Below are positions 1 to 64,000 of a stretch of 64,000 bases of DNA, piece after piece (positions within the stretch are counted from its first letter, which is position 1; the number at the start of each line of letters is the position of its first letter). Source of the DNA: Sediminibacterium sp. (GTDB lineage Bacteria; Bacteroidota; Bacteroidia; Chitinophagales; Chitinophagaceae). The position numbers and the translations under genes were made by a program. The stretch covers positions 248,001-312,000 of the forward strand of contig JAFWCB010000008.1 of NCBI GenBank assembly GCA_017537025.1, read 5' to 3'. The notes below the pieces were generated by a model. It had not been told where the DNA came from. It was given only the letters and a program-made list of their open reading frames with translations, and searched no databases.

Positions 1-2659
1 GGTAAAAGACATACCCGCTCCCGGTATAAATCAATTATTACAGGGTAAAGCGGCTGGTGTTCAGGTAACTGCTAATTCCGGTGTTGCGGGAGGCGGTATC
101 ACTTTTCGAATTCGTGGAAATAATTCTATCAATGCGTCTGTAGATCCATTATACATTGTAGATGGAGTTTTTATTAATAGTAATAATTTAGTAAATACCG
201 GATTGGGGAATCAGCAACAGTCGAACCCACTGGCCGATTTGAATCCGTCGGATATTGAAACCATCCAAATCCTTAAAGATGCAAATGCTACTGCCATCTA
301 TGGCTCTCTGGGTGCGAATGGCGTGGTGCTAATTACTACTAAAAGAGGTAAATTGAATAGTAAGGCCAGAATACAGTTCAATACCTATCAAGCATGGTCG
401 ACCCCAACAAATAAATTTCGTGTTGCTACCGGTCCCGAAACAGCCTTGCTTACCAATGAATCAAGAATTAATACCGCTATAGATAATGGATTACCTCCAT
501 CTTCTGCTACATTAATTCCAAATCCTGATCAGCAGCCTACTTTTTTTAGAACTGATGATCTTTTTAGAACTGCTAAAACAAGTAACTATGATATATCTGT
601 TCAAGGCGGTACAGATAAGAGTACGTACTTTCTTGCTTTTGGTTATTTCAATCAACAATCTATCGTAAAGCCTACCGATTTTAACAGATATAGCCTTCGA
701 TTCAATTACGACAATTATTTGAGTAAGAATCTGAAACTTGGAAATAGCATTAATATCAGCCGCACTTTTCGAAATGTAAGCAGTAACGATAATAATCCTC
801 AGGGAGTTATTAATTCTGCTCTTTTCCCCAGATCTTATTTACCTGTATTTAATACCGATGGCACTTATGCACGTTATGGTAGTTTTGATAATCATTTGGC
901 TTTAATAGATAACCTTAATAATAAAGCTGAAAGCTGGAGAACAATCGGAAATATTTATCTCGAATATAGTTTTCTACCCGAGCTAAAACTAAAAAGTAGT
1001 TGGAGCGTAGATAATACCAGTGTATATGAAAATAATTATTCAAATACACTTACAGCCGCCGGTCTTGCTAATAACGGATCTGCCAGCTCTTCAGAATCTA
1101 AATCAATTATTCTTACGAATGAGCAAGTACTAACATATATCAAAACATTTGGCGAAAGCCGAAAGCATGCTATCAATGCACTTATAGGTAATACCATAAA
1201 TACGGTATTGAATCAGAATACCTCCGCTAGTGGAACAGGCTTTGCTTCTAATGATCTTACCGCTGTTTCAGTGGCTTCTATTAGAACAGGATCGTCATCA
1301 CGTTCCATTGCGAAACTGATTTCATTTTTTGGAAAAGCAAGTTATACTTATGATAATAAATATACCTTCGATGCCAGTTTACGGGCAGATGCATCATCCC
1401 GATTTGGAATCAATAAAAGATGGGGCTATTTTCCTTCCGGAGGGTTTACTTGGAGAGCCGGACAAGAATCTTTTATTCAGCAGTTGAATATTTTTAATGA
1501 ACTTAAATTCAGAGTCAGCGTCGGTACATCCGGGAACCAGAATGGTATAGGATCTTATGCAGCACTCGGCTTATGGAATTCAGGCAATAACTATCTTGAT
1601 TTACCGGGTAATGCACCAACACAACTTGCTAATCCTGATCTAACATGGGAAACAACCAGACAAACGGATGTAGGGGTGGAGTTCAGTGTATTGAATAATC
1701 GATTAACAGCGATCATTGACTATTATAATAAATATACTTATGATTTGCTCCTGAATGTACCGGTTCCTTATCGTTCGGGCTTTGCATCTTATTTACAGAA
1801 CTTTGGTGCTGTTAGCAATAAAGGGGTAGAACTAACTTTGAAATTTGTAAACCTTGAAACGAAGTCGTTTAGTTGGTCATCTGATTTTAATATTTCTTAC
1901 AATAAAAATAGAATTGAAAAATTGGCTTCCGATATTTCTTTGGGAGCTTCAGGACGAAATATTTCTATTTTAAGAGAGGGTTTCCCGGTGAATTCTTTTC
2001 AACTGTATAAACAATTGTATGTAGACCCCAATACCGGTAATGCCGTGTATGAAGATGTAAATGGAGATGGTATTATTACCGCTGCAGACAGACAGATTGT
2101 TGGAGACGCACTTCCTAAATTTACGGGAGGACTAACCAATAATTTCAGATACAAGGGTTTCGATCTAGGTGTTTTCGTTTACTTCCAACAAGGAAACAAG
2201 ATTATGAACATGAATGATTTCTTTTTAGTTCATGGAAACACACAGGCGAATATTGGTTTTTTACCTAGACAGTTGAATCGTTGGCAGCAAAAAGGAGATA
2301 TCACCGATATCCCTCGCTTAACTACATACAGCGGTAATCCAAGCGCCAATAACAGTCCGGCTAATAATTATGGTGGAAATGTGGCTAATTTAAGTAGTCG
2401 TTATTTAGAAGATGGATCTTTTATTCGCTTAAGAACCATTACACTTGGATATAATATTCCTACTGAATTAGTTACTAAATGGAAACTGAGTGGAGTAAGA
2501 GCTTATATACAAGCTACTAACTTATTTACTATCACTAAGTACAATGGCCTAGACCCTGAGGTTAACTCTCAGAGCAACAATCAAAATACAACCGGATATG
2601 ATTGGGCAACTGTTCCTCAACCTAAAACCATACAGGTAGGTGTTAATGTAAACTTTTAA
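1..2659 (+). CDS. SusC/RagA-family TonB-dependent outer-membrane receptor (5' partial)
   Basis: The reading frame (codons starting at base 2) is open at the left edge, so the signal peptide, carboxypeptidase-like domain and start of the plug are outside the window. The first visible residues are the conserved SusC plug segment (LQGKAAGVQV, then RIRGNNSI and PLYIVDGV), followed by IYGSLGANGVVLITTKRGK, which closes the plug. The rest is a long beta-barrel ending in an aromatic strand (GVNVNF). SusC proteins are TonB-powered channels capped by a SusD lipoprotein; the SusD gene follows after 11 bases. The TTG at 203 is only an internal codon, because clear SusC homology lies upstream of it. Substrate cannot be read from the receptor; the peptidase next door suggests peptides, as in RagAB (inference). 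Confidence 0.95.
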   Translation, partial: VKDIPAPGINQLLQGKAAGVQVTANSGVAGGGITFRIRGNNSINASVDPLYIVDGVFINSNNLVNTGLGNQQQSNPLADLNPSDIETIQILKDANATAIYGSLGANGVVLITTKRGKLNSKARIQFNTYQAWSTPTNKFRVATGPETALLTNESRINTAIDNGLPPSSATLIPNPDQQPTFFRTDDLFRTAKTSNYDISVQGGTDKSTYFLAFGYFNQQSIVKPTDFNRYSLRFNYDNYLSKNLKLGNSINISRTFRNVSSNDNNPQGVINSALFPRSYLPVFNTDGTYARYGSFDNHLALIDNLNNKAESWRTIGNIYLEYSFLPELKLKSSWSVDNTSVYENNYSNTLTAAGLANNGSASSSESKSIILTNEQVLTYIKTFGESRKHAINALIGNTINTVLNQNTSASGTGFASNDLTAVSVASIRTGSSSRSIAKLISFFGKASYTYDNKYTFDASLRADASSRFGINKRWGYFPSGGFTWRAGQESFIQQLNIFNELKFRVSVGTSGNQNGIGSYAALGLWNSGNNYLDLPGNAPTQLANPDLTWETTRQTDVGVEFSVLNNRLTAIIDYYNKYTYDLLLNVPVPYRSGFASYLQNFGAVSNKGVELTLKFVNLETKSFSWSSDFNISYNKNRIEKLASDISLGASGRNISILREGFPVNSFQLYKQLYVDPNTGNAVYEDVNGDGIITAADRQIVGDALPKFTGGLTNNFRYKGFDLGVFVYFQQGNKIMNMNDFFLVHGNTQANIGFLPRQLNRWQQKGDITDIPRLTTYSGNPSANNSPANNYGGNVANLSSRYLEDGSFIRLRTITLGYNIPTELVTKWKLSGVRAYIQATNLFTITKYNGLDPEVNSQSNNQNTTGYDWATVPQPKTIQVGVNVNF

Positions 2660-2670
2660 ATTGTTTAGAC

Positions 2671-4008
2671 ATGAAAAATATAATTCATAAATATTTATAT
2701 ACTGCTTTTTTAGTTATTGTATTTAGCTCTTGTAAAAAATACCTAAATGAAATCCCTAATAACTCTCTAGATGCTTCCAATGCTATTACAGATGTTGGTA
2801 CGGCAAGAGCTGCTATTATTGGAGCCTATGATGCTGTCCAAGGTTACTATGCAAGTAATTATCCAACGCTTGGAACTATTACTGCAGATAATGTAATTTT
2901 TAATGGTACTTTAAGTCAGTATTTACAACTCGATCAGAATGCTATCCCTGCCGACAATGTAACTACTGTTGCAACATATCAGGGTATATATAAAGCTATC
3001 AATTCTGCTAATAGCATAATTGCTGCATTACCTTCGGTTAAAGACGTACGTTTAACCGATGCCGAACGAAATCAGATTACCGGTGAGGCTTACTTTATAA
3101 GAGCTTTGGGATATTTTGATCTTGGTCGTGGATGGGGTGGTGTTCAATTACAACTACAACCCACTTCTGATCTATCTGTTTTAAAAGGGATTAAAAGAAG
3201 CACACTTGATCAAACCTACGACCAAGTACTATCCGACTTAATTAAGGCGGAACAATTATTGCCCGATGATGCTACAACCAGAAATCGTGCACAAAAAAGT
3301 ATCGTAAGGGCACTTCGGGCAAGACTCCATTTGTATAGAAAACAGTGGGCTGATGCTGAAAACTATGCTACACAGGTTATTTCGAATTCAAAATACGCCT
3401 TAGTAACACCTTATAGAAACTTTTTTACAAATCCATTTCTTACAACCGAGTCTGTATTCGAATTGAGTTTTTCTGCCAATGATAGGAATACATTCTGGAA
3501 TTTATGGTATCCTAGCTCTTTTGGTGGCCAGTATACATTAAAGCCTTCTAACCCTTTTGTGGCTAAGGTTTCCAATCCTTTAATAGGGGGTTCTCGTAGC
3601 GCGCTTATTGCAGGTACAGGAAATAATGTATATGGGGTATTATATAATACTACTACAACCGGTGTGGATCCCTCTTATATCATTAGAATTGCTGAATTAT
3701 ATCTTATTAGAGCAGAAGCTAGGGCACAACAAAATAATCTTACCGGTGCTGTGGCCGATCTTGATGTAGTTAGAAGAAGAGCAGGATTAACAGGTTCTAC
3801 AGCGCTAACACAATCAGACATATTATTAGCTATTGAAGATGAACGCTCCATTGAATTTGCCTTTGAACCGCACCGTTGGTTCGATTTGGTAAGAACGGAA
3901 CGTGCAGGTGATGTTTTAGGTTTAACAGATAAAAGAAGATGGCTATTTCCTATTCCATTGTCTGATGTATTATCTGATCCTGATGTAGTACAAAACCCCG
4001 GATATTAA
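2671..4008 (+). CDS. SusD/RagB-family outer-membrane lipoprotein
   Basis: 445 residues with a lipoprotein signal (VIVFSSC, lipidated Cys21), followed by the usual SusD start KKYLNEIP. The helical TPR-like body shows typical SusD blocks such as GEAYFIRALGYFDLGRGWGG (about residues 137-156), YIIRIAELYLIRAEARAQ and the C-terminal ERSIEFAFEPHRWFDLVRT. SusD proteins sit over the SusC barrel and bind the ligand at the cell surface. The gene begins 11 bases after the susC stop, so the two are co-transcribed. At 445 residues it is somewhat shorter than many SusD proteins (about 500-600). The family call is secure; ligand unknown. Confidence 0.95.
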   Translation: MKNIIHKYLYTAFLVIVFSSCKKYLNEIPNNSLDASNAITDVGTARAAIIGAYDAVQGYYASNYPTLGTITADNVIFNGTLSQYLQLDQNAIPADNVTTVATYQGIYKAINSANSIIAALPSVKDVRLTDAERNQITGEAYFIRALGYFDLGRGWGGVQLQLQPTSDLSVLKGIKRSTLDQTYDQVLSDLIKAEQLLPDDATTRNRAQKSIVRALRARLHLYRKQWADAENYATQVISNSKYALVTPYRNFFTNPFLTTESVFELSFSANDRNTFWNLWYPSSFGGQYTLKPSNPFVAKVSNPLIGGSRSALIAGTGNNVYGVLYNTTTTGVDPSYIIRIAELYLIRAEARAQQNNLTGAVADLDVVRRRAGLTGSTALTQSDILLAIEDERSIEFAFEPHRWFDLVRTERAGDVLGLTDKRRWLFPIPLSDVLSDPDVVQNPGY

Positions 4009-4035
4009 AATTATTAAAAACTAAAAAATGTACAT

Positions 4036-6693
4036 ATGTATTCACTTACCAGTAAAATAAAACTTTTATTATCTGTATTTGCAGGAATAATATTATTCTT
4101 TCAGTCGAATGCACAGGCACCGTATTTTTTTCCAAAATCAAATAATTTTGATTCGAAAGTTCCTTCACCTGAGCAATATTTAGGGTATCCCATTGGATCT
4201 CATTATACTCGGCATGATCAGATCGTTGCTTATTTCCGCGAGCTAGCGAAAACGAGTAATCGAGTACATGTTCAAACCATTGGGAAAACCTATGAAGAGC
4301 GTGAACAGATTATAGTAACCATAACATCTCCGGAAAACTTTAATCGCTTAGAAACCATCAGGCAAGAACACCTCAGTTTGGTTGATCCGGCAAAGCCGAT
4401 TTTAGATAAGTCTTCACCAGTGGTCATTTTATTGGGTTATAGTGTTCACGGTAATGAGTCATCAAGTGGTGAAGTTAGTTTGTTGACAGGTTATTATTTG
4501 GCTGCCAATCAGGATAAAGAAACCGAAGATTGGTTAAAAGAGTCTGTTATATTTATCGATCCTTCATTAAATCCGGATGGAAGAGATCGTGCTGCAAATT
4601 GGTATAATAACTATAAATCTTTTCCGCCGGTTGCTGATGGGAATGATAAGGAACATCAGGAAGCTTGGCCCGGAGGTAGAACTAACCATTATTTTGCGGA
4701 TTTGAATAGAGATTGGTTAAACCTGGTTCATGTAGAGAGCAGGAATCGGGTAGCTTTCTTCCATCAATGGTATCCAAATGTTCAAATCGATTTTCATGAG
4801 CAAGGAGCTAATGCTACGTATTATTTTGAACCTACTCCTAAGCGACATGAAAGCCCGATCATTCCTTCGTTTCTGTATGAGCAGAATGCTGTTTTAGCAA
4901 AATACCATGCCAAGGCTCTGGATGAAATAGGGTCACTTTATTTCACCAAAGAGAATTATGATAATCTTTCTCCTATCTATGGTAGTACCTATCCCAAATT
5001 CTATGGAAGCTTGGCGGCTACTTTTGAAGAAGCTAGTTCAGGAGGTATTGTGAGAGAAACAACCAACGGGATTCTAACTTTTCCTTTTTCAATTCGGAAT
5101 CATTTGGCTACCAGCTTTTCTACTATCAGAGGAGCAATCGCAGAAAAAACAAATCTTTTTAAAGTACAAAAGGATCTTTTCAAATATGCTATTGATAAAG
5201 CAAAAGCTAGTGGTACCAAAGCATTTATTTTTGGAGACAGTAAAGATGAAACCCTCACTCAAAAATTCCTAGAGTTATTATTAACTCATAGGGTTACCGT
5301 TCATGAACTATCTACAGACCAGCAAATAGAAGGAAAAAAATTTGAAAAAGGGAAAGCTTATATAGTACCAACAGAACAACCTAACTATTTAATTGTACAT
5401 TCTTTGTTTGAAGAGAATATTCTGCAAGACAGTATTTATTATGATAATACAGGCTGGAGTGTTATTCATGCCTATGGATTACAGTATGCAAAAATTAATG
5501 CACCTACTTTTGAAAAAGGTACTATAGTTAACAAAACAACATTTCCAAAAGGAAATATACTCGGAGCTGCTTCGAATTATGCTTATTTAGCGGAATATAC
5601 CGACTTCAATGCGAGTAAATTTCTTTATCAGCTTTTGTCTGAAGGATTATTAGTAAAAGCAGCGTATAAACCGTTTAGCTCTATAGTGAATGATGGTAAG
5701 AAAAAAAGTTTTTCTTATGGAAGTCTTATCATACCGGTAGCCGGTCAGCGTATATCTGCTGATAGTTTATATAGGTTATTGAAAAAAGTTACTAATCTCT
5801 CCGGAATTAATGTGTACGCTGTTAATACCGGATTTAGTGCCGAAGGAATAGATTTAGGTAGCAGTAATATACGATCTATCCAAAAACCCGAAGTGGCATT
5901 AGCTTTTGGTCAAGGTGTTACTACCAGTGAGGCTGGTCAGATTTGGTTTTTATTATCGCATCATTTAGGAATACCTGTTGTAAAAATCGACCCTTCTAAT
6001 TTCTCCCGTATTTCATTAAAGCGATATAATACTCTGATATTGCCTGGAGGATCTTATGCCGCATGGGATAAGGCGGTTGTCGATAAAATCAAAAATTGGA
6101 TTTCCGATGGAGGTACGTTGATTACTTTCCAAAATGCAAGTGCATGGGCCATTCAAAATGATATCGTTAAAGAAAGAATTCTTCCTTCAGAAATAGACGC
6201 GGCGAGAAGTATTAATGCTTCTAATCTAAATACCGTTCAAAGGGTTACACCGAATGAACCAGCTCCCGTAACGGCCGATAAAACTGTTGCCAAACCAAGT
6301 CAGCCAGACCGTTTTGATTTTATTACGCAACAAGATAATGAGGGTGCCAAACGTATTAATGGAGCAATTTTTGTAAGTGACTTAGACATCTCTCATCCTA
6401 TTGCTTTCGGGGTAAGTTCTCGAAAATTATTTATCAATAAAAACGGATCTACCCTGTTAGCGCAAAGTGCTAACCCATATAGCACAGTAGCGAAATATAC
6501 CGATAAGCCCTTCATCAATGGGTATGCCTCAAAACAAAATATCTCGCGAATTAGTAATTCGGCTGCCATTATCCAAAGTGCTGTAGGAGCCGGTCAGGTT
6601 GTGCTGTTTGCAGATGATCCTACGTATAGAAGTTATTGGCTTGGAACTGCAAGACTTTTTATTAATAGTGTACTATTATTAAGTAATAAATAA
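4036..6693 (+). CDS. Secreted M14-family zinc carboxypeptidase
   Basis: 885 residues with a signal peptide ending near FFQSNAQ (residue 27). The M14 zinc site is visible: H138-G-N-E141, the NPDGRDR substrate-binding segment (179-185), NRDW (224-227) and the third zinc ligand in DFHEQG (H254). FEEASSGG (330-337) carries the probable catalytic Glu. The C-terminal third contains a class I glutamine-amidotransferase-like fold (LILPGGSYAAWDKAVVDKIKNWISDGG) seen in large Bacteroidetes M14 proteins, probably structural. It starts 27 bases after susD, so it is likely in the same transcript and supplies or trims peptides for the SusCD transporter (inference). No sortase-type C-terminal domain is seen, so it is probably periplasmic. 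Confidence 0.9.
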   Translation: MYSLTSKIKLLLSVFAGIILFFQSNAQAPYFFPKSNNFDSKVPSPEQYLGYPIGSHYTRHDQIVAYFRELAKTSNRVHVQTIGKTYEEREQIIVTITSPENFNRLETIRQEHLSLVDPAKPILDKSSPVVILLGYSVHGNESSSGEVSLLTGYYLAANQDKETEDWLKESVIFIDPSLNPDGRDRAANWYNNYKSFPPVADGNDKEHQEAWPGGRTNHYFADLNRDWLNLVHVESRNRVAFFHQWYPNVQIDFHEQGANATYYFEPTPKRHESPIIPSFLYEQNAVLAKYHAKALDEIGSLYFTKENYDNLSPIYGSTYPKFYGSLAATFEEASSGGIVRETTNGILTFPFSIRNHLATSFSTIRGAIAEKTNLFKVQKDLFKYAIDKAKASGTKAFIFGDSKDETLTQKFLELLLTHRVTVHELSTDQQIEGKKFEKGKAYIVPTEQPNYLIVHSLFEENILQDSIYYDNTGWSVIHAYGLQYAKINAPTFEKGTIVNKTTFPKGNILGAASNYAYLAEYTDFNASKFLYQLLSEGLLVKAAYKPFSSIVNDGKKKSFSYGSLIIPVAGQRISADSLYRLLKKVTNLSGINVYAVNTGFSAEGIDLGSSNIRSIQKPEVALAFGQGVTTSEAGQIWFLLSHHLGIPVVKIDPSNFSRISLKRYNTLILPGGSYAAWDKAVVDKIKNWISDGGTLITFQNASAWAIQNDIVKERILPSEIDAARSINASNLNTVQRVTPNEPAPVTADKTVAKPSQPDRFDFITQQDNEGAKRINGAIFVSDLDISHPIAFGVSSRKLFINKNGSTLLAQSANPYSTVAKYTDKPFINGYASKQNISRISNSAAIIQSAVGAGQVVLFADDPTYRSYWLGTARLFINSVLLLSNK

Positions 6694-6702
6694 ATTTTAT
6701 TT

Positions 6703-6710
6703 TACTTTTG
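6703..6710 (+). promoter_or_regulatory. Candidate -7 promoter box for the thioredoxin-fold gene
   Basis: TACTTTTG matches the Bacteroidetes -7 consensus TAnnTTTG and lies 41 bases upstream of the ATG at 6752, just after the carboxypeptidase stop. A matching -33 TTTG is not clear. It suggests the thioredoxin-fold gene can be transcribed independently of the SusCD operon. Confidence 0.4.
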
Positions 6711-6751
6711 TCTATTATTTTAGTAGACTAAAAAAATTTAAAAAAATTGAT

Positions 6752-7975
6752 ATGTATAAAAAATATTTGTTGGGATTCTTAGTAGGCTTCTATGGTGTGA
6801 TTTCCGTAAATGGACAAACAAAAACTGAATCGTTGACAGGTAATTGGCGTGGTGTTTTTTCCATCAAACCCGGAGTTGAGGTTCCCTTTAATTTTATTAT
6901 ACGTGAAGCAGGATCTACGTTGAAAGGATTTCTGGTGAATGGGGAAGAACGATTCCCCACCGGTGATCTTAGGATTGCAGGTGATTCTGTTTTTATACCA
7001 TTACCATTATTTGAAAATGAGCTTGCTTTTAAACTGGAAGGAAATCTCCTGAATGGCTTTTTTAGGAGGCAAGATCTTAAGGGAACAGCTACACCTGTTC
7101 AGGCAAAAAAAGGCATGCTATATCGTTTTAATGAGGCATCTTCTTCGCCTATTGCGGATATAAGCGGAACCTACGATGTAGTTTTTCAGAATGGTAATGG
7201 CAAAGAGGAAAAGGCAGTGGGAATTTTTAAACAGACCCAAGGAGTTGTAACAGCAACATTTCTGCGTATTACCGGGGACTCTCGTTTTTTAGAAGGGGTT
7301 ATTGAAGATGATGTTATAAGATTATCTTCTTTTATAGGTTCATCTCCCGCACTATATATCGGGAAAGTTGAAAAAAACGGAAGTATTAAAGGGGAAAATA
7401 TAAACGCTCGATCTTCTATTCCTTTTACAGCTATACCCAATGCAACTGCCGCTTTGCCAGATGCGTACAGTTTAACAAAGTTGAAAGAAGGGAATGATCG
7501 GCTATCTTTTCATTTTAAAGATGCGGATGGTAGGATTGTAAGTGCCGACGATGCGAAATTTAAGGGTAAACCACTCATCATCACCATAGGTGGTACTTGG
7601 TGCCCCAATTGTATGGATGAAGCCACTTTCTTGGCACCATGGTACAAAGCAAATCGGAACAGAGGCATTGAAGTCATCGGATTGCAATATGAGCGCCAAA
7701 CAGATAGTGCTTATGTTAAAAAAGCATTTGACAGATTTCGCAAATATTATGGTATCGAATACACTTTAGCATTAGGCGGTATTGCCGATAAACAGGTTGT
7801 ATTAGAATCTTTGCCGCAACTGGATAAATTTCTTTCATTCCCAACGACCATTTTTGTAGACAGAACCGGAAAAGTACAAAAGATACATACTGGTTTTTCC
7901 GGTCCTGCTACAGGAAAACATTATGAAACATTTATTAAAGAATTTAATGAAGAAGTAGATGCTTTAGTAAAATAA
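6752..7975 (+). CDS. Exported TlpA-like thioredoxin-fold protein
   Basis: 407 residues. Signal peptide MYKKYLLGFLVGFYGVISVNGQ, then about 220 residues of beta-rich sequence resembling the lipocalin-like regions found before redoxin domains in Bacteroidetes. The C-terminal thioredoxin domain has the redox motif W283-C-P-N-C287, and the cis-Pro region reads SFPTTIFVDRTGKV. The protein is predicted to act as a periplasmic thiol-disulfide reductant. It follows the carboxypeptidase in the same direction but has its own -7 box. The redox partner is unknown. Confidence 0.85.
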   Translation: MYKKYLLGFLVGFYGVISVNGQTKTESLTGNWRGVFSIKPGVEVPFNFIIREAGSTLKGFLVNGEERFPTGDLRIAGDSVFIPLPLFENELAFKLEGNLLNGFFRRQDLKGTATPVQAKKGMLYRFNEASSSPIADISGTYDVVFQNGNGKEEKAVGIFKQTQGVVTATFLRITGDSRFLEGVIEDDVIRLSSFIGSSPALYIGKVEKNGSIKGENINARSSIPFTAIPNATAALPDAYSLTKLKEGNDRLSFHFKDADGRIVSADDAKFKGKPLIITIGGTWCPNCMDEATFLAPWYKANRNRGIEVIGLQYERQTDSAYVKKAFDRFRKYYGIEYTLALGGIADKQVVLESLPQLDKFLSFPTTIFVDRTGKVQKIHTGFSGPATGKHYETFIKEFNEEVDALVK

Positions 7976-7980
7976 TACCT

Positions 7981-8051
7981 AGTCACGTGGCCGAGCGGAT
8001 AGGCAGAGGTCTGCAAAACCTTCTACGATGGTTCGAATCCATCCGTGACGT
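7981..8051 (+). tRNA. tRNA-Cys (anticodon GCA)
   Basis: The cloverleaf folds by hand: acceptor 7981-7987 with 8044-8050, D arm GCC (7990-7992) with GGC (8002-8004), anticodon arm 8006-8010 with 8018-8022 around the loop CTGCAAA (anticodon GCA at 8013-8015), T arm GATGG/CCATC around TTCGAAT. The discriminator base is T (8051), as expected for tRNA-Cys. CCA is not encoded. The first acceptor pair is A7981 with G8050, a mismatch in place of the usual G1-C72. Confidence 0.93.
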
Positions 8052-8074
8052 CTATTTAAAATTAGTTTTCCTCA

Positions 8075-9346
8075 TTATAAATTTTTAACAACCTTTCCAT
8101 CTTTCATAACCCAACTCACTTGTTGAAGGGATTTGATATTTTCAACCGGGTTTATTTTTACGGCAATAATATCTGCAAAAGCACCCACTTTAAGCTCCCC
8201 AATTTTTCCTTCCATATCTAATAATTCAGCGGCAGTTGTAGTGGCAGTGCGTATTGCGTCGATGGGACTTAATCCCCACTGTACAAAATATTCAAAGTCT
8301 TTGGCTTGTGATAAGTTCCATGCATAGCCTCCAATATCAGTTCCATAAGCCAGCTTCACACCAGCTTTGATGGCTTTTTTAAAAATGTCGGGCATCGATG
8401 CACTAAAATATTTGTTAATTGGGCTACCCATTTTAGCCCTTCCCTCGGCTACATATTCATTTACAAAAATGGTAGGGCACCAAAACACATTTTTTGCGGC
8501 CATTAGTTGCATACACTCATCATCCATACCACTTCCATGTTCAATGGTACGAGCCCCTGCATTAATGGCTGCTATGATACCGTCTCTTGTCATAGCATGC
8601 GCAGCTAATTTTTTTCTGCTTCTAATCGTTTCATCACCTATGGTATTAATTTCTTCGGGAGTAAAATTGGGTAATGCTCTATAGTTTCCATTGTCTAATT
8701 TATAATAGCTTCTATCGGCATATATCTTAATCCAATCTGCTCCCTGTTCTATTTGAGAGCGAACAGCCCTTCTTCCCTCATCTGCACCTGTTATTTCTTG
8801 CAAACCCTTTGGTAGGTTCAACTCCCATGCATAATCTGATTTTTTAATGGGGTAGTGCCCGGTAGTATTAATGGCTAATGTAGATACGAACATTCGCGGG
8901 CCTTCTATCTCGCCTCTGTTAATTGCTTTTTTTAAATCTACATCGGCAAATCCTGCGCCTTCAGTTCCTAAATCGCGAATGGTGGTAAAGCCGTTTTTCA
9001 GTGATTGGGCACAGCTTTTTACAGCCCGAATCGTTCGGTACGGAATAGACTCTTTAAGTACCTGTACATCATAATCTTCACTCGTAATATCTCCCTGTAA
9101 AAGCACATGCGTATGGCAATCGATTAATCCCGGTAACACATAATAGCCAGATAAATCAATGGTTGTATCGCCTTTAAAATTAGCGCCTATTTGTACTACT
9201 TTATTATCTCGGATTAATAAGGTTGTGCCTTTAATAAGATTTCCGGAACGAACATCTAATAAAGATCCACATCGAATAGCTATGGTTTGTTGCGTATAAG
9301 CGTTAATGGCTAACAATAAAAAGATACCTAAGCAAATTTTTTTCAT
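8075..9346 (-). CDS. Secreted amidohydrolase (imidazolonepropionase/prolidase-like)
   Basis: 423 residues with signal peptide MKKICLGIFLLLAINAYTQQ. Amidohydrolase metal-site motifs appear in order: H78-T-H80 in GLIDCHTHV, the bridging-Lys region ADWIKIYAD (about residue 207), the later His ligands in KLAAHAMT and TIEHGSG, and the Asp in LAYGTDIGG. The C-terminal strand (GKIGELKVGAFADIIAV) is the standard amidohydrolase ending. Related secreted enzymes hydrolyse Xaa-Pro dipeptides or cyclic amides; the exact substrate cannot be read. It is divergent from trmB (69 bases apart) and runs towards the tRNA. Confidence 0.88.
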   Translation of the reverse strand: MKKICLGIFLLLAINAYTQQTIAIRCGSLLDVRSGNLIKGTTLLIRDNKVVQIGANFKGDTTIDLSGYYVLPGLIDCHTHVLLQGDITSEDYDVQVLKESIPYRTIRAVKSCAQSLKNGFTTIRDLGTEGAGFADVDLKKAINRGEIEGPRMFVSTLAINTTGHYPIKKSDYAWELNLPKGLQEITGADEGRRAVRSQIEQGADWIKIYADRSYYKLDNGNYRALPNFTPEEINTIGDETIRSRKKLAAHAMTRDGIIAAINAGARTIEHGSGMDDECMQLMAAKNVFWCPTIFVNEYVAEGRAKMGSPINKYFSASMPDIFKKAIKAGVKLAYGTDIGGYAWNLSQAKDFEYFVQWGLSPIDAIRTATTTAAELLDMEGKIGELKVGAFADIIAVKINPVENIKSLQQVSWVMKDGKVVKNL

Positions 9347-9415
9347 GTTGTTGTATTTGTATAAATCAAGTTAATGAAAAAGTATATATAAGTGATTTAA
9401 TTTATTTTCGCACCC

Positions 9416-10120
9416 ATGGGTCAGAAAAAACTGGAAAGATTTGAGGCTATAAAGCAGTTTCCAAATGTATTAGAGTATCCGGATAATATGCAGGGGAATT
9501 GGAGTTCATTTTTTAAGAACAACCACTCCATTACATTGGAGTTGGCCTGCGGTAAGGGGGAATATGCTGTAGGATTAGGTCGCATGTACCCCCAACGTAA
9601 TTTTATTGGTATCGATGTAAAAGGTAATCGTATCTGGAGGGGCGCTAAAACGGCCTTAGATGAATCATTATCCAATATTGCTTTTGTACGCTCTCATATT
9701 GATAAGGTAACCAATTATTTTGCAGCCAGTGAAGTAGATGAAATATGGATCACTTTCCCCGACCCTCAGTTACGAGCTTCTCGTGCTAAAAAAAGACTTA
9801 CCCATCCTCGTTTTCTACGCCTTTACCAGCAGTTTTTAAAACCACATGGTATTATCCATCTTAAAACAGATAGCCCCGACTTATACAGGTTTACACAAGC
9901 CGTAATCAACTTATTTGATCTTGATTTGTTATATAACTCAGACAACCTTTACGCCGAGGCAACTATCAAACCGGAATGGCTAATCAAAACCCATTATGAA
10001 GGACTTGATATTGCCAATAGCAACAGGATACATTTGCTATCCTTTTTATTAAACAAAAACCTGCCTTTAGAAAAGGACAGCATTTTAAAAAATTTATTTA
10101 GTGAGCAAGAATCTGATTGA
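9416..10120 (+). CDS. trmB: tRNA (guanine-N7)-methyltransferase TrmB
   Basis: 234 residues. The SAM-binding motif LELACGKGEYAVG (41-53), the acidic strand IGIDVKGNRIWRGAK and the signature WITFPDPQLRASRAKKRLTHPRF (from about 111) identify TrmB, which makes m7G46 in tRNA. The ATG at 9416 lies five bases after TATTTTCG (9403-9410), a near match to the -7 box, so the mRNA would have almost no leader. Its last 20 bases overlap the next small gene. Confidence 0.95.
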   Translation: MGQKKLERFEAIKQFPNVLEYPDNMQGNWSSFFKNNHSITLELACGKGEYAVGLGRMYPQRNFIGIDVKGNRIWRGAKTALDESLSNIAFVRSHIDKVTNYFAASEVDEIWITFPDPQLRASRAKKRLTHPRFLRLYQQFLKPHGIIHLKTDSPDLYRFTQAVINLFDLDLLYNSDNLYAEATIKPEWLIKTHYEGLDIANSNRIHLLSFLLNKNLPLEKDSILKNLFSEQESD

Positions 10121-10292
10121 AGGAATTGATTTTTACTTTGATACTGATGGCTATATGGTATTAACTGAAAAATACCATTTAGATAAAGGCCATTGTTGCG
10201 GGTATGGTTGCCGTCATTGTCCTTATGAATATGAATCGGTACCGGAACCGAAGCGGTCGGAGTTATTAGAGAGTAAGCAAGTAAGTAAGTAA
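10101..10292 (+). CDS. Small cysteine-rich protein (DUF5522-like)
   Basis: 63 residues from a GTG start that overlaps the end of trmB by 20 bases, implying translational coupling. The central motif HCCGYGCRHCPYEY has four Cys in a CC-x3-C-x2-C arrangement, resembling the short Bacteroidetes family annotated DUF5522; it may bind zinc or an Fe-S centre (inference). The last codons (KQVSK, stop) are encoded by tetranucleotide repeats (GTAA/GCAA, 10273-10292), so the C-terminus could vary by slippage. Confidence 0.75.
   Translation: MSKNLIEGIDFYFDTDGYMVLTEKYHLDKGHCCGYGCRHCPYEYESVPEPKRSELLESKQVSK
10273..10292 (+). repeat. Tetranucleotide repeat at the end of the Cys-rich gene
   Basis: Five consecutive 4-bp units (GTAA, one GCAA variant) cover the last codons and the stop codon of the 63-residue protein. 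Gain or loss of a unit would change the C-terminus. Confidence 0.7.
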
Positions 10293-10305
10293 AAGGGTGG
10301 AATCA

Positions 10306-10340
10306 CAGATTGTAGATTTCAGATTGAAGATTAAACTAAC
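10306..10340 (+). repeat. Heptamer-period tract (AGATTGA class), intergenic
   Basis: Five contiguous 7-base units (CAGATTG, TAGATTT, CAGATTG, AAGATTA, AACTAAC) end two bases before the ATG at 10343. The 13-mer CAGATTGAAGATT in it recurs exactly at 42434-42446. It belongs to a window-wide set of 7-bp-period tracts. Confidence 0.75.
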
Positions 10341-10342
10341 GC

Positions 10343-10732
10343 ATGGCTGCAAAGAAAACTAAGGAAATTAAAGAGAAGTTGAAGCAAGTTCTACCCAGTG
10401 GCACGCGGGATGCTTCATTTTTTGAACAAGTTTACGATGTGGTTCGATTAATTCCTAAAGGCCGGGTTAGTTCTTATGGTGCTATTGCTTTTTTTCTAGG
10501 TACAAAAATGAGTGCCCGCATGGTTGGTTGGGCGATGAATGCAGCACATGGTATGAAAGATGTTCCGGCGCATAGGGTAGTTAATAGGAACGGTATGCTT
10601 TCAGGTAAAATGCATTTCGCAACACCAACCCGTATGGAAGAACTACTCAAAAAAGAAAAAATAAAAGTTGAAAACGACCAGATAGTGGATTTTGAAAAAA
10701 AATTTTGGGATCCTGCCAAAGAGCTCTACTAA
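10343..10732 (+). CDS. Alkyltransferase-like (ATL) protein, MGMT family without the active-site Cys
   Basis: 129 residues covering only the DNA-binding domain of O6-alkylguanine-DNA alkyltransferases. The segment PKGRVSSYGAIAFFLG (38-53) and helix-turn-helix ARMVGWAMNAA (58-68) are well conserved. Where active enzymes have PCHRV this protein has P75-A76-H-R-V, so the alkyl-accepting Cys is replaced by Ala. ATL proteins bind O6-alkylguanine without repairing it and hand lesions to nucleotide excision repair. It is preceded directly by a heptamer tract. The ATL assignment rests on the visible Ala76. Confidence 0.88.
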   Translation: MAAKKTKEIKEKLKQVLPSGTRDASFFEQVYDVVRLIPKGRVSSYGAIAFFLGTKMSARMVGWAMNAAHGMKDVPAHRVVNRNGMLSGKMHFATPTRMEELLKKEKIKVENDQIVDFEKKFWDPAKELY

Positions 10733-10734
10733 TG

Positions 10735-10742
10735 TATATTTG
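10735..10742 (+). promoter_or_regulatory. -7 box for comB implying a leaderless mRNA
   Basis: TATATTTG fits TAnnTTTG exactly and ends only five bases before the comB ATG at 10748. Transcription would begin at or next to the start codon. No good -33 TTTG at the usual spacing is seen (the closest, 10704-10707, is about 27 bases upstream of the -7 box). Confidence 0.5.
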
Positions 10743-10747
10743 TATTC

Positions 10748-11479
10748 ATGAGTAAAAAGCCATCACTCTACACCATTCTTTCCCCCCGGCTACTTGATAT
10801 TTATGATATATCAAATAGTATTGTAGTTATAATTGATGTATTCAGAGCAACCTCTACTATAGCCACTGCCTTATATAATGGCGCATCTCGAATTATACCC
10901 GTGGATACGGTTGATAAATGTATTCAACTAGGTAAAACAACCGGGGGTATTACAGCGGGGGAGCGGGATGGAAAAGTAATCGAGGGATTAGCTCATGGTA
11001 ATTCTCCGGCCGAGTATCCTCGGTCTTTTATAGCCGGTAAAACCTTAGTGCTTACCACTACCAATGGCACTAAGCTGCTACATATGGCGCTCCAAAATGG
11101 AGCGGCTGAAATTATTACAGGGTCATTTCCTAATTTGGATGCTGTATGTGCTTATTTAAGTAAAGAACAAAAAAACGTTTTTTTAGGGTGCTCGGCTTGG
11201 AAAGATCGATTTAACTTAGAAGATGCCCTTTTCGCGGGTGCAGTGATTGAGAAAATAAAAGAGTATTTTACTATTCATTGCGATAGTAGCTTAATGGCCG
11301 AAGAAATGTATGCACTTCATAAAAATGATATGGCATCTTTTATACGAAAAACTACCCATTGGCATAGATTGGCTCAATATGGGTTAGAAAAGGATTTGGA
11401 ATACTGTGTAACTCCGAATCAGGCCAATATTTTACCTATTTATCAAAATGGAGACCTAATCGTTAAACAAGATGTTTAG
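10748..11479 (+). CDS. comB: 2-phosphosulfolactate phosphatase (ComB family)
   Basis: 243 residues matching ComB: IIDVFRATSTIATALYNGA (about 28-46), the block TAGERDGKVIEGLAHGNSP (about 68-86) and TTNGTKLLHMA. ComB dephosphorylates (2R)-2-phospho-3-sulfolactate to sulfolactate, first described in coenzyme M synthesis. In a Bacteroidetes the product may instead feed sulfonate or sulfonolipid metabolism (inference). No ComA (phosphosulfolactate synthase) is in the window. Family assignment is firm, physiological role open. Confidence 0.88.
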   Translation: MSKKPSLYTILSPRLLDIYDISNSIVVIIDVFRATSTIATALYNGASRIIPVDTVDKCIQLGKTTGGITAGERDGKVIEGLAHGNSPAEYPRSFIAGKTLVLTTTNGTKLLHMALQNGAAEIITGSFPNLDAVCAYLSKEQKNVFLGCSAWKDRFNLEDALFAGAVIEKIKEYFTIHCDSSLMAEEMYALHKNDMASFIRKTTHWHRLAQYGLEKDLEYCVTPNQANILPIYQNGDLIVKQDV

Positions 11480-11540
11480 GATTAACAAAGATTTCATCCT
11501 CTTTTTTGTATTTCATTTCATAAATCGAGCATCTTTCCTT

Positions 11541-11549
11541 TACTTTTGC
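11541..11549 (+). promoter_or_regulatory. -7 box for the SNF2 helicase gene
   Basis: TACTTTTGC matches TAnnTTTGC and lies 27 bases upstream of the ATG at 11577. No convincing -33 box. Confidence 0.45.
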
Positions 11550-11576
11550 AAATTGCGCTGTTTTGAATTTTAAGTC

Positions 11577-14500
11577 ATGGCATTACCGTATTTAATTAAG
11601 CATATATATAATAACGGAACCGAAGAAGTAATACGTAGAGGAAAGAAAATTCATGCATTAGGAAATGTTGAATTGATTGAATACGATGATCTTATCGGGA
11701 ATATCATTTTCAGAGTGAAAGATGATGGATATGCAACTTTTTATAAGGTTCATATCATTCAATTTAAAGACGCAAAAACACTATCTCTTCGCTGCACTTG
11801 TCCGTATAATCTCTCTGAAGTATGCAGGCATAAAGCAGGTGCCTTATTTCATTTACAGGATATGCTCGACAGGAATATGTTGGGTGATAAAGAAACAGTA
11901 TACGACCCCAAGCATACGGTTGTAAAAATCAAACAACTAGATATCAAGCTGCTGCGTATGCTAGCCTCCACAGAAAGTTTTAGTGAAGCAGAAAATTTTT
12001 TACTGTCTAAAAAAGCTAATATTCATGAAGCTGCAAACGAAAGAGTAAAAGCATCGCTTGAAATAGCCGGTGAGCAGTATCAAATTCTCATTCAAAAAAA
12101 TGAGGAGCGTAATTTGGATACCAGTTGTACTTGTAAATCGGAAACGGCGCATCCATTATGCGTCCATAAAACGATTGTGCTGCTTCAATTACTAAAACAA
12201 TTCGGCGCTAATTATTTCGATACTATCCGTAATTGGGATAAAGAAAAAAATAAATTACTTTCTTTATATGGGTATTCTTTAGAAGATGATTTGGATGGTA
12301 AATTCGAATTTACGTACGCCGATGGAAAACCTTTTTTGCGATTATTAGACACTTCTATTAAACGCGTTACGGTTACTCCCGGCACTGAATTAAGACCTAA
12401 AACTGTTGAACAGCCCCTAGTTGTTGCTTCTGATACAACTGAAGAGCCGGATAATACCAGTTATAAATTGGGTGTGGTAGTTATAACGAATCAAACACAA
12501 TATCCGTATGCGCAATTCGAGCTAGTACAAGGGGAAGCTGATGAAGCACTCACCAAGTTCATATCAAAAACTGCTAAACTAGATTTATCTAAATTTATTA
12601 ATACTGATCCTCTATCCGAAGATGATAAAATGCTGGTACAACAGCTACGCAAATTATTACCAGGTGAAGTAAGTAGGTATTTGAATCGAAATTCCCCTTT
12701 TAGCGGTATTTGGGAAAACATTATTCAGCAACATAATGATGAGTTACCGGAAGAAACGCGTCATCTTATTAATGAGTATCTACATCCAAAGTATAAAAAA
12801 TTATTTGCAGAATTAGTTGGGTCTCCTTTTGTGTTTTACTTACCCTCAGGTAAAAGCTTCACTACCGCAAATTTAGAACAGGCTACCTTAATGGAGCATG
12901 CGATTAGTCCTGATTTTGAAATCAGCTATCAACAAAATCAATATATTATTGATTGTAGGGTTAAGCTACCTCTGGCTGATTTAAATATTACGGATAATGA
13001 ATGCGAATCACCTTTTTTCTTTCAATATCATCAGCAGTTCTTTATTTGGAAAAAACCGGAAGACATTTTAGTAATAGAGAAATTTATACCTAAAGGTAAA
13101 ATAGTAATTTCGGAAGAAAATTGGGCAATACAGTTACAATCATTTGTACTCCCTCTATCCAAAGAATATAATGTTCATTTTGCCAATGTAAAAAAAGAAG
13201 AATTAAGAGATACAAAGCCTGAAATAAAAATAATACTAAAAGAAAAAGGAGAGTACTTGTTATTTCAGCCTGTATTCAATTATAGGGGATATGATGTAAT
13301 GGTTCAGGATAAGGAAAAAATTTTCCTTCCTCAGGCAGATAAATTATTAGTAATACACAGAAATATCCCCGCTGAGCGTGATTTATTGAGTAGAATTGAG
13401 GCATTACATTCTGGCTTTGTGAAACCGGTAGAGTCTAGTGTATTAGCGCTGAAGGGTAAAGAAGTGTTAAAGAATAACTGGTTCTTCTTATTTATAGATG
13501 CCGTGAAGGAAATGAATATTCCGGTCTATGGTTTTGAGGCATTAAAGAACTTCCGCTTTAATACTGCTAAGCCTTCTACTAAAATATTTATTAGCAGTAA
13601 TACCGATTGGTTTGATGCAAAAGTGCAGATACAATTTGGTGATCAGAAAGTTACTGTAGACGAGGTTAAAAAAGCATTGGCAAATAAGCAACAGTTCGTT
13701 CAACTTACAGATGGCACTTTAGGTATACTTCCGGAAGAGTGGATCAAAAAATACTCATTACTATTTAGAGTTGGGGATGGGAAAGCAGGAAATATTAAAC
13801 TCAGTAAATATCATTTTAGTGTTATTGAAGAGCTCTATTTGCAGCGAGATGAAGAAGAACTTCAGTTTCAACTTGAAGAAAAATATGAGCGGCTAAAAGA
13901 TAATCATGCCATCAAACCAATTCCTGCGCCGGCACATTTAAAATCGATATTACGCCCTTACCAAGAAAGTGGTTTTCAATGGTTAAATTATTTGCGGGAG
14001 GTTCAGTGGGGTGGTATTTTGGCAGATGATATGGGTTTGGGTAAAACGATTCAAGCTTTAAGTTTTCTACATCATCTTAAAAAAGAGCAAGGAGCTTTAA
14101 AGGCTTTGGTAGTTTGTCCAACCACCTTAATGTATAACTGGCAAAATGAGATCAAGAAATTTACACCGGAATTACGTTTTTATGTGCATCATGGGGGTGC
14201 GCGTGAAAAGGATGGGATTGCTGCTGCCGATATAGATATTATAATTACTACGTACGGTACGTTAAGAAGTGATATCCGACAGTTTGTAGAAATTAATTTT
14301 GATTATGTAGTACTCGATGAGAGTCAGGCTATTAAGAACCCAGGTAGTAAAGTTACAAAAGCAGCTTCATTGTTAAAAGCAAGTAGCCGCTTATGTTTGA
14401 GCGGTACACCATTACAAAATAATACATTCGACATCTTTGCTCAAATGAATTTTTTAAATCCCGGTATGTTGGGGAGTATGGAGTTTTTTAAACAGGAGTT

Positions 14501-15338
14501 TTCGATACCCATTGATAAATTTGGAGAGAAAGAACAAAAAGATCATCTCCGCAAATTATTATATCCTTTTATTTTAAGAAGAACAAAAGAGCAGGTTGCT
14601 AAAGATCTACCCGAGAAGCAGGAAATGGTTCTTTTCTGTGAAATGGGTGAGGAGCAGCGCAAGATTTATGATGCGTATCGAAATGATTACAGGGATAAAA
14701 TTTTAGGGGTTGTTGAGAATCAAGGTATCCAAAAATCACAACTTACTATTTTACAAGGTTTGATGAAATTGCGACAAATATGTGATAGTCCGGCTATCGT
14801 AAAAGAAGAGGAGCAATATCCCAATGTTTCTGTTAAGCTTGAAGAAATTGGAAGAGAGATCACAGAAAATATCAGTAACCATAAGGCATTAGTTTTTTCG
14901 CAATTTTTGGGAATGCTGGCCTTGATTAAGGAAAAGATGAAAGAGCTTGGTGTAGATTATGAATATTTCGATGGTAGTAGTACCGTAAACGAAAGAGAAA
15001 GGGCTATACAACGTTTTCAAAACGACGATAATTGTAGGGTGTTTTTAATATCTCTTAAGGCCGGAGGGGTAGGTTTGAATTTAACAGCTGCCGACTATGT
15101 ATATATTGTGGATCCTTGGTGGAACCCGGCAGTAGAGCAACAAGCGATAGATCGTACACACCGAATCGGACAAACAAAAAATATTTTTGCATATCGGATG
15201 ATTTGTACGGATACTGTTGAGGATAAAATTCTTAAACTGCAAGAGCGCAAACGTAATCTTGCCCGTGAAGTCATTACAGATGATGAAGGTTTTGTAAAGA
15301 GCCTTACAAAAGAAGACGTAGAGTACTTATTTAGTTAG
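11577..15338 (+). CDS. SNF2-family helicase with two SWIM zinc fingers
   Basis: 1253 residues. Two N-terminal SWIM motifs are visible: C73-T-C75 with C83-R-H85, and C184-T-C186 with C195-V-H197. About 600 residues of beta-rich middle region follow. The C-terminal SNF2 motor has Walker A DDMGLGKT (about 816-823), motif II LDESQ (near 911, DESQ in place of DEAH), SGTPLQNN, the FILRRTKEQV block, AGGVGLNLTAADYV and RTHRIGQ (near 1191). Such proteins use ATP to translocate along DNA or remodel protein-DNA complexes; the SWIM fingers bind nucleic acid or protein. It stands alone between comB and an outer-membrane barrel gene, so the sequence gives no specific role. Confidence 0.92.
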   Translation: MALPYLIKHIYNNGTEEVIRRGKKIHALGNVELIEYDDLIGNIIFRVKDDGYATFYKVHIIQFKDAKTLSLRCTCPYNLSEVCRHKAGALFHLQDMLDRNMLGDKETVYDPKHTVVKIKQLDIKLLRMLASTESFSEAENFLLSKKANIHEAANERVKASLEIAGEQYQILIQKNEERNLDTSCTCKSETAHPLCVHKTIVLLQLLKQFGANYFDTIRNWDKEKNKLLSLYGYSLEDDLDGKFEFTYADGKPFLRLLDTSIKRVTVTPGTELRPKTVEQPLVVASDTTEEPDNTSYKLGVVVITNQTQYPYAQFELVQGEADEALTKFISKTAKLDLSKFINTDPLSEDDKMLVQQLRKLLPGEVSRYLNRNSPFSGIWENIIQQHNDELPEETRHLINEYLHPKYKKLFAELVGSPFVFYLPSGKSFTTANLEQATLMEHAISPDFEISYQQNQYIIDCRVKLPLADLNITDNECESPFFFQYHQQFFIWKKPEDILVIEKFIPKGKIVISEENWAIQLQSFVLPLSKEYNVHFANVKKEELRDTKPEIKIILKEKGEYLLFQPVFNYRGYDVMVQDKEKIFLPQADKLLVIHRNIPAERDLLSRIEALHSGFVKPVESSVLALKGKEVLKNNWFFLFIDAVKEMNIPVYGFEALKNFRFNTAKPSTKIFISSNTDWFDAKVQIQFGDQKVTVDEVKKALANKQQFVQLTDGTLGILPEEWIKKYSLLFRVGDGKAGNIKLSKYHFSVIEELYLQRDEEELQFQLEEKYERLKDNHAIKPIPAPAHLKSILRPYQESGFQWLNYLREVQWGGILADDMGLGKTIQALSFLHHLKKEQGALKALVVCPTTLMYNWQNEIKKFTPELRFYVHHGGAREKDGIAAADIDIIITTYGTLRSDIRQFVEINFDYVVLDESQAIKNPGSKVTKAASLLKASSRLCLSGTPLQNNTFDIFAQMNFLNPGMLGSMEFFKQEFSIPIDKFGEKEQKDHLRKLLYPFILRRTKEQVAKDLPEKQEMVLFCEMGEEQRKIYDAYRNDYRDKILGVVENQGIQKSQLTILQGLMKLRQICDSPAIVKEEEQYPNVSVKLEEIGREITENISNHKALVFSQFLGMLALIKEKMKELGVDYEYFDGSSTVNERERAIQRFQNDDNCRVFLISLKAGGVGLNLTAADYVYIVDPWWNPAVEQQAIDRTHRIGQTKNIFAYRMICTDTVEDKILKLQERKRNLAREVITDDEGFVKSLTKEDVEYLFS

Positions 15339-15464
15339 CAGCCTATTGCTTTCTAGTTTTCACCGATTATTAACGAAGGCTTTCCGATTATCATAATAGC
15401 TTGCCGCTTGAAGTATTTCGACGCGAGTGATTTGTGGGCATTGATAATTTTACTGATTATTTTT

Positions 15465-18326
15465 ATGAAAAAGTTACAGCTATTAGGCATTTTGCTGATA
15501 TGCGGGCTGGCCATGCAAGCACAGACTACCGGATCACTAAAAGGGAAACTGGTTGATACTATTGGGAAGCAAATACTAAAAGATGCTTCTATAACTATTA
15601 TCGATGCTAAAGATTCTACTCTAGAAGTGTTTGGATTAACCAAGCAAGATGGTAGTTTTAATTTAGATAATATTTCTTTTGGGGATAGGATTGTTCAAAT
15701 CAAATTTGCAGGCTATGAAGCCTATTCTAAAAAAATCAATTTTTCGAAAACAAATGCTAAAGTTGATCTCGGAAATATCTATTTAAAACAAACTGCCAAT
15801 GATTTGGGTAATGTAACAGTTACCCAATCGTCGATGACCATAAAAAAAGATACTGTAGAATTTAATGCGTCTAGCTTTAAAACAAAGCCCAACGCTGTAA
15901 TGGAAGATTTATTAAAAAAATTACCGGGTGTTCAAGTTGATAAAGACGGAACCGTAAAAGCGCAGGGTGAACAAGTGCAAAGGGTATTGGTAGATGGAAA
16001 AAGATTTTTCGGAGATGATCCTAAATTAGCTACTAAAAATTTGCCACCCGATATGATCGATAAAATTCAGGTATTTGATGCATTGAGTGATCAAAGTGCT
16101 TTTACCGGATTTGACGATGGTAATAGAGTAAAAACGATTAATATCACTACAAAGAAAGATAAGCGAAAAGGATATTTTGGAAGAGCTACCGTTGGAGCTG
16201 GAGCTTCAACTAGTGAGGGGGTATACGATAATAGTGTAAATATGAGCCATTTTAATGGTGATATGCAACTAACTTTTATCGGACAGGCAAATAATGTTAA
16301 CAAGCAAAATTTCAGTGTTCAAGATATTTTAGGCTCTCTGGGAGGAGGTAATTTTGGCGGTGGCGGAAGAGGTGGAGGTGTGGTAGCTATTGGAGGCGGT
16401 GCTGTTGCCGGTTTGTTGGGCACAGGAAGTGGGGGTGGTATTGTGAATACTTGGGCAGGAGGATTTAACTATAAAGATAACTGGGGAAAGAAAACATCAA
16501 TATCCGGTAGTTATTTTTATAACGACCAGAAAACGTATCGCGATCAAAACTCGCTTACTCAAAATTTAATACCGGGGAATCCTGATTCATCCATTTTTAA
16601 TTCATCAATCCAAAATGCGGTTACGCACAACAAAAATCATCGAATCAATTTCAATATTGAACATCAGTTTGATTCAATGAATTCTATCATTATTCGTCCG
16701 AATATTAGTTTTCAAAATACTGACGCACAAAATGATCAAATTACTACTTCAACACGAGGCATTTCAAAGAATTTAAATAGCTCTGTGGCAACCAGCGATC
16801 GGGTAAGTGATGGATTTAATGGAAGCATCGAAGCAACTTTCCGCCATAGATTTAAAAAACGCGGTAGAACGTATTCTATTGCCTTCAATCCGTCTCGAAC
16901 AACCAATGATGGAAACGGTTATAATTATTCCATCAATAGATATTTTAATGCACCTACTCCTTATGCTGATACCATCAATCAGATTAATCGCACCAATAGA
17001 GATGGAAATACTTTCAACACAACGATATCATATACGGAACCAATCGGGAAAAATCAAATATTAGAGTTCAACTACAATTATAACTCCAATGTAAATAATT
17101 CGGGTACAAAAACATACGCTTTTAATAAGAACACGAATAACTATGATATCGTAGTTCCTAATCTTACCAATGTTTTTGAAAATACATTTAATTCAAATCG
17201 ATTCACCCTTAATTATCGTATTCAAAAAACAAAATACAATTTTAGTATTGGTTCAGGAGTTCAGGTTGGTGAACTGGTTAGCAAAAATGTTACTAAAGAC
17301 AGTAGCATAACCCAAAACTTTCTGAATTTTTTTCCTACCATGAATTTCAGGTACGACTTTTCTAAAACTAAAAATTTACGTGTTTTCTATAACGGAAGGA
17401 CCAGTCAACCCAGCGCCTCTCAATTACAGCCTGTGATAGATAATTCGAATCCGTTGAATATCAGAACCGGTAATCCTGATTTAAAACAACAGTTTATTCA
17501 TACATTCAGAATACTATATAACTCCTTCGATTTATTTACGCAGAAAATCATTTTTGCAACCATTAATGCTTCATTTACTGCAAACGATATTCAAAATTCA
17601 ACCACATTTTTGCCCAATGGCGCTCAGTTTACCAAACCTGTTAACTTAAGCGGAACTTACAATATTAATGGGTTCTTTAACTATGGCTTTCCTATAAAAA
17701 AGCCGAAGAGTAATGTAAATTTAGGATTAGCACTATCTAACTCTCAAAGCCAGACTTTAGTAAATAGTCAATCGAATTATACCCGGAATACAGTTACAGG
17801 TTTTAATGCTTCATGGACTACCAACCTGAAAGATAATTTCGATATGAATTTCTCCTCTAACTCCTCCTTTACTTTTGCACGGTATACACTTCAGCCTGAA
17901 CAGAATGGTGATTTCTTTACGCAAACCTTTACCGCGGAACCCACTTATTATACGAAGAGTGGATGGGTATTATCTACAGACTTTAGCTATATCAAGAATA
18001 CCGGCAGAGCAGAGGGTTATAACACTAGTATTCCTTTATGGAGTGCTAGTATTGCTAAGCAATTATTTAAAAAGAAGGAAGGTGAAATTAAATTCTATGT
18101 ATTTGATTTACTCAATCAGAACGTTAGCATTACCAGAAATGTAACCGGCAATACCATCCAAGATGTATCTACTAGGGTACTTACCAGATATTTTATGCTA
18201 AGTTTTACCTATAATTTACGTCGATTTGGAGCACAAGGTAATCAGCAAAGAAATCCCATGATGGATATGTTTAGAGGCAACCGGATTCCGGGCGGGAATA
18301 ATATGATGCGTAATTTTAGAAACTAG
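15465..18326 (+). CDS. Outer-membrane beta-barrel protein with carboxypeptidase-like N-domain (TonB-receptor-like)
   Basis: About 953 residues from the ATG at 15465, chosen over an ATG 57 bases upstream because it opens directly into a signal peptide (MKKLQLLGILLICGLAMQAQ). A carboxypeptidase-regulatory-like domain (about 24-105), a plug-like segment (KPNAVMEDLLKKLPGVQVDKDG) and a long barrel follow. A Gly-rich loop around residues 286-330 is striking. The family is often annotated outer membrane beta-barrel or TonB-dependent receptor; there is no SusD partner. A second member of the same architecture lies at 28085-30883. Confidence 0.88.
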   Translation: MKKLQLLGILLICGLAMQAQTTGSLKGKLVDTIGKQILKDASITIIDAKDSTLEVFGLTKQDGSFNLDNISFGDRIVQIKFAGYEAYSKKINFSKTNAKVDLGNIYLKQTANDLGNVTVTQSSMTIKKDTVEFNASSFKTKPNAVMEDLLKKLPGVQVDKDGTVKAQGEQVQRVLVDGKRFFGDDPKLATKNLPPDMIDKIQVFDALSDQSAFTGFDDGNRVKTINITTKKDKRKGYFGRATVGAGASTSEGVYDNSVNMSHFNGDMQLTFIGQANNVNKQNFSVQDILGSLGGGNFGGGGRGGGVVAIGGGAVAGLLGTGSGGGIVNTWAGGFNYKDNWGKKTSISGSYFYNDQKTYRDQNSLTQNLIPGNPDSSIFNSSIQNAVTHNKNHRINFNIEHQFDSMNSIIIRPNISFQNTDAQNDQITTSTRGISKNLNSSVATSDRVSDGFNGSIEATFRHRFKKRGRTYSIAFNPSRTTNDGNGYNYSINRYFNAPTPYADTINQINRTNRDGNTFNTTISYTEPIGKNQILEFNYNYNSNVNNSGTKTYAFNKNTNNYDIVVPNLTNVFENTFNSNRFTLNYRIQKTKYNFSIGSGVQVGELVSKNVTKDSSITQNFLNFFPTMNFRYDFSKTKNLRVFYNGRTSQPSASQLQPVIDNSNPLNIRTGNPDLKQQFIHTFRILYNSFDLFTQKIIFATINASFTANDIQNSTTFLPNGAQFTKPVNLSGTYNINGFFNYGFPIKKPKSNVNLGLALSNSQSQTLVNSQSNYTRNTVTGFNASWTTNLKDNFDMNFSSNSSFTFARYTLQPEQNGDFFTQTFTAEPTYYTKSGWVLSTDFSYIKNTGRAEGYNTSIPLWSASIAKQLFKKKEGEIKFYVFDLLNQNVSITRNVTGNTIQDVSTRVLTRYFMLSFTYNLRRFGAQGNQQRNPMMDMFRGNRIPGGNNMMRNFRN

Positions 18327-18374
18327 ATAGCCGTTAAATTTAGCTAAAAGATGGTTTAATTGGTGAATTATAGC

Positions 18375-18383
18375 TAACTTTGC
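18375..18383 (+). promoter_or_regulatory. -7 promoter box of the arginine operon
   Basis: TAACTTTGC is a perfect TAnnTTTGC match. It ends seven bases before the ATG of the leader ORF at 18391, so the transcript would start almost at that ATG and cover the leader and downstream hairpin. The -33 element is not obvious. Confidence 0.55.
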
Positions 18384-18390
18384 GTTCTTA

Positions 18391-18495
18391 ATGAACGAAA
18401 CGATAAATTATATTATCCTCAATACTCCAAAAATGCCAAAAAGCACCTTCTGGAGCACGTTTATTTGCTTGCCGCGGCCCCGACGTGGGTTCTGA
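18391..18495 (+). CDS. Putative arginine leader peptide (34 codons)
   Basis: An ATG just after a consensus -7 box opens a 34-residue ORF whose end reads L-P-R29-P-R31-R32-G-F, stop. Arginine codons are CGG (18475-18477), CGA (18481-18483) and CGT (18484-18486). The stop TGA (18493-18495) is followed at once by TAG (18496-18498), and both stops lie in the 5' arm of a hairpin (18492-18527). The next gene starts the arginine biosynthesis cluster. This matches the architecture of ribosome-mediated attenuation, where stalling at scarce-amino-acid codons alters downstream RNA folding. The GC-rich codons near the end stand out in an AT-rich genome. No direct evidence of translation; inference from position and composition. 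Confidence 0.55.
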   Translation: MNETINYIILNTPKMPKSTFWSTFICLPRPRRGF

Positions 18496-18527
18496 TAGGA
18501 CGAGCAACTGGCACTTGCCCCTATCAG
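18492..18527 (+). promoter_or_regulatory. Leader hairpin of the arginine operon (candidate attenuator)
   Basis: CTGATAGG (18492-18499) pairs perfectly with CCTATCAG (18520-18527); inside it GCAA (18504-18507) pairs with TTGC (18515-18518). An alternative pairing exists: AGCAA (18503-18507) can pair with TTGCT (18465-18469) inside the leader ORF. A run of six T lies further down at 18551-18556, but 23 bases separate it from the stem, so a classical terminator is not evident. The hairpin may act on transcription or on translation from the downstream TTG. Confidence 0.45.
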
Positions 18528-18591
18528 TGAAAATTTCTCCGAAACTTTCCTTTTTTCAGGTAGCCACCTACAACACAAATCATATTTTATC

Positions 18592-19260
18592 TTGGAACAA
18601 TCGATAATAATTCGAGTAGCCAACCATAGCGATTCCCGTTATGCACATATCATCACTGATGAGATGGAAGCTTCTGCTAAAGCAAGAGGAACAGGCATTG
18701 CTAAACGAAGTCCTGATTACGTTGCCCAGAAGATGCAGGAAGGTAAGGCTATCATTGCTTTGTTGCCTGATGGTACTTGGGTTGGATTTTGCTATATAGA
18801 AGTGTGGGGGCATGAGGAATTTGTTGCCAATAGTGGATTGATAGTATCACCTCCATTTCGTAAAAGTGGTGTAGCAAAACAAATTAAACAAGCCATATTT
18901 AATCTTTCTCGAGAAAAATATCCAAATGCAAAAATATTTGGACTAACCACCGGGCTAGCTGTTATGAAAATTAATAGCGATTTGGGCTACGAGCCGGTAA
19001 CATATAGCGAGCTTACCGATGACGAAGAATTTTGGGCAGGTTGTAAAAGCTGTGTGAATTATGATATTTTGATGAGTAAGGAAAGAAAAAATTGCATGTG
19101 TACAGCTATGTTATACGATCCTGCAGATCATTATGAGCCAAAGGAAACTGCAGATGCTTTCAAAAAGAAATCGAAGTTATACGAACGATTTATGAAAATC
19201 AAGCAAAGTAAACTACTTCGATTATTCAAGAAAAGAATTACTTATTTATTCAGTATATAA
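18592..19260 (+). CDS. GNAT N-acetyltransferase of the arginine cluster (probable N-acetylglutamate synthase role)
   Basis: 222 residues starting at TTG; no in-frame ATG exists between the tandem stops at 18493-18498 and this codon. The GNAT core is seen in LIVSPPFRKSGVAKQIKQAIF (acetyl-CoA loop RKSGVA) and the N-terminal block EMEASAKARGTGIAKRSPDYV. Bacteroidetes arginine clusters begin with this acetyltransferase type, thought to acylate glutamate in place of classical ArgA or ArgJ. It lies nine bases before argG. The rare TTG start and upstream hairpin suggest controlled translation. If the pathway uses succinylated intermediates (see argF'), this enzyme would be the acyl donor step; that is inference. 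Confidence 0.78.
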   Translation: MEQSIIIRVANHSDSRYAHIITDEMEASAKARGTGIAKRSPDYVAQKMQEGKAIIALLPDGTWVGFCYIEVWGHEEFVANSGLIVSPPFRKSGVAKQIKQAIFNLSREKYPNAKIFGLTTGLAVMKINSDLGYEPVTYSELTDDEEFWAGCKSCVNYDILMSKERKNCMCTAMLYDPADHYEPKETADAFKKKSKLYERFMKIKQSKLLRLFKKRITYLFSI

Positions 19261-19269
19261 AAAATTATA

Positions 19270-20469
19270 ATGGCTTCTAAAAAATTAGTACTGGGGTTTA
19301 GTGGTGGTTTAGATACTACTTATTGTGCCTTGTATTTATCACAAGAAAAAGGATTTGAAGTGCATAGTGTGATTGTGAATACTGGGGGATTTTCTACCGA
19401 TGAGCTGGATAAAATTGAAAAGCATGCCTATGCATTAGGAGTTACCTCACATACAACAGTTGATGCAGTTAACTCATACTATAATCGTATTATTAAATAT
19501 CTCATATTCGGGAATGTATTGAAGAATAATACTTACCCCTTAAGTGTAAGTGCGGAAAGATTAAGTCAAGCTGTACATATTGCAGAACACGCAAAAAAAC
19601 TAGAGGCTGTTGCGGTTGCACATGGCAGTACCGGTGCCGGAAATGATCAGGTAAGGTTCGATATGATCTTCAACATTATGATTCCCGGAGTTGAGATCAT
19701 CACACCTATCAGAGATTTGAAACTAAGTAGGGAAGAAGAAATAACCTACTTGAAGGAGAAAGGAGTTGTCATGAATTTTGAGAAAGCGGCATATTCTATT
19801 AATAAAGGGCTTTGGGGTACAAGTGTTGGAGGTAAAGAAACATTATATTCAAAAGGATTATTACCGGAAGAAGCTTGGCCAACGCAAGTAACAAAATCCG
19901 GAACAGAAGAATTAATAGTTCATTTTGATAAAGGAGAAATTACAGGGGTTAATAACCAGCATTTTGATAACCCGGTAAAAGCCATTCAGTATATTCAGTC
20001 AATAGCCGGCCCTTTTGGAATCGGAAGAGATATTCATGTGGGTGATACAATCATAGGGATCAAAGGAAGAGTTGGATTTGAAGCGGCAGCACCCATGGTC
20101 ATTTTAAAAGCACATCATGCTTTGGAAAAACATGTGCTTACTAAATGGCAGTTAAGTTGGAAGGATCAGCTTTCCCAGTTTTATGGTAACTGGCTACATG
20201 AAGGGCAAATACTTGATCCGGTAATGCGCGATATTGAAGCCTTTTTAATTCAATCGCAAGAGCAAGTAACAGGATCCGTATTTATTCAGTTAATGCCTTA
20301 TCGCTTTCAAATTATTGGTATTGAATCTGCGAATGATTTGATGAGTAGCAAGTTTGGTAAATATGGAGAAATGAATAGCGGGTGGACAGGAGAAGATGTT
20401 CGTGGGTTCTCTAAAATTTTTGGTAACCAAACAGCAATTTATCACAATATTAAATCTACCGGGCAATGA
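19270..20469 (+). CDS. argG: Argininosuccinate synthase
   Basis: 399 residues. The ATP pyrophosphatase loop FSGGLDTT (10-17) and AHGSTGAGNDQVRFD (about 118-132) are diagnostic. It condenses citrulline with aspartate using ATP. Bacteroidetes enzymes are a divergent ASS branch, which explains differences from the enterobacterial type. Its last four bases (ATGA) overlap the start of argC, giving tight coupling. Confidence 0.94.
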   Translation: MASKKLVLGFSGGLDTTYCALYLSQEKGFEVHSVIVNTGGFSTDELDKIEKHAYALGVTSHTTVDAVNSYYNRIIKYLIFGNVLKNNTYPLSVSAERLSQAVHIAEHAKKLEAVAVAHGSTGAGNDQVRFDMIFNIMIPGVEIITPIRDLKLSREEEITYLKEKGVVMNFEKAAYSINKGLWGTSVGGKETLYSKGLLPEEAWPTQVTKSGTEELIVHFDKGEITGVNNQHFDNPVKAIQYIQSIAGPFGIGRDIHVGDTIIGIKGRVGFEAAAPMVILKAHHALEKHVLTKWQLSWKDQLSQFYGNWLHEGQILDPVMRDIEAFLIQSQEQVTGSVFIQLMPYRFQIIGIESANDLMSSKFGKYGEMNSGWTGEDVRGFSKIFGNQTAIYHNIKSTGQ

Positions 20470-21422
20470 TAAAAGTAGGTATTGTAGGTGGGGCAGGATA
20501 TACGGGAGGCGAATTAATTCGTTTATTAATTCATCATCCGAAGGTAAATCTTGTATTTGTTCAAAGCAGCAGCAATGCGGGAAATCCGCTTCATCAAGTT
20601 CATAAAGATTTATTCGGGGAAACTGATATCACATTTACTGCTTCATTAGATTTGGATGTTGATGTGATCTTTCTTTGTGTTGGGCATGGGAATGCTTTGC
20701 AATTTTTAAATAATAATCGGATCCCTGATCATATAAAAATTATTGACTTATCTCAGGATTTTAGGCTACAACAAAAATCGGTTTTTGGAAATCGTTCTTT
20801 TGTATACGGCTTACCTGAATTAAATAGAGATAAAATAGCCAACGCATCGAATATTGCCAATCCCGGATGCTTTGCTACGGCTATTCAGCTTGGGTTACTG
20901 CCATTAGCAAAAGAAAGCTTATTAAGTGATGTATATACCACGGGTATTACAGGATCCACTGGGGCGGGCCAATCGCTAAACCCAACTAGTCATTTTAGTT
21001 GGAGAGCTAATAATATTCAAGCTTATAAAACACTTAACCACCAGCATATTGCAGAGATTTCAGAATCTGTGAATGCCCAAGGTATTCATTTTGTGCCCTG
21101 GCGTGGCGACTTTACTAGAGGTATTTACGTTAGTTCCACATTCGATTGTACCCTTTCACAAGAAGCGTTATATGATTTATATCAAAATTTTTATAACGAT
21201 GCTGTATTTACACATGTTTCAGACACTATGATTGACTTAAAACAAGTAGTCAATACAAACAAATGCTTAATCCATATAGAGAAGGTGGGTAATAAGGCTG
21301 TAATACATAGCTGTATCGATAATTTACTCAAAGGGGCAAGTGGACAGGCATTACAGAATATGAATATTATGTTTGGTATAGAAGAAGGTGTAGGGCTGAA
21401 GCTGAAAGGGGTAGGGTTTTAG
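20466..21422 (+). CDS. argC: N-acyl-gamma-glutamyl-phosphate reductase
   Basis: 318 residues. NADP-binding GGAGYTGGEL (8-17) and the catalytic Cys135 in ANPGCFATA identify ArgC, which reduces the acyl-glutamyl phosphate to the semialdehyde. It overlaps argG by four bases. The last residues (EEGVGLKLKGVGF) are encoded by the first units of a 7-bp-period tract that continues past the stop, so the original C-terminus may have been replaced. Confidence 0.94.
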   Translation: MIKVGIVGGAGYTGGELIRLLIHHPKVNLVFVQSSSNAGNPLHQVHKDLFGETDITFTASLDLDVDVIFLCVGHGNALQFLNNNRIPDHIKIIDLSQDFRLQQKSVFGNRSFVYGLPELNRDKIANASNIANPGCFATAIQLGLLPLAKESLLSDVYTTGITGSTGAGQSLNPTSHFSWRANNIQAYKTLNHQHIAEISESVNAQGIHFVPWRGDFTRGIYVSSTFDCTLSQEALYDLYQNFYNDAVFTHVSDTMIDLKQVVNTNKCLIHIEKVGNKAVIHSCIDNLLKGASGQALQNMNIMFGIEEGVGLKLKGVGF

Positions 21423-21463
21423 GAGGGATTAGGTAAAAGCTGAAAGCCGAAAGGTGTGAGGGT
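21387..21463 (+). repeat. Heptamer-period tract running from the 3' end of argC into the intergenic region
   Basis: Eleven consecutive 7-base units can be laid out (for example GGCTGAA, GCTGAAA, AAAGCTG, AAAGCCG, AAAGGTG). AAGGTGTGAGGGTATA at 21451-21466 is an imperfect inverted copy of 21907-21923 on the other side of the four-helix-bundle gene. Confidence 0.65.
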
Positions 21464-21539
21464 ATAAATGCCGTGATTTGATTTTTAATTATAGTATTTA
21501 TACCTAATTATTTAAGTCTAGTATTGTTAGGTTTATGGA

Positions 21540-21905
21540 ATGAGAGATTATAAAACCTTAACTGTTTGGAGAAAAAGCCATGAGCAATATTTATTTATTA
21601 AAAAAAATATTTTAAATATGTTACCAGTAGAAGAGAAATATGATTTAAGAGCTCAATTATCGAGAGCTTCATTATCAATTCCTCTAAATATAGTAGAAGG
21701 TGCGGGACGTTTCTCGGAAAAAGAATTTGCTCATTTCCTTAATGTTTCACTAGGTTCAACTAATGAAGTTGATTACTGCTGTTTTGCAGCTTATGAATTA
21801 AACTATATTTCAAAAGAGCTATATATTTCAACTAATAAGATTTTAAATGAAATTAGAGCAATGCTTATTGTATTTATTAAATTTTTAAGAAATAAAATAT
21901 CCTAA
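21540..21905 (+). CDS. Four-helix-bundle protein (S23 / 23S rRNA intervening-sequence family)
   Basis: 121 residues, all helical. The start DYKTLTVWRKSHEQYLFI and the block YDLRAQLSRASLSIPLNIVEGAGRFSEKEFAHFLNVSLGS are the family signature. Relatives are encoded in insertions within 23S rRNA genes, and Avd of diversity-generating retroelements shares the fold. Here it sits between argC and argD, where it has no metabolic place. Both sides carry 7-bp-period tracts in opposite orientation; the stop codon lies in the right-hand tract. No reverse transcriptase or variable repeat is present. The gene and flanks look like an inserted cassette (inference). Confidence 0.88.
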   Translation: MRDYKTLTVWRKSHEQYLFIKKNILNMLPVEEKYDLRAQLSRASLSIPLNIVEGAGRFSEKEFAHFLNVSLGSTNEVDYCCFAAYELNYISKELYISTNKILNEIRAMLIVFIKFLRNKIS

Positions 21906-21947
21906 TCCTATACCTTACACCTTACACCTTAAACCTTATACCTTAGA
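21901..21947 (+). repeat. Heptamer-period tract (CCTTACA class) between S23-type gene and argD
   Basis: Five perfect-period 7-base units at 21913-21947 (CCTTACA twice, then CCTTAAA, CCTTATA, CCTTAGA), preceded by two 6-base relatives. The last base is the A of the argD ATG. The 11-mer CCTTACACCTT recurs inside argF' at 23602-23612. Confidence 0.8.
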
Positions 21948-23092
21948 TGAAACTATTCGACGTATATCCCTTAAATAATATTACGATTACAAAAGCACTT
22001 GGTTCTTATGTATGGGATAATAATGGTATTCAATACCTAGATATGTACGGTGGGCATGCCGTTATTAGCATCGGACATACTCACCCACATTGGGTTACAA
22101 GTATAGAAAAGCAATTGGAACAAATAGCTTTCTATTCGAATTCTATTATCATTCCCCTGCAACAACAACTAGCCGATAAACTAGCATTGCTTAGTGGTAA
22201 AACTGATTATCAATTATTTCTCTGTAATAGTGGGGCAGAAGCTAATGAAAATGCGCTTAAACTAGCTTCATTTCATACAGGCAGAAAAAAAATCGTTGCT
22301 TTTACTAAGTCTTTTCATGGAAGAACATCTTTAGCTGTTGCAGCAACCGACAATCCTTCTATTGTAGCGCCGGTTAATGAAACAGATAATATTATTTTTC
22401 TTCCATTTAATGATGAGCAAGCATTACAATCGCTATTTGATACAATTGGTAATGAAATTGCTGCAGTAATTGTAGAAGGTATTCAGGGTGTGGGAGGTAT
22501 TAATATGGCAACAGATAGTTTTCTGCAACTCATTCGCCAATTAACTACAAAATTTGGAGCTGTTTATATTGCTGATAGTGTGCAGTGTGGCTATGGAAGA
22601 AGCGGTCAGTTTTTTGCACACGACTGGGCAGGTGTTAATGCAGATATTTATTCTATGGCAAAAGGAATGGGTAATGGCTTCCCTATCGGCGGTATACTTA
22701 TCGCACCCCATATCCAACCTAAGCATGGCATGCTCGGAACAACTTTTGGTGGTAATCATTTGGCATGTGCTGCTGCATTAGCCGTGCTGGAAGTAATGGA
22801 GAATGAGAACTTAATTAGCATGGCCAAACAAAGAGGTATGTATTTAATGAATCAATTAAAATCAATTGATGGTATAGAAAATATCAGAGGGAAGGGATTG
22901 ATGATTGGTTTTGATGTTCCTGATTCTTTGAAAGGGCTAAAAAGAAAATTATTAGAAGAATATTTTGTATTTACCGGAGAGGCGAAACCCAATGTAATCA
23001 GGCTCTTACCTTCTTTGGCAATTTCCAGAAAACAAGTAGATGAATTTCTGGAAGCATTGAAGGAAGCCATACAATCAATAAAGGAAAATTAA
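21947..23092 (+). CDS. argD: Acylornithine aminotransferase (class III PLP enzyme)
   Basis: 381 residues. The substrate-side motif CNSGAEANENALKLA (about 97-111), DSVQCGYGRSG, and the PLP Lys239 in SMAKGMGNG identify a class III omega-transaminase; the operon fixes the role as ArgD. It converts acyl-glutamate semialdehyde to acylornithine using glutamate. The ATG abuts a heptamer tract, so no upstream initiation signal is left between it and the S23-type gene. The next gene follows after five bases. Confidence 0.92.
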   Translation: MKLFDVYPLNNITITKALGSYVWDNNGIQYLDMYGGHAVISIGHTHPHWVTSIEKQLEQIAFYSNSIIIPLQQQLADKLALLSGKTDYQLFLCNSGAEANENALKLASFHTGRKKIVAFTKSFHGRTSLAVAATDNPSIVAPVNETDNIIFLPFNDEQALQSLFDTIGNEIAAVIVEGIQGVGGINMATDSFLQLIRQLTTKFGAVYIADSVQCGYGRSGQFFAHDWAGVNADIYSMAKGMGNGFPIGGILIAPHIQPKHGMLGTTFGGNHLACAAALAVLEVMENENLISMAKQRGMYLMNQLKSIDGIENIRGKGLMIGFDVPDSLKGLKRKLLEEYFVFTGEAKPNVIRLLPSLAISRKQVDEFLEALKEAIQSIKEN

Positions 23093-23097
23093 ACAAC

Positions 23098-24069
23098 ATG
23101 AAGCAGTTCATTTCTGTAAACGATGTGCCCGATATCAATCGGCTTGCTGCTAAAGCGCTACAATATAAAAAACAGCCTTTAGCGGATAAGCTATTAGGGA
23201 GCGGTAAAAGAATTGGATTACTTTTTTTAAATCCTAGTTTAAGAACCAGATTAAGTACCCAGGTTGCAGCTGCTAATTTGGGTATGGAAGCGATAGTTTT
23301 TAATGTTGACAAGGAGGGTTGGGCATTGGAATTTGAAGAAGGGGCCATTATGAGTGGTAACACTGTTGAACATATCAAAGATGCCGCCCCTATTTTAGGT
23401 TCTTACTTTGATGTGCTTGCTATACGTACGTTTCCTTCTTTAAAAAATAAAGAGGAAGACTATAGCGAGATGTATATACAACAGTTTATTAAATATGCCC
23501 GTGTACCAGTAATTAGCTTGGAAAGCGCTACATTACACCCACTCCAGTCGTTAACAGATATTATCACCATCAAAGAAAGACTAGATTCTTTACACCCTAA
23601 ACCTTACACCTTTAAGCCTAAAATTGTTCTCACCTGGGCCCCTCATATCAAGCCTTTACCACAATGTGTGGCCAATAGTTTCGCACAGTGGATCAATAAA
23701 TGGGGAGAAGCCGATTTTGTAATTACACACCCTATCGACTACGAATTAGATGAGCAATTTACCCGTGGTGCTACTATTACGCATAATCAAGATGAAGCAC
23801 TAGCAGGTGCCGATATTGTATATGTAAAGAATTGGAGCACATTTACCGACTACGGAAAACTGTATGAAAACGATCCGGCATGGATGCTCACTCATGAAAA
23901 ATTATCGACTACCAATAATGCCGGAGTAATGCACTGTTTACCTGTAAGAAGAAATGTGGAGTTAAGTGATGAAGTATTGGACGGTAACCATAGTCTAGTA
24001 ACTGAGCAAGCCAGTAATAGAGTATGGGCAGCCCAAGCAGTTTTAAGCGAGATTATAAATGCTAAATAG
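23098..24069 (+). CDS. argF': N-succinyl/N-acetyl-ornithine carbamoyltransferase
   Basis: 323 residues. FLNPSLRTRLSTQ (43-55) replaces the STRTR carbamoyl-phosphate loop of ordinary ornithine transcarbamylase, as in the acyl-ornithine family. MHCLPVRRNVELSD is the family's C-terminal loop. At the position that sets specificity (Pro90 in the Bacteroides fragilis succinyl enzyme, Glu92 in the Xanthomonas acetyl enzyme) this protein appears to have Val90 (NTVEH). Published swaps of Glu to Ser, Pro, Val or Ala favour succinylornithine, so a succinyl route is likely (inference). Bases about 23588-23622 are a 7-bp-period tract read in frame as part of SLHPKPYTFKP, probably a surface insertion before the strand KIVLTWAPH. 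Confidence 0.92.
   Translation: MKQFISVNDVPDINRLAAKALQYKKQPLADKLLGSGKRIGLLFLNPSLRTRLSTQVAAANLGMEAIVFNVDKEGWALEFEEGAIMSGNTVEHIKDAAPILGSYFDVLAIRTFPSLKNKEEDYSEMYIQQFIKYARVPVISLESATLHPLQSLTDIITIKERLDSLHPKPYTFKPKIVLTWAPHIKPLPQCVANSFAQWINKWGEADFVITHPIDYELDEQFTRGATITHNQDEALAGADIVYVKNWSTFTDYGKLYENDPAWMLTHEKLSTTNNAGVMHCLPVRRNVELSDEVLDGNHSLVTEQASNRVWAAQAVLSEIINAK
23588..23622 (+). repeat. Heptamer-period tract inside argF' coding sequence
   Basis: Five units (CTTTACA, CCCTAAA, CCTTACA, CCTTTAA, GCCTAAA) within the reading frame. It shares the CCTTACA motif and an 11-base identity with the intergenic tract before argD, 1.7 kb upstream in the same operon. Confidence 0.7.
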
Positions 24070-24074
24070 ATGGT

Positions 24075-24875
24075 ATGCAAGAATTAATAGTTATTAAAAT
24101 TGGTGGAAATATAATTGATGATGAAAATTCATTACTATCATTTTTAGTAACACTTGCACAATTACAACAAAGTTCCAAGCAGAAATTTATCCTTGTTCAT
24201 GGCGGCGGAAAACTGGCCACAAAAATGGCTACTGATATGGGTGTTGAGCAACAAATGATTGATGGGAGAAGAATAACCGATGCAGAAACCTTGAAAATAG
24301 TTACCATGGTGTATGCCGGGTTTATTAATAAAAATATTGTAGCCCAGTTACAAGCAAATGGAACTAATGCGATTGGGTTCACCGGAGCCGACGGGAATCT
24401 TATTAAAGCACATAAAAGAATACATCCAACAATAGATTACGGTTTTGTTGGAGATATTGATGCTGTTAATGAGGATGCCATTATACATTTACTTCATCAA
24501 TTCGATATCTTAGTAGTCGCACCTATAACACATGATGGACTGGGACTATTATTGAACACGAACGCAGATACTATTGCACAAACTATTGCTACCTCACTTG
24601 CTAAAAAAAGGATCGTTAATTTGATATATTCATTCGAAAAGGAAGGAGTATTGTTAGATATTAATAAAGAAGATTCTGTAATACCAGTATTGAATAAAAC
24701 ATATTATGCTACGCTCAGGTCGCAAGGAGCTATATTTGCCGGTATGCTGCCTAAATTAGATAATGCTTTTAATGCCATCGATAAAGGCGTAAAACAAGTT
24801 ATAATTGGTAAGGCTGAAAAATTAACTCAATTGATTGCAGGTGAAGCAGGTACAAGTATTGTATATGAGTCATAA
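24075..24875 (+). CDS. argB: Acetylglutamate kinase
   Basis: 266 residues. KIGGNIID (8-15) and VHGGGK supply the phosphate-binding loops of the amino-acid kinase fold; DGRRITDAETLKIVTMVYAG and GFTGADGNLIKAHKR are ArgB blocks. It phosphorylates acyl-glutamate. It starts five bases after argF' and overlaps argE by 11 bases. The N-terminal helix associated with arginine-inhibited hexameric forms is absent, so feedback inhibition cannot be assumed. Confidence 0.93.
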   Translation: MQELIVIKIGGNIIDDENSLLSFLVTLAQLQQSSKQKFILVHGGGKLATKMATDMGVEQQMIDGRRITDAETLKIVTMVYAGFINKNIVAQLQANGTNAIGFTGADGNLIKAHKRIHPTIDYGFVGDIDAVNEDAIIHLLHQFDILVVAPITHDGLGLLLNTNADTIAQTIATSLAKKRIVNLIYSFEKEGVLLDINKEDSVIPVLNKTYYATLRSQGAIFAGMLPKLDNAFNAIDKGVKQVIIGKAEKLTQLIAGEAGTSIVYES

Positions 24876-25932
24876 ACAAGAATTATATCAACCAGCTATT
24901 TCTTTATTACAGCAATTGATTGCTACTCCGTCTTTTAGTAAAGAAGAGGATAAAACTGCTGATATTATTACTATTTATTTAGAAAAATCAGGTGTAAAAA
25001 CAAGCCGATATTTAAATAATATATGGGCTGTCAATAAATATTTTAATGCTTCTAAACCTACTATTTTATTAAACTCTCATCATGATACCGTTAAACCTAA
25101 TAAGGGATATACACGAGATCCATTTGAGCCAGAGATAGTTGATAATAAACTATTCGGATTAGGTAGTAATGATGCAGGAGGTTGTTTGGTATCACTGATA
25201 GCTTGTTTTTTATATTATTACGAGGAAAAAAACTTAAAATATAATCTAATACTAGCTGCCACAGCAGAAGAAGAGATATCAGGGAAAAATGGCGTAGAAG
25301 TTTTATTACCTGTTTTACCACCGATCGATTTTGCAATTGTGGGCGAGCCAACACTCTTGAATTTAGCTATAGCAGAAAGAGGATTATTAGTAATTGATGC
25401 GGTGGTAAAGGGAAGGGCTGGCCATGCTGCACGTAATGAAGGGGATAATGCCATCTATAAAGCTATTCAAGACATTCAATGGATTCAGCAATATCAATTT
25501 GATAAGGTTAGTGATTTTTTAGGTTCTGTAAAAATTACCGTTACTTCATTTCATACAGATAATAAGCAACATAATGTGGTTCCTGCTTCAGCAGAATATC
25601 TCTTGGATATTAGAGTGAATGAGTTATATACTTTCGAAGAAGTTATAACCATTCTTCAACATTCTTTGCAGGCTACTTTAACACCAAGAAGTACTCGATT
25701 GAAAAGTACTTCCATTCCATTAGAACACCCTATTGTTCAATCAGGTATTGCTCTTGGTAAAACCTGTTATGGTAGCCCTACCACAAGTGATAAAGCATTA
25801 ATGCCTTTTCCCGCTTTGAAAATAGGTCCTGGAGATAGTGCACGGAGTCATACTGCCGATGAATTTATCTTTATAGAAGAAATTGAACAAGGGATTGATA
25901 CTTATATTAATTTGCTTAAACCATTAATATGA
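24865..25932 (+). CDS. argE: M20-family acylornithine deacylase
   Basis: 355 residues from the ATG at 24865, inside the argB tail (11-base overlap); an upstream TTG-like extension has no homology. The M20 metal site shows SHHDTVKPN (H73, D74), GSNDAGG, and the TAEEEISG glutamates; the dimerisation domain begins at GRAGHAA. In the cluster it removes the acyl group from acylcitrulline or acylornithine. After an acyl-ornithine transcarbamylase the true substrate should be acylcitrulline. It overlaps argH by ATGA. Confidence 0.88.
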   Translation: MSHKQELYQPAISLLQQLIATPSFSKEEDKTADIITIYLEKSGVKTSRYLNNIWAVNKYFNASKPTILLNSHHDTVKPNKGYTRDPFEPEIVDNKLFGLGSNDAGGCLVSLIACFLYYYEEKNLKYNLILAATAEEEISGKNGVEVLLPVLPPIDFAIVGEPTLLNLAIAERGLLVIDAVVKGRAGHAARNEGDNAIYKAIQDIQWIQQYQFDKVSDFLGSVKITVTSFHTDNKQHNVVPASAEYLLDIRVNELYTFEEVITILQHSLQATLTPRSTRLKSTSIPLEHPIVQSGIALGKTCYGSPTTSDKALMPFPALKIGPGDSARSHTADEFIFIEEIEQGIDTYINLLKPLI

Positions 25933-27263
25933 AACTCTGGTCAAAATCAGGAACTGCAACTGCATCAGTCGTAGAATCATTTACGGTAGGAAAAGATAAA
26001 GATTTTGATGCTATGTTAGCTCCATTCGATGTACTAGGCTCTATTGCACATGCAAAGATGTTAGGTCATGTAGGGTTGTTAACTGATGCAGAATCAGCGC
26101 AATTAATTAATGCTTTAAAAAATATTTATATAGAAGTGAATGCAACAGATTTTGTAATACCATCATCTGTTGAAGATATTCATTCATATGTTGAGTTATT
26201 ATTAACACAGCGAATTGGAGAAGCGGGGAAAAAAATTCATAGTGCCCGCAGTCGTAATGATCAAGTATTAGTTGATATAAAACTTTTCTTAAGAAATGAA
26301 ATCAGAGAATTGGTTTCTGCTATTCAACCTTTTTTTGAATTATTACAAACGCAAAGTGAAACCTACAAAAATCATTTATTACCCGGGTATACACATTTGC
26401 AGTTGGCTATGCCATCCTCATTCGGGTTATGGTTCGGCGCTTATGCTGAAAGTTTAACTGATGATATGATTCAAGTGCAAGGAGCCTATCAGGTAGTTAA
26501 TAAAAATCCACTTGGATCTGCGGCCGGTTATGGATCCTCTTTTCCTATCAATAGAACACAAACAACGGAGTTGCTTGGTTTCGAATCCCTACATTATAAT
26601 GTGGTATATGCACAAATGAGCAGAGGTAAAACAGAAAGAGTAGTTGCGGCTGCCCTTGCCAGTGTGGCAGATACCTTATCAAGATTGAGTATGGATATTT
26701 GTTTGTATCTGAATCAGAATTTTAATTTTATATCTTTTCCGGCTCATCTTACTACCGGATCCAGTATTATGCCACATAAAAAAAACCCGGATGTATTCGA
26801 ATTGATTAGAGGCTATTGTAATAGACTCAAAGCATTGCCTAACGAAATAATGTTGATGACCACCAATTTACCATCTGGATACCAACGCGATTTGCAATTA
26901 CTAAAAGAGCATATCTTCCCTGCATTTACTGAAATAAAGAAATGTATTGAAATGGCAGGCTTAATGTTGTCTAATATTCAAATTCAAAAGGATATTGTTG
27001 AGGACGAAAAATATCGATATATGTTTAGTGTTGAAGAAGTTAATAAGCTCGTATTACAAGGAATCCCTTTTAGGGATGCCTATAAGCAAATCGGAGACGC
27101 TATCGAAAAAGGAAATTTTACGTATAGTACAACTATTCATCACAGTCATGAGGGTAGTATGGGAAATCTTTGTAATGAAGATATTGCCAAACAAATGCAA
27201 AAAATAATAGCTTCTTTTAATTTTGAAAAAACAGAAGCTCATTTAGCAGCACTTTTAACTTAA
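25929..27263 (+). CDS. argH: Argininosuccinate lyase
   Basis: 444 residues. The fumarase-superfamily signature GSSIMPHKKNPD (about residues 277-288), with the catalytic Ser loop, and HSARSRNDQV are clear. It cleaves argininosuccinate to arginine and fumarate, the last step. It overlaps argE by four bases and closes the cluster, 21 bases before the FKBP gene. Confidence 0.95.
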   Translation: MKLWSKSGTATASVVESFTVGKDKDFDAMLAPFDVLGSIAHAKMLGHVGLLTDAESAQLINALKNIYIEVNATDFVIPSSVEDIHSYVELLLTQRIGEAGKKIHSARSRNDQVLVDIKLFLRNEIRELVSAIQPFFELLQTQSETYKNHLLPGYTHLQLAMPSSFGLWFGAYAESLTDDMIQVQGAYQVVNKNPLGSAAGYGSSFPINRTQTTELLGFESLHYNVVYAQMSRGKTERVVAAALASVADTLSRLSMDICLYLNQNFNFISFPAHLTTGSSIMPHKKNPDVFELIRGYCNRLKALPNEIMLMTTNLPSGYQRDLQLLKEHIFPAFTEIKKCIEMAGLMLSNIQIQKDIVEDEKYRYMFSVEEVNKLVLQGIPFRDAYKQIGDAIEKGNFTYSTTIHHSHEGSMGNLCNEDIAKQMQKIIASFNFEKTEAHLAALLT

Positions 27264-27284
27264 TTTGCAAAAAAGAAATCAGCA

Positions 27285-28004
27285 ATGAAAAAGATATGGT
27301 TTGTTATGTTTAACGTATTAGTAGTTATGGCTATGAATGCGCAAGTTAAACCGGCTACTAAAGCAGTTGTAAAGCCGGGAATAAAGAATACCGCACCAAG
27401 TGTAGCATTTAAAACATTAGCAGACAGTGCCAGCTACGCGCTGGGATTGCGTATAGCACAAAGCTTTAAATCACAAGGCCTGGATCCCATTAATATGAAT
27501 ATCTTACAGAAGGGAATGCAGGATGCTTTACAATCAAAAAAACCAATCATTGCAGAAGACGCTTTAGATAGATGTATCGGAAGCTATCAAATGGAAATAC
27601 AATCGGCAAAAGCTGCAACAGCTAAAAAAGCAGGTCGATTATTCTTAGAAACAAATGCTAAAAGATCTGGTGTAATCACTTTACCTAGTGGCCTTCAGTA
27701 CGAAATATTAAAAGCTGGTGGAAATAGCCCTAAACCAACTTTGAGTAATAAAGTAAAATGTCACTACCACGGTACCCTAACAAATGGAGAGGTTTTTGAT
27801 AGCTCTGTAGAAAGAGGTGAACCAATTACTTTCTCACTAGCGCAGGTAATTCAGGGTTGGCAAGAAGCGCTACAACTTATGACGATTGGAAGCAAGTGGA
27901 AACTATATGTACCCTCAGACTTAGCCTATGGTGATAGAAGTAATGGAAAAATTCCCGGTGGATCGGTATTGATTTTTGAAGTTGAGCTATTGGGTATTGA
28001 ATAG
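27285..28004 (+). CDS. Exported FKBP-type peptidyl-prolyl isomerase
   Basis: 239 residues with signal peptide MKKIWFVMFNVLVVMAMNAQ. An N-terminal helical dimerisation region (SASYALGLRIAQSFKSQGLDPINMNILQKGMQDAL) precedes a complete FKBP domain (from about 130: LPSGLQYEIL, YHGTLTNGEVFDSS, VIQGWQEALQLM, PSDLAYGDR). This is the Mip/FkpA architecture, a periplasmic folding chaperone. It follows argH by 21 bases and could be read through from the arg operon, though its function is unrelated. Confidence 0.92.
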   Translation: MKKIWFVMFNVLVVMAMNAQVKPATKAVVKPGIKNTAPSVAFKTLADSASYALGLRIAQSFKSQGLDPINMNILQKGMQDALQSKKPIIAEDALDRCIGSYQMEIQSAKAATAKKAGRLFLETNAKRSGVITLPSGLQYEILKAGGNSPKPTLSNKVKCHYHGTLTNGEVFDSSVERGEPITFSLAQVIQGWQEALQLMTIGSKWKLYVPSDLAYGDRSNGKIPGGSVLIFEVELLGIE

Positions 28005-28017
28005 TTTAACGTTGATT

Positions 28018-28034
28018 AACTTTTGAGAAAAGTT
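28018..28034 (+). terminator. Weak hairpin after the FKBP gene
   Basis: AACTTTT, loop GAG, AAAAGTT form a seven-pair stem 14 bases after the FKBP stop. There is no clean T run directly after it, so terminator function is uncertain. Confidence 0.3.
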
Positions 28035-28063
28035 GTTTAACCGCCTTCTATAGATATCCCGGT

Positions 28064-28071
28064 TAGTTTTG
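28064..28071 (+). promoter_or_regulatory. -7 box for the second beta-barrel gene
   Basis: TAGTTTTG matches TAnnTTTG and lies 13 bases before the ATG at 28085. Confidence 0.45.
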
Positions 28072-28084
28072 TATAAAATTTTTT

Positions 28085-30883
28085 ATGCGACTAACGGGGA
28101 TATTTTTTTTGGTGATTTTATCGATGAATGGCTATGCTCAACAAAACGGTATAGTAAAGGGAAATGTAACTGATACATTGCTCCATAAAGGACTAGCATA
28201 TACTACCATTTCTTTAGTGAAGCAAAAAGACTCAACATTAATAAGCTTTTCAAGAGCAGATTCAAGTGGAAATTTCAAAATCAATAATATAGCAGCAGGT
28301 AATTACTTACTCTCTTTTTCCTATATTGGCTACATGCCGGTGTGGAAACCCATCCATGTAAAAGCAGGTGAATTACTCGACTTAGGGGCAGTTATTTTAA
28401 CTGATTTAATACATACCAACAGTGTCACAGTAAATGCCCGAAGAGCACCTATAACTATTAACAATGATACCGTTGAATTTAATACGGAAAATTTCAAAAC
28501 GCCACCAAATGCAGTAGTAGAGGATCTTTTGAAAAGATTGCCCGGGGTAACTGTTGATAAAGACGGAACCGTAAGTGTAAACGGACAAAAAATCAATAAG
28601 CTCTTTGTTAATGGGAAAGAATTTTTTACAGGTGACCCTAAAATGGCTACTAAGAATTTAGATGCAGATGCGGTAGATAAAGTACAGGTTTTTGACAGAA
28701 AAAGTGATAGGGCTGAATTTACGGGTATTGATGATGGACAAACATCAAAAGCCATAAACCTAAAATTAAAAAAGGATAGAAATAATTCAACATTCGGACG
28801 AATCACAGCAGGTGCCGGAGATAAAGAGCGATATGACGGGCAAACAAATATTAATCGCTTTAAGGGCGACAAGCAAATGTCGCTGATTGGTATGGGTAAT
28901 AATACCAATAGACAAGGTTTTAGTATTAGCGATGTAATGAATTTTTCCGGTGATTTGGCAAGAGGGTTAAGAAATGGTGGTGGTGTTAATATTAGAATCA
29001 ATAATGGAGAAGACGACGGAGGATTACCTGTTTCCGGGGGAGGACAAAATCAACAAGGAGTTGCCACAACATTTGCGGGAGGCTTAAACTATAATAATAA
29101 TTGGAATAAGAAAACAGATCTGAATCTCAACGGCGTGGCATCGGATGTAAACTTATTAACGAATACAGATATATTCAGGCAGAATCTTTTACCCGGAAAT
29201 TCATTTAATTATTTTTCAAATGGTAGTAATATAAAACATAATAAACAACAACGACTTGGTGTTACGCTTGATCAAAAGATAGATAGCTTTGCTTCAATAC
29301 GTTTTACCCCCCAATTTACTATTCAACAGAATGAAAACAGTACAAACAGTAGTTACTATTCAGACGATGTAAAAGGAGGGCGGTTGAATGAGGGAACCAG
29401 ATTGTCTACTGCCCTATCGAATGCATTCAATTTTTCAGGGAATTTATTATACCGCCAAAGATTTAGAAAAAAAGGTAGAACCATATCTAGCACTACTAAT
29501 ATGAATCTGAATAATAGTACTCAAAACGGAACCCTGCAAACGAGTAATCGCTTTTATAACGCTGGTGTGGCTATGCCAGATTCCGTAGTAAAACAGGTAA
29601 ATAGTAGAAACGCTTTTACTAATAATTTTGGTACAAATATCGTATACACAGAGCCTATCGGTAAAAAATCATTATTGGAATTCAGTAGCTTTTATAGCAT
29701 TAATAAGGGAGATAGCAAAAGAGAAACCTTCGACTACAATAGCAGTAACAGTAAATATGATAAATTCAATAGTACCTTGAGTAACAATTTCACAAGCAGG
29801 TATAGCTACGCCGGTGGGGGAATTGCTTTTAGATCGAATTTTAAGAAATTCAGTGTAACTACAGGAGCGAATTTACAAGTTGCTGAGTTGGAAAGTATTA
29901 ATAATACGAACGGTAATAAAATTAGCCAGTCTTTTACAGATTGGCTACCATCGGCAGTAGTGCAACTTAAAAGAAACGCTACCAGTACTATTAATTTAAC
30001 TTATAATACCTCAACAACACAACCTTCAACGTTTCAGCTACAACCGGTTACAGATATTAGCGATCCGCTTAATGTGTATACAGGTAATCCTTCATTACAA
30101 AGAAGTTATACGCATACAGTTTCTTTAAGTTATTTTGCTACTAATATTTATTCGCAAAAGAATTTATTTGCCTTCATTAACTATGCTAATATCAGAAATG
30201 GCTTTGGAACAGAAGATATAGTATTGGCAAATGGCGCTCGACAATCAAGGCCTGTGAATGTAGATGGTAATTTTACTTTGTTCGGTAATATCAATGCAGG
30301 GTTTCCCATTAAAAAATTGAAATCAAGGATAGACGTTGGTATGGGGTATAGCTTTTTTAGAACCAATGGGGTACTAAATACCCAAAATAATAGAATAGAT
30401 AATCAAGGATTTACGCCTAATATTAATTATTCTTTTGCGCTTGATAGTATAGTTGATATTATGTTAACTGCACGAGTAAGTAAAAATCTGGTATCCTATC
30501 AGTTACAACCACAATTAAACAATACCTATTACCAGCAAACCTATGGAATTGAAACAACGAATTATCTACCTGCCGGTTTTGTAATGACTAATAGCTATAG
30601 CCTCACTTTGAACACAGGAAGAGCAGATGGCTATAATACTCCCATTTCGTTATGGAATATTTCGCTTGCTAAAAGCTTCTTGAAATATAAGCGTGGAGAG
30701 TTGAAGTTTAGTGCTTTAGATGTGCTGAATCAAAATCAAGGTATTAACCGTACAGCTAATCAGAATTTTGTACAGGACACTCGATATAATGTTTTGCAGC
30801 GATATTTTTTACTAAGCTTTAGTTACAGATTACATAAAGCTAACGGTAACGGTGGAGCAAGGGTAGTAATTAGAAATTTTTAA
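28085..30883 (+). CDS. Outer-membrane beta-barrel protein, paralogue of 15465-18326
   Basis: 932 residues. Signal peptide MRLTGIFFLVILSMNGYAQ, carboxypeptidase-like domain (about 20-105), plug-like PPNAVVEDLLKRLPGVTVDKDG, then a long Asn/Thr-rich barrel. Corresponding segments in the protein at 15465 (RVLVDGKRFFGDDPKLATKN there, KLFVNGKEFFTGDPKMATKN here) show clear paralogy. The pair bracket the arginine cluster. Substrate and partners unknown; it ends two bases before the convergent aquaporin gene. Confidence 0.87.
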   Translation: MRLTGIFFLVILSMNGYAQQNGIVKGNVTDTLLHKGLAYTTISLVKQKDSTLISFSRADSSGNFKINNIAAGNYLLSFSYIGYMPVWKPIHVKAGELLDLGAVILTDLIHTNSVTVNARRAPITINNDTVEFNTENFKTPPNAVVEDLLKRLPGVTVDKDGTVSVNGQKINKLFVNGKEFFTGDPKMATKNLDADAVDKVQVFDRKSDRAEFTGIDDGQTSKAINLKLKKDRNNSTFGRITAGAGDKERYDGQTNINRFKGDKQMSLIGMGNNTNRQGFSISDVMNFSGDLARGLRNGGGVNIRINNGEDDGGLPVSGGGQNQQGVATTFAGGLNYNNNWNKKTDLNLNGVASDVNLLTNTDIFRQNLLPGNSFNYFSNGSNIKHNKQQRLGVTLDQKIDSFASIRFTPQFTIQQNENSTNSSYYSDDVKGGRLNEGTRLSTALSNAFNFSGNLLYRQRFRKKGRTISSTTNMNLNNSTQNGTLQTSNRFYNAGVAMPDSVVKQVNSRNAFTNNFGTNIVYTEPIGKKSLLEFSSFYSINKGDSKRETFDYNSSNSKYDKFNSTLSNNFTSRYSYAGGGIAFRSNFKKFSVTTGANLQVAELESINNTNGNKISQSFTDWLPSAVVQLKRNATSTINLTYNTSTTQPSTFQLQPVTDISDPLNVYTGNPSLQRSYTHTVSLSYFATNIYSQKNLFAFINYANIRNGFGTEDIVLANGARQSRPVNVDGNFTLFGNINAGFPIKKLKSRIDVGMGYSFFRTNGVLNTQNNRIDNQGFTPNINYSFALDSIVDIMLTARVSKNLVSYQLQPQLNNTYYQQTYGIETTNYLPAGFVMTNSYSLTLNTGRADGYNTPISLWNISLAKSFLKYKRGELKFSALDVLNQNQGINRTANQNFVQDTRYNVLQRYFLLSFSYRLHKANGNGGARVVIRNF

Positions 30884-30884
30884 C

Positions 30885-31520
30885 TTATTTAATAAATCGC
30901 CAAATAAGCACACTTGTGGAAGCTCCAAAAATTGGTGCGGTTAAATAAACCCAAAGGCTACTTGTATTACCTGAAATTATAGCTGGTGATAAACTTCTTA
31001 CTGGATTCATAGAAGCGCCACAAATAGGACCTGCGAACATAGCTTCTAATAATACAACGCCACCAATCGCAAGTCCTGCCATTGTTCCTGTTTCTTTGGA
31101 CCCTTGTGAAGTTAATAAGATAGTAAGCATTAAAATAAATGTCAGTACGATTTCTAAAACAAAAGATTGCAGATTTGAACCTGTTGGAATTGTTGCTCCC
31201 AAGTTTGAGTTGGTTGGAAATAAAAAATTCAAAAGCATCGATGCTATAAATGCTCCAATAACTTGAGAAGTTATGTAAGCCAATATTTGCTTTTTGGGGA
31301 AAAGGTTTGCCAATGAAAATGCGATGGTTACTGCCGGATTAAAATGTGCTCCTGATTTGTCGCCAAAGGCATAAATCATAGCAGTAACGGTTAAGCCAAA
31401 AGTAATGGCCACACCTATATGCCCAACTTGTCCGTTGGTTTGCTGGTCAATAATAATTGCACCCGTGCCGCAAAAAACTAATGCAAACGTTCCGAGGAGT
31501 TCAGCAATGTATTTTTTCAT
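30885..31520 (-). CDS. NIP-like aquaporin of the arsenic operon
   Basis: 211 residues from the ATG at 31520, directly at the MIP start MKKYIAELLGTF; the open frame extends upstream into arsN but without homology. Six membrane segments and two half-helices are seen. The first NPA motif is intact (HFN61-P-A63); the second reads N172-P-V174-R, as in some plant NIP channels that carry metalloids. Placement after arsR and arsN suggests As(III) or methylarsenite movement, by analogy with AqpS of Sinorhizobium (inference). It begins 13 bases after arsN. Confidence 0.88.
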   Translation of the reverse strand: MKKYIAELLGTFALVFCGTGAIIIDQQTNGQVGHIGVAITFGLTVTAMIYAFGDKSGAHFNPAVTIAFSLANLFPKKQILAYITSQVIGAFIASMLLNFLFPTNSNLGATIPTGSNLQSFVLEIVLTFILMLTILLTSQGSKETGTMAGLAIGGVVLLEAMFAGPICGASMNPVRSLSPAIISGNTSSLWVYLTAPIFGASTSVLIWRFIK

Positions 31521-31533
31521 CAGATTTAGTTTG

Positions 31534-32028
31534 TTAATCAATTCCAATCTTATTGCTTCTCCTTTCCAATGAAATATTATCTCGCCAAACATTACCCATT
31601 TTCCCGATTCTCTCCCGATAGCCAATAATTCTAAACCCATTTTTTTCATGGATGGCAATACTTGCTTTGTTTTCAGGGAAAATCCCCGATTGCAATGTCC
31701 AGATACCGTTTTGCTCACTTTGGTTTATCAATTCCCGAAGTAATTTTGTACCAATATTTTTTCCTCTTGCATTGGCGCCTACATATACACTTACTTCTGC
31801 AACACCAGCATATACGCACCTGCTTGAAACTGGTGTAAGTGCTGCCCAACCCAATACTTCGTTATTTTCTATTGCAATAATGCGGCAGGTTTTTAAATGT
31901 GAATTATCCCACTCTTGCCAACTTGGAGCAGCTGTTTGAAAAGTAGCGTTGCCTGTGGAAATGCCTTCTTCGTAAATTACTTTTACGGCATCCCAATGTT
32001 CAGCATGCATATTTGTAAGTGTAATCAT
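31534..32028 (-). CDS. ArsN-like GNAT acetyltransferase (phosphinothricin/arsinothricin type)
   Basis: 164 residues. The acetyl-CoA loop is ARGKNIGTKLL (about 91-101). EVSVYV, FPENKASIAIHEKNGFRIIGYRERIGK and the ending GNVWRDNISLERRS match the PAT/ArsN1 branch, which N-acetylates arsinothricin or phosphinothricin. The operon with an arsenite-type ArsR favours the arsenic substrate. One base separates it from the phosphatase stop. The substrate is inference. Confidence 0.8.
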   Translation of the reverse strand: MITLTNMHAEHWDAVKVIYEEGISTGNATFQTAAPSWQEWDNSHLKTCRIIAIENNEVLGWAALTPVSSRCVYAGVAEVSVYVGANARGKNIGTKLLRELINQSEQNGIWTLQSGIFPENKASIAIHEKNGFRIIGYRERIGKMGNVWRDNISLERRSNKIGID

Positions 32029-32029
32029 C

Positions 32030-32803
32030 TCAAACTCCGTTTCTTAACATATCTGCAAACTCATTTGGTAAAGGGCTTTCTTCAACTGCTTTTGCAGCGG
32101 CCTCAAAGTCATAATCAAAGCGGATGAACGCTACTTTGATACTGTCTTTGTCTAATATTGAACTGTTTTCGTTTATGGTAAGCATTACATATCCGCCCAG
32201 AGGGTTTCTGTCTTTTGGTTTACCAACTGAACCAATATTTATTGCATGACGAAAATGGTTTTGTCCGTCAACACCTGAATTTAAAATACGGTGATAAGGT
32301 TTGTGAGTATGCCCAAAACACATAATGTCGGCATCTGCCTGTTCCATAATACGGAGCAAACTTTTTTCTTCACGATCTTCAAACAGGTATTCATTTATTT
32401 TTCGTGGGCTGCCATGTACTAAAAGTAAATTCAATTTGTCTTCATTAAGCTGAAACTCAACTTTGATGTGTGCCGGAAGGGTTCGTAAATACTCTCTTTC
32501 TTCGTCTTTCATAATTGCGTTTGTGAAAGCGATTGAGATTTTTCCATTATCTTTCTCTTGGTCTGTTTTGTATGCACAACCACAGTCATTACTCATACGT
32601 CCAATACCAAAATCGTAGTTGCCTGCAATCGTTGGTATTTTACGGTTTTTAATTTCGTTTACAACTTCGTTAGCCCAAATATTGTAACCCACTAAATCGC
32701 CCAAACAGTAGATAGCATCAGGATTTCGGCTATCAACGTCTTTAAAGAAAGCCTGTAAAGCCGGAAGGTTTGCATGGATGTCGCTAAATAGTGCAATTTT
32801 CAT
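32030..32803 (-). CDS. Calcineurin-like metallophosphatase in the ars operon
   Basis: 257 residues from the ATG at 32803, where the fold begins (MKIALFSDIHANLPAL). All metal motifs are present: SDIH (7-10), GDLVGYN, GNYDFG, LVHGSPR, and GHTHKPYHR. The family includes YfcE/diadenosine-tetraphosphatase-like phosphoesterases. It lies between arsR and arsN, one base from arsN, so it is part of the arsenic response, but no such role for this phosphatase can be read from the sequence. Confidence 0.88.
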   Translation of the reverse strand: MKIALFSDIHANLPALQAFFKDVDSRNPDAIYCLGDLVGYNIWANEVVNEIKNRKIPTIAGNYDFGIGRMSNDCGCAYKTDQEKDNGKISIAFTNAIMKDEEREYLRTLPAHIKVEFQLNEDKLNLLLVHGSPRKINEYLFEDREEKSLLRIMEQADADIMCFGHTHKPYHRILNSGVDGQNHFRHAINIGSVGKPKDRNPLGGYVMLTINENSSILDKDSIKVAFIRFDYDFEAAAKAVEESPLPNEFADMLRNGV

Positions 32804-32822
32804 ATGGACGTATATAAGATGT

Positions 32823-33155
32823 TTAACAGCAATCAGTTTTCTTTTTTTCCAGTTTGGTGGCAATGTTTCCAAAATAGGCTTGTAGTTTGTTCAAAACTTT
32901 TTCGTCAATGCAATAGCATATTTTGTTACCCTCAATATCGCCTTTTATTAGCCCAGCATTTTTTAATTCTTTAAGGTGTTGCGAAACAGTAGGTTGTGCT
33001 AACGGTAACTCGTTTACGATGTCGCCGCAAATACAAGTGTCTACTTTAAGCAGATATTCCATGATGGCAATACGGGCAGGGTGCCCTAAAGCTTTGGCAA
33101 GTGTTGCTATTTCATTTTGTTTGTCGGTAAAGTGATCAGTCTTAGTAGCTCCCAT
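32823..33155 (-). CDS. arsR: ArsR/SmtB-family arsenic-responsive repressor
   Basis: 110 residues from the ATG at 33155. A TTG 18 bases further upstream is in frame but lies in the operator palindrome, so ATG is preferred. The winged helix includes the recognition helix QPTVSQHLKELKNAGL. The metalloid site is visible as C41-I-C43 in DTCICGD, matching the ELCVCD site of classic ArsR; further Cys pairs are C80/C82 and C109/C110. It should repress its own operon until As(III) binds. Confidence 0.92.
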   Translation of the reverse strand: MGATKTDHFTDKQNEIATLAKALGHPARIAIMEYLLKVDTCICGDIVNELPLAQPTVSQHLKELKNAGLIKGDIEGNKICYCIDEKVLNKLQAYFGNIATKLEKKKTDCC

Positions 33156-33162
33156 AGTAATA

Positions 33163-33178
33163 TAATATTGCAATATTA
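33163..33178. promoter_or_regulatory. Palindromic ArsR operator overlapping the -7 box
   Basis: TAATATTG followed directly by CAATATTA is a perfect 16-bp palindrome, eight bases upstream of the arsR ATG. On the minus strand TAATATTGC differs from the -7 consensus TAnnTTTGC at one base, so a bound repressor would block RNA polymerase. Confidence 0.6.
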
Positions 33179-33240
33179 CGATAAATTATGAAAATTTTAA
33201 ACTTCCCCCCCTTTTTTTCTATAAATTAATTATTACTTAA

Positions 33241-33283
33241 AAAAATAGGAGACCCTACATTTTTTTTGGGATCTCCTATTTTT
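33241..33283 (-). terminator. Bidirectional rho-independent-type terminator
   Basis: AAAAATAGGAGA (33241-33252) plus CCC pairs with GGG (33268-33270) and TCTCCTATTTTT (33272-33283), with a T-rich loop and A/T tails on both sides. It lies just past the stop of the GLPGLI gene and upstream of arsR, insulating the two minus-strand units. Confidence 0.75.
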
Positions 33284-33300
33284 AGATTGAGTAAGTACAT

Positions 33301-34101
33301 TTAGTTCTCTCTATTTCTAAACATCATCGGACCGCCTTGGCTCATCATTTCCGTTATCATTTTTTGAAATTCAGACCTTGTAATTACTTTTCCTTTTTTG
33401 GGCTCTTGTAATTCTTTTTTGGCAACTGTATTTTTCACCTCAGTAGCGCTAATTACAGTCAATCCATTATCTACATTCACTTCAAGAATAGCTCCCGGTA
33501 ATTGTCCGTACGAATCCGGTCCTGCAGGTACAGGTATTGCATTCGTATACCAAGCAACTACTTCTATTTGTTTAGGCGTCGTTGTTGTTTGCTTTGAGCT
33601 ATCTGTATTGCCTCCTGTTGTGGAAAAAGTCATTGTTCTCATAACAGGGGCATTTACTTTCAGCGTAGCTTTATAGCAGGTAAAACCTAGTATTTGTTTT
33701 GTTTCATCACTCAATTTCCAAGCAGCATTCCGGATACTATCCGTAATTAAAAAATTTTTGCCGGCCGTTTCGTTGGCTTGTACAGATTTTGATTGAGAGA
33801 AATTCTTGAAGAGTTCTCCTCCATCGGCACCCCCGCCCAGCCTAATAACCATACCCCCGTTTCCTCCACCGAATGGATCCGGTGCCTCGTCTTCCGGAAT
33901 CAGTTTGTAAACAGAAATACTATCACTGAAAAGTAATTGGTGCTTGCTTGTTCTAAATTCAGGTATCATCGCTTTCATTTGATCATTATTGATTGTACGA
34001 TGCATATTTACCATTTTTTTATACAGTATTGTACCTTCTTTTTGTTGACCCATAATTGCCGTTCCCATAAATAGGATAGCAGCGCTAAGTGTAATCTTCA
34101 T
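33301..34101 (-). CDS. GLPGLI-family exported protein
   Basis: 266 residues with signal peptide MKITLSAAILFMGTAIMGQQ. The region VAWYTNAIPVPAGPDSYGQLPGAILEVNVDNG fits the GLPGLI family, whose namesake motif reads QLPGAIL here. An earlier LGFTCYKATLKV block is also typical. Function of the family is unknown. A terminator follows it, so it is monocistronic; it is divergent from the kinase gene at 34217. Confidence 0.82.
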   Translation of the reverse strand: MKITLSAAILFMGTAIMGQQKEGTILYKKMVNMHRTINNDQMKAMIPEFRTSKHQLLFSDSISVYKLIPEDEAPDPFGGGNGGMVIRLGGGADGGELFKNFSQSKSVQANETAGKNFLITDSIRNAAWKLSDETKQILGFTCYKATLKVNAPVMRTMTFSTTGGNTDSSKQTTTTPKQIEVVAWYTNAIPVPAGPDSYGQLPGAILEVNVDNGLTVISATEVKNTVAKKELQEPKKGKVITRSEFQKMITEMMSQGGPMMFRNREN

Positions 34102-34216
34102 ATTTTCAATTTTAACACAAAACTACTGCCGGGTCTTGTTAACAATGATAGATGAAAGGTTAATTAAGGTTAAGGGCTCATGACTTTAATAGGTAAAGCA
34201 ATTAACTTGCAGTAAG

Positions 34217-35893
34217 ATGAAAACCAGATGGTCGGCCTATGTGATGATAGGCTCAATTATAGTCATTTTATTATTTCAAGGATATTGGCTTAATCGCCTT
34301 TACAAGGAAGAAGAATTGCATACACAACAGCAAGTAGATATATTATTCCGCGACTTAGTTTACAAAATTCAACTCCAACGATTCAAAGCAGATACACTTA
34401 TTTATAACGCTATTAATAAAACAAATTTATTCGGACTTGAAGCAGCTAATGCTATTATTCATGCAGACAAACAACCTCAAAAAGTTGAGAATGTACAGTA
34501 CTTTAGTAAGCAAGCATTAATTTTAAAAAGTACTGCTGACTCTATATTAAAAATTATTCAAAATAAGAAAGATACAGATACAGGCACCAAAATAATCCGT
34601 ATTATGGTTGATTCTGCGCGGTTTTCAGGAGGAAAACTGGGTACTGTGCATATATTCACAGATAAAAAAATGGATTCTGTAATAGTGCGCGATACCACGC
34701 ATAACTTGTCGGGGAAAGTATTTTTGGCTAAATCGCCCCTGAATTTAGATTTTCAAAATCGTATAGATCTACCTGGCACAAATGTTGAGAAAAAAAAGAA
34801 CAAAAGTAGTATTACAAAAATACCTAAGGGAGTATCCTATAGTATGGTTATGCGTACCAAGCCAATTGCTGATTCAATAGCAATCAGTATATTAGATAGT
34901 GCTTTTAGTAAAGATTTAAAAAAAGCAAATCTTTCTTTGCCTTATCATATCATAACAGGAAAATTAGATTCTGCTGTATATTTCAAAAATGCGGATAGTA
35001 TTTCTTTCGCAACAAATATAGCTAGCGTTGGATTGGCCGATCCCCATTTTTATAAGGCTGTGTTTACAAATACAAAAGCATTTATTATAAAGCGTATACT
35101 ACCTCAAGCTTTTTTTTCAAGTGTACTAACATTATTAATATTATTTGCATTCATTTTCCTTTATAGAAATATTGTAACAGCTGAAAAATTGGCTTCTTTA
35201 AAAAATGACTTTATCAGCAATATCACCCATGAGCTTAAAACACCGGTAGCTACCGTTCAAGTGGCTGTAGAAGCTTTGAAGAATTTTGATGCTATAAAAA
35301 ACCCTGATAAAACGAAAGCGTATTTAGATATTGCTACAATTGAATTACAGAGACTCGGGTTATTGGTAGATAAAGTGTTACGCATATCCATGTTTCAAAA
35401 ACAGGGATTTACACTCAATAAAGAAAAGCTGGATTTCAAACTATTAATTGAAGAGAATATAAACGTTATGAAACTTCAATTCGAAAAATATAACGCGCAA
35501 GTTTCATTCGAATCAGATCAGCAATCGGTTGAAATGGTAGGAGATAAATTACATTTATTAAGTGTCGTATATAATCTGTTGGATAATGCTATGAAGTATA
35601 GTAAGGATAGTCCGGTCGTTAAAGTCCAATTAAAAAAACCGATTGCTGATGTTGTTCAATTAGATATTATCGATAAAGGGATTGGTATCCCAGAAGCTTA
35701 TATCGGAAAAATATTTGATAGATTTTTTAGGGTACCCACAAAAGACAAGCATGATGTAAAAGGATATGGGTTAGGGTTGAGCTATGTGCAATATATTGTA
35801 GAAGCACATGGTGGGGTAATAACTGTAAAAAGTAAGGAAGGTGAGGGAAGCACTTTTTCTGTTTCACTACCCTTACATAAATCGGCAGTATGA
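34217..35893 (+). CDS. Sensor histidine kinase
   Basis: 558 residues. TM1 at about 8-26, a periplasmic sensor region of about 270 residues without a recognisable domain, TM2 at about 297-316, then HisKA with H338 in FISNITHELKTPVA and an HATPase domain (N box NLLDNAMKYS, G boxes DKGIGIP and KGYGLGLSYV). It overlaps the response regulator gene by four bases (ATGA), forming a classic OmpR-type pair. The stimulus is not deducible. Confidence 0.94.
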   Translation: MKTRWSAYVMIGSIIVILLFQGYWLNRLYKEEELHTQQQVDILFRDLVYKIQLQRFKADTLIYNAINKTNLFGLEAANAIIHADKQPQKVENVQYFSKQALILKSTADSILKIIQNKKDTDTGTKIIRIMVDSARFSGGKLGTVHIFTDKKMDSVIVRDTTHNLSGKVFLAKSPLNLDFQNRIDLPGTNVEKKKNKSSITKIPKGVSYSMVMRTKPIADSIAISILDSAFSKDLKKANLSLPYHIITGKLDSAVYFKNADSISFATNIASVGLADPHFYKAVFTNTKAFIIKRILPQAFFSSVLTLLILFAFIFLYRNIVTAEKLASLKNDFISNITHELKTPVATVQVAVEALKNFDAIKNPDKTKAYLDIATIELQRLGLLVDKVLRISMFQKQGFTLNKEKLDFKLLIEENINVMKLQFEKYNAQVSFESDQQSVEMVGDKLHLLSVVYNLLDNAMKYSKDSPVVKVQLKKPIADVVQLDIIDKGIGIPEAYIGKIFDRFFRVPTKDKHDVKGYGLGLSYVQYIVEAHGGVITVKSKEGEGSTFSVSLPLHKSAV

Positions 35894-36570
35894 ATAAGAA
35901 AATATTATATGTAGAAGATGAAGTTTTTTTAGGGAAAATTGTTAAAGAAACACTCGAAACAAAAGGGTATGATGTGCTAATGGAAACAAATGGGGCTCAT
36001 GTTATCAACCATCTTCAGCGTTTTCATCCCGATATCTGTGTATTAGATATTATGCTTCCCGGTAAAAACGGATATGAAGTAGCGGCAGAAATAAGAGCAA
36101 TCAATGAACTATTGCCAATTATATTTCTTACGGCAAAAGTGCAAACTGAAGATGTAGTAAAAGGGTTTAAAACAGGAGGGAACGATTATATCCGAAAGCC
36201 GTTTAGTATAGAAGAGTTGATTGTGAGGATAGAAAACCTATTACAGATTAAACAATCTGCTCCCGATTTATTAGAAGAGGAAAAAATAGGTAATTTTTTG
36301 TTCTACCCTACAAAACAACTATTGGTATTGAACGAAAACCATCGGAAATTATCTTTTCGGGAATCTGAACTTTTAAAATTTTTATGGATACATAGAAATG
36401 CTATTGTTCAAAGGCGCGATTTGTTGAACCATATCTGGGGGAACGACTCTTTTTTCAATAGTAGGAATTTGGATGTTTATGTAACCAAACTGCGGGGCTA
36501 TCTAAAAGAGGATCCTTCTATAGAAATTATAACTATAAAAGGGGTAGGATATCGGTTTATTACAGGCTAA
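35890..36570 (+). CDS. OmpR-family response regulator
   Basis: 226 residues. Receiver domain with phospho-acceptor D53 (VLDIMLPG), T81 and K103. The winged-helix effector ends with DVYVTKLRGYLKEDPSIEIITIKGVGYRF. Overlaps the kinase by four bases, so it is the cognate partner. Targets are unknown; kbl follows 46 bases later. Confidence 0.94.
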   Translation: MNKKILYVEDEVFLGKIVKETLETKGYDVLMETNGAHVINHLQRFHPDICVLDIMLPGKNGYEVAAEIRAINELLPIIFLTAKVQTEDVVKGFKTGGNDYIRKPFSIEELIVRIENLLQIKQSAPDLLEEEKIGNFLFYPTKQLLVLNENHRKLSFRESELLKFLWIHRNAIVQRRDLLNHIWGNDSFFNSRNLDVYVTKLRGYLKEDPSIEIITIKGVGYRFITG

Positions 36571-36616
36571 TCTAACCAATAACTTTAGTACCTTCGCCAT
36601 TCTAAAAAGTTGCCTT

Positions 36617-37804
36617 ATGAATGAGCGTTTTGTAGCTAGAATTGCCACTGAATTACAGGAAATTGAAGCAGCCGGATTGTTCAAAAAAGAAAGGGTTATT
36701 ACTAGTGAGCAAGGGCCTGAAATAACTGTAAACGGAAAACAGGTACTTAATTTTTGCGCTAATAATTATTTAGGACTTTCTTCGCATCCGGATGTTATAA
36801 AAGCTGCTCATGCTGCTATTGATACCCATGGTTATGGGATGAGTAGTGTTCGGTTTATTTGCGGTACACAGGATATTCATAAAACATTAGAGAAAAAGAT
36901 AGCGGATTTCCTAGGAACAGAGGATACAATTTTATATGCAGCTGCATTTGATGCCAATGGAGGTGTTTTTGAGCCGCTTTTCGGAGAAGAAGATGCCATA
37001 ATCAGCGATGCATTAAATCATGCTTCTATTATAGATGGGGTACGTTTATGTAAAGCTAAAAGATTTCGATACGAGCATAATGATATGGCTGATCTAGAAG
37101 CCAAACTAAAAGAAAGTGCCGATTGTAGAAGTAGGATAATTGTTACCGATGGCTCTTTTAGTATGGATGGCACGATTGCACAGCTAGATAAAATTTGTGA
37201 CTTAGCCGATCAATATGATGCTATTGTAATGATTGATGAATGTCATTCCTCGGGCTTTTTGGGTAAAACCGGAAGAGGTACACATGAGTACAGAAATGTA
37301 ATGGGCAAAATAGATATTATTACGGGTACATTGGGTAAAGCTTTAGGAGGCGCTAGCGGCGGATTTACTTCGGGAAGAAAAGAAATTATTGAAATGCTTC
37401 GTCAACGTAGTAGACCTTATCTTTTCTCAAATACCGTTGCACCAAGTATTGTAGGGGCATCCATTGCTGTTTTAGATATGCTTACATCGGCAACAACTTT
37501 AAGAGACAAGCTAGAAGCAAATACCAAATACTTTAGAACCGCCATGACTGCTGCAGGTTTTGATATAAAACCTGGAGACCATCCCATTGTGCCTATCATG
37601 CTTTACGACGCAGTTATTGCACAACAATTTGCGGCTAAGTTGCTTGATGAAGGTGTGTATGTTATCGGGTTCTTCTTTCCTGTTGTGCCAAAAGGTAAAG
37701 CGCGGATACGGGTGCAATTAAGTGCTGCACATGAACCGCATCATTTAGAAAAAGCGGTGGCGGCTTTTACTAAAGTAGGTAAAGAATTAGGAGTATTGAG
37801 GTAA
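36617..37804 (+). CDS. kbl: Glycine C-acetyltransferase (2-amino-3-ketobutyrate CoA ligase)
   Basis: 395 residues, the usual length. PLP Lys241 lies in GTLGKALGGASGG; FCANNYLGLSSHPDV and IDECHSSGFLG are alpha-oxoamine synthase blocks. The closest type is Kbl, which cleaves 2-amino-3-oxobutyrate with CoA to glycine and acetyl-CoA in threonine breakdown. Serine palmitoyltransferase-like enzymes share the fold, but HSSGFLGKTGRGTHE fits Kbl. Its stop codon lies in a heptamer tract. Confidence 0.9.
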   Translation: MNERFVARIATELQEIEAAGLFKKERVITSEQGPEITVNGKQVLNFCANNYLGLSSHPDVIKAAHAAIDTHGYGMSSVRFICGTQDIHKTLEKKIADFLGTEDTILYAAAFDANGGVFEPLFGEEDAIISDALNHASIIDGVRLCKAKRFRYEHNDMADLEAKLKESADCRSRIIVTDGSFSMDGTIAQLDKICDLADQYDAIVMIDECHSSGFLGKTGRGTHEYRNVMGKIDIITGTLGKALGGASGGFTSGRKEIIEMLRQRSRPYLFSNTVAPSIVGASIAVLDMLTSATTLRDKLEANTKYFRTAMTAAGFDIKPGDHPIVPIMLYDAVIAQQFAAKLLDEGVYVIGFFFPVVPKGKARIRVQLSAAHEPHHLEKAVAAFTKVGKELGVLR

Positions 37805-37840
37805 AAGGTAAAAAGGGGAAGGTGGAGGGTATAGGATATT
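37799..37840 (+). repeat. Heptamer-period tract at the end of kbl
   Basis: Six 7-base units (AGGTAAA twice, AAGGGGA, AGGTGGA, GGGTATA, GGATATT) begin two bases before the kbl stop codon completes. AGGTAAA also occurs in the tract after argC. Confidence 0.65.
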
Positions 37841-37919
37841 AGTATTTTAAATGAAGAGAACAACCCCGTAGAGGTCAAATATCCATAGAAAATTAATGAC
37901 GTATCGAAATTATTATAAC

Positions 37920-38699
37920 ATGAAAAATTGGTTAAATGCTTTTATTGGAAGTTGTATTTTATTATTGGTAGCCTGTACCCCCAATAATGTGCAGAAAGAT
38001 GAAAAATTAGCTGATCTTTTTAAAGCAGCAGGCGTACAAGGTAGTTTTTGTGTATATGATAATGGAACCGGATTATTTACTGTTCATAATCTTAGCCGTT
38101 ATAAGGATTCAGCTTATTTACCTGCATCAACAGCAGATATTATAATAGCACTTATTGGAGTAGAAACCGGTAAACTTACTAACGAGCAAATGAAAATGAA
38201 TGGCGATAGTATCACAGCTAACGCAGCATTTGTATCCTCTCAAATTCCTTATTATCAGCAACTGGCTCGCTCCATTGGTAAAGACACGTTGAAACGTTGG
38301 ATAGACAGTTTACACTATGGTAATAAATCACAAGCTCTTTTAGTTGATAGCTTCTGGTTGAATAATACACTGAAAATTACAGCCGACGAGCAACTAGGTC
38401 TTGTAAAAAAATTATATTTCGGTCAACTTCCTTTTCAGAAAAGAACGCATGATATTGTAAAGAAAATGATGTTGCAGGAGGTAAATGCTAATTATAAACT
38501 AAGCTATAAAACAGGCTGGGGCTTTTTGCCAAATGGGAAATCACTGGGTTGGGTTGTAGGTTGGATAGAGGAGAACAAACACCCCTATTTTTTTGTTTTA
38601 AATCTGGAAGGTGATAAAACCCTGGATATGTTAACAGTTCGTAAGAATCTATTAATGAACATTCTGAAGGAACAAGGTTTTTTACTAGGTAAACGTTAA
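37920..38699 (+). CDS. Class D beta-lactamase-like lipoprotein with a degenerate active site
   Basis: 259 residues from the ATG at 37920, which opens directly into a lipoprotein signal (LLLVAC, Cys19). Class D landmarks are visible in order: PAS70-T-A-D73 where OXA enzymes have S-x-x-K, S107-Q-I109 where they have S-x-V, Y133-G-N135, F145-W146, and K197-T-G-W-G. The essential carboxylated Lys is replaced by Asp, while the other motifs are retained. The protein should not hydrolyse beta-lactams by the standard mechanism. It may be a ligand-binding or sensor relative (inference). It stands between kbl and ispG. Confidence 0.8.
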   Translation: MKNWLNAFIGSCILLLVACTPNNVQKDEKLADLFKAAGVQGSFCVYDNGTGLFTVHNLSRYKDSAYLPASTADIIIALIGVETGKLTNEQMKMNGDSITANAAFVSSQIPYYQQLARSIGKDTLKRWIDSLHYGNKSQALLVDSFWLNNTLKITADEQLGLVKKLYFGQLPFQKRTHDIVKKMMLQEVNANYKLSYKTGWGFLPNGKSLGWVVGWIEENKHPYFFVLNLEGDKTLDMLTVRKNLLMNILKEQGFLLGKR

Positions 38700-38709
38700 A
38701 ATAATTTTC

Positions 38710-40776
38710 ATGCAGTTATACTGTAACTCACTCACAAGCTATAACAGATTAAAAACCAAAGAAGTAAATATTGGTGGTTTATTACTTGGCAATCTCAACC
38801 CCATTCGATTACAAACCATGACTACCACCGATACCATGGATACTGCTGCTACAGTGGCACAAACGATTCGCTGTATCGAAGCAGGTGCTGAGCTAGTGCG
38901 TATTACTGCCCCATCCAAAAAAGAGGCTGAGAATTTACTCAATATTAAAAATGAATTGAGGAAAAATGGATTTACAACTCCATTGGTTGCAGATATCCAT
39001 TTCACGCCTAATGCAGCTGAAATTGCAGCTCGTATCGTAGAGAAAGTAAGAGTGAACCCGGGTAATTATGTAGATAAAAAGAAATTTGAACAAATTGATT
39101 ATACAGATGCTGAATATATAGAAGAAATAGATCGTATCCGGGAACGATTTACTCCATTGGTGCAAATCTGTAAGGAATATGGAACTGCCATGCGTATCGG
39201 AACCAATCACGGTTCTTTGAGTGATCGTATTATGAGCAGGTATGGCGATACTCCAATAGGTATGGTAGAAAGTGCTATGGAGTTTTTAAGAATTGCCCGA
39301 GATGAAAGCTATCATAATATTGTGTTGAGCATGAAAGCTAGTAACCCTCAGGTTATGGTTCAGGCATATCGACTGTTGATTCAGCAAATGGATAAAGAGT
39401 TCGGAGAAATATATCCATTACACTTGGGTGTTACAGAAGCAGGTGATGGTGAAGATGGAAGAGTGAAAAGCGCCGCCGGTATTGGTACACTTTTAGAAGA
39501 TGGTATAGGAGATACCGTTCGTGTAAGTTTAACGGAAGACCCTGAATTTGAAATTCCTGTATGTAGAGACTTGGTTAAGAGGTATGAGGGCGAATCCCGC
39601 GCTTCGCTCGGGAAGAAAGAAGAGGGTAGACCAGAGACGGGAGACGGGACACCATATACACTTGGAGTTGTACCCATGATCGAAAGGATTCCATATGACC
39701 CCTTTCATTATAAACGTAGAGAAACTTTCGCCGTAAATAATATCGGTGCCAAACAAGTTCCTGTGGTAATTGCTGATTTAAGTAAACTAAAAAAAATTGA
39801 ATCGAAACACTTAGAAGCTATCGGCTATATATATGATGAAAGCTTAGATAAATGGAATATAAGTGACGCAGCAGCAGATTATGTTTTTACAAATAATACC
39901 GTTTTAGATTTTGCATTACCCGGAACATTAAAAGTTATTATTGATGCAAGTACATGGGTTACTTGTAACGACAAAGAAAAATATTTCCCCATTTTTGATG
40001 TAGCCGGGTTTTTTGCTGCTCATACTAAAAGCAGTACGCTCAATTTTGTGATGCTTGATTGTTTTAATACTAACAATCCTGAAACTGATTTGGCACATGT
40101 AGAAAAGCTGGCAAATGACCCAACAGTAGTATTATGCTTGAGTAGTACCAATAAAAATGCTATGCAATCTGTTCGTAGGATGTTTATGGAAATGATTGAT
40201 AAATCAATCAAAAACCCGGTTATACTCATAACAGACAGCCATTGGCAAACAGCCGATGAACATTTGATTCATTATGCTACGGAATGTGGTGCCTTATTGC
40301 TAGATGGAATGGGTGATGGCATTTGTTTAGGTATGGGAACGGCAAGTTATCAGCAGCACACCAATAACTCTTTAGATACAAGTGGTAGAAATTATAGCAA
40401 CAATACATCTGTTGAACAATTTATAAATGCTTCTGCTTTTAATATTCTCCAGGCTACCCGAACCCGTATTTCAAAAACAGAATATATCAGTTGCCCGAGT
40501 TGCGGACGAACACTCTTTGATTTACAGGAAACAACTGCCAAAATTAGAAGTGTAACCAATCATTTGAAAGGTGTAAAAATTGCTATCATGGGTTGTATTG
40601 TAAATGGGCCCGGTGAAATGGCCGACGCCGATTTTGGATATGTAGGCAGTGGTGTTGGGAAAATCACCTTATATAAGGGTAAAGATATTATGAAGCGTAA
40701 TATCGATAGCGCTATTGCGGTTGATGAATTAATTGGTTTACTCAAAGAACATGATGCTTGGGTAGAACCTGCTTAA
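38710..40776 (+). CDS. ispG: 4-hydroxy-3-methylbut-2-enyl diphosphate synthase (long form)
   Basis: 688 residues, the three-domain form of Bacteroidetes, Chlamydiae and plastids. The TIM barrel starts at VNIGGLLLGNLNPIRLQTMTTTDTMDT. The C-terminal Fe-S domain holds CPSCGRTLFDL and GCIVNGPGEMADADFGYVG with the three cluster Cys. It converts MEcPP to HMBPP in the MEP isoprenoid pathway. Between RYEGES and TPYTLGVVPM an in-frame insertion of about 70 bases carries a hairpin and a 42-base heptamer tract. Confidence 0.94.
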   Translation: MQLYCNSLTSYNRLKTKEVNIGGLLLGNLNPIRLQTMTTTDTMDTAATVAQTIRCIEAGAELVRITAPSKKEAENLLNIKNELRKNGFTTPLVADIHFTPNAAEIAARIVEKVRVNPGNYVDKKKFEQIDYTDAEYIEEIDRIRERFTPLVQICKEYGTAMRIGTNHGSLSDRIMSRYGDTPIGMVESAMEFLRIARDESYHNIVLSMKASNPQVMVQAYRLLIQQMDKEFGEIYPLHLGVTEAGDGEDGRVKSAAGIGTLLEDGIGDTVRVSLTEDPEFEIPVCRDLVKRYEGESRASLGKKEEGRPETGDGTPYTLGVVPMIERIPYDPFHYKRRETFAVNNIGAKQVPVVIADLSKLKKIESKHLEAIGYIYDESLDKWNISDAAADYVFTNNTVLDFALPGTLKVIIDASTWVTCNDKEKYFPIFDVAGFFAAHTKSSTLNFVMLDCFNTNNPETDLAHVEKLANDPTVVLCLSSTNKNAMQSVRRMFMEMIDKSIKNPVILITDSHWQTADEHLIHYATECGALLLDGMGDGICLGMGTASYQQHTNNSLDTSGRNYSNNTSVEQFINASAFNILQATRTRISKTEYISCPSCGRTLFDLQETTAKIRSVTNHLKGVKIAIMGCIVNGPGEMADADFGYVGSGVGKITLYKGKDIMKRNIDSAIAVDELIGLLKEHDAWVEPA
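39595..39613 (+). repeat. Small GC-rich hairpin inside ispG
   Basis: TCCCG (39595-39599) and CGGGA (39609-39613) enclose a short GC/GC inner stem with a TTC loop. It lies directly before the heptamer tract and stands out in the AT-rich surroundings. Confidence 0.55.
39612..39653 (+). repeat. Heptamer-period tract inside ispG coding sequence
   Basis: Six 7-base units (GAAGAAA, GAAGAGG, GTAGACC, AGAGACG, GGAGACG, GGACACC) total 42 bases, exactly 14 codons, so the frame is kept. It encodes a charged, Gly-rich loop. Confidence 0.7.
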
Positions 40777-40784
40777 TCTCTTTT

Positions 40785-42380
40785 ATGCAAACAGATTTTT
40801 TAATTGTTGGGTCGGGAATTGCAGGGCTCACTTATGCGTTGAAAATAGCCAATAAATTTCCGGAAAAAAAAGTACTGGTTATTACCAAAACGCAAGCAGA
40901 TGAAACGAATACCAAATATGCGCAAGGGGGAATTGCCGGAGTTTGGGATGTAGCCAATGATAGCTATCAAAAACATATTGAAGATACACTTATTGCAGGT
41001 GATGGATTATGCAATATGGCTATTGTTGAAATGGTAGTAAAAGAAGGCCCTGAAAGAATTAAAGAAATTATTGAATATGGAGCAGAGTTTGATAGAGATG
41101 AAAAAGGAGAATACAGTTTAGGAAAAGAAGGCGGACATAGTGAAAACCGAATTTTGCATCATAAAGATGTAACCGGTAAAGAGATGGAAAGGGCATTACT
41201 AGCTAAGCTTAACTCTTTACCAAATATTATATTAGCTAATCATTGTTTTGTAGTTGATTTAATTACCCAGCACCATCTTGGATATTTAGTTACAAAATCT
41301 ACCCCTGATATCACTTGTTATGGCGTATATGTTTTGAATTTACACACCAATCAAATTGAAAAAATAAGTGCTGGGTTTACCTTATTGGCTACGGGGGGGT
41401 GCGGACAAGCCTATCGCACAACAACGAATCCTAAAATTGCAACAGGGGATGGCATCGCCATGGTTTACCGAGCAAAGGGAAAGATTGAGAATATGGAGTT
41501 CATTCAATTTCACCCTACTGCCTTATATGAACCAGGTGTTTCTCCTTCTTTCTTAATAACAGAAGCGGTACGTGGCGATGGTGGTATACTGCGTAATAAA
41601 TCGGGCGAAGCCTTTATGGAAAAATATGATCACCGAAAAGATTTAGCTCCACGAGATATTGTTGCCCGAGCCATAGATAATGAGATGAAACGTACCGGTA
41701 CAGAGCATGTATACCTCGATTGTAGGCACATGAATAAAGAAAAATTTATTCATCATTTCCCCAATATTTACAATAAGTGTTTGAGTATAGGTATTGATGT
41801 AATGCAACATCTGATACCCGTTGCACCTGCAGCCCATTATAGTTGTGGTGGTATCAAAACAAATGAATGGGGTGAAACTTCCATTAAAAATTTATATGCT
41901 TGCGGGGAGTGCTCAAGTACCGGACTTCACGGTGCTAATAGATTAGCTAGCAATAGCCTGCTAGAGGCTATGGTATTCGCACACCGATGTTTTTTACATA
42001 CCACAAGAGGCATAGCAGGCATACAATTAAGAAATGATTTGCCCGATTGGAATGCTGAAGGTACTTCCGATCCAAAAGAAATGATTCTCATTACGCAAAG
42101 CATTAAAGAGCTACAGCAAATCATGAGTGATTATGTGGGTATTGTAAGAACAGATGTTCGGTTAACTCGTGCCAGTAAACGACTCGATCTTTTATTTGAA
42201 GAAACCGAAGCACTATATCGGTCTACGCGCGTATCACCACAACTATGCGAGTTGCGTAATCTAATTACAGTAGCTTACTTAATCGTAAAAAGTGCTGAGT
42301 TTAGAAAAGAAAGTAGGGGCCTTCATTTTAATACAGATCATCCGGATAAAGCCAAGTTGTTGCAGAATATTATACTTTAA
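40785..42380 (+). CDS. nadB: L-aspartate oxidase
   Basis: 531 residues from the ATG at 40785; an in-frame ATG inside the ispG end gives an N-terminal extension without homology. The FAD loop is GSGIAGLTYALK; ATGGCGQAYRTTTNP, FIQFHPTALYEPG and GLHGANRLASNSLLEAMVF are NadB/succinate dehydrogenase flavoprotein motifs. It makes iminoaspartate for quinolinate and NAD. nadA and nadC are not in the window. Confidence 0.94.
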   Translation: MQTDFLIVGSGIAGLTYALKIANKFPEKKVLVITKTQADETNTKYAQGGIAGVWDVANDSYQKHIEDTLIAGDGLCNMAIVEMVVKEGPERIKEIIEYGAEFDRDEKGEYSLGKEGGHSENRILHHKDVTGKEMERALLAKLNSLPNIILANHCFVVDLITQHHLGYLVTKSTPDITCYGVYVLNLHTNQIEKISAGFTLLATGGCGQAYRTTTNPKIATGDGIAMVYRAKGKIENMEFIQFHPTALYEPGVSPSFLITEAVRGDGGILRNKSGEAFMEKYDHRKDLAPRDIVARAIDNEMKRTGTEHVYLDCRHMNKEKFIHHFPNIYNKCLSIGIDVMQHLIPVAPAAHYSCGGIKTNEWGETSIKNLYACGECSSTGLHGANRLASNSLLEAMVFAHRCFLHTTRGIAGIQLRNDLPDWNAEGTSDPKEMILITQSIKELQQIMSDYVGIVRTDVRLTRASKRLDLLFEETEALYRSTRVSPQLCELRNLITVAYLIVKSAEFRKESRGLHFNTDHPDKAKLLQNIIL

Positions 42381-42382
42381 TA

Positions 42383-42410
42383 ATCTTCAATCTTCATACT
42401 TCAATCTGGT
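42383..42410 (+). repeat. Heptamer-period tract after nadB (left arm)
   Basis: Units ATCTTCA twice, TACTTCA and ATCTGGT. CTTCAATCTGG (42399-42409) pairs with CCAGATTGAAG (42433-42443) in the next tract, giving an 11-bp stem over a T-rich loop that may also act as a terminator for nadB. Confidence 0.75.
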
Positions 42411-42423
42411 TATTTTTTTTAAA

Positions 42424-42458
42424 TTGAAGATTCCAGATTGAAGATTTATATCTTTATC
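42424..42458 (+). repeat. Heptamer-period tract before the acyltransferase gene (right arm)
   Basis: Units TTGAAGA, TTCCAGA, TTGAAGA, TTTATAT, CTTTATC end three bases before the ATG at 42461. Inverted relative to the tract at 42383; shares a 13-mer with the tract at 10306. Confidence 0.75.
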
Positions 42459-42460
42459 TT

Positions 42461-43348
42461 ATGTACTATCTTATCTACCCCTTATTTTATTTGCTATCCC
42501 TGCTCCCTTGGCGGGTTATGTATATTATATCTGATGGTATTTACGGTTTGATTTACAATGTATTTGGGTATCGGAAAAAAATTGTTCGTGCCAATATTGA
42601 GTTAGCATTTCCTGAAAAAACGGTTTCGGAACGAACCAAAATTGAAAAACAGTTTTATCACCAATTGATTGATACTTTTATTGAGACTATCAAACTTATT
42701 ACTATTTCAAAGGAAGAGATTAACAAACGAGTAACCTGCGATTATAGTTTAGTAGATCAGTTATATCGTACGAAGCAGTCCATTCAGTTTCATGCCGGGC
42801 ATTTTTTTAGTTGGGAATTTATTAACCTTGCAATTGGTGCTAATATCCCGTATCCTTTTTTGGCTGTTTATGCGCCATTATCTAATAAAACTTTCGATCG
42901 TATCATCTACGACTTGCGTAAAAAATTCGGCACTATATTAGTACCCGCTAATAAATTTAGAACTCATTTTAAAGATTATGTATCAGATATTTATTCTTTA
43001 GGATTAGCAGCAGATCAAAATCCTAGAAGAACACAAGATGCTTACTGGATGCCATTTATGGGTAAGCTGGCTCCATTTGTTCCGGGCCCGGAGAAAGGTG
43101 CCAAATTGCATAATACCGCGGTTATATTCGCCAGTTTCTTTCCCATAAAACGAGGATATTATAAACTAGAATTTTCTTTATATACTACAACTCCTAATGA
43201 TATCCCACTAGGAAAAATTACAACTGATTTTAAGTTTTTTGTAGAACAGCAAATACGGGAGCGCCCAGCAAATTATTTATGGAGCCATAGAAGGTGGAAA
43301 TGGGATTATGACCCTGCTGTTCATGCATCAAAATTATTTGAGCACTAG
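42461..43348 (+). CDS. LpxL/HtrB-family lysophospholipid or lipid A acyltransferase
   Basis: 295 residues with an N-terminal membrane anchor (YLIYPLFYLLSLLPWRVMYI). The catalytic HX4E motif is H114-FFSW-E119 in FHAGHFFSWEF. AADQNPRRTQDAYWMPFMG and the ending NYLWSHRRWKW are standard for the family. It would add a secondary acyl chain to lipid A. It converges with the MBL/rhodanese gene; their stops overlap by four bases. Confidence 0.9.
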   Translation: MYYLIYPLFYLLSLLPWRVMYIISDGIYGLIYNVFGYRKKIVRANIELAFPEKTVSERTKIEKQFYHQLIDTFIETIKLITISKEEINKRVTCDYSLVDQLYRTKQSIQFHAGHFFSWEFINLAIGANIPYPFLAVYAPLSNKTFDRIIYDLRKKFGTILVPANKFRTHFKDYVSDIYSLGLAADQNPRRTQDAYWMPFMGKLAPFVPGPEKGAKLHNTAVIFASFFPIKRGYYKLEFSLYTTTPNDIPLGKITTDFKFFVEQQIRERPANYLWSHRRWKWDYDPAVHASKLFEH

Positions 43349-44757
43349 TTTAATACAGCGGTATCTTTTTCAAAACTAAATTTATCTTTTAGCTCTTTAA
43401 TAGTTCCCCATCCGCCGATTACATTTCTTAAATTATGGATACCTTGTTTTTTGATAAGGGAAGCTGCAATTACACTTCTATAGCCTCCTGCGCAATGCAC
43501 ATATATATTATGCCGATCTTCTAAGTTAGCCATACTACCAGGGTCTGTTAAATCGTTCAACGGTATATTGATGGCTTCTTTGATGTGCTCACTGGCATAC
43601 TCGGTTTCTTTTCTCACATCTACAATTACTAAATTCTCATCAAAAGGTAAGTCCATGGCCAATTCATCGGCCTCTACATTGATGATCATATCCGTAGGCT
43701 CGCCGGCTTCTTGCCAAGCACTGTATCCTCCTAATAAATAACCTTCTATTTTATCGAACCCTACTCTCGCTAATCTCACAATTGTTTCTCTCTCTTTTCC
43801 TTCTTCTGTTACCAAAATCATAGGTTCGTCGAAAGATAATAAACTACCTGCCCATTCAGCAAATCTTCCTTCTAGCCCAATAGAAATGGATCCGGGAATA
43901 AAACCATTGGTGAATTCATTCGCATTACGAGTATCAAGAACAAAGATTCCTGATTTTATTTTTTGTTTGAAAGCCAATATATCCAAAGGCTGTAAACCTT
44001 TTTTTAGTACAGAATCTAAACTGGAATACCCCTCCTTATTGATCTTTGCATTGATAGGAAAATATAAAGGAGGTGCTGCTAGCCCTTCTGTTACTGCTTT
44101 AATAAAATCCTCTTTTGTTTGTGGTTGTAAAGCATAATTGGTTTGCTTTTGGATACCAATGGTACTTGAGGTTTCTGGTCCTAAGTTCTTGCCACAACTA
44201 CTACCGGCACCATGTGCAGGATATAAAATAACATCATCAGCTAATGGCATAATATATTGCTGTAAGCTATCATACATCATACCTGCTAAATCATCCATTG
44301 TTATTTCGTTCCCTTTTTGGGCTAAATCGGGTCGACCCACATCACCAATAAATAAAGTGTCTCCGGTAAAAATCGCATAATCTTTACCCGTTTCATCTTT
44401 TAGCAGAAAACAGCTGCTTTCTAAGGTATGGCCGGGAGTATGTAAAACTTGGATGCTAATCTTACCGATATTGAATATTTCTTTATTGGCAGCTACATGA
44501 ACGGGAAATTTTGTACTGGTTCCCGGACCATAAACAATGGTGGCGCCGGTTGCTGCAGCAAGGTCTAAATGTCCACTTACAAAATCGGCATGAAAATGTG
44601 TTTCAAAAATATATTTAATGGATGCTTGACGCTTGGCAGCAAGCTCTAAATAAACTTCAATATCTCTTAATGGATCTACAATGGCAGCCACCCCATCACT
44701 CTCAATATAATAGGCTGCTTCACTCAAACAGCTGGTATATAATTGCTCAATAAACAT
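43345..44757 (-). CDS. MBL-fold hydrolase fused to two rhodanese domains (persulfide dioxygenase-like)
   Basis: 470 residues. The N-terminal metallo-beta-lactamase domain has H54-F-H56-A-D58-F59 where the classical motif is HxHxDH, so the last His is Phe. That fits the mononuclear iron site of ETHE1-like persulfide dioxygenases. Two rhodanese domains follow: the first (FVLDTRNANEFTNG onward) lacks a Cys at the active loop; the second has VHCAGGYRS with the catalytic Cys. Such fusions oxidise and transfer sulfane sulfur. A small ArsR-type gene lies 19 bases upstream, as in BigR-type sulfide operons. Confidence 0.88.
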   Translation of the reverse strand: MFIEQLYTSCLSEAAYYIESDGVAAIVDPLRDIEVYLELAAKRQASIKYIFETHFHADFVSGHLDLAAATGATIVYGPGTSTKFPVHVAANKEIFNIGKISIQVLHTPGHTLESSCFLLKDETGKDYAIFTGDTLFIGDVGRPDLAQKGNEITMDDLAGMMYDSLQQYIMPLADDVILYPAHGAGSSCGKNLGPETSSTIGIQKQTNYALQPQTKEDFIKAVTEGLAAPPLYFPINAKINKEGYSSLDSVLKKGLQPLDILAFKQKIKSGIFVLDTRNANEFTNGFIPGSISIGLEGRFAEWAGSLLSFDEPMILVTEEGKERETIVRLARVGFDKIEGYLLGGYSAWQEAGEPTDMIINVEADELAMDLPFDENLVIVDVRKETEYASEHIKEAINIPLNDLTDPGSMANLEDRHNIYVHCAGGYRSVIAASLIKKQGIHNLRNVIGGWGTIKELKDKFSFEKDTAVLN

Positions 44758-44776
44758 ACTACAAAGGTACGTTTTA

Positions 44777-45112
44777 TTAATCTACTAGTGACTTTACGAA
44801 ACCTGTTACCTCATTTAAACGCCCATAATTAACAGCATAATAAATAAATTTTCCCTCTCTGGAAGTACTTACGATACCCGCTCTTCTTAAAATGGCCAAA
44901 TGCTGGGAAGCAACAGATTGCTCTAAACGAAGTTTAACATACAACTCGGTAACGGTCATTTTAATATGCTCATCAAGCAATTTAATAATCTGTTGGCGGA
45001 GCTTATGATTGATAGAACGTAGGATTAGTGCGGCTTTCTTGGTCTGTAGAAAGTCTACTTTAACGGGTTCGCCACCATTTTCTAGTATGATGGATTGTAC
45101 GGTTGCATTCAT
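44777..45112 (-). CDS. ArsR-type winged-helix regulator of the MBL/rhodanese gene
   Basis: 111 residues. The winged helix includes VTELYVKLRLEQSVASQHLAILRRAGIVSTSREGKFIYYAV. It has no Cys at all, so it cannot use the dithiol switch described for the sulfide sensor BigR nor the ArsR CxC metalloid site. It lies 19 bases upstream of the persulfide-type gene and presumably controls it. Confidence 0.85.
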   Translation of the reverse strand: MNATVQSIILENGGEPVKVDFLQTKKAALILRSINHKLRQQIIKLLDEHIKMTVTELYVKLRLEQSVASQHLAILRRAGIVSTSREGKFIYYAVNYGRLNEVTGFVKSLVD

Positions 45113-45170
45113 GAGACGAGCATTAGTTTGGGGGTTAGATCAATCTCGAATTATAAAGTTAAACAAATTG

Positions 45171-45183
45171 ACTAGTACATAGT
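45171..45183. promoter_or_regulatory. Possible operator upstream of the ArsR-type gene
   Basis: ACTA and TAGT flank the five bases GTACA in the 105-base gap upstream of the regulator. The inverted repeat is short, so this is only a candidate. Confidence 0.25.
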
Positions 45184-45217
45184 ATAATTTTTAGCAATAT
45201 TTTTAGCCAGAAGAAGA

Positions 45218-45895
45218 TTATTTTCTGGTATCATGAAAGGCTTTAGCATAAATTGGCTCAGTATAAGCCAAATCCGCGAAATGATTAGTTTTATATGCCT
45301 GCTCACTTAAAAAGATCATATCCTCAATGGTATGTGGAGAGGTACTGATGATATATTTTAGGTTGGTTAGCGTATTTGGAACTTTTTGTGCCCCATTTCC
45401 ACAGAATATTATCGGAATCGATGGATTCAATGTATTCAAATAATCATCAGTCAGTATAATGGCTTTGGGGGGTTGCAATTCTTCTAAATCAGGCTTGTAT
45501 ATGCCCATGAAAACCTCCATACGTCGAGCATCGATCATTGGATATATCAAATAATCCGGCTCCTGCCACCCTGTTTTTGTGTTTGCCGCATGGGCAATTA
45601 CAGCCAATGTATTAATCGTGATTAAAGGCTTTTGTAGGGTAAAACAGATTCCTTTAGCCGAGGCCATTCCTACTCTTAAACCGGTATAACTTCCGGGGCC
45701 GGCAGTAACAGCTAAGGCATCAATATCGGCTAAAACTATACCTGTTTCTATGCATAAAGATTGAATAGCCGGCTGCAGAAAACTACCATGTTTTTTTGAA
45801 TCCGTATTCTCACTTTTAGCAAGTACAATACCATCCTTACAGATACAGGTACCTGCGTATTCAGTAGCGGTATCAATGCAGAGAAGGAGGGGCAT
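45218..45895 (-). CDS. tsaB: tRNA threonylcarbamoyladenosine protein TsaB
   Basis: 225 residues. LCIDTATEYAGTCI and VTAGPGSYTGLRVGMASAKGI are the TsaB signatures of the ASKHA fold without the metal-binding His of TsaD. TsaB scaffolds the TsaD-TsaE complex for t6A37 in tRNAs. A 56-base heptamer tract begins directly upstream of its start codon. Confidence 0.93.
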   Translation of the reverse strand: MPLLLCIDTATEYAGTCICKDGIVLAKSENTDSKKHGSFLQPAIQSLCIETGIVLADIDALAVTAGPGSYTGLRVGMASAKGICFTLQKPLITINTLAVIAHAANTKTGWQEPDYLIYPMIDARRMEVFMGIYKPDLEELQPPKAIILTDDYLNTLNPSIPIIFCGNGAQKVPNTLTNLKYIISTSPHTIEDMIFLSEQAYKTNHFADLAYTEPIYAKAFHDTRK

Positions 45896-45951
45896 GGTTA
45901 TGGGTTATGGGTTATAGGTTAAAGGTATAGGGTATAGGGTATAGGGTATAA
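45896..45951 (+). repeat. Heptamer-period tract upstream of tsaB (eight units)
   Basis: Eight 7-base units without interruption: GGTTATG twice, GGTTATA, GGTTAAA, GGTATAG three times, GGTATAA. It starts one base from the tsaB ATG (minus strand). The reverse complement (CTATACC, TTTAACC) resembles the tract before argD. Confidence 0.85.
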
Positions 45952-46009
45952 TGGCAAATGTCAAAACTATAAAAATTATTATTGGGTCGGTATTGTTCCT
46001 TTAGTTTAC

Positions 46010-46630
46010 CTATTTACTTTTAGCACTTTCCTCAACTAAAGCTTTAGCAGGGATATAACGATCATCTTTTTCACTTAATATATAGAGTAATTCAACAATT
46101 TTATGAACCCCGATTTTACTTGCCCATTCAAACGGCCCAAAGGGGTAATTGGTTCCTAATTTCATAGCCGTATCGATATCTTCCTTACTACTTATCCCTT
46201 CACCCCAACCAAAATAAGCTTCATTAATAATCATAGCAACAACTCTTGCAGCCAGCATACCTGGTACATCTGTACTTTTTTGATAAGGTATATGCAAAAG
46301 ATCTAGTGTTTCTGCCATTAATTTTAACTGCGTTGGCGTTCCGGCAATTTCAATTCCATTTTTTTCATAAAACCCGGGCCATCCATTAAATCTACAATGG
46401 TTCTCCGGTAAAGTAAATCCGGTAATAGCAAGCGCATTTACTAAAACGGGCTTATCGGTAATAACTTCAAAAAAATTATGATCCCTTTCAAATAAAGAAT
46501 CGATATATAAATCGGCATCCAAAGGAAAGGATTTGTGTTCAGCGAAAGTTAAATCCACTTGTTTATTTGCCAATAAACCCTGCCAAATAGTTTCATCTTT
46601 CTTCAAACAGTGAATAACAACTTTTTGCAT
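46010..46630 (-). CDS. 3-hydroxyacyl-CoA dehydrogenase C-terminal-domain protein
   Basis: 206 residues. The second half matches the 3HCDH C-terminal domain (RVVAMIINEAYFGWGEGISSKEDIDTAMKLGTNYPFGPFEWASKIG). The N-terminal half is about 100 residues and lacks the GxGxxG NAD loop of full enzymes (about 280 residues), so it is probably not a dehydrogenase. Similar short forms are found in Bacteroidetes; function unknown. Divergent from the RidA gene. Confidence 0.8.
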   Translation of the reverse strand: MQKVVIHCLKKDETIWQGLLANKQVDLTFAEHKSFPLDADLYIDSLFERDHNFFEVITDKPVLVNALAITGFTLPENHCRFNGWPGFYEKNGIEIAGTPTQLKLMAETLDLLHIPYQKSTDVPGMLAARVVAMIINEAYFGWGEGISSKEDIDTAMKLGTNYPFGPFEWASKIGVHKIVELLYILSEKDDRYIPAKALVEESAKSK

Positions 46631-46693
46631 TCGGCAAATTTAGGTTGGAGAGTTCATTAAAATGCAGCAACTTGCTGTTCTCAAAAAATTACT

Positions 46694-47086
46694 ATGTCTA
46701 AACAGATCATTAAAACCGATAAGGCTCCTGCTCCTATCGGTCCGTATAACCAAGCCATTAAAGCGAATGGAATGATATTTATAAGCGGTCAAGTTGCCTT
46801 TGATCCTACCAGTGGGGAGCTTAAAATAGGTTCTATACAAGAAGAAACAACACAAGTGATGAAAAACCTGGAAGCTATTTTACAGGAAGCGGGAATTGGC
46901 TTCGGGCATATTGTAAAAACCAGTATTTTTTTGAGTGATATGTCGCTTTTCGCAGCTGTAAATGAAGTGTATGGCGGATATTTTGAAGGTTTCATAGCTC
47001 CTGCTCGCGAAACAGTAGCGGTAAAAACATTACCACGAAATGTAAATGTTGAGATTAGTATGATAGCCGTTGACTCAATTGATTAA
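46694..47086 (+). CDS. RidA-family reactive-intermediate deaminase
   Basis: 130 residues, full length. IGPYNQAIKANGMIFISGQVAFDP (15-38) and the catalytic Arg105 in PARETVAV, with E120 in NVNVEI, define the active RidA subgroup, which hydrolyses 2-aminoacrylate and other imines. It stands alone, converging on the epimerase gene with no gap. Confidence 0.93.
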   Translation: MSKQIIKTDKAPAPIGPYNQAIKANGMIFISGQVAFDPTSGELKIGSIQEETTQVMKNLEAILQEAGIGFGHIVKTSIFLSDMSLFAAVNEVYGGYFEGFIAPARETVAVKTLPRNVNVEISMIAVDSID

Positions 47087-48028
47087 TTAAGGAACGGATA
47101 ATTTATAAACGGTGGAGAAACTGTAATCTTTATTGGGCTCCAGCACCAATAAACCTATTTGATTATTAAAGTTATCTGGTGCACCACTTAAGTTTTCAAT
47201 AGCAATACTTCTTCGATGTGGGGGGGTGTATACTTGTAAAATGGGATAAGCGCCCGAAGGTTGAACATGAAGCGTAATATTTTTGTTTGATAAAATTATA
47301 TCTGCCGGCGCTGTAGGGTTCAATATAAACGAATTATCTAAACTAATATCTTTTAGCAGTAGCCCACTCTCGAACCTATCATCTTTTTGTAGCTCACCGG
47401 TAGGTAGTAAAGTATCATCAAAAATAATTTTTTGGGTAGCATCAAATTGAAGTGTGGAATCATCTATTTTCCCTCCCAAACTAAAATAAGGGTGCCAACC
47501 ATCTGCATAAGGAATAGCTTCTTTATTTTCATGGCGAACAGTGGTTGTTATGGAAAGATGATTATTGTTTTCAAGCGTCCATTTTAGCTCGATACTATAG
47601 GGAAAAGGATATCCTTGGTCTGTAGCGTCATATTTTTTGACTAATACTACCGTTGCGTACTCGTTTGTGGCCTCGAGTTGTGAAATATCATATACCATAT
47701 CATATACTAAACCATGAATGGCATGTGCTCCCAAATAATGCTTATGTACTTTGTAATTTTTTTCATTCCAACGGAATATACCATCTCTCATACGGCAAAC
47801 AAAGGGACTTAATTTGGCGCCGGCAAAACTATCTGCTATTGTTTTTCTGGCCTCAGCTACAGATTGATATCCGCTTACACAATTAATGATTTTATTATTG
47901 ATAGGGATACTAAAAGCATTCAATAAACCACCAAAAGCATAAATCGTTGCGGTACACCCCATTTCCTTGTCTTTTAAGTGAATAATCGGGTGTGCCTGCT
48001 GCTTAGAGATGGATGCAGAAAAACGCAT
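47087..48028 (-). CDS. Aldose 1-epimerase
   Basis: 313 residues of beta-sandwich. PYADGWHPYFSLGG holds the catalytic His region; FILNPTAPADIILS and LQVYTPPHRRSIAIENLSGAPDNFN match the GalM ending with the catalytic Glu. It interconverts sugar anomers. No signal peptide. Divergent from icmF; 85 bases separate the starts. Confidence 0.87.
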   Translation of the reverse strand: MRFSASISKQQAHPIIHLKDKEMGCTATIYAFGGLLNAFSIPINNKIINCVSGYQSVAEARKTIADSFAGAKLSPFVCRMRDGIFRWNEKNYKVHKHYLGAHAIHGLVYDMVYDISQLEATNEYATVVLVKKYDATDQGYPFPYSIELKWTLENNNHLSITTTVRHENKEAIPYADGWHPYFSLGGKIDDSTLQFDATQKIIFDDTLLPTGELQKDDRFESGLLLKDISLDNSFILNPTAPADIILSNKNITLHVQPSGAYPILQVYTPPHRRSIAIENLSGAPDNFNNQIGLLVLEPNKDYSFSTVYKLSVP

Positions 48029-48080
48029 CTATGTAAGATATGACAGTAAAAACTAACAGCTGTTCACCTCAACACTAAAA

Positions 48081-48112
48081 ACAGTATTTTTGCAATTCTC
48101 ATAAAATACTGT
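48081..48112. promoter_or_regulatory. icmF promoter: -7 box within a 10-bp inverted repeat
   Basis: ACAGTATTTT (48081-48090) and AAAATACTGT (48103-48112) are perfect inverted copies 12 bases apart. The -7 box TATTTTTGC (48085-48093) overlaps the left arm, and the icmF ATG at 48114 is two bases after the right arm. It could be a repressor operator or a hairpin at the mRNA 5' end. Confidence 0.5.
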
Positions 48113-48113
48113 T

Positions 48114-51100
48114 ATGCCATATCAGCTCAAGCATAAAGTTCGTATTGTAACTGCCGCCAGTTTATTTGATGGCCATGATGCTGCCATTAATATCATGCGT
48201 CGGATACTGCAATCAAAAGGTGCGGAAATTATTCACTTAGGCCATAACCGCAGTGTAGCAGAGATCGTAGAATGTGCTATTGAGGAAGATGCACAGGGTA
48301 TTGCCATTACCAGCTATCAGGGCGGACATGTTGAGTTTTTCAAGTACATGAAAGATCTTCTTGATCAGAATGGCTGCTCGCATATTAAAATATTCGGTGG
48401 GGGTGGCGGAACTATTCTTCCTGAAGAAATAAGAGAGTTGCACCAATATGGCATCACTAGAATTTATAGTCCGGATGATGGCCGACAAATGGGCTTAGAG
48501 GGCATGATTGAGGATGTAATTAAGCAGTGCGATTTTAAGTTAAATGGAAAAGGGGATTATCGCCATCCTATGACTTTAGGGGAAGTGAAAGATGTACGGT
48601 CCATAGCCAGAAAAATTACGAATGCAGAGAATGGGATGTTAGACGATAGACGATTGACGGAAGACGATAAGGAAGGGTTGGCAGGCCCTCCGGTACTGGG
48701 AATTACGGGCACCGGTGGGGCAGGTAAGAGTTCCGTAACAGATGAAATTGTTCGTCGCTTTTTGCAACGATATACCGATAAAACGATTGCCGTTATTTCT
48801 GTGGATCCCTCTAAGAAAAAAACAGGGGGCGCTTTATTGGGAGATCGGATACGCATGAATGCTATCGCACATCCAAGAGCATATATGCGTAGTTTAGCTA
48901 CCAGAGAAGATAATACGGCATTGAGTGCCCATGTGCAAGAAGCTATTAATATTTGTAAAGAAGCAGCTTTTGATTTTATTATTTTAGAATCGGCCGGCGT
49001 TGGGCAAAGCGACGCTTCGATATTAGATTTTTGTGATGTAAGCTTGTATGTAATGACACCGGAGTATGGTGCCGCATCACAGCTAGAAAAAATAAATATG
49101 CTCGATTATGCGGATCTTATTTGTATCAACAAATTTGATAAAGCAGGAGCATTAGATGCCTTGAATGATGTACGCAAACAATATAAAAGGAGTCATGGTT
49201 TATGGGAAGCCAAGGATGATGATTTACCCGTTATAGGAAGTATAGCCGCACAGTTCAATGATGCTGGCGTGAATCAATTATTTGATAAATTAATTACAAC
49301 TATTCAAAAGAAGTGTAATATCAACTTTGATGAGAAAATTGTTTCTGATGGGCATGCGATGGCCAGTACCACAAAATCACAGATTATTCCACCGAAAAGA
49401 GTGCGTTATCTGGCCGAAATAGCTGAGAATAATCGTGGCTATGATAATTGGGTAACCGAACAGGTGGCATTAGCATCTAAATGGTATCAATTACGAGGCG
49501 TATTGGATACGGTAACTAGCGAGCCGATAAAAAAAGAATTGGAAATTATTGAAACAAAAATAATAGAAGGCTTACACCCGGAGTGTAAAAAAATGATTAC
49601 GAATTGGTCATTATTGGTTAAGAAGTATAACGCCGATTTTTTTGAATATACGGTTAGAGATAAAACAATTAAACAAGCACTTAGTACAACCTCTTTAAGT
49701 GGTACAAGGATTCCTAAAGTGGTATTACCCAAGTATAAAGATTGGGGAGATATTTTACGATGGCAATTACAAGAAAATATACCCGGTGAATTCCCGTATA
49801 CTGCCGGTGTTTTTGAATTGAAGAGACAGGGAGAAGATCCTACCCGGATGTTTGCAGGAGAAGGAGGGCCTGAGCGCACCAATAAAAGATTTCACTATGT
49901 GTCTTTAGGACAGCCCGCCATTCGCTTATCAACGGCATTTGATAGTGTTACATTATATGGAGAAGATCCGGCGCCACGTCCCGATATTTATGGAAAAGTT
50001 GGAAATAGCGGTGTTAGTATCGCAACCGTTGACGACGCTAAAAAATTATATAGCGGATTTGATTTATGCGACCCTAAAACTTCGGTAAGCATGACGATCA
50101 ATGGCCCTGCACCGATTATTTTAGCTTTTTTTATGAATGCTGCTATTGATCAGCTTTGTGAAAAATGGATAACAGAAAATAATAAGTGGGAAGAAGTAAA
50201 TAAAAAAATAGCAGCCAAATTTAGTAAGATACCTAAACCTGTTTATTATAATCCATCATTACCTGAAAGATTACCGGAGGGTAATAATGGGTTAGGTATT
50301 GGTTTACTCGGCATGAGTGGCGATGAGGTATTACCTGCCGATGTATATGCATCCATTAAAGCGAAAGCATTATCACAGGTAAGAGGTACGGTTCAAGCAG
50401 ATATTTTAAAAGAAGATCAGGCTCAAAACACTTGTATTTTCTCTACGGAGTTTGCCCTAAAACTAATGGGCGATGTTCAGGCTTATTTTATCGACAATCA
50501 GGTTCGTAATTTTTACAGTGTTAGTATTAGTGGTTACCATATTGCGGAGGCAGGTGCAAACCCTATCACTCAATTGGCTTTTACACTAGCTAATGGATTT
50601 ACTTATGTAGAATATTATTTGAGCAGAGGGATGCATATTGATGATTTTGCTCCAAACTTATCTTTTTTCTTTAGCAATGGAATGGATCCGGAATATAGTG
50701 TAATAGGTAGGGTAACAAGGCGTATTTGGGCGAAGGCAATGAAAAATAAATACAAAGCCAATGATCGCTCCCAAAAATTAAAATATCATATTCAAACAAG
50801 TGGTAGAAGCTTGCATGCTCAAGAGATTGATTTTAATGATATCCGAACCACACTACAAGCATTATATGCCATTTACGATAACTGTAATAGTTTGCATACC
50901 AATGCTTATGATGAGGCCATTACTACACCTACCGAAGAAAGTGTACGCCGTGCTATGGCTATTCAATTGATCATTAACAGAGAGCTGGGTACTGCTAAAA
51001 CAGAGAATTTCATACAAGGAAGTTTTGCCATCGAAGAATTAACGGACTTAGTGGAAGAAGCGGTGCTTGCTGAATTTGAACGTATTACAGATAGAGGTGG

Positions 51101-51482
51101 CGTTTTGGGAGCCATGGAAAGAATGTATCAACGCAATAAGATTCAGGAAGAAAGTTTATATTACGAGACCCTGAAACATACCGGGGAGTTGCCATTAGTT
51201 GGAGTAAACACTTTCCTTAATAAAAAAGGAAGCCCTACTATTTTACCAGGTGAAGTAATCAGAAGCACAACAGAAGAAAAAGAGCAACAAATTCAAAATT
51301 TAAAAGCTTTTCACCAACGTAACGCCGGAAAAAGTCAACAGGCATTGAAAGATTTACAATATGTTGCTATCAATAATGGCAACTTATTTGCCGAGTTGAT
51401 GGAAACAGTAAAATATTGTTCTTTGGGGGAAATAACCAACGCGTTATATGCTGTTGGGGGACAATATCGCAGAAACATGTAA
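48114..51482 (+). CDS. icmF: Fused isobutyryl-CoA mutase IcmF (B12 mutase with MeaB-type GTPase)
   Basis: 1122 residues with IcmF domain order: N-terminal cobalamin-binding domain (D19-G-H21-D motif; [10 protein letters not shown]), central G-protein chaperone (P-loop GTGGAGKSS near 199-207, [15 protein letters not shown]), then the TIM-barrel mutase ([40 protein letters not shown]). It isomerises isobutyryl-CoA and butyryl-CoA (some also pivalyl/isovaleryl-CoA). The linker between the B12 and G domains ([13 protein letters not shown]) is encoded by an in-frame heptamer tract. Single-gene unit with its own promoter. Confidence 0.94.
48633..48674 (+). repeat. Heptamer-period tract inside icmF coding sequence
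   Basis: Units GGGATGT, TAGACGA twice, TTGACGG, AAGACGA, TAAGGAA, together 42 bases or 14 codons. The AGACG core is shared with the tract in ispG. It falls in the interdomain linker, where an insertion is tolerated. Confidence 0.7.
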
Positions 51483-51491
51483 TTTGTGACC

Positions 51492-52070
51492 ATGAAAGGA
51501 ATAATCATAACCTTAGTATTTGTTATTTTTTCAACCATGAGCCATGCTCAACATGCTTTTCGAAAAATTGATACAACTATGAAGTTGGGAAAAGCCGGAT
51601 ATAAAATATCCTGCAAAAATGCCAATGAGGAAAAAAATTATGTTTCACTAAACCCGATTGGCTTTAAAAATACTGCCCGTGATTTCGGATTTGATATCAA
51701 GGGAAGAATTATACAAACTGAAGTAGATGATTTGAATGGTGATGGTTTCCCTGATCTGGTAATTTATGTGCAGCAACCGGGTCCGAAGAACGCTGCAGCT
51801 GTAATAGGTATTTCTTCTATGGAAAATGAAAGCTATCAACCCATAGGTTTCCCTGATATTTTGGATGATCCTAAATTGCGAACCGGATATAATGGCAGAG
51901 ATCAATTTTTTTTAATGGAAGGAACATTGATGAGAAGATTCCCATTGTTTACTTCCGACTCCATACCTGTACAAACAGGTATGTATCGCCAAGTACAATA
52001 TAAAGTAATAAAAGAAGAACGAGGCTTGCGATTTAAAGTAGCACGTACATACGATTATGCTAAACAATAA
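51492..52070 (+). CDS. Secreted hypothetical protein with an acidic Ca-loop-like repeat
   Basis: 192 residues from the ATG at 51492; a GTG six bases upstream is less likely. Signal peptide MKGIIITLVFVIFSTMSHAQ. The only recognisable element is DDLNGDGFPDLVIYVQ (about 72-87), resembling an FG-GAP or dockerin-like calcium loop. No family recognised. It follows icmF by nine bases but has no obvious link to it. Confidence 0.7.
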   Translation: MKGIIITLVFVIFSTMSHAQHAFRKIDTTMKLGKAGYKISCKNANEEKNYVSLNPIGFKNTARDFGFDIKGRIIQTEVDDLNGDGFPDLVIYVQQPGPKNAAAVIGISSMENESYQPIGFPDILDDPKLRTGYNGRDQFFLMEGTLMRRFPLFTSDSIPVQTGMYRQVQYKVIKEERGLRFKVARTYDYAKQ

Positions 52071-52133
52071 GTTCTTATTTATTTAATAGTTCCATTTTAA
52101 TTAGGCTTTGTAACTTTAATCACAACCAATTTT

Positions 52134-54569
52134 ATGCGCAAATATCTTTTGTGTGGCTTATTAGCATGTACAGCTACAATTGTTTCTTCCCAAACGCTTG
52201 AACAAGTTGAATCTAAAAAAGTTACACTTCCCAATGGTTGGAATTTAACGCCTGTTGGAAGAAGTTTACCGCTTGGCGATCTGCCTTTAAATATAGCGGT
52301 ATCAAAATCAAAGTCGTTGATGGCAGTAACTAATAACGGACAAAGTGTACAGAGTATCCAATTGATAGATCCTGCAACAGAAACTATTCTTGATACTAAA
52401 GTTGTTGGTAAAGCTTGGTATGGATTAGCTTTTAGTGCCGATGAAAAAAAACTCTATGCCTCCGGTAATCACGATAACTGGATTATGGTTTTCACTATCA
52501 ATAATAAAAAACTGGTACTAACCGATTCCATTATTTTAGGAAAAAAATGGCCTAATAAAATTTCTCCTACGGGTATTGCTGTGGATGATGAAAAACAATT
52601 ATTATATGTAGTAACTAAAGAAGATAATAAATTATATAGTATCGATTTAGCCACTAAACAAATCCAAACGACCTATCAGTTAAGTGGAGAAGCGTATGCT
52701 TGTTTACTTTCGCCGGATAATAAACAGTTATATATCAGTTGTTGGGGCTGCGATAAAGTACTTGTTTTCAGTACTGTGCAAAAAAATATTGTGGCAGAAA
52801 TACCTGTTGGCGATAATCCCAACGAATTATGCTTAACCAAAAAAGGAAAATATCTATACGTTGCTAATGCCAATGATAATAGCGTTTCGGTAATATCAAC
52901 AGCAGAAAATAAAGTAATCGAAACACTAAATTCAGCTTTATACCCCGATGCCCCGAGCGGCTCTACTACAAATGGATTAGCACTTAGCGCTGATGAAAAA
53001 ACATTATTCATTGCGAATGCCGATAATAATTGTTTAAGTGTATTTGATGTAAGCAAACCAATTCAAAGTAAGAGCAAGGGTTTTATCCCTGTGGGATGGT
53101 ATCCTACTAATGTAAAAGTAATTGGAAAGAAAATTTTTGTGAGTAATGGGAAGGGCTTCTCATCGATGGCTAATCCTTATGGACCAAACCCTTTTGGCAA
53201 TAAACAAACGGTGCTTTATCAGGAAGGAGACCCTAATAAACCTAAAAATGTACAATATATCGCAGGCTTATTTCAAGGTACTATGAGTATTATCGATATG
53301 CCAACCGAAGCTCAACTTAGTGTGTTTTCTCAAGTAGTATATAGAAATACGCCTTATAATAAAGTAAAAGAATTATTAGTACAGGGAGAGGAGGGCAATC
53401 CGATACCCAGAAGAGTTGGTGCTGCAAGTCCCATTAAATATGTATTCTATATCATTAAAGAAAACCGCACTTACGATCAGGTTTTAGGCGATATGAAAGA
53501 AGGTAACGGCGATCCGCGTTTAGTTTTGTTCGGTGAAAACATCACACCTAATCAACACGCATTGGCACGTGAATTTGTGTTGCTGGATAATTTTTATGTA
53601 GATGGAGAAGTAAGTGCCGACGGGCATAATTGGAGTACGGGTGCTTACGCTACTGATTTTTTAGAAAAAAATTGGGTAACTAGTTATGGAGGCCGAGGTG
53701 GTGGTTATGATGCAGAAGGTAATAGAGCTGTTGCTAACAATAAAGGCGGCTTTATTTGGGATCATTGTAAAAAAGCGAGCGTTAGTTATAGAACATACGG
53801 TGAGTTTGCAGACAATTATAAAGCGAATATTCCGGCATTGAAAGATCATTTTTGCCCTTATTTTACCGGGTATAATAATGCTGTACCCGACACTACTCGT
53901 TTTTTTCAATGGAAAAGAGAATTTGATTCATTATTGTCGGTAAATGCAGTACCTCGGTTTAATTCTGTTCGGTTTTGTAATGATCATACAGAAGGCTTGC
54001 GTTTAGGAAGACCTACTCCCTATGCTCATGTTGCTGATAATGATTTAGCCGTGGGTATGTTTGTAGAATATTTAAGTAAAAGCCCTATCTGGAAAGAAAC
54101 GGCTGTATTTATTTTGGAAGATGATGCCCAGAACGGAGCAGATCATGTAGATGCGCATCGTAGTATTGCTTTTGTTGCGGGCGGATTTGTAAAAAGAGGT
54201 TTTGTGGATCATACCATGTATTCAACTTCTTCGATGCTGCGTACGATGGAATTAATTTTGGGAATCCCGCCCATGTCGCAATATGATGCTGCTGCCACCC
54301 CCATGTGGCGTAGCTTTACCAATACACCGAATACAAAAACCTTTACGGCTGTTGTTCCTCAAATTAATTTAAAGGATAAGAATACAGCTATGAATGAATG
54401 GCAACGCCGTTCCGAAAAATTCGATTTAACAAAAGAAGATGCAGTACCGGATCTTGAGTTTAATGTAGTTCTTTGGTATGGATTAAAAGGCTCGAATATT
54501 CCTTTCCCCGGACCTAAACGTGCCGCATTTTATAAACCCATAAAAAAAGCCGATAAGGACGATGATTAG
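52134..54569 (+). CDS. Exported YncE-type propeller fused to a phosphoesterase
   Basis: 811 residues with signal peptide MRKYLLCGLLACTATIVSSQ. The N-terminal half is a seven-bladed propeller with repeats like LYVANANDNSVSVISTAENKVIETL. From about residue 440 a phosphoesterase/alkaline-phosphatase-superfamily domain follows (IIKENRTYDQVLGDM, DGEVSADGHNWST, FILEDDAQNGADHVDAHRS). The architecture matches proteins annotated bifunctional YncE/alkaline phosphatase family. It is probably periplasmic; the substrate is unknown. Confidence 0.85.
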   Translation: MRKYLLCGLLACTATIVSSQTLEQVESKKVTLPNGWNLTPVGRSLPLGDLPLNIAVSKSKSLMAVTNNGQSVQSIQLIDPATETILDTKVVGKAWYGLAFSADEKKLYASGNHDNWIMVFTINNKKLVLTDSIILGKKWPNKISPTGIAVDDEKQLLYVVTKEDNKLYSIDLATKQIQTTYQLSGEAYACLLSPDNKQLYISCWGCDKVLVFSTVQKNIVAEIPVGDNPNELCLTKKGKYLYVANANDNSVSVISTAENKVIETLNSALYPDAPSGSTTNGLALSADEKTLFIANADNNCLSVFDVSKPIQSKSKGFIPVGWYPTNVKVIGKKIFVSNGKGFSSMANPYGPNPFGNKQTVLYQEGDPNKPKNVQYIAGLFQGTMSIIDMPTEAQLSVFSQVVYRNTPYNKVKELLVQGEEGNPIPRRVGAASPIKYVFYIIKENRTYDQVLGDMKEGNGDPRLVLFGENITPNQHALAREFVLLDNFYVDGEVSADGHNWSTGAYATDFLEKNWVTSYGGRGGGYDAEGNRAVANNKGGFIWDHCKKASVSYRTYGEFADNYKANIPALKDHFCPYFTGYNNAVPDTTRFFQWKREFDSLLSVNAVPRFNSVRFCNDHTEGLRLGRPTPYAHVADNDLAVGMFVEYLSKSPIWKETAVFILEDDAQNGADHVDAHRSIAFVAGGFVKRGFVDHTMYSTSSMLRTMELILGIPPMSQYDAAATPMWRSFTNTPNTKTFTAVVPQINLKDKNTAMNEWQRRSEKFDLTKEDAVPDLEFNVVLWYGLKGSNIPFPGPKRAAFYKPIKKADKDDD

Positions 54570-54620
54570 AAAATAGCCGGTCATTAATTTCTTACTAACT
54601 TTAGTAGTATAACAACTGCT

Positions 54621-56129
54621 ATGCGTAAATTAATTTCGGCCCTTTTTCTATTTATTTGTGTATTTCAGGGTGAGGCACAAACCAAAAATTTTCAAGCTAA
54701 ATTCCAGCTGATAGACCGCTATATTGATAGCGTTATGAAACAATGGAATATTCCCGGTTTAGCATTAGGAATTGTTTATAAGGATCAACTTATTTATGCA
54801 AAAGGATACGGATATAGAGATATAGAAAATAAGCTACCCGTTGAAGCCAATACATTATTTCCAATTGCCTCCAATAGTAAACTATTTACAGCCACTGCTG
54901 CCGTTATGCTAGCAGAAGAAGGGAAATTATCTTTAGATATCCCTGTAAAAAAATATATGCCTTCATTACAGTTCAATAATGAAGAGTTAAATGCAAAAGT
55001 TACACTGAGAGATTTATTATCGCACAGAACAGGTTTGCCACGATACGATGGTATATGGTTAGGGGTAACTGCTACTAGAAAAGAAATGGTTGAGAAAATT
55101 AGCTTGATGAAGCCCCAATTAGGTTTTAGAGAAGGGTATATTTATAATAATATGATGTTTGTTACTGCCGGAGCGGTAATGGAAGTGGTAGATGGGAATA
55201 AGTGGGAAACTATTATTAAAAATAAAATATTCGATCCGCTTCAAATGAATCAATCTCGTTGTACACAGGTGGAATGGATACAATCTCAAAATAAATCAGT
55301 TTCATATTTTCAACCCGATAGTACAAAAAGACTGATAAGAAGAACACAAACAGGACAAACAGACGCATTAGGTCCTGCCGGTACTATTAAATCTACTGTG
55401 AATGATATGAGCCATTGGATGATTGCCCAATTAAATAATGGCATGTATAATGGGAAACAAGCTATTTCTAATGCTGCCATTCAGCAAACATTGGTGCCTA
55501 ATAATATCGCAGATAAGGAAATGAAATGGGATGAATTATCGAATGGATTGTATTGTTTGGGAAGAACCATTCAAACCTATAAAGGGTATAAGTTATGGAG
55601 CCATACCGGGTCTATCGATGGCTTTTTTTCTAATCTTACATTTATTCCGGGTGAGCAGATCGGCATCTTCATGGTTCATAATAGTGTTCCAGCCGGTAGC
55701 TTTCGCTCGGGAATGGCATTGCCAATAATTGACAGATTACTCGGATTGTCTTTAACCCCATGGAGTGAGCGTTATTATAGCGACTATCTACAATCGGAAA
55801 TAATGGCTAAGCAGCAAAAAGACTCATTGCTAAGAACGCGTGTATTCAATACAAATCCTTCACATGCTTTGGCTGATTACACAGGAGTATTCAATAGCCC
55901 TCTATATGGAGAAGTAACTATAAGCTTGGTAAATGATAAGCTATCTATGAATTTTAGAGCTAATCAATCTGTATTATATCATTTTCATTACGATCAATTC
56001 TACACTAATAATGAGGGAACAGATCTAGCCGATTTTCGTATTCAATTTGTAACCAACACACTAGGTAAAATTGATCGGTTTACGATGCGCCCATTCGGAG
56101 ATCCCGTGGCTGAGTTTGTGAGGAGATAA
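54621..56129 (+). CDS. Secreted serine beta-lactamase-like hydrolase (class C / penicillin-binding fold)
   Basis: 502 residues with signal peptide MRKLISALFLFICVFQGEAQ. Catalytic S84-N-S-K87, Y175-N-N177 and the SHTGSIDGF triad are all present, so the site is intact, unlike the class D relative at 37920. A C-terminal beta domain of about 110 residues (LADYTGVFNSPLYGEVTISL) matches DUF3471-type extensions. Probably an esterase or D-aminopeptidase-like enzyme. Abuts the convergent GNAT gene. Confidence 0.88.
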   Translation: MRKLISALFLFICVFQGEAQTKNFQAKFQLIDRYIDSVMKQWNIPGLALGIVYKDQLIYAKGYGYRDIENKLPVEANTLFPIASNSKLFTATAAVMLAEEGKLSLDIPVKKYMPSLQFNNEELNAKVTLRDLLSHRTGLPRYDGIWLGVTATRKEMVEKISLMKPQLGFREGYIYNNMMFVTAGAVMEVVDGNKWETIIKNKIFDPLQMNQSRCTQVEWIQSQNKSVSYFQPDSTKRLIRRTQTGQTDALGPAGTIKSTVNDMSHWMIAQLNNGMYNGKQAISNAAIQQTLVPNNIADKEMKWDELSNGLYCLGRTIQTYKGYKLWSHTGSIDGFFSNLTFIPGEQIGIFMVHNSVPAGSFRSGMALPIIDRLLGLSLTPWSERYYSDYLQSEIMAKQQKDSLLRTRVFNTNPSHALADYTGVFNSPLYGEVTISLVNDKLSMNFRANQSVLYHFHYDQFYTNNEGTDLADFRIQFVTNTLGKIDRFTMRPFGDPVAEFVRR

Positions 56130-56636
56130 TTATTTCGTAGAAAACAGCATAAACTCTTTTTCACTATCTGGCAATTTGGTATTGATCTTATACGTCATAC
56201 CGGCTTTTTCCAATAATCGAATAGAAGCAAGATTATCAGGAGTAGTTATGCCTTGTACGGCTTCTAATTGCAGATCTTGAAAAGCGAATTTCATCACTGC
56301 TTCTACCGCTTCGGATGTAAAGCCTTTATTTTCGAATTCAGGTAAAATGGCGAATCCTAGATCAGGATAATAGAGCCCTTCTCTCTTTACCAAACCGCAC
56401 ATGCCAATGGGTGTATTGGTAGCACTGATGGTTACCAATAATAAACCAAACCTATTTTCTCTATAAGAGCGAATCAATTTTTCACTAATATAATGGGTAG
56501 CTTCTGCTAAAGAACGAATATTTCTGTTACCAATATATTGTAACCAATTTGGTGCATTCATTAATTTGATAAGAAAAGAAGCATCTAGTATGGAAAATGG
56601 CCTTAATGTTAAGCGTGCTGTATTAATTGGCTTCAT
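56130..56636 (-). CDS. RimJ/RimL-like GNAT acetyltransferase
   Basis: 168 residues. TARLTLRPFSILDASFL at the start, then LGFAILPEFENKGFTSEAVEAVMKFAF with the acetyl-CoA loop, and NLASIRLLEKAGM near the end. These are the family blocks. Substrate unknown. It overlaps the NTF2-like gene by 14 bases and is the last gene of the porZ operon. Confidence 0.88.
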   Translation of the reverse strand: MKPINTARLTLRPFSILDASFLIKLMNAPNWLQYIGNRNIRSLAEATHYISEKLIRSYRENRFGLLLVTISATNTPIGMCGLVKREGLYYPDLGFAILPEFENKGFTSEAVEAVMKFAFQDLQLEAVQGITTPDNLASIRLLEKAGMTYKINTKLPDSEKEFMLFSTK

Positions 56637-57105
56637 TTTCTTTTTTATTCATATAAGCAGTTAAAGACAGCCTCGCATTTTTTTGTACTTTTTGTTGTAG
56701 AAAAGGCGTCCATCCCAATAATATACCTATAAGCCCCAAAGCCTGACTACTCCATCTATAAAATGAAAAAGAATCGGTGTGTTTCGTAATCTTTCCATCT
56801 TCGATCTCGAAATTGGCATTGATGCGATTGATAACTTTGCGCCCGGTTGCCGAAAATGTGTAGCTGGCAACCCATTGTGCACTAGCTGTAACAGTTGTTG
56901 CCGTTATGTGGCTAAAACCTAACTCAAGATCTTTTCCTTTTTTAATCAGCATTTCCCACATAGCCCTAACTTCATCAGCATTCAAATTAGTAAATACGGC
57001 ATCGTTAAATACAGCATCATCTGCATAACAGCTTTGCATAGTGGTATAGTCTCTCTGCTGAAAAGCGGTATAAAATTTTTCTATTAATAGTTTATTGGCT
57101 TCCAT
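56623..57105 (-). CDS. NTF2-like (SnoaL) protein
   Basis: 160 residues. LLIEKFYTAFQQRDYTTMQSCYADDAVFNDAVF is a typical cone-fold start, followed by the curved sheet (FSFYRW). The last 40 residues form a hydrophobic and basic tail (ALGLIGILLGWTPFLQQKVQKN). No catalytic role can be assigned. Two bases separate it from the VOC gene. Confidence 0.83.
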   Translation of the reverse strand: MEANKLLIEKFYTAFQQRDYTTMQSCYADDAVFNDAVFTNLNADEVRAMWEMLIKKGKDLELGFSHITATTVTASAQWVASYTFSATGRKVINRINANFEIEDGKITKHTDSFSFYRWSSQALGLIGILLGWTPFLQQKVQKNARLSLTAYMNKKENEAN

Positions 57106-57107
57106 TT

Positions 57108-57500
57108 TTATCTTTTATACTGAATCAAATCCCAATAATTTCCATATAAATCTGCGAATACGCAAACAGTGCCATATACTTCCTCTGTCGGCTCTCGAAT
57201 TATGGTTATTCCTTTAGCCAATAGATTATTATAATCACGTTCAAAATTATCGGTACTTAAAAATAGGAAAACCCTTCCGCCGGTTTGATTACCAATACGT
57301 GTAGCTTGTTCATCTGTTGCTGCTTTGGCTAATAATAAGCTACAATGCCCGCTACCTTTGGGCCTCACCAGCACCCATCTTTTGGTATCGCTTAGTTGGG
57401 TATCCTCTATTAACTCAAAACCTAGTTCTTGTGTGTAAAAATGAATTGCTTCATCGTAATCACGAACTACTAGGGCTATATGATTAATATATTGGTTCAT
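57108..57500 (-). CDS. VOC-family (glyoxalase-like) protein
   Basis: 130 residues with two beta-alpha-beta3 modules: INHIALVVRDYDEAIHFYTQELGFEL and VFLFLSTDNFERDYNNLLAKGITI, then FADLYGNYWDLIQY. Metal ligands are probably His8 and the Asp/Glu positions of the second module. Overlaps porZ by four bases. Substrate unknown. Confidence 0.88.
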   Translation of the reverse strand: MNQYINHIALVVRDYDEAIHFYTQELGFELIEDTQLSDTKRWVLVRPKGSGHCSLLLAKAATDEQATRIGNQTGGRVFLFLSTDNFERDYNNLLAKGITIIREPTEEVYGTVCVFADLYGNYWDLIQYKR

Positions 57501-59806
57501 CTACCGCTAAGAATAATAATTTTTGTTACCAATTTTTCTGTTCCTGCTTCATCTCTTATAAGCACAAGATACACCCCGGAAGCTACTTTATTACCAGTAA
57601 GATCTTTGCCATTCCAGGTTGCTTGTCCGCCGGTACTCCTTGTTTGATATACTAATCTACCATTCAATTCTGTAATTTTTAGGATAGTATTTTCTGTTAG
57701 TCCGCGTATACCAATGGTTCCATTGAATTGAGCAGGAACCGGGTTAGGATAAACAACCACATTTGTAAACTGAGAACTCGGCTCTGTTGCCGTACTTCTA
57801 TAACTGCAAATACCAATTTCTGTGGCAAAAAAAACCTCACCGGTTATGGGATGAATGCCCACTTTTAAGATATTATTATGGAGTAACTTACTGTTGGCGC
57901 TTGTAAAATGCTCAAGTATTTGTGTACCATCTTCTGATATTAGCCAAGCCCCATTTTTAGTGCCAACCCATTTTCTATTGCCACCATCTACAGCAATGGC
58001 TTGTACTTGTTCTCCTTTAAATAAAAATCCATTGAAAGCTCCTTGCTTTATAACCGGTATTTCTGCTTCGCAGGATGATATATTAAAAATATCACTGGTG
58101 CAACGAATCCAAGCTATACCATCATCGGTGCCTACCCAGATAGTGCTGTTACGATCTTTGGCGATCGACAAAATATTGGAGGAGGGAAGATTCCCTGCCC
58201 CTCTCCCTTGCCTAAATAATTTCCAGCGATCGTCGTTGGTATTATCGATGGAATTGCCATAATTGTAGCAAATTAAGCCGTTGTTTTTCGGACTCATAAT
58301 CCAAACCTGATTAAATTCATCGGTTACTAATTGGGCTACAGCATTTTCAGTTAGTGAAAAAGGGATATTGAAGCTAAGCCAGCTGCCATCTTTTTTTCTT
58401 ACTTTAAGCGGTTGTGGGGCTCCATAATTACTAATCCATAATTGTTGATCAGGATCAAATGCTAAGCCGGCTACCCGGTAACTATTCGGATCACCAATAG
58501 CGGCTTGTAAATTACTATTTGCTTGTTTATATAATATAGGTTTAGGATTATTAAAGTTAACCAACCCCCCGCCATAACTGCCTGCCCAAACAGTTTGATC
58601 CCTGGGATCTGCAGCTATAGTTATGAAATCAAAAACAGAGTCGAAGAGAGGTGTATTAAAGCTATTTTTTGCATCCCAAGTATCTGATGCAAAATTGTAA
58701 ACCCCATTTCTATTAAATAAATAATTCCAAGCAATATTTACACTGCCTGCTGCCACATATATTGTATCTCTTGTAAAAACAAACTCACCGCTAGCCGTAG
58801 CGGGTGGACCATTAGGTATAAATCTCTCAATATTTGTATTGTGTTTAGATAATCCCCCAAAATAATCGGCTACCCAAATAGTATTACCATCTGCTATAGA
58901 ATTTCTAGGATCGGATATTACGCCCGGCTGCGAAATGGTTCTTATAATGTTGCTGTTAGTATTGAGTACGATTACTCTTGCGTTACCTGTATTGGTTTTT
59001 TGAGAAAGATGAATACTATTGGGGAAAAAATTAGCTTGTGTAATACGCCAGTTATTATCTGTATAAAAGGGAACCCAGCTTCCATTTTTATAGATTAGTA
59101 AAGAATCATTTTTATGGATAAATAAAGAACCATAGCTAACCCCAACATTATTAATGGCCCCTGTAGATAACCCATTTATACCACTCAAATTTTGCCAGTT
59201 TCTATAATCTGTGAGAGCAGGATTATTAGCTGTGGCTACTTTGAGCCCTTCTGCAGTTGCTGCGAAAAATTGGTTATTGAATAAGGAAAGCGTGTAAACA
59301 GGAGTTTGATTACCGTTATTACCTACTATCCAGGTTTCTTTGATTTCTCTTTTTGCTAGGTTCAGAACAATAACTCCTAAACCGGCACTGAAATAGGCAA
59401 AACCATCTTTTACAAAGCAATTGGTATAGCTTTTATTACCAGTAAAACCGGATTGCAATACATCGGGTATATTAATAGTCTGGTCTCCTTTTAAGAAATC
59501 GATATTTCCATTTTGGTATCCGATAATAAGTTGTTGACCAACACTATCCCAAGCAATACAACCGATGTAGGTATCACTTAACCCAGTAACTTTATTATAG
59601 CGAGTTATACTATTGGTTTCATCTATCGAGAATATGGCTTGTGGGGTAGTGGTATATAGTTTATCTGATTTAAGTATTTGAATCGTATTTTGGTAATTCA
59701 GATGTTCGCGCCACGAGCCAATAGCAATACCCTGTGAATAGCCATTGCTAAAAAAAAGGAAGCCGATTCCAATGAGCAAAAAAAATAGCACTAAGGGTGA
59801 ACGCAT
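57497..59806 (-). CDS. porZ: Type IX secretion system protein PorZ
   Basis: 769 residues. Signal peptide ends near FSNGYSQG. The mature start IAIGSWREHLNYQNTIQI and repeated two-component-regulator-type propeller blades (IWVGTDDGIAWI, KWVGTKNGAWLI) match PorZ. The C-terminal ~80 residues (VVYPNPVPAQFNG to KLVTKIIILSGR) form a T9SS sorting domain, which PorZ retains. PorZ delivers anionic LPS to the PorU sortase at the surface. It follows a two-component pair by 25 bases in the same direction. Confidence 0.82.
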   Translation of the reverse strand: MRSPLVLFFLLIGIGFLFFSNGYSQGIAIGSWREHLNYQNTIQILKSDKLYTTTPQAIFSIDETNSITRYNKVTGLSDTYIGCIAWDSVGQQLIIGYQNGNIDFLKGDQTINIPDVLQSGFTGNKSYTNCFVKDGFAYFSAGLGVIVLNLAKREIKETWIVGNNGNQTPVYTLSLFNNQFFAATAEGLKVATANNPALTDYRNWQNLSGINGLSTGAINNVGVSYGSLFIHKNDSLLIYKNGSWVPFYTDNNWRITQANFFPNSIHLSQKTNTGNARVIVLNTNSNIIRTISQPGVISDPRNSIADGNTIWVADYFGGLSKHNTNIERFIPNGPPATASGEFVFTRDTIYVAAGSVNIAWNYLFNRNGVYNFASDTWDAKNSFNTPLFDSVFDFITIAADPRDQTVWAGSYGGGLVNFNNPKPILYKQANSNLQAAIGDPNSYRVAGLAFDPDQQLWISNYGAPQPLKVRKKDGSWLSFNIPFSLTENAVAQLVTDEFNQVWIMSPKNNGLICYNYGNSIDNTNDDRWKLFRQGRGAGNLPSSNILSIAKDRNSTIWVGTDDGIAWIRCTSDIFNISSCEAEIPVIKQGAFNGFLFKGEQVQAIAVDGGNRKWVGTKNGAWLISEDGTQILEHFTSANSKLLHNNILKVGIHPITGEVFFATEIGICSYRSTATEPSSQFTNVVVYPNPVPAQFNGTIGIRGLTENTILKITELNGRLVYQTRSTGGQATWNGKDLTGNKVASGVYLVLIRDEAGTEKLVTKIIILSGR

Positions 59807-59831
59807 GATTAAAGTTAACCATTCGTTTGTA

Positions 59832-60482
59832 CTAAATATTCACGATGCCATGTTTAATAGCAAATACCACTAGTCCAACCCTCGATTTCAGGTCTAGTTT
59901 TTTAAAGAGATTATCTCGATAAGTGTCAATAGTTCTAATGCCAACATGCATTTCTTCGGCGATCTCTTTATAATTTTTATCCTCGCATAAGGCTCTTAAA
60001 AATTGTGTTTCTTGCTCTGTTATATTTAGCAGTAAAGTGGCCTGACGATTAAATTCTTCTTCATTGGTCACATAGCTTATGAGTTTATTTTTTACTAATT
60101 CATTAATATAAAAAACATTTTTCCTAAGTGATTCTAATGCTTGTTTAAGAATAATTGGATTACTATCTTTTAAGATATACCCTTTTACACCATTTTTTAG
60201 CATACGAATAATGGCCAAATCATTACTTAACATGCTCAATACAAGTACTTTAATTTTCGGGGCATTTTGTTTTACCCAAGCTGCGGTTTCATACCCATCC
60301 ATTATAGGCATGGTAATATCTAAGATCAGAATATCAGGCTCTTTTTTCTGGCCCAATTTCTCTATGAATTCTTTGCCATTTGAGGCCTCAAAAATTACCT
60401 CATAATCTTCATAAGAGTTTATAATACCGGCTAAGCCGGATCTGAGCAGTTGATGGTCATCTACTAATGCTACCGTTGTCAT
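59832..60482 (-). CDS. NarL/LuxR-family response regulator
   Basis: 216 residues. Receiver with D55 (LILDITMPIMDGYE), and LuxR-type HTH (ITEQETQFLRALCEDKNYKEIAEEMHVGIRTIDTYRDNLFKKL). Overlaps the kinase by four bases. Transcription from the kinase direction probably runs on into porZ, so the pair may influence cell-surface secretion (inference). Confidence 0.94.
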   Translation of the reverse strand: MTTVALVDDHQLLRSGLAGIINSYEDYEVIFEASNGKEFIEKLGQKKEPDILILDITMPIMDGYETAAWVKQNAPKIKVLVLSMLSNDLAIIRMLKNGVKGYILKDSNPIILKQALESLRKNVFYINELVKNKLISYVTNEEEFNRQATLLLNITEQETQFLRALCEDKNYKEIAEEMHVGIRTIDTYRDNLFKKLDLKSRVGLVVFAIKHGIVNI

Positions 60483-61276
60483 GGTTTGCTTAATGTTGAT
60501 TTTGTAATGAGTGTTACCGTAGTGCCTTTGCCGAGAGAACTAATAATATTAACAGTGGTATTTATTAATTTCGCCCGCATAAATATATTATCTAAACCAA
60601 TGCCCTGTTTGTCTTTTTGAATAATAGCAGTGTCGAACCCCTTCCCATTATCTGTAATTTTGGTACATAATTGATTGTCTTGCATATTTATGGATACGTG
60701 GATGGCAGTGGCTGCTGCATGTTTTAAAATATTATTGATTACTTCCTGAATCATTCGATAGAGGATAATATCTTTTTCGTGTAAGAGTGCATCTGCTTCT
60801 TCGGGTAAATCGTAATTGAATGTAGTTTCGAACTGCCCGGTTTTCTCAATCGTATCTAATATTTGTTGAATGGATTCGATTAATCCTATTTGATGAAAGC
60901 GATTATTTTTTAGATTATGGCTAATGCTTCGTAAATCGGAGCTTGCAGTGGTTAGTAGCGCTAAAATACTTTCTACCTGTTCATTCAGTTTGTCGGGAGA
61001 TAATTGGGCAATATTGAGTCGGGCCAATGCTAGAATCTGACCAATATTATCATGAATTTCAGATGCAATATAAGAGAGGGTTTGATCTTGAATTTCTATT
61101 TGAGTATTGAGAATCGCTTTATCAAAATTGAATTGCATTTCTTCTTTTTCGCGCTGATTTTTGCGCTGCCTACGAAGAAAGAGAAACAGCAATACCAGTA
61201 AAAAAATACCAATTAATACGAAAAATACAGAAGCTACTATGATTGTAATGAGTATGTCTTGCTGTTTTTCTGGCAT
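60479..61276 (-). CDS. HisKA_3-type sensor histidine kinase with a single membrane segment
   Basis: 265 residues. TM at about 8-35, short coiled-coil (RRQRKNQREKEEMQFN), H75 in ASEIHDNIGQILALARLNIAQL, and the ATPase N/G boxes MIQEVINNILKHA, DNGKGFD, GIGLDNIFMRA. It has no extracellular sensor domain of its own. Its start overlaps the membrane-protein gene by 40 bases, suggesting that protein provides sensing (inference). Confidence 0.93.
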   Translation of the reverse strand: MPEKQQDILITIIVASVFFVLIGIFLLVLLFLFLRRQRKNQREKEEMQFNFDKAILNTQIEIQDQTLSYIASEIHDNIGQILALARLNIAQLSPDKLNEQVESILALLTTASSDLRSISHNLKNNRFHQIGLIESIQQILDTIEKTGQFETTFNYDLPEEADALLHEKDIILYRMIQEVINNILKHAAATAIHVSINMQDNQLCTKITDNGKGFDTAIIQKDKQGIGLDNIFMRAKLINTTVNIISSLGKGTTVTLITKSTLSKP

Positions 61277-61902
61277 AATAAAAAGGCAAAGATAAAGGCT
61301 GAGTATAACACTACGTTTAAACTCTGATTAATAATCCCATAAATCCTTTTGCCTTCTTCCTGCATATCGAAACTACGTAAATATTCAAATAGCGCATTGA
61401 TAATTACTGATCCCAGATAAAATAAGAGCAAGCCTGTACATACCCAAAAAAAGGGTTGTTTTGTAAGGGCATTATCTAAGTAGTCGGGTAAAACCGATTC
61501 ATAAAAAAACAAGCAACAAAATGTAACAATAAAAAATGAACCCAGCAGAAATGTATATGTGTGAAAGTTATTTGTACCCTGAATAAATAGTAAATTAATA
61601 GCAACTGCTACTATATATAGTGGGATAAAAAAAAGGGCGATCTTTTTAAAAATTTTTAATTTGAAATTTTTAAAAAAAAGAAATGCATAAAATAAAAATT
61701 CAATAGTCGTAAATACATTGAACATCATATAGTTACGAACGCCATTTTTAATAGACCAATATCCCAACATTTCCACAAAAAGGGTAAGTAATAGAAACGG
61801 TAAAAAATATCTCAAACTAGAAGACTTCAGTGCTCTGTATAACAGTACACAAATTAAAAAACTGCTGGCCTGAACCAGCAGGTATAGCTTTGTTAGAAAC
61901 AT
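61237..61902 (-). CDS. Polytopic membrane protein linked to the histidine kinase
   Basis: 221 residues, mostly hydrophobic with about six or seven membrane helices (for example LYLLVQASSFLICVLLY, FLPFLLLTLFVEMLGYW, FFIPLYIVAVAINLLF, FWVCTGLLLFYLGSVIINALF). No family recognised with certainty. It overlaps the sensor-poor kinase by 40 bases, so it is likely to work with it, perhaps as the signal input. Confidence 0.72.
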   Translation of the reverse strand: MFLTKLYLLVQASSFLICVLLYRALKSSSLRYFLPFLLLTLFVEMLGYWSIKNGVRNYMMFNVFTTIEFLFYAFLFFKNFKLKIFKKIALFFIPLYIVAVAINLLFIQGTNNFHTYTFLLGSFFIVTFCCLFFYESVLPDYLDNALTKQPFFWVCTGLLLFYLGSVIINALFEYLRSFDMQEEGKRIYGIINQSLNVVLYSAFIFAFLLCQKNSKTYSLQS

Positions 61903-61917
61903 ATAATAGTCTTAAAT

Positions 61918-62415
61918 CTACGGCCAAATTGTTCCATGGTTTAGATAATTAGAACCGGTGCCATCATCTAATAATACATCTTGTCCGCGTATATCTCCTT
62001 TCTTAACGGCGTTATTATTTTTTCCAAGGAAAAATACGGTAATTCTACCAATATCTTTCTTGTTAACGGCAGTTTTCTCATCGTATACGCCAAAACTAAC
62101 GTATACGCTATCGGATTTGTATTTGGCTTTCAATTGTTGTACGTAGTTGTCTATATCTTTAATAGAGAAGGCAACATACTCCGTACTGTTTGCGGATTTA
62201 TATTTTTTTGCAAATGCCTCTTGCATTCTTTCCGCAGCATCTTCACTGATAAGTCCATTAATAGCGCCGGCCGCATTACCTCTAACTGATAATTCAGCAT
62301 TATCTGATTGATTTTGCAGCTTTGTAGTATCGTTATCGTCTTTGCTGCACGACACCATGGTAGCAGACAACGAAAATGCTAACCATAAGCATTTGTTTGT
62401 TAATAATTTTTTCAT
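61918..62415 (-). CDS. Hypothetical lipoprotein
   Basis: 165 residues with a lipoprotein signal (AFSLSATMVSC, Cys23) followed by SKDDND, an acidic start often seen in exported Bacteroidetes lipoproteins. No family recognised; the ending DGTGSNYLNHGTIWP is unusual. Its stop is 15 bases before the membrane-protein start, so it heads the lipoprotein, membrane protein, kinase, regulator unit. Confidence 0.7.
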   Translation of the reverse strand: MKKLLTNKCLWLAFSLSATMVSCSKDDNDTTKLQNQSDNAELSVRGNAAGAINGLISEDAAERMQEAFAKKYKSANSTEYVAFSIKDIDNYVQQLKAKYKSDSVYVSFGVYDEKTAVNKKDIGRITVFFLGKNNNAVKKGDIRGQDVLLDDGTGSNYLNHGTIWP

Positions 62416-62724
62416 AGAAATTTCTGTTTAGTTTTTTAATTGCTTTGTTTCGAGCAAATTAGTGATTGAGCGTAGAAAAAAAGGCATCTTTTTTTTATGT
62501 AATTTAAAAAAATAATATATAAGTACTTAATAATCATAAAATTAAACTTATCACTACAAAAAATACCGTGAAAAAACGGGAACTATGGCGTTAAAAAACG
62601 TGAAAAAAATCCGTGGTTTAACTACCCCTTAAGAGAAATAATGAAAATATCTTCACGTTATATATCGTATTATAAAAATAGTTAAAATCCAATCTCTTAT
62701 GCAGTTACCAATTCTTCCTTTGTC
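62416..62724. other. 309-base AT-rich intergenic region with CGTGAAAAAA direct repeats
   Basis: No gene is seen. It carries two copies of CGTGAAAAAA (62567-62576 and 62599-62608), 32 bases apart, about three DNA turns. CGTT and AACG (62589-62600) form a short inverted pair between them. It must hold the promoter of the lipoprotein-kinase operon; the repeats are a candidate regulator site. Confidence 0.5.
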
Positions 62725-64000
62725 TCATTTGGACACCCATTTGCGGCCATTGGAAGAATTTTTTTTGTAGGGGTTCATGCTTTCCATAATACTGAATCTA
62801 TTAGCCACTGATATCAATATTACTAAGCAACAAGCTACCAGTAAAGTATAAGGAGAAAGAAGAGAGTCTATTGATATCTGCTGCTTTGCTAAGAATAGGT
62901 AGCTAATATATTGAAGTAAGGCAGTGGCAAAAGTTCCCACGGTAACTAATAATAAGCCCGGAACAAAAAATCTTTTCATCAAAAGCTTATTCAATAGTTT
63001 GGGAGAGCATCCCAGTGTAATTAACAATATGATTTCGGGTTTACAAGATGTTACTGTTAACTGAATAAATAGTGTTATGATGAGTATTGCGAAAATAAGC
63101 ATAATCAATCCGGAAGCACCTAGTATCCAAACAGCCATATCGATAATTCTCCTGAACTTGCTAAACCGGGTTTTTTCGCTATCTGTTTTTAACCCTTTTT
63201 TGCTAAGGTAGCTTACCAATCTTGGATTGGATGGGTCTTTGGTTTTAATAATTAATCGAGATGGATTCGTTAAAGCTGTAGTAGCAAATTTTTGATTTGC
63301 CCATTGCATAAAAGAACCGGGAACCAGCATGGATGAAATACGGTCGCTAAACCCTACAACCCTCCCGTTAAATTCCACTTTATTAGTTTGGCCATAGATG
63401 GTAATTTTAAATACAATCATTTTCACAATGGCTGGTGTTAACTGTGGGAGATTTTGCGAAATTGAAAATTGAAAATTATAAATATCCAGAAATTGAGTTG
63501 GAACAATTACAGGAACAATCGTGTTGCCTTCCTCCCAATGCCAATCAGTTGTATTTACATCTATAAAATCCGACGGGGTACTCTCAAATGAAATATCTGT
63601 ATAAAACGGGAACCTGGAAGAGTTACTCTCGATAGAAGCTTTGAATCTACTGGCTTCCAGTGTTCCAATGGCTTCTGTAAAAGGTTGTTTTTGTAAATCG
63701 GTGATAAGTGAGTCTGGTAATCGGGAATTACCAATATTAGCATCCGTAAGCTCGCGATTAATAACTAAAAAATTAGCAATACTATCTCTTGTATTTTCAC
63801 GACTTAATAGCCTATTGAAATTCACTTGTATCTGCACAGCCATTAGTAATAAAATAACTGCCAGTAGTAATGCAAACATGGCAGTGATATATTTTGCTTT
63901 ACCGGCCCTTGAGCGAATAAGTTTGTTTAGTAATATAGATAGGGATTTATTCAAAGAAAATATTGTTGATGATATGGGAAATAATAATTCTGATCTAAAT
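62725..64000 (-). CDS. FtsX/MacB-like ABC transporter permease (5' partial)
   Basis: At least 409 residues; the frame is open to the window edge without a stop or ATG. A TTG at 63954 would open MNKSLSILLNKL, but the true start may lie outside. TM1 at about residues 24-44 of that TTG form, a large periplasmic domain of about 230 residues, then three membrane segments (GLIMLIFAILIITLFIQ, VPGLLLVTVGTFATALLQY, LLVACCLVILISV). This is the MacB/LolC four-helix topology. No ATPase partner is in view. Confidence 0.75.
   Translation of the reverse strand, partial: FRSELLFPISSTIFSLNKSLSILLNKLIRSRAGKAKYITAMFALLLAVILLLMAVQIQVNFNRLLSRENTRDSIANFLVINRELTDANIGNSRLPDSLITDLQKQPFTEAIGTLEASRFKASIESNSSRFPFYTDISFESTPSDFIDVNTTDWHWEEGNTIVPVIVPTQFLDIYNFQFSISQNLPQLTPAIVKMIVFKITIYGQTNKVEFNGRVVGFSDRISSMLVPGSFMQWANQKFATTALTNPSRLIIKTKDPSNPRLVSYLSKKGLKTDSEKTRFSKFRRIIDMAVWILGASGLIMLIFAILIITLFIQLTVTSCKPEIILLITLGCSPKLLNKLLMKRFFVPGLLLVTVGTFATALLQYISYLFLAKQQISIDSLLSPYTLLVACCLVILISVANRFSIMESMNPYKKNSSNGRKWVSK

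Follow-up and report, generated by a model that had tools for sequence, protein, structure and literature searches.

The arginine operon and its leader ORF

The window analyzed here, a stretch of 64,000 nucleotides from a Sediminibacterium sp. genome (3.19 Mb in 29 contigs; completeness 94.74%), carries an arginine biosynthesis operon on its forward strand. The first gene encodes a GNAT acetyltransferase (18592..19260, +), and it is followed by argG, argC, an ORF at 21540-21905, argD, the gene for N-acetylornithine carbamoyltransferase, argB, the gene for an ArgE-like deacylase, and argH (19270..27263, +). Profile matches place argC, the carbamoyltransferase, argB, and argH above an NCBIfam cut-off, and argG, argD, and the deacylase above Pfam cut-offs only. 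The order of the first two genes is widely shared: argG lies directly 3′ of the GNAT gene, no more than 600 bases away, at 105 of 109 loci. The four exceptions are three contigs that end too early and one gap of 914 bases. The closest named relative of the GNAT gene among the matches listed is that of locus L001, labelled uncultured Flavihumibacter (97% identity), and the next closest are mostly labelled Sediminibacterium or Chitinophagaceae. Its start codon is TTG (at 18592), and TTG or GTG was also seen by eye in many relatives, so that translation of this gene is possibly kept weak. The ORF between argC and argD encodes 121 amino acids, and its product presumably resembles a small four-helix-bundle protein.

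Upstream of this operon, the position in which trp- and his-type attenuators precede their cognate biosynthetic genes, is a leader ORF (18391..18495, +) that runs from an ATG at 18391 to a TGA at 18493-18495 and encodes the peptide MNETINYIILNTPKMPKSTFWSTFICLPRPRRGF. An earlier note, made from the sequence alone, had described a 34-codon ORF with an Arg-Pro-Arg-Arg end and three Arg codons in its last six residues, and that is indeed what is present. The peptide terminates in PRPRRGF, with arginine at residues 29, 31, and 32, encoded by CGG (18475), CGA (18481), and CGT (18484) (together 18475..18486, +). Translation might alternatively begin at another in-frame ATG, at 18433, and the TGA is directly followed by an in-frame TAG. 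A Pfam search with the peptide, at E values up to 10, gave no match. A putative Bacteroidota -7-like promoter box, TAACTTTG (18375..18382, +), was read from the sequence, the consensus of which we take to be TAnnTTTG; the box that the earlier note had placed seven bases before the ORF is there, but the spacing is eight bases.

The C-terminal domain of ArgR (PF02863) was found in none of 40 genomes, comprising the genome under study and 39 relatives (24 of the genus and 15 of the order), and in 8 of 14 controls.

A hairpin around the leader stop codon

Folding and comparison together define a hairpin, which we call P1 (18492..18527, +), with the leader UGA (18493-18495) and the in-frame UAG in its 5′ arm. 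The doubled stop, TGA TAG, had been placed inside the 5′ arm of an 8-bp hairpin by the earlier note, and this was borne out: the outer stem comprises 8 bp between CTGATAGG (18492-18499) and CCTATCAG (18520-18527). The inner stem that it had also proposed exists, with an identity that depends on how it is derived. Comparison favors GCA/TGC (18504-18506 with 18516-18518), whereas the minimum free energy fold of the window alone gives GGC/GCC. The internal loop, ACGA/C, is common among copies and varies in some. The 40-nt stretch holding P1 folds at -12.8 kcal/mol, compared with a shuffle mean of -7.1 (z -2.64; equaled by 2 of 200 shuffles). The fold energy alone is mildly unusual; conservation among relatives puts the hairpin far beyond chance.

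Conservation among close relatives

To follow the leader and P1 across genomes, we took the best 80, by similarity, of at least 572 relatives carrying the GNAT gene and searched upstream of that gene with a regular expression that allowed up to two substitutions. Of the 80, 68 have P1 ahead of the acetyltransferase-argG operon, which gives 69 copies with that of the window. One further relative (L007), whose contig begins inside the leader region, was left out, leaving 79 assessable; 11 of these lack the P1 motif, yet all 11 have Arg-Arg near the leader end (RRPRI, RVRR, or WVRR before the stop). At least two Arg codons are found among the final eight leader codons in all 79, so that the comparison with relatives, which the earlier note had named as a test of its reading, came out in its favor.

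The reading frame that closes at the UGA of P1 is open, with a start at least 20 codons away, in 69/69 copies, compared with 2/69 and 0/69 for the other two frames. All 69 copies have at least two Arg codons (range 2-4) among the final eight, so that arginine accounts for 33.2% of these codons versus 3.4% of the preceding 16. Adjacent Arg-Arg is found in 67 copies and UGA followed by UAG in 66, and CGA (94) and CGT (56) are the most frequent of the 183 Arg codons. PRPRRGF closes the leader peptide both in the window and in L001, and the two peptides differ widely before it. In 42 of the 69 copies, compared with 20.0 expected from shuffles, a box resembling the -7 element is found at a distance of 60-190 nt upstream of P1.

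After removal of six duplicates, 63 distinct copies of P1 remained for pair statistics. Its 12 pairs hold in 97.4% of cells, and 4 of the 12 change on both sides, whereas pairings slid to an offset as a control are paired in 32-45% of cells. Because seven of the eight outer pairs are invariant, they speak neither for nor against the stem, which is supported by the one outer pair that varies (UA/UG/CG) together with the inner stem (GC/AU, AU/CG). From these comparisons, an Arg-codon leader with its stop inside a hairpin is well supported; they likewise support the view that the leader is kept as an ORF, with an Arg-rich end and its stop in the 5′ arm of the conserved P1.

At three loci of one genus (g23; L120, L121, and L122), P1 is present with few Arg codons near the stop; the leaders end in PQRCPLC (L120) and PQRCCPLF (L121), and none was found in L122. 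These leaders may be drifting, or may be sensing something else.

Such conservation of the hairpin, in which P1 and its ACGA/C internal loop are very highly conserved in most family copies (with the ACGA missing from the copies before proC described below), could also be expected if P1 bound arginine or a protein and the ORF were incidental. We consider this very improbable. It leaves the conservation of the frame and of the Arg codons unexplained, the internal loop is variable (L062, G022, and G189), and the 11 relatives without P1 retain the Arg leader. Nor does Rfam offer a known ligand-binding RNA: at the gathering score the window contains only a tRNA, with no T-box or riboswitch match in the leader, and ten related loci gave no match. 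Below threshold, matches in the leader were to eukaryotic snoRNAs or algC (E 0.21-2.5).

Ribosome position and the proposed mechanism

We then folded 10 of the 69 loci with an imposed ribosome footprint that, counted from the first base of the P-site codon, covers 12 nt upstream and 15 nt downstream, dimensions that are an approximation. With the ribosome at an Arg codon at -12, -15, or -18, P1 formed with a probability of 0.81-1.00 in all ten loci; with the ribosome at the stop codon, the probability was 0.00 in all ten. A stall at the second Arg codon (-9), which is possible in eight of the ten, already weakens P1 (0.01-0.46), and this counts against the explanation that we favor.

That explanation, which we regard as probable, is that the leader peptide and the stop-codon hairpin control the arginine operon through the position of the ribosome. 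A shortage of charged Arg-tRNA would make the ribosome wait at CGA-CGN, leaving it a few codons short of the stop, and P1 could then form ahead of it. When arginine is plentiful, the ribosome would reach the UGA, and its footprint would open P1. The hairpin, perhaps through contact of its loop with the next element, would then set expression of the operon. Premature transcription termination would be the likeliest output, intrinsic where a hairpin with a T-run follows and possibly Rho-dependent elsewhere. Such a leader sensor could substitute for the absent ArgR.

Proline leaders upstream of proC

In three of the five genomes of one genus, the P1 model gave a second, weaker match (E 3e-4 to 7e-4), and each marks a Pro-codon leader with a P1-type hairpin before proC (L116:1509-1614; L117:3776-3671, minus strand; L118:3756-3648, minus strand). 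The downstream gene of L116 is proC by its match to TIGR00112 (225.8 bits; cut-off 196.75), and those of L117 and L118 resemble it by eye. The leader peptides, MTGYNFHNASFVPCPPPGC, MTDHLSHISFSFPSPAPGC, and MMKRDIIHIAFFVPCPPPGC, each closed by a stop codon, are followed by the hairpin CTGACAGG...CCTGTCAGTGAA, in which the ACGA internal loop is missing. The best evidence that codons are what the leader senses is the presence of Pro codons, in the same frame, ahead of a proline gene. The proC cases, from three genomes in one genus, may represent a single event, and at the threshold used there was no Pro leader upstream of the window genome's own proC.

The exchange of Arg for Pro, with the same hairpin, also bears on the idea that free arginine arrests the ribosome at the stop codon when the nascent peptide ends in PRPRRG[CF], with no sensing of codon supply. 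Most copies do have a C-terminal RRGC, RRGF, or RRxPGC, as a nascent-peptide arrest might lead one to expect, but the ends diverge among lineages (RRPRI, RVRR, IRR, and RRRPVF), and together with the proC leaders this makes the idea, in our judgment, quite unlikely.

The output step

The earlier note had called the locus a putative arginine attenuator. The Arg leader and the stop hairpin before the arg operon are present and kept in relatives; regulated termination, the other half of that claim, found no counterpart here, since two scans detected no terminator in the window between the leader and the first gene of the operon. The best hairpin with a T-run reaches only -1.1 kcal/mol, and 5 of 20 shuffles were as good. 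The same scanner found an 11-pair terminator-like site before the genome's own hisG, which makes its absence from the window count against our preferred explanation. Among the relatives, hairpins with a T-run at or below -3 kcal/mol, 13-33 nt past P1, occur in only 13 of 69 copies (4.6% in shuffles), which also weighs against it.

The hisG locus of the genome (L184; G000:C17) deserves mention in its own right. Upstream of the ORF at 1339-2208, which is hisG, is a His leader, MNKNIHTHHHFLPIG followed by its stop codon, and the 11-pair terminator-like site lies directly before the gene, so that, judged by its sequence, it is a textbook-looking His attenuator.

The earlier note had further proposed that TTGCT in the leader could pair with AGCAA in competition with the inner stem. 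This pairing exists in the window, but by string search it is kept in only 4 of 69 copies, and we rejected it as a switch. With no conserved TTGCT/AGCAA switch and no terminator in the window, these results do not support the term attenuator in its strict sense of regulated termination. A second ORF, starting at the GTG that closes P1 (GTG in 69/69 copies), was likewise rejected: it reaches the first gene in 30/69 copies, but another frame does so in 34/69, and many of these ORFs are very short.

Two loci of another family have what looks from sequence like a more classical attenuator. Downstream of their Arg leaders, which end in RSPRRQPNTAG (L125) and RSLRRRPYAAG (L131), is a strong terminator-like repeat, and the end of the leader is able to pair with the 5′ arm of this repeat. 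Of the four stall positions in L131, one flips the repeat to an antiterminator (0.98). The three stall positions in L125 give no switch, and equilibrium folds of that locus show none, a further point against the preferred explanation.

P1 changes with the imposed ribosome position, and any mutually exclusive partner for it in the window would be a candidate at most. Duplex folding picked CAGGTAGCCA (18557..18566, +) as a candidate partner of the P1 loop, TGGCACTTG (18509-18517). A general pairing of the loop with downstream sequence (0/5000 permutations; 54 representatives) was withdrawn because, in a test of 78 representatives, a reversed-sequence control was equally strong (z -5.3 vs. -4.8; reverse-complement control, z -2.5). 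One clade has a P1 loop of the form NNACC and a downstream element of the form GGAYTGGTNN, and in it the base beside this ACC/GGT core is Watson-Crick paired in 27 of 47 copies (11.5 expected; 0/20000), with all four pair types represented. When near relatives are collapsed, the count is 12 of 23 versus 6.4 expected (P 0.0105), with an offset control at P 0.0138, so that the loop-to-downstream contact is only a lead. No signal of pairing with the downstream region came from the leader, from the Arg-codon segment, or from the 3′ arm of P1.

The same sensor might instead act through another output, with ribosome position affecting how stable the mRNA is or how well the first gene is translated, as described for Salmonella speF, where decay is reported to involve RNase G and the ribosome-binding site to be inaccessible (PMC6386406). 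The lack of a terminator in the window and the TTG start of the first gene both speak for such an output. Against it are the distance from the end of P1 to that start (64 bases), the T-run hairpins of the 13 copies, and the strong terminator-like repeat in L125 and L131; on balance, we consider it unlikely. 

Range in the family, class, and phylum

Within the family, a covariance model built on P1 and the sequence around it matched 92 of 294 genomes; in a sample of 395 genomes from the phylum it matched 8, all of them in the same family. The pattern search agreed in the family (91 of 288 genomes), and the backwards pattern gave none among the matches listed. A weak model match in G248 (E 0.0048) was rejected as an element, since it lies inside an unrelated ORF. 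A palindrome at G029:C6:257960-257997 fits the P1 pattern on both strands, and its interior is unlike that of the arg copies.

To look beyond P1, we took the best 30 of 71 GNAT-carrying genomes of the class (of 198), removed our own locus and L124, a P1 locus, and added the 11 relatives without P1. The resulting set of 39 P1-less loci includes 26 that belong to other families. In 32 of the 39, three or more of the final 12 codons of an upstream ORF encode Arg (2.2 expected from shuffles), and in 14, four or more do so (0.2 expected). At L068, the automatic listing had picked another ORF, and the actual leader ends in LLRRPRI. A hairpin at or beside the stop is strong in L144, L149, L126, L139, and L048 and weak or missing in the others, with a mean fold z at the stop of only -1.14. 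The Arg leader is thus class-wide in the loci examined; because hairpins are so uneven among these loci, the stop hairpin is less certainly so. In several class loci the Arg codons directly adjoin the stop, where stalling and stopping are hardly distinguishable, and this too counts against our preferred explanation.

A broader version of that explanation would be a modular sensor across this class of Bacteroidota, in which the stop codon lies in a hairpin, the preceding codons pick the amino acid (Arg with argG, Pro with proC), the loop kisses a second element in place of an exchange between antiterminator and terminator, and the whole replaces ArgR. We put this forward tentatively, as a possibility about which we are more doubtful than hopeful.

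Comparison with known systems

The arg leader resembles trp- and his-type attenuators, including the genome's own his leader, in having a leader ORF with pathway codons before the cognate operon. It differs in that hisG has a terminator-like site past its leader, whereas the window's arg leader has none and its stop is built into P1. The Bacteroid-trp RNA (RF01692), which we take to be a Trp leader, gave no match in the genome and none in the window at the gathering score. It is likewise a cis-regulatory RNA of Bacteroidetes (PMC2864571), but its model does not match the genome that carries our leader.

In the actinobacterial cys leaders, as characterized in PMC1262725, a run of pathway codons lies near the stop with no obvious terminator, and Rho is weakly suggested; the account given there reports no conserved terminator-like hairpin, whereas conservation in the arg leader is strongest at its stop hairpin. 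Attenuation by leader peptides ahead of amino-acid operons, which are not named in the passage concerned, is mentioned in a flavobacterial transcriptome study (PMC9723704). Among the open-access papers listed by our searches, none describes in its title or abstract an arginine leader peptide for an arg operon of Bacteroidota. To our knowledge, Arg leader peptides of arg operons have seldom been described. The leader bears on how arginine synthesis is controlled where ArgR is absent, and its many natural variants, with a natural swap of Arg for Pro, make codon sensing, the role of the stop within the hairpin, and the output each directly testable.

Another close likeness is to the speF leader of Salmonella. 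Its ORF, orf34, has two consecutive Arg codons and a hairpin downstream of the stop; in the model presented in PMC6386406, a ribosome at the stop blocks this hairpin, one waiting at the Arg codons permits it, and the output involves Rho as well as the RNase G decay and ribosome-binding site noted above. The differences are plain: going by that description, the Arg codons of orf34 occupy positions 12-13, well away from the stop, and the gene controlled encodes ornithine decarboxylase. The orf34 peptides form the family DUF2618, which the window peptide does not match, and the genes downstream of the latter are arg genes. Nevertheless, as far as the published model is set out there, the two share a short ORF with Arg codons in which a ribosome at the stop, as opposed to one at the Arg codons, decides the fate of a hairpin, as we have modeled for P1.
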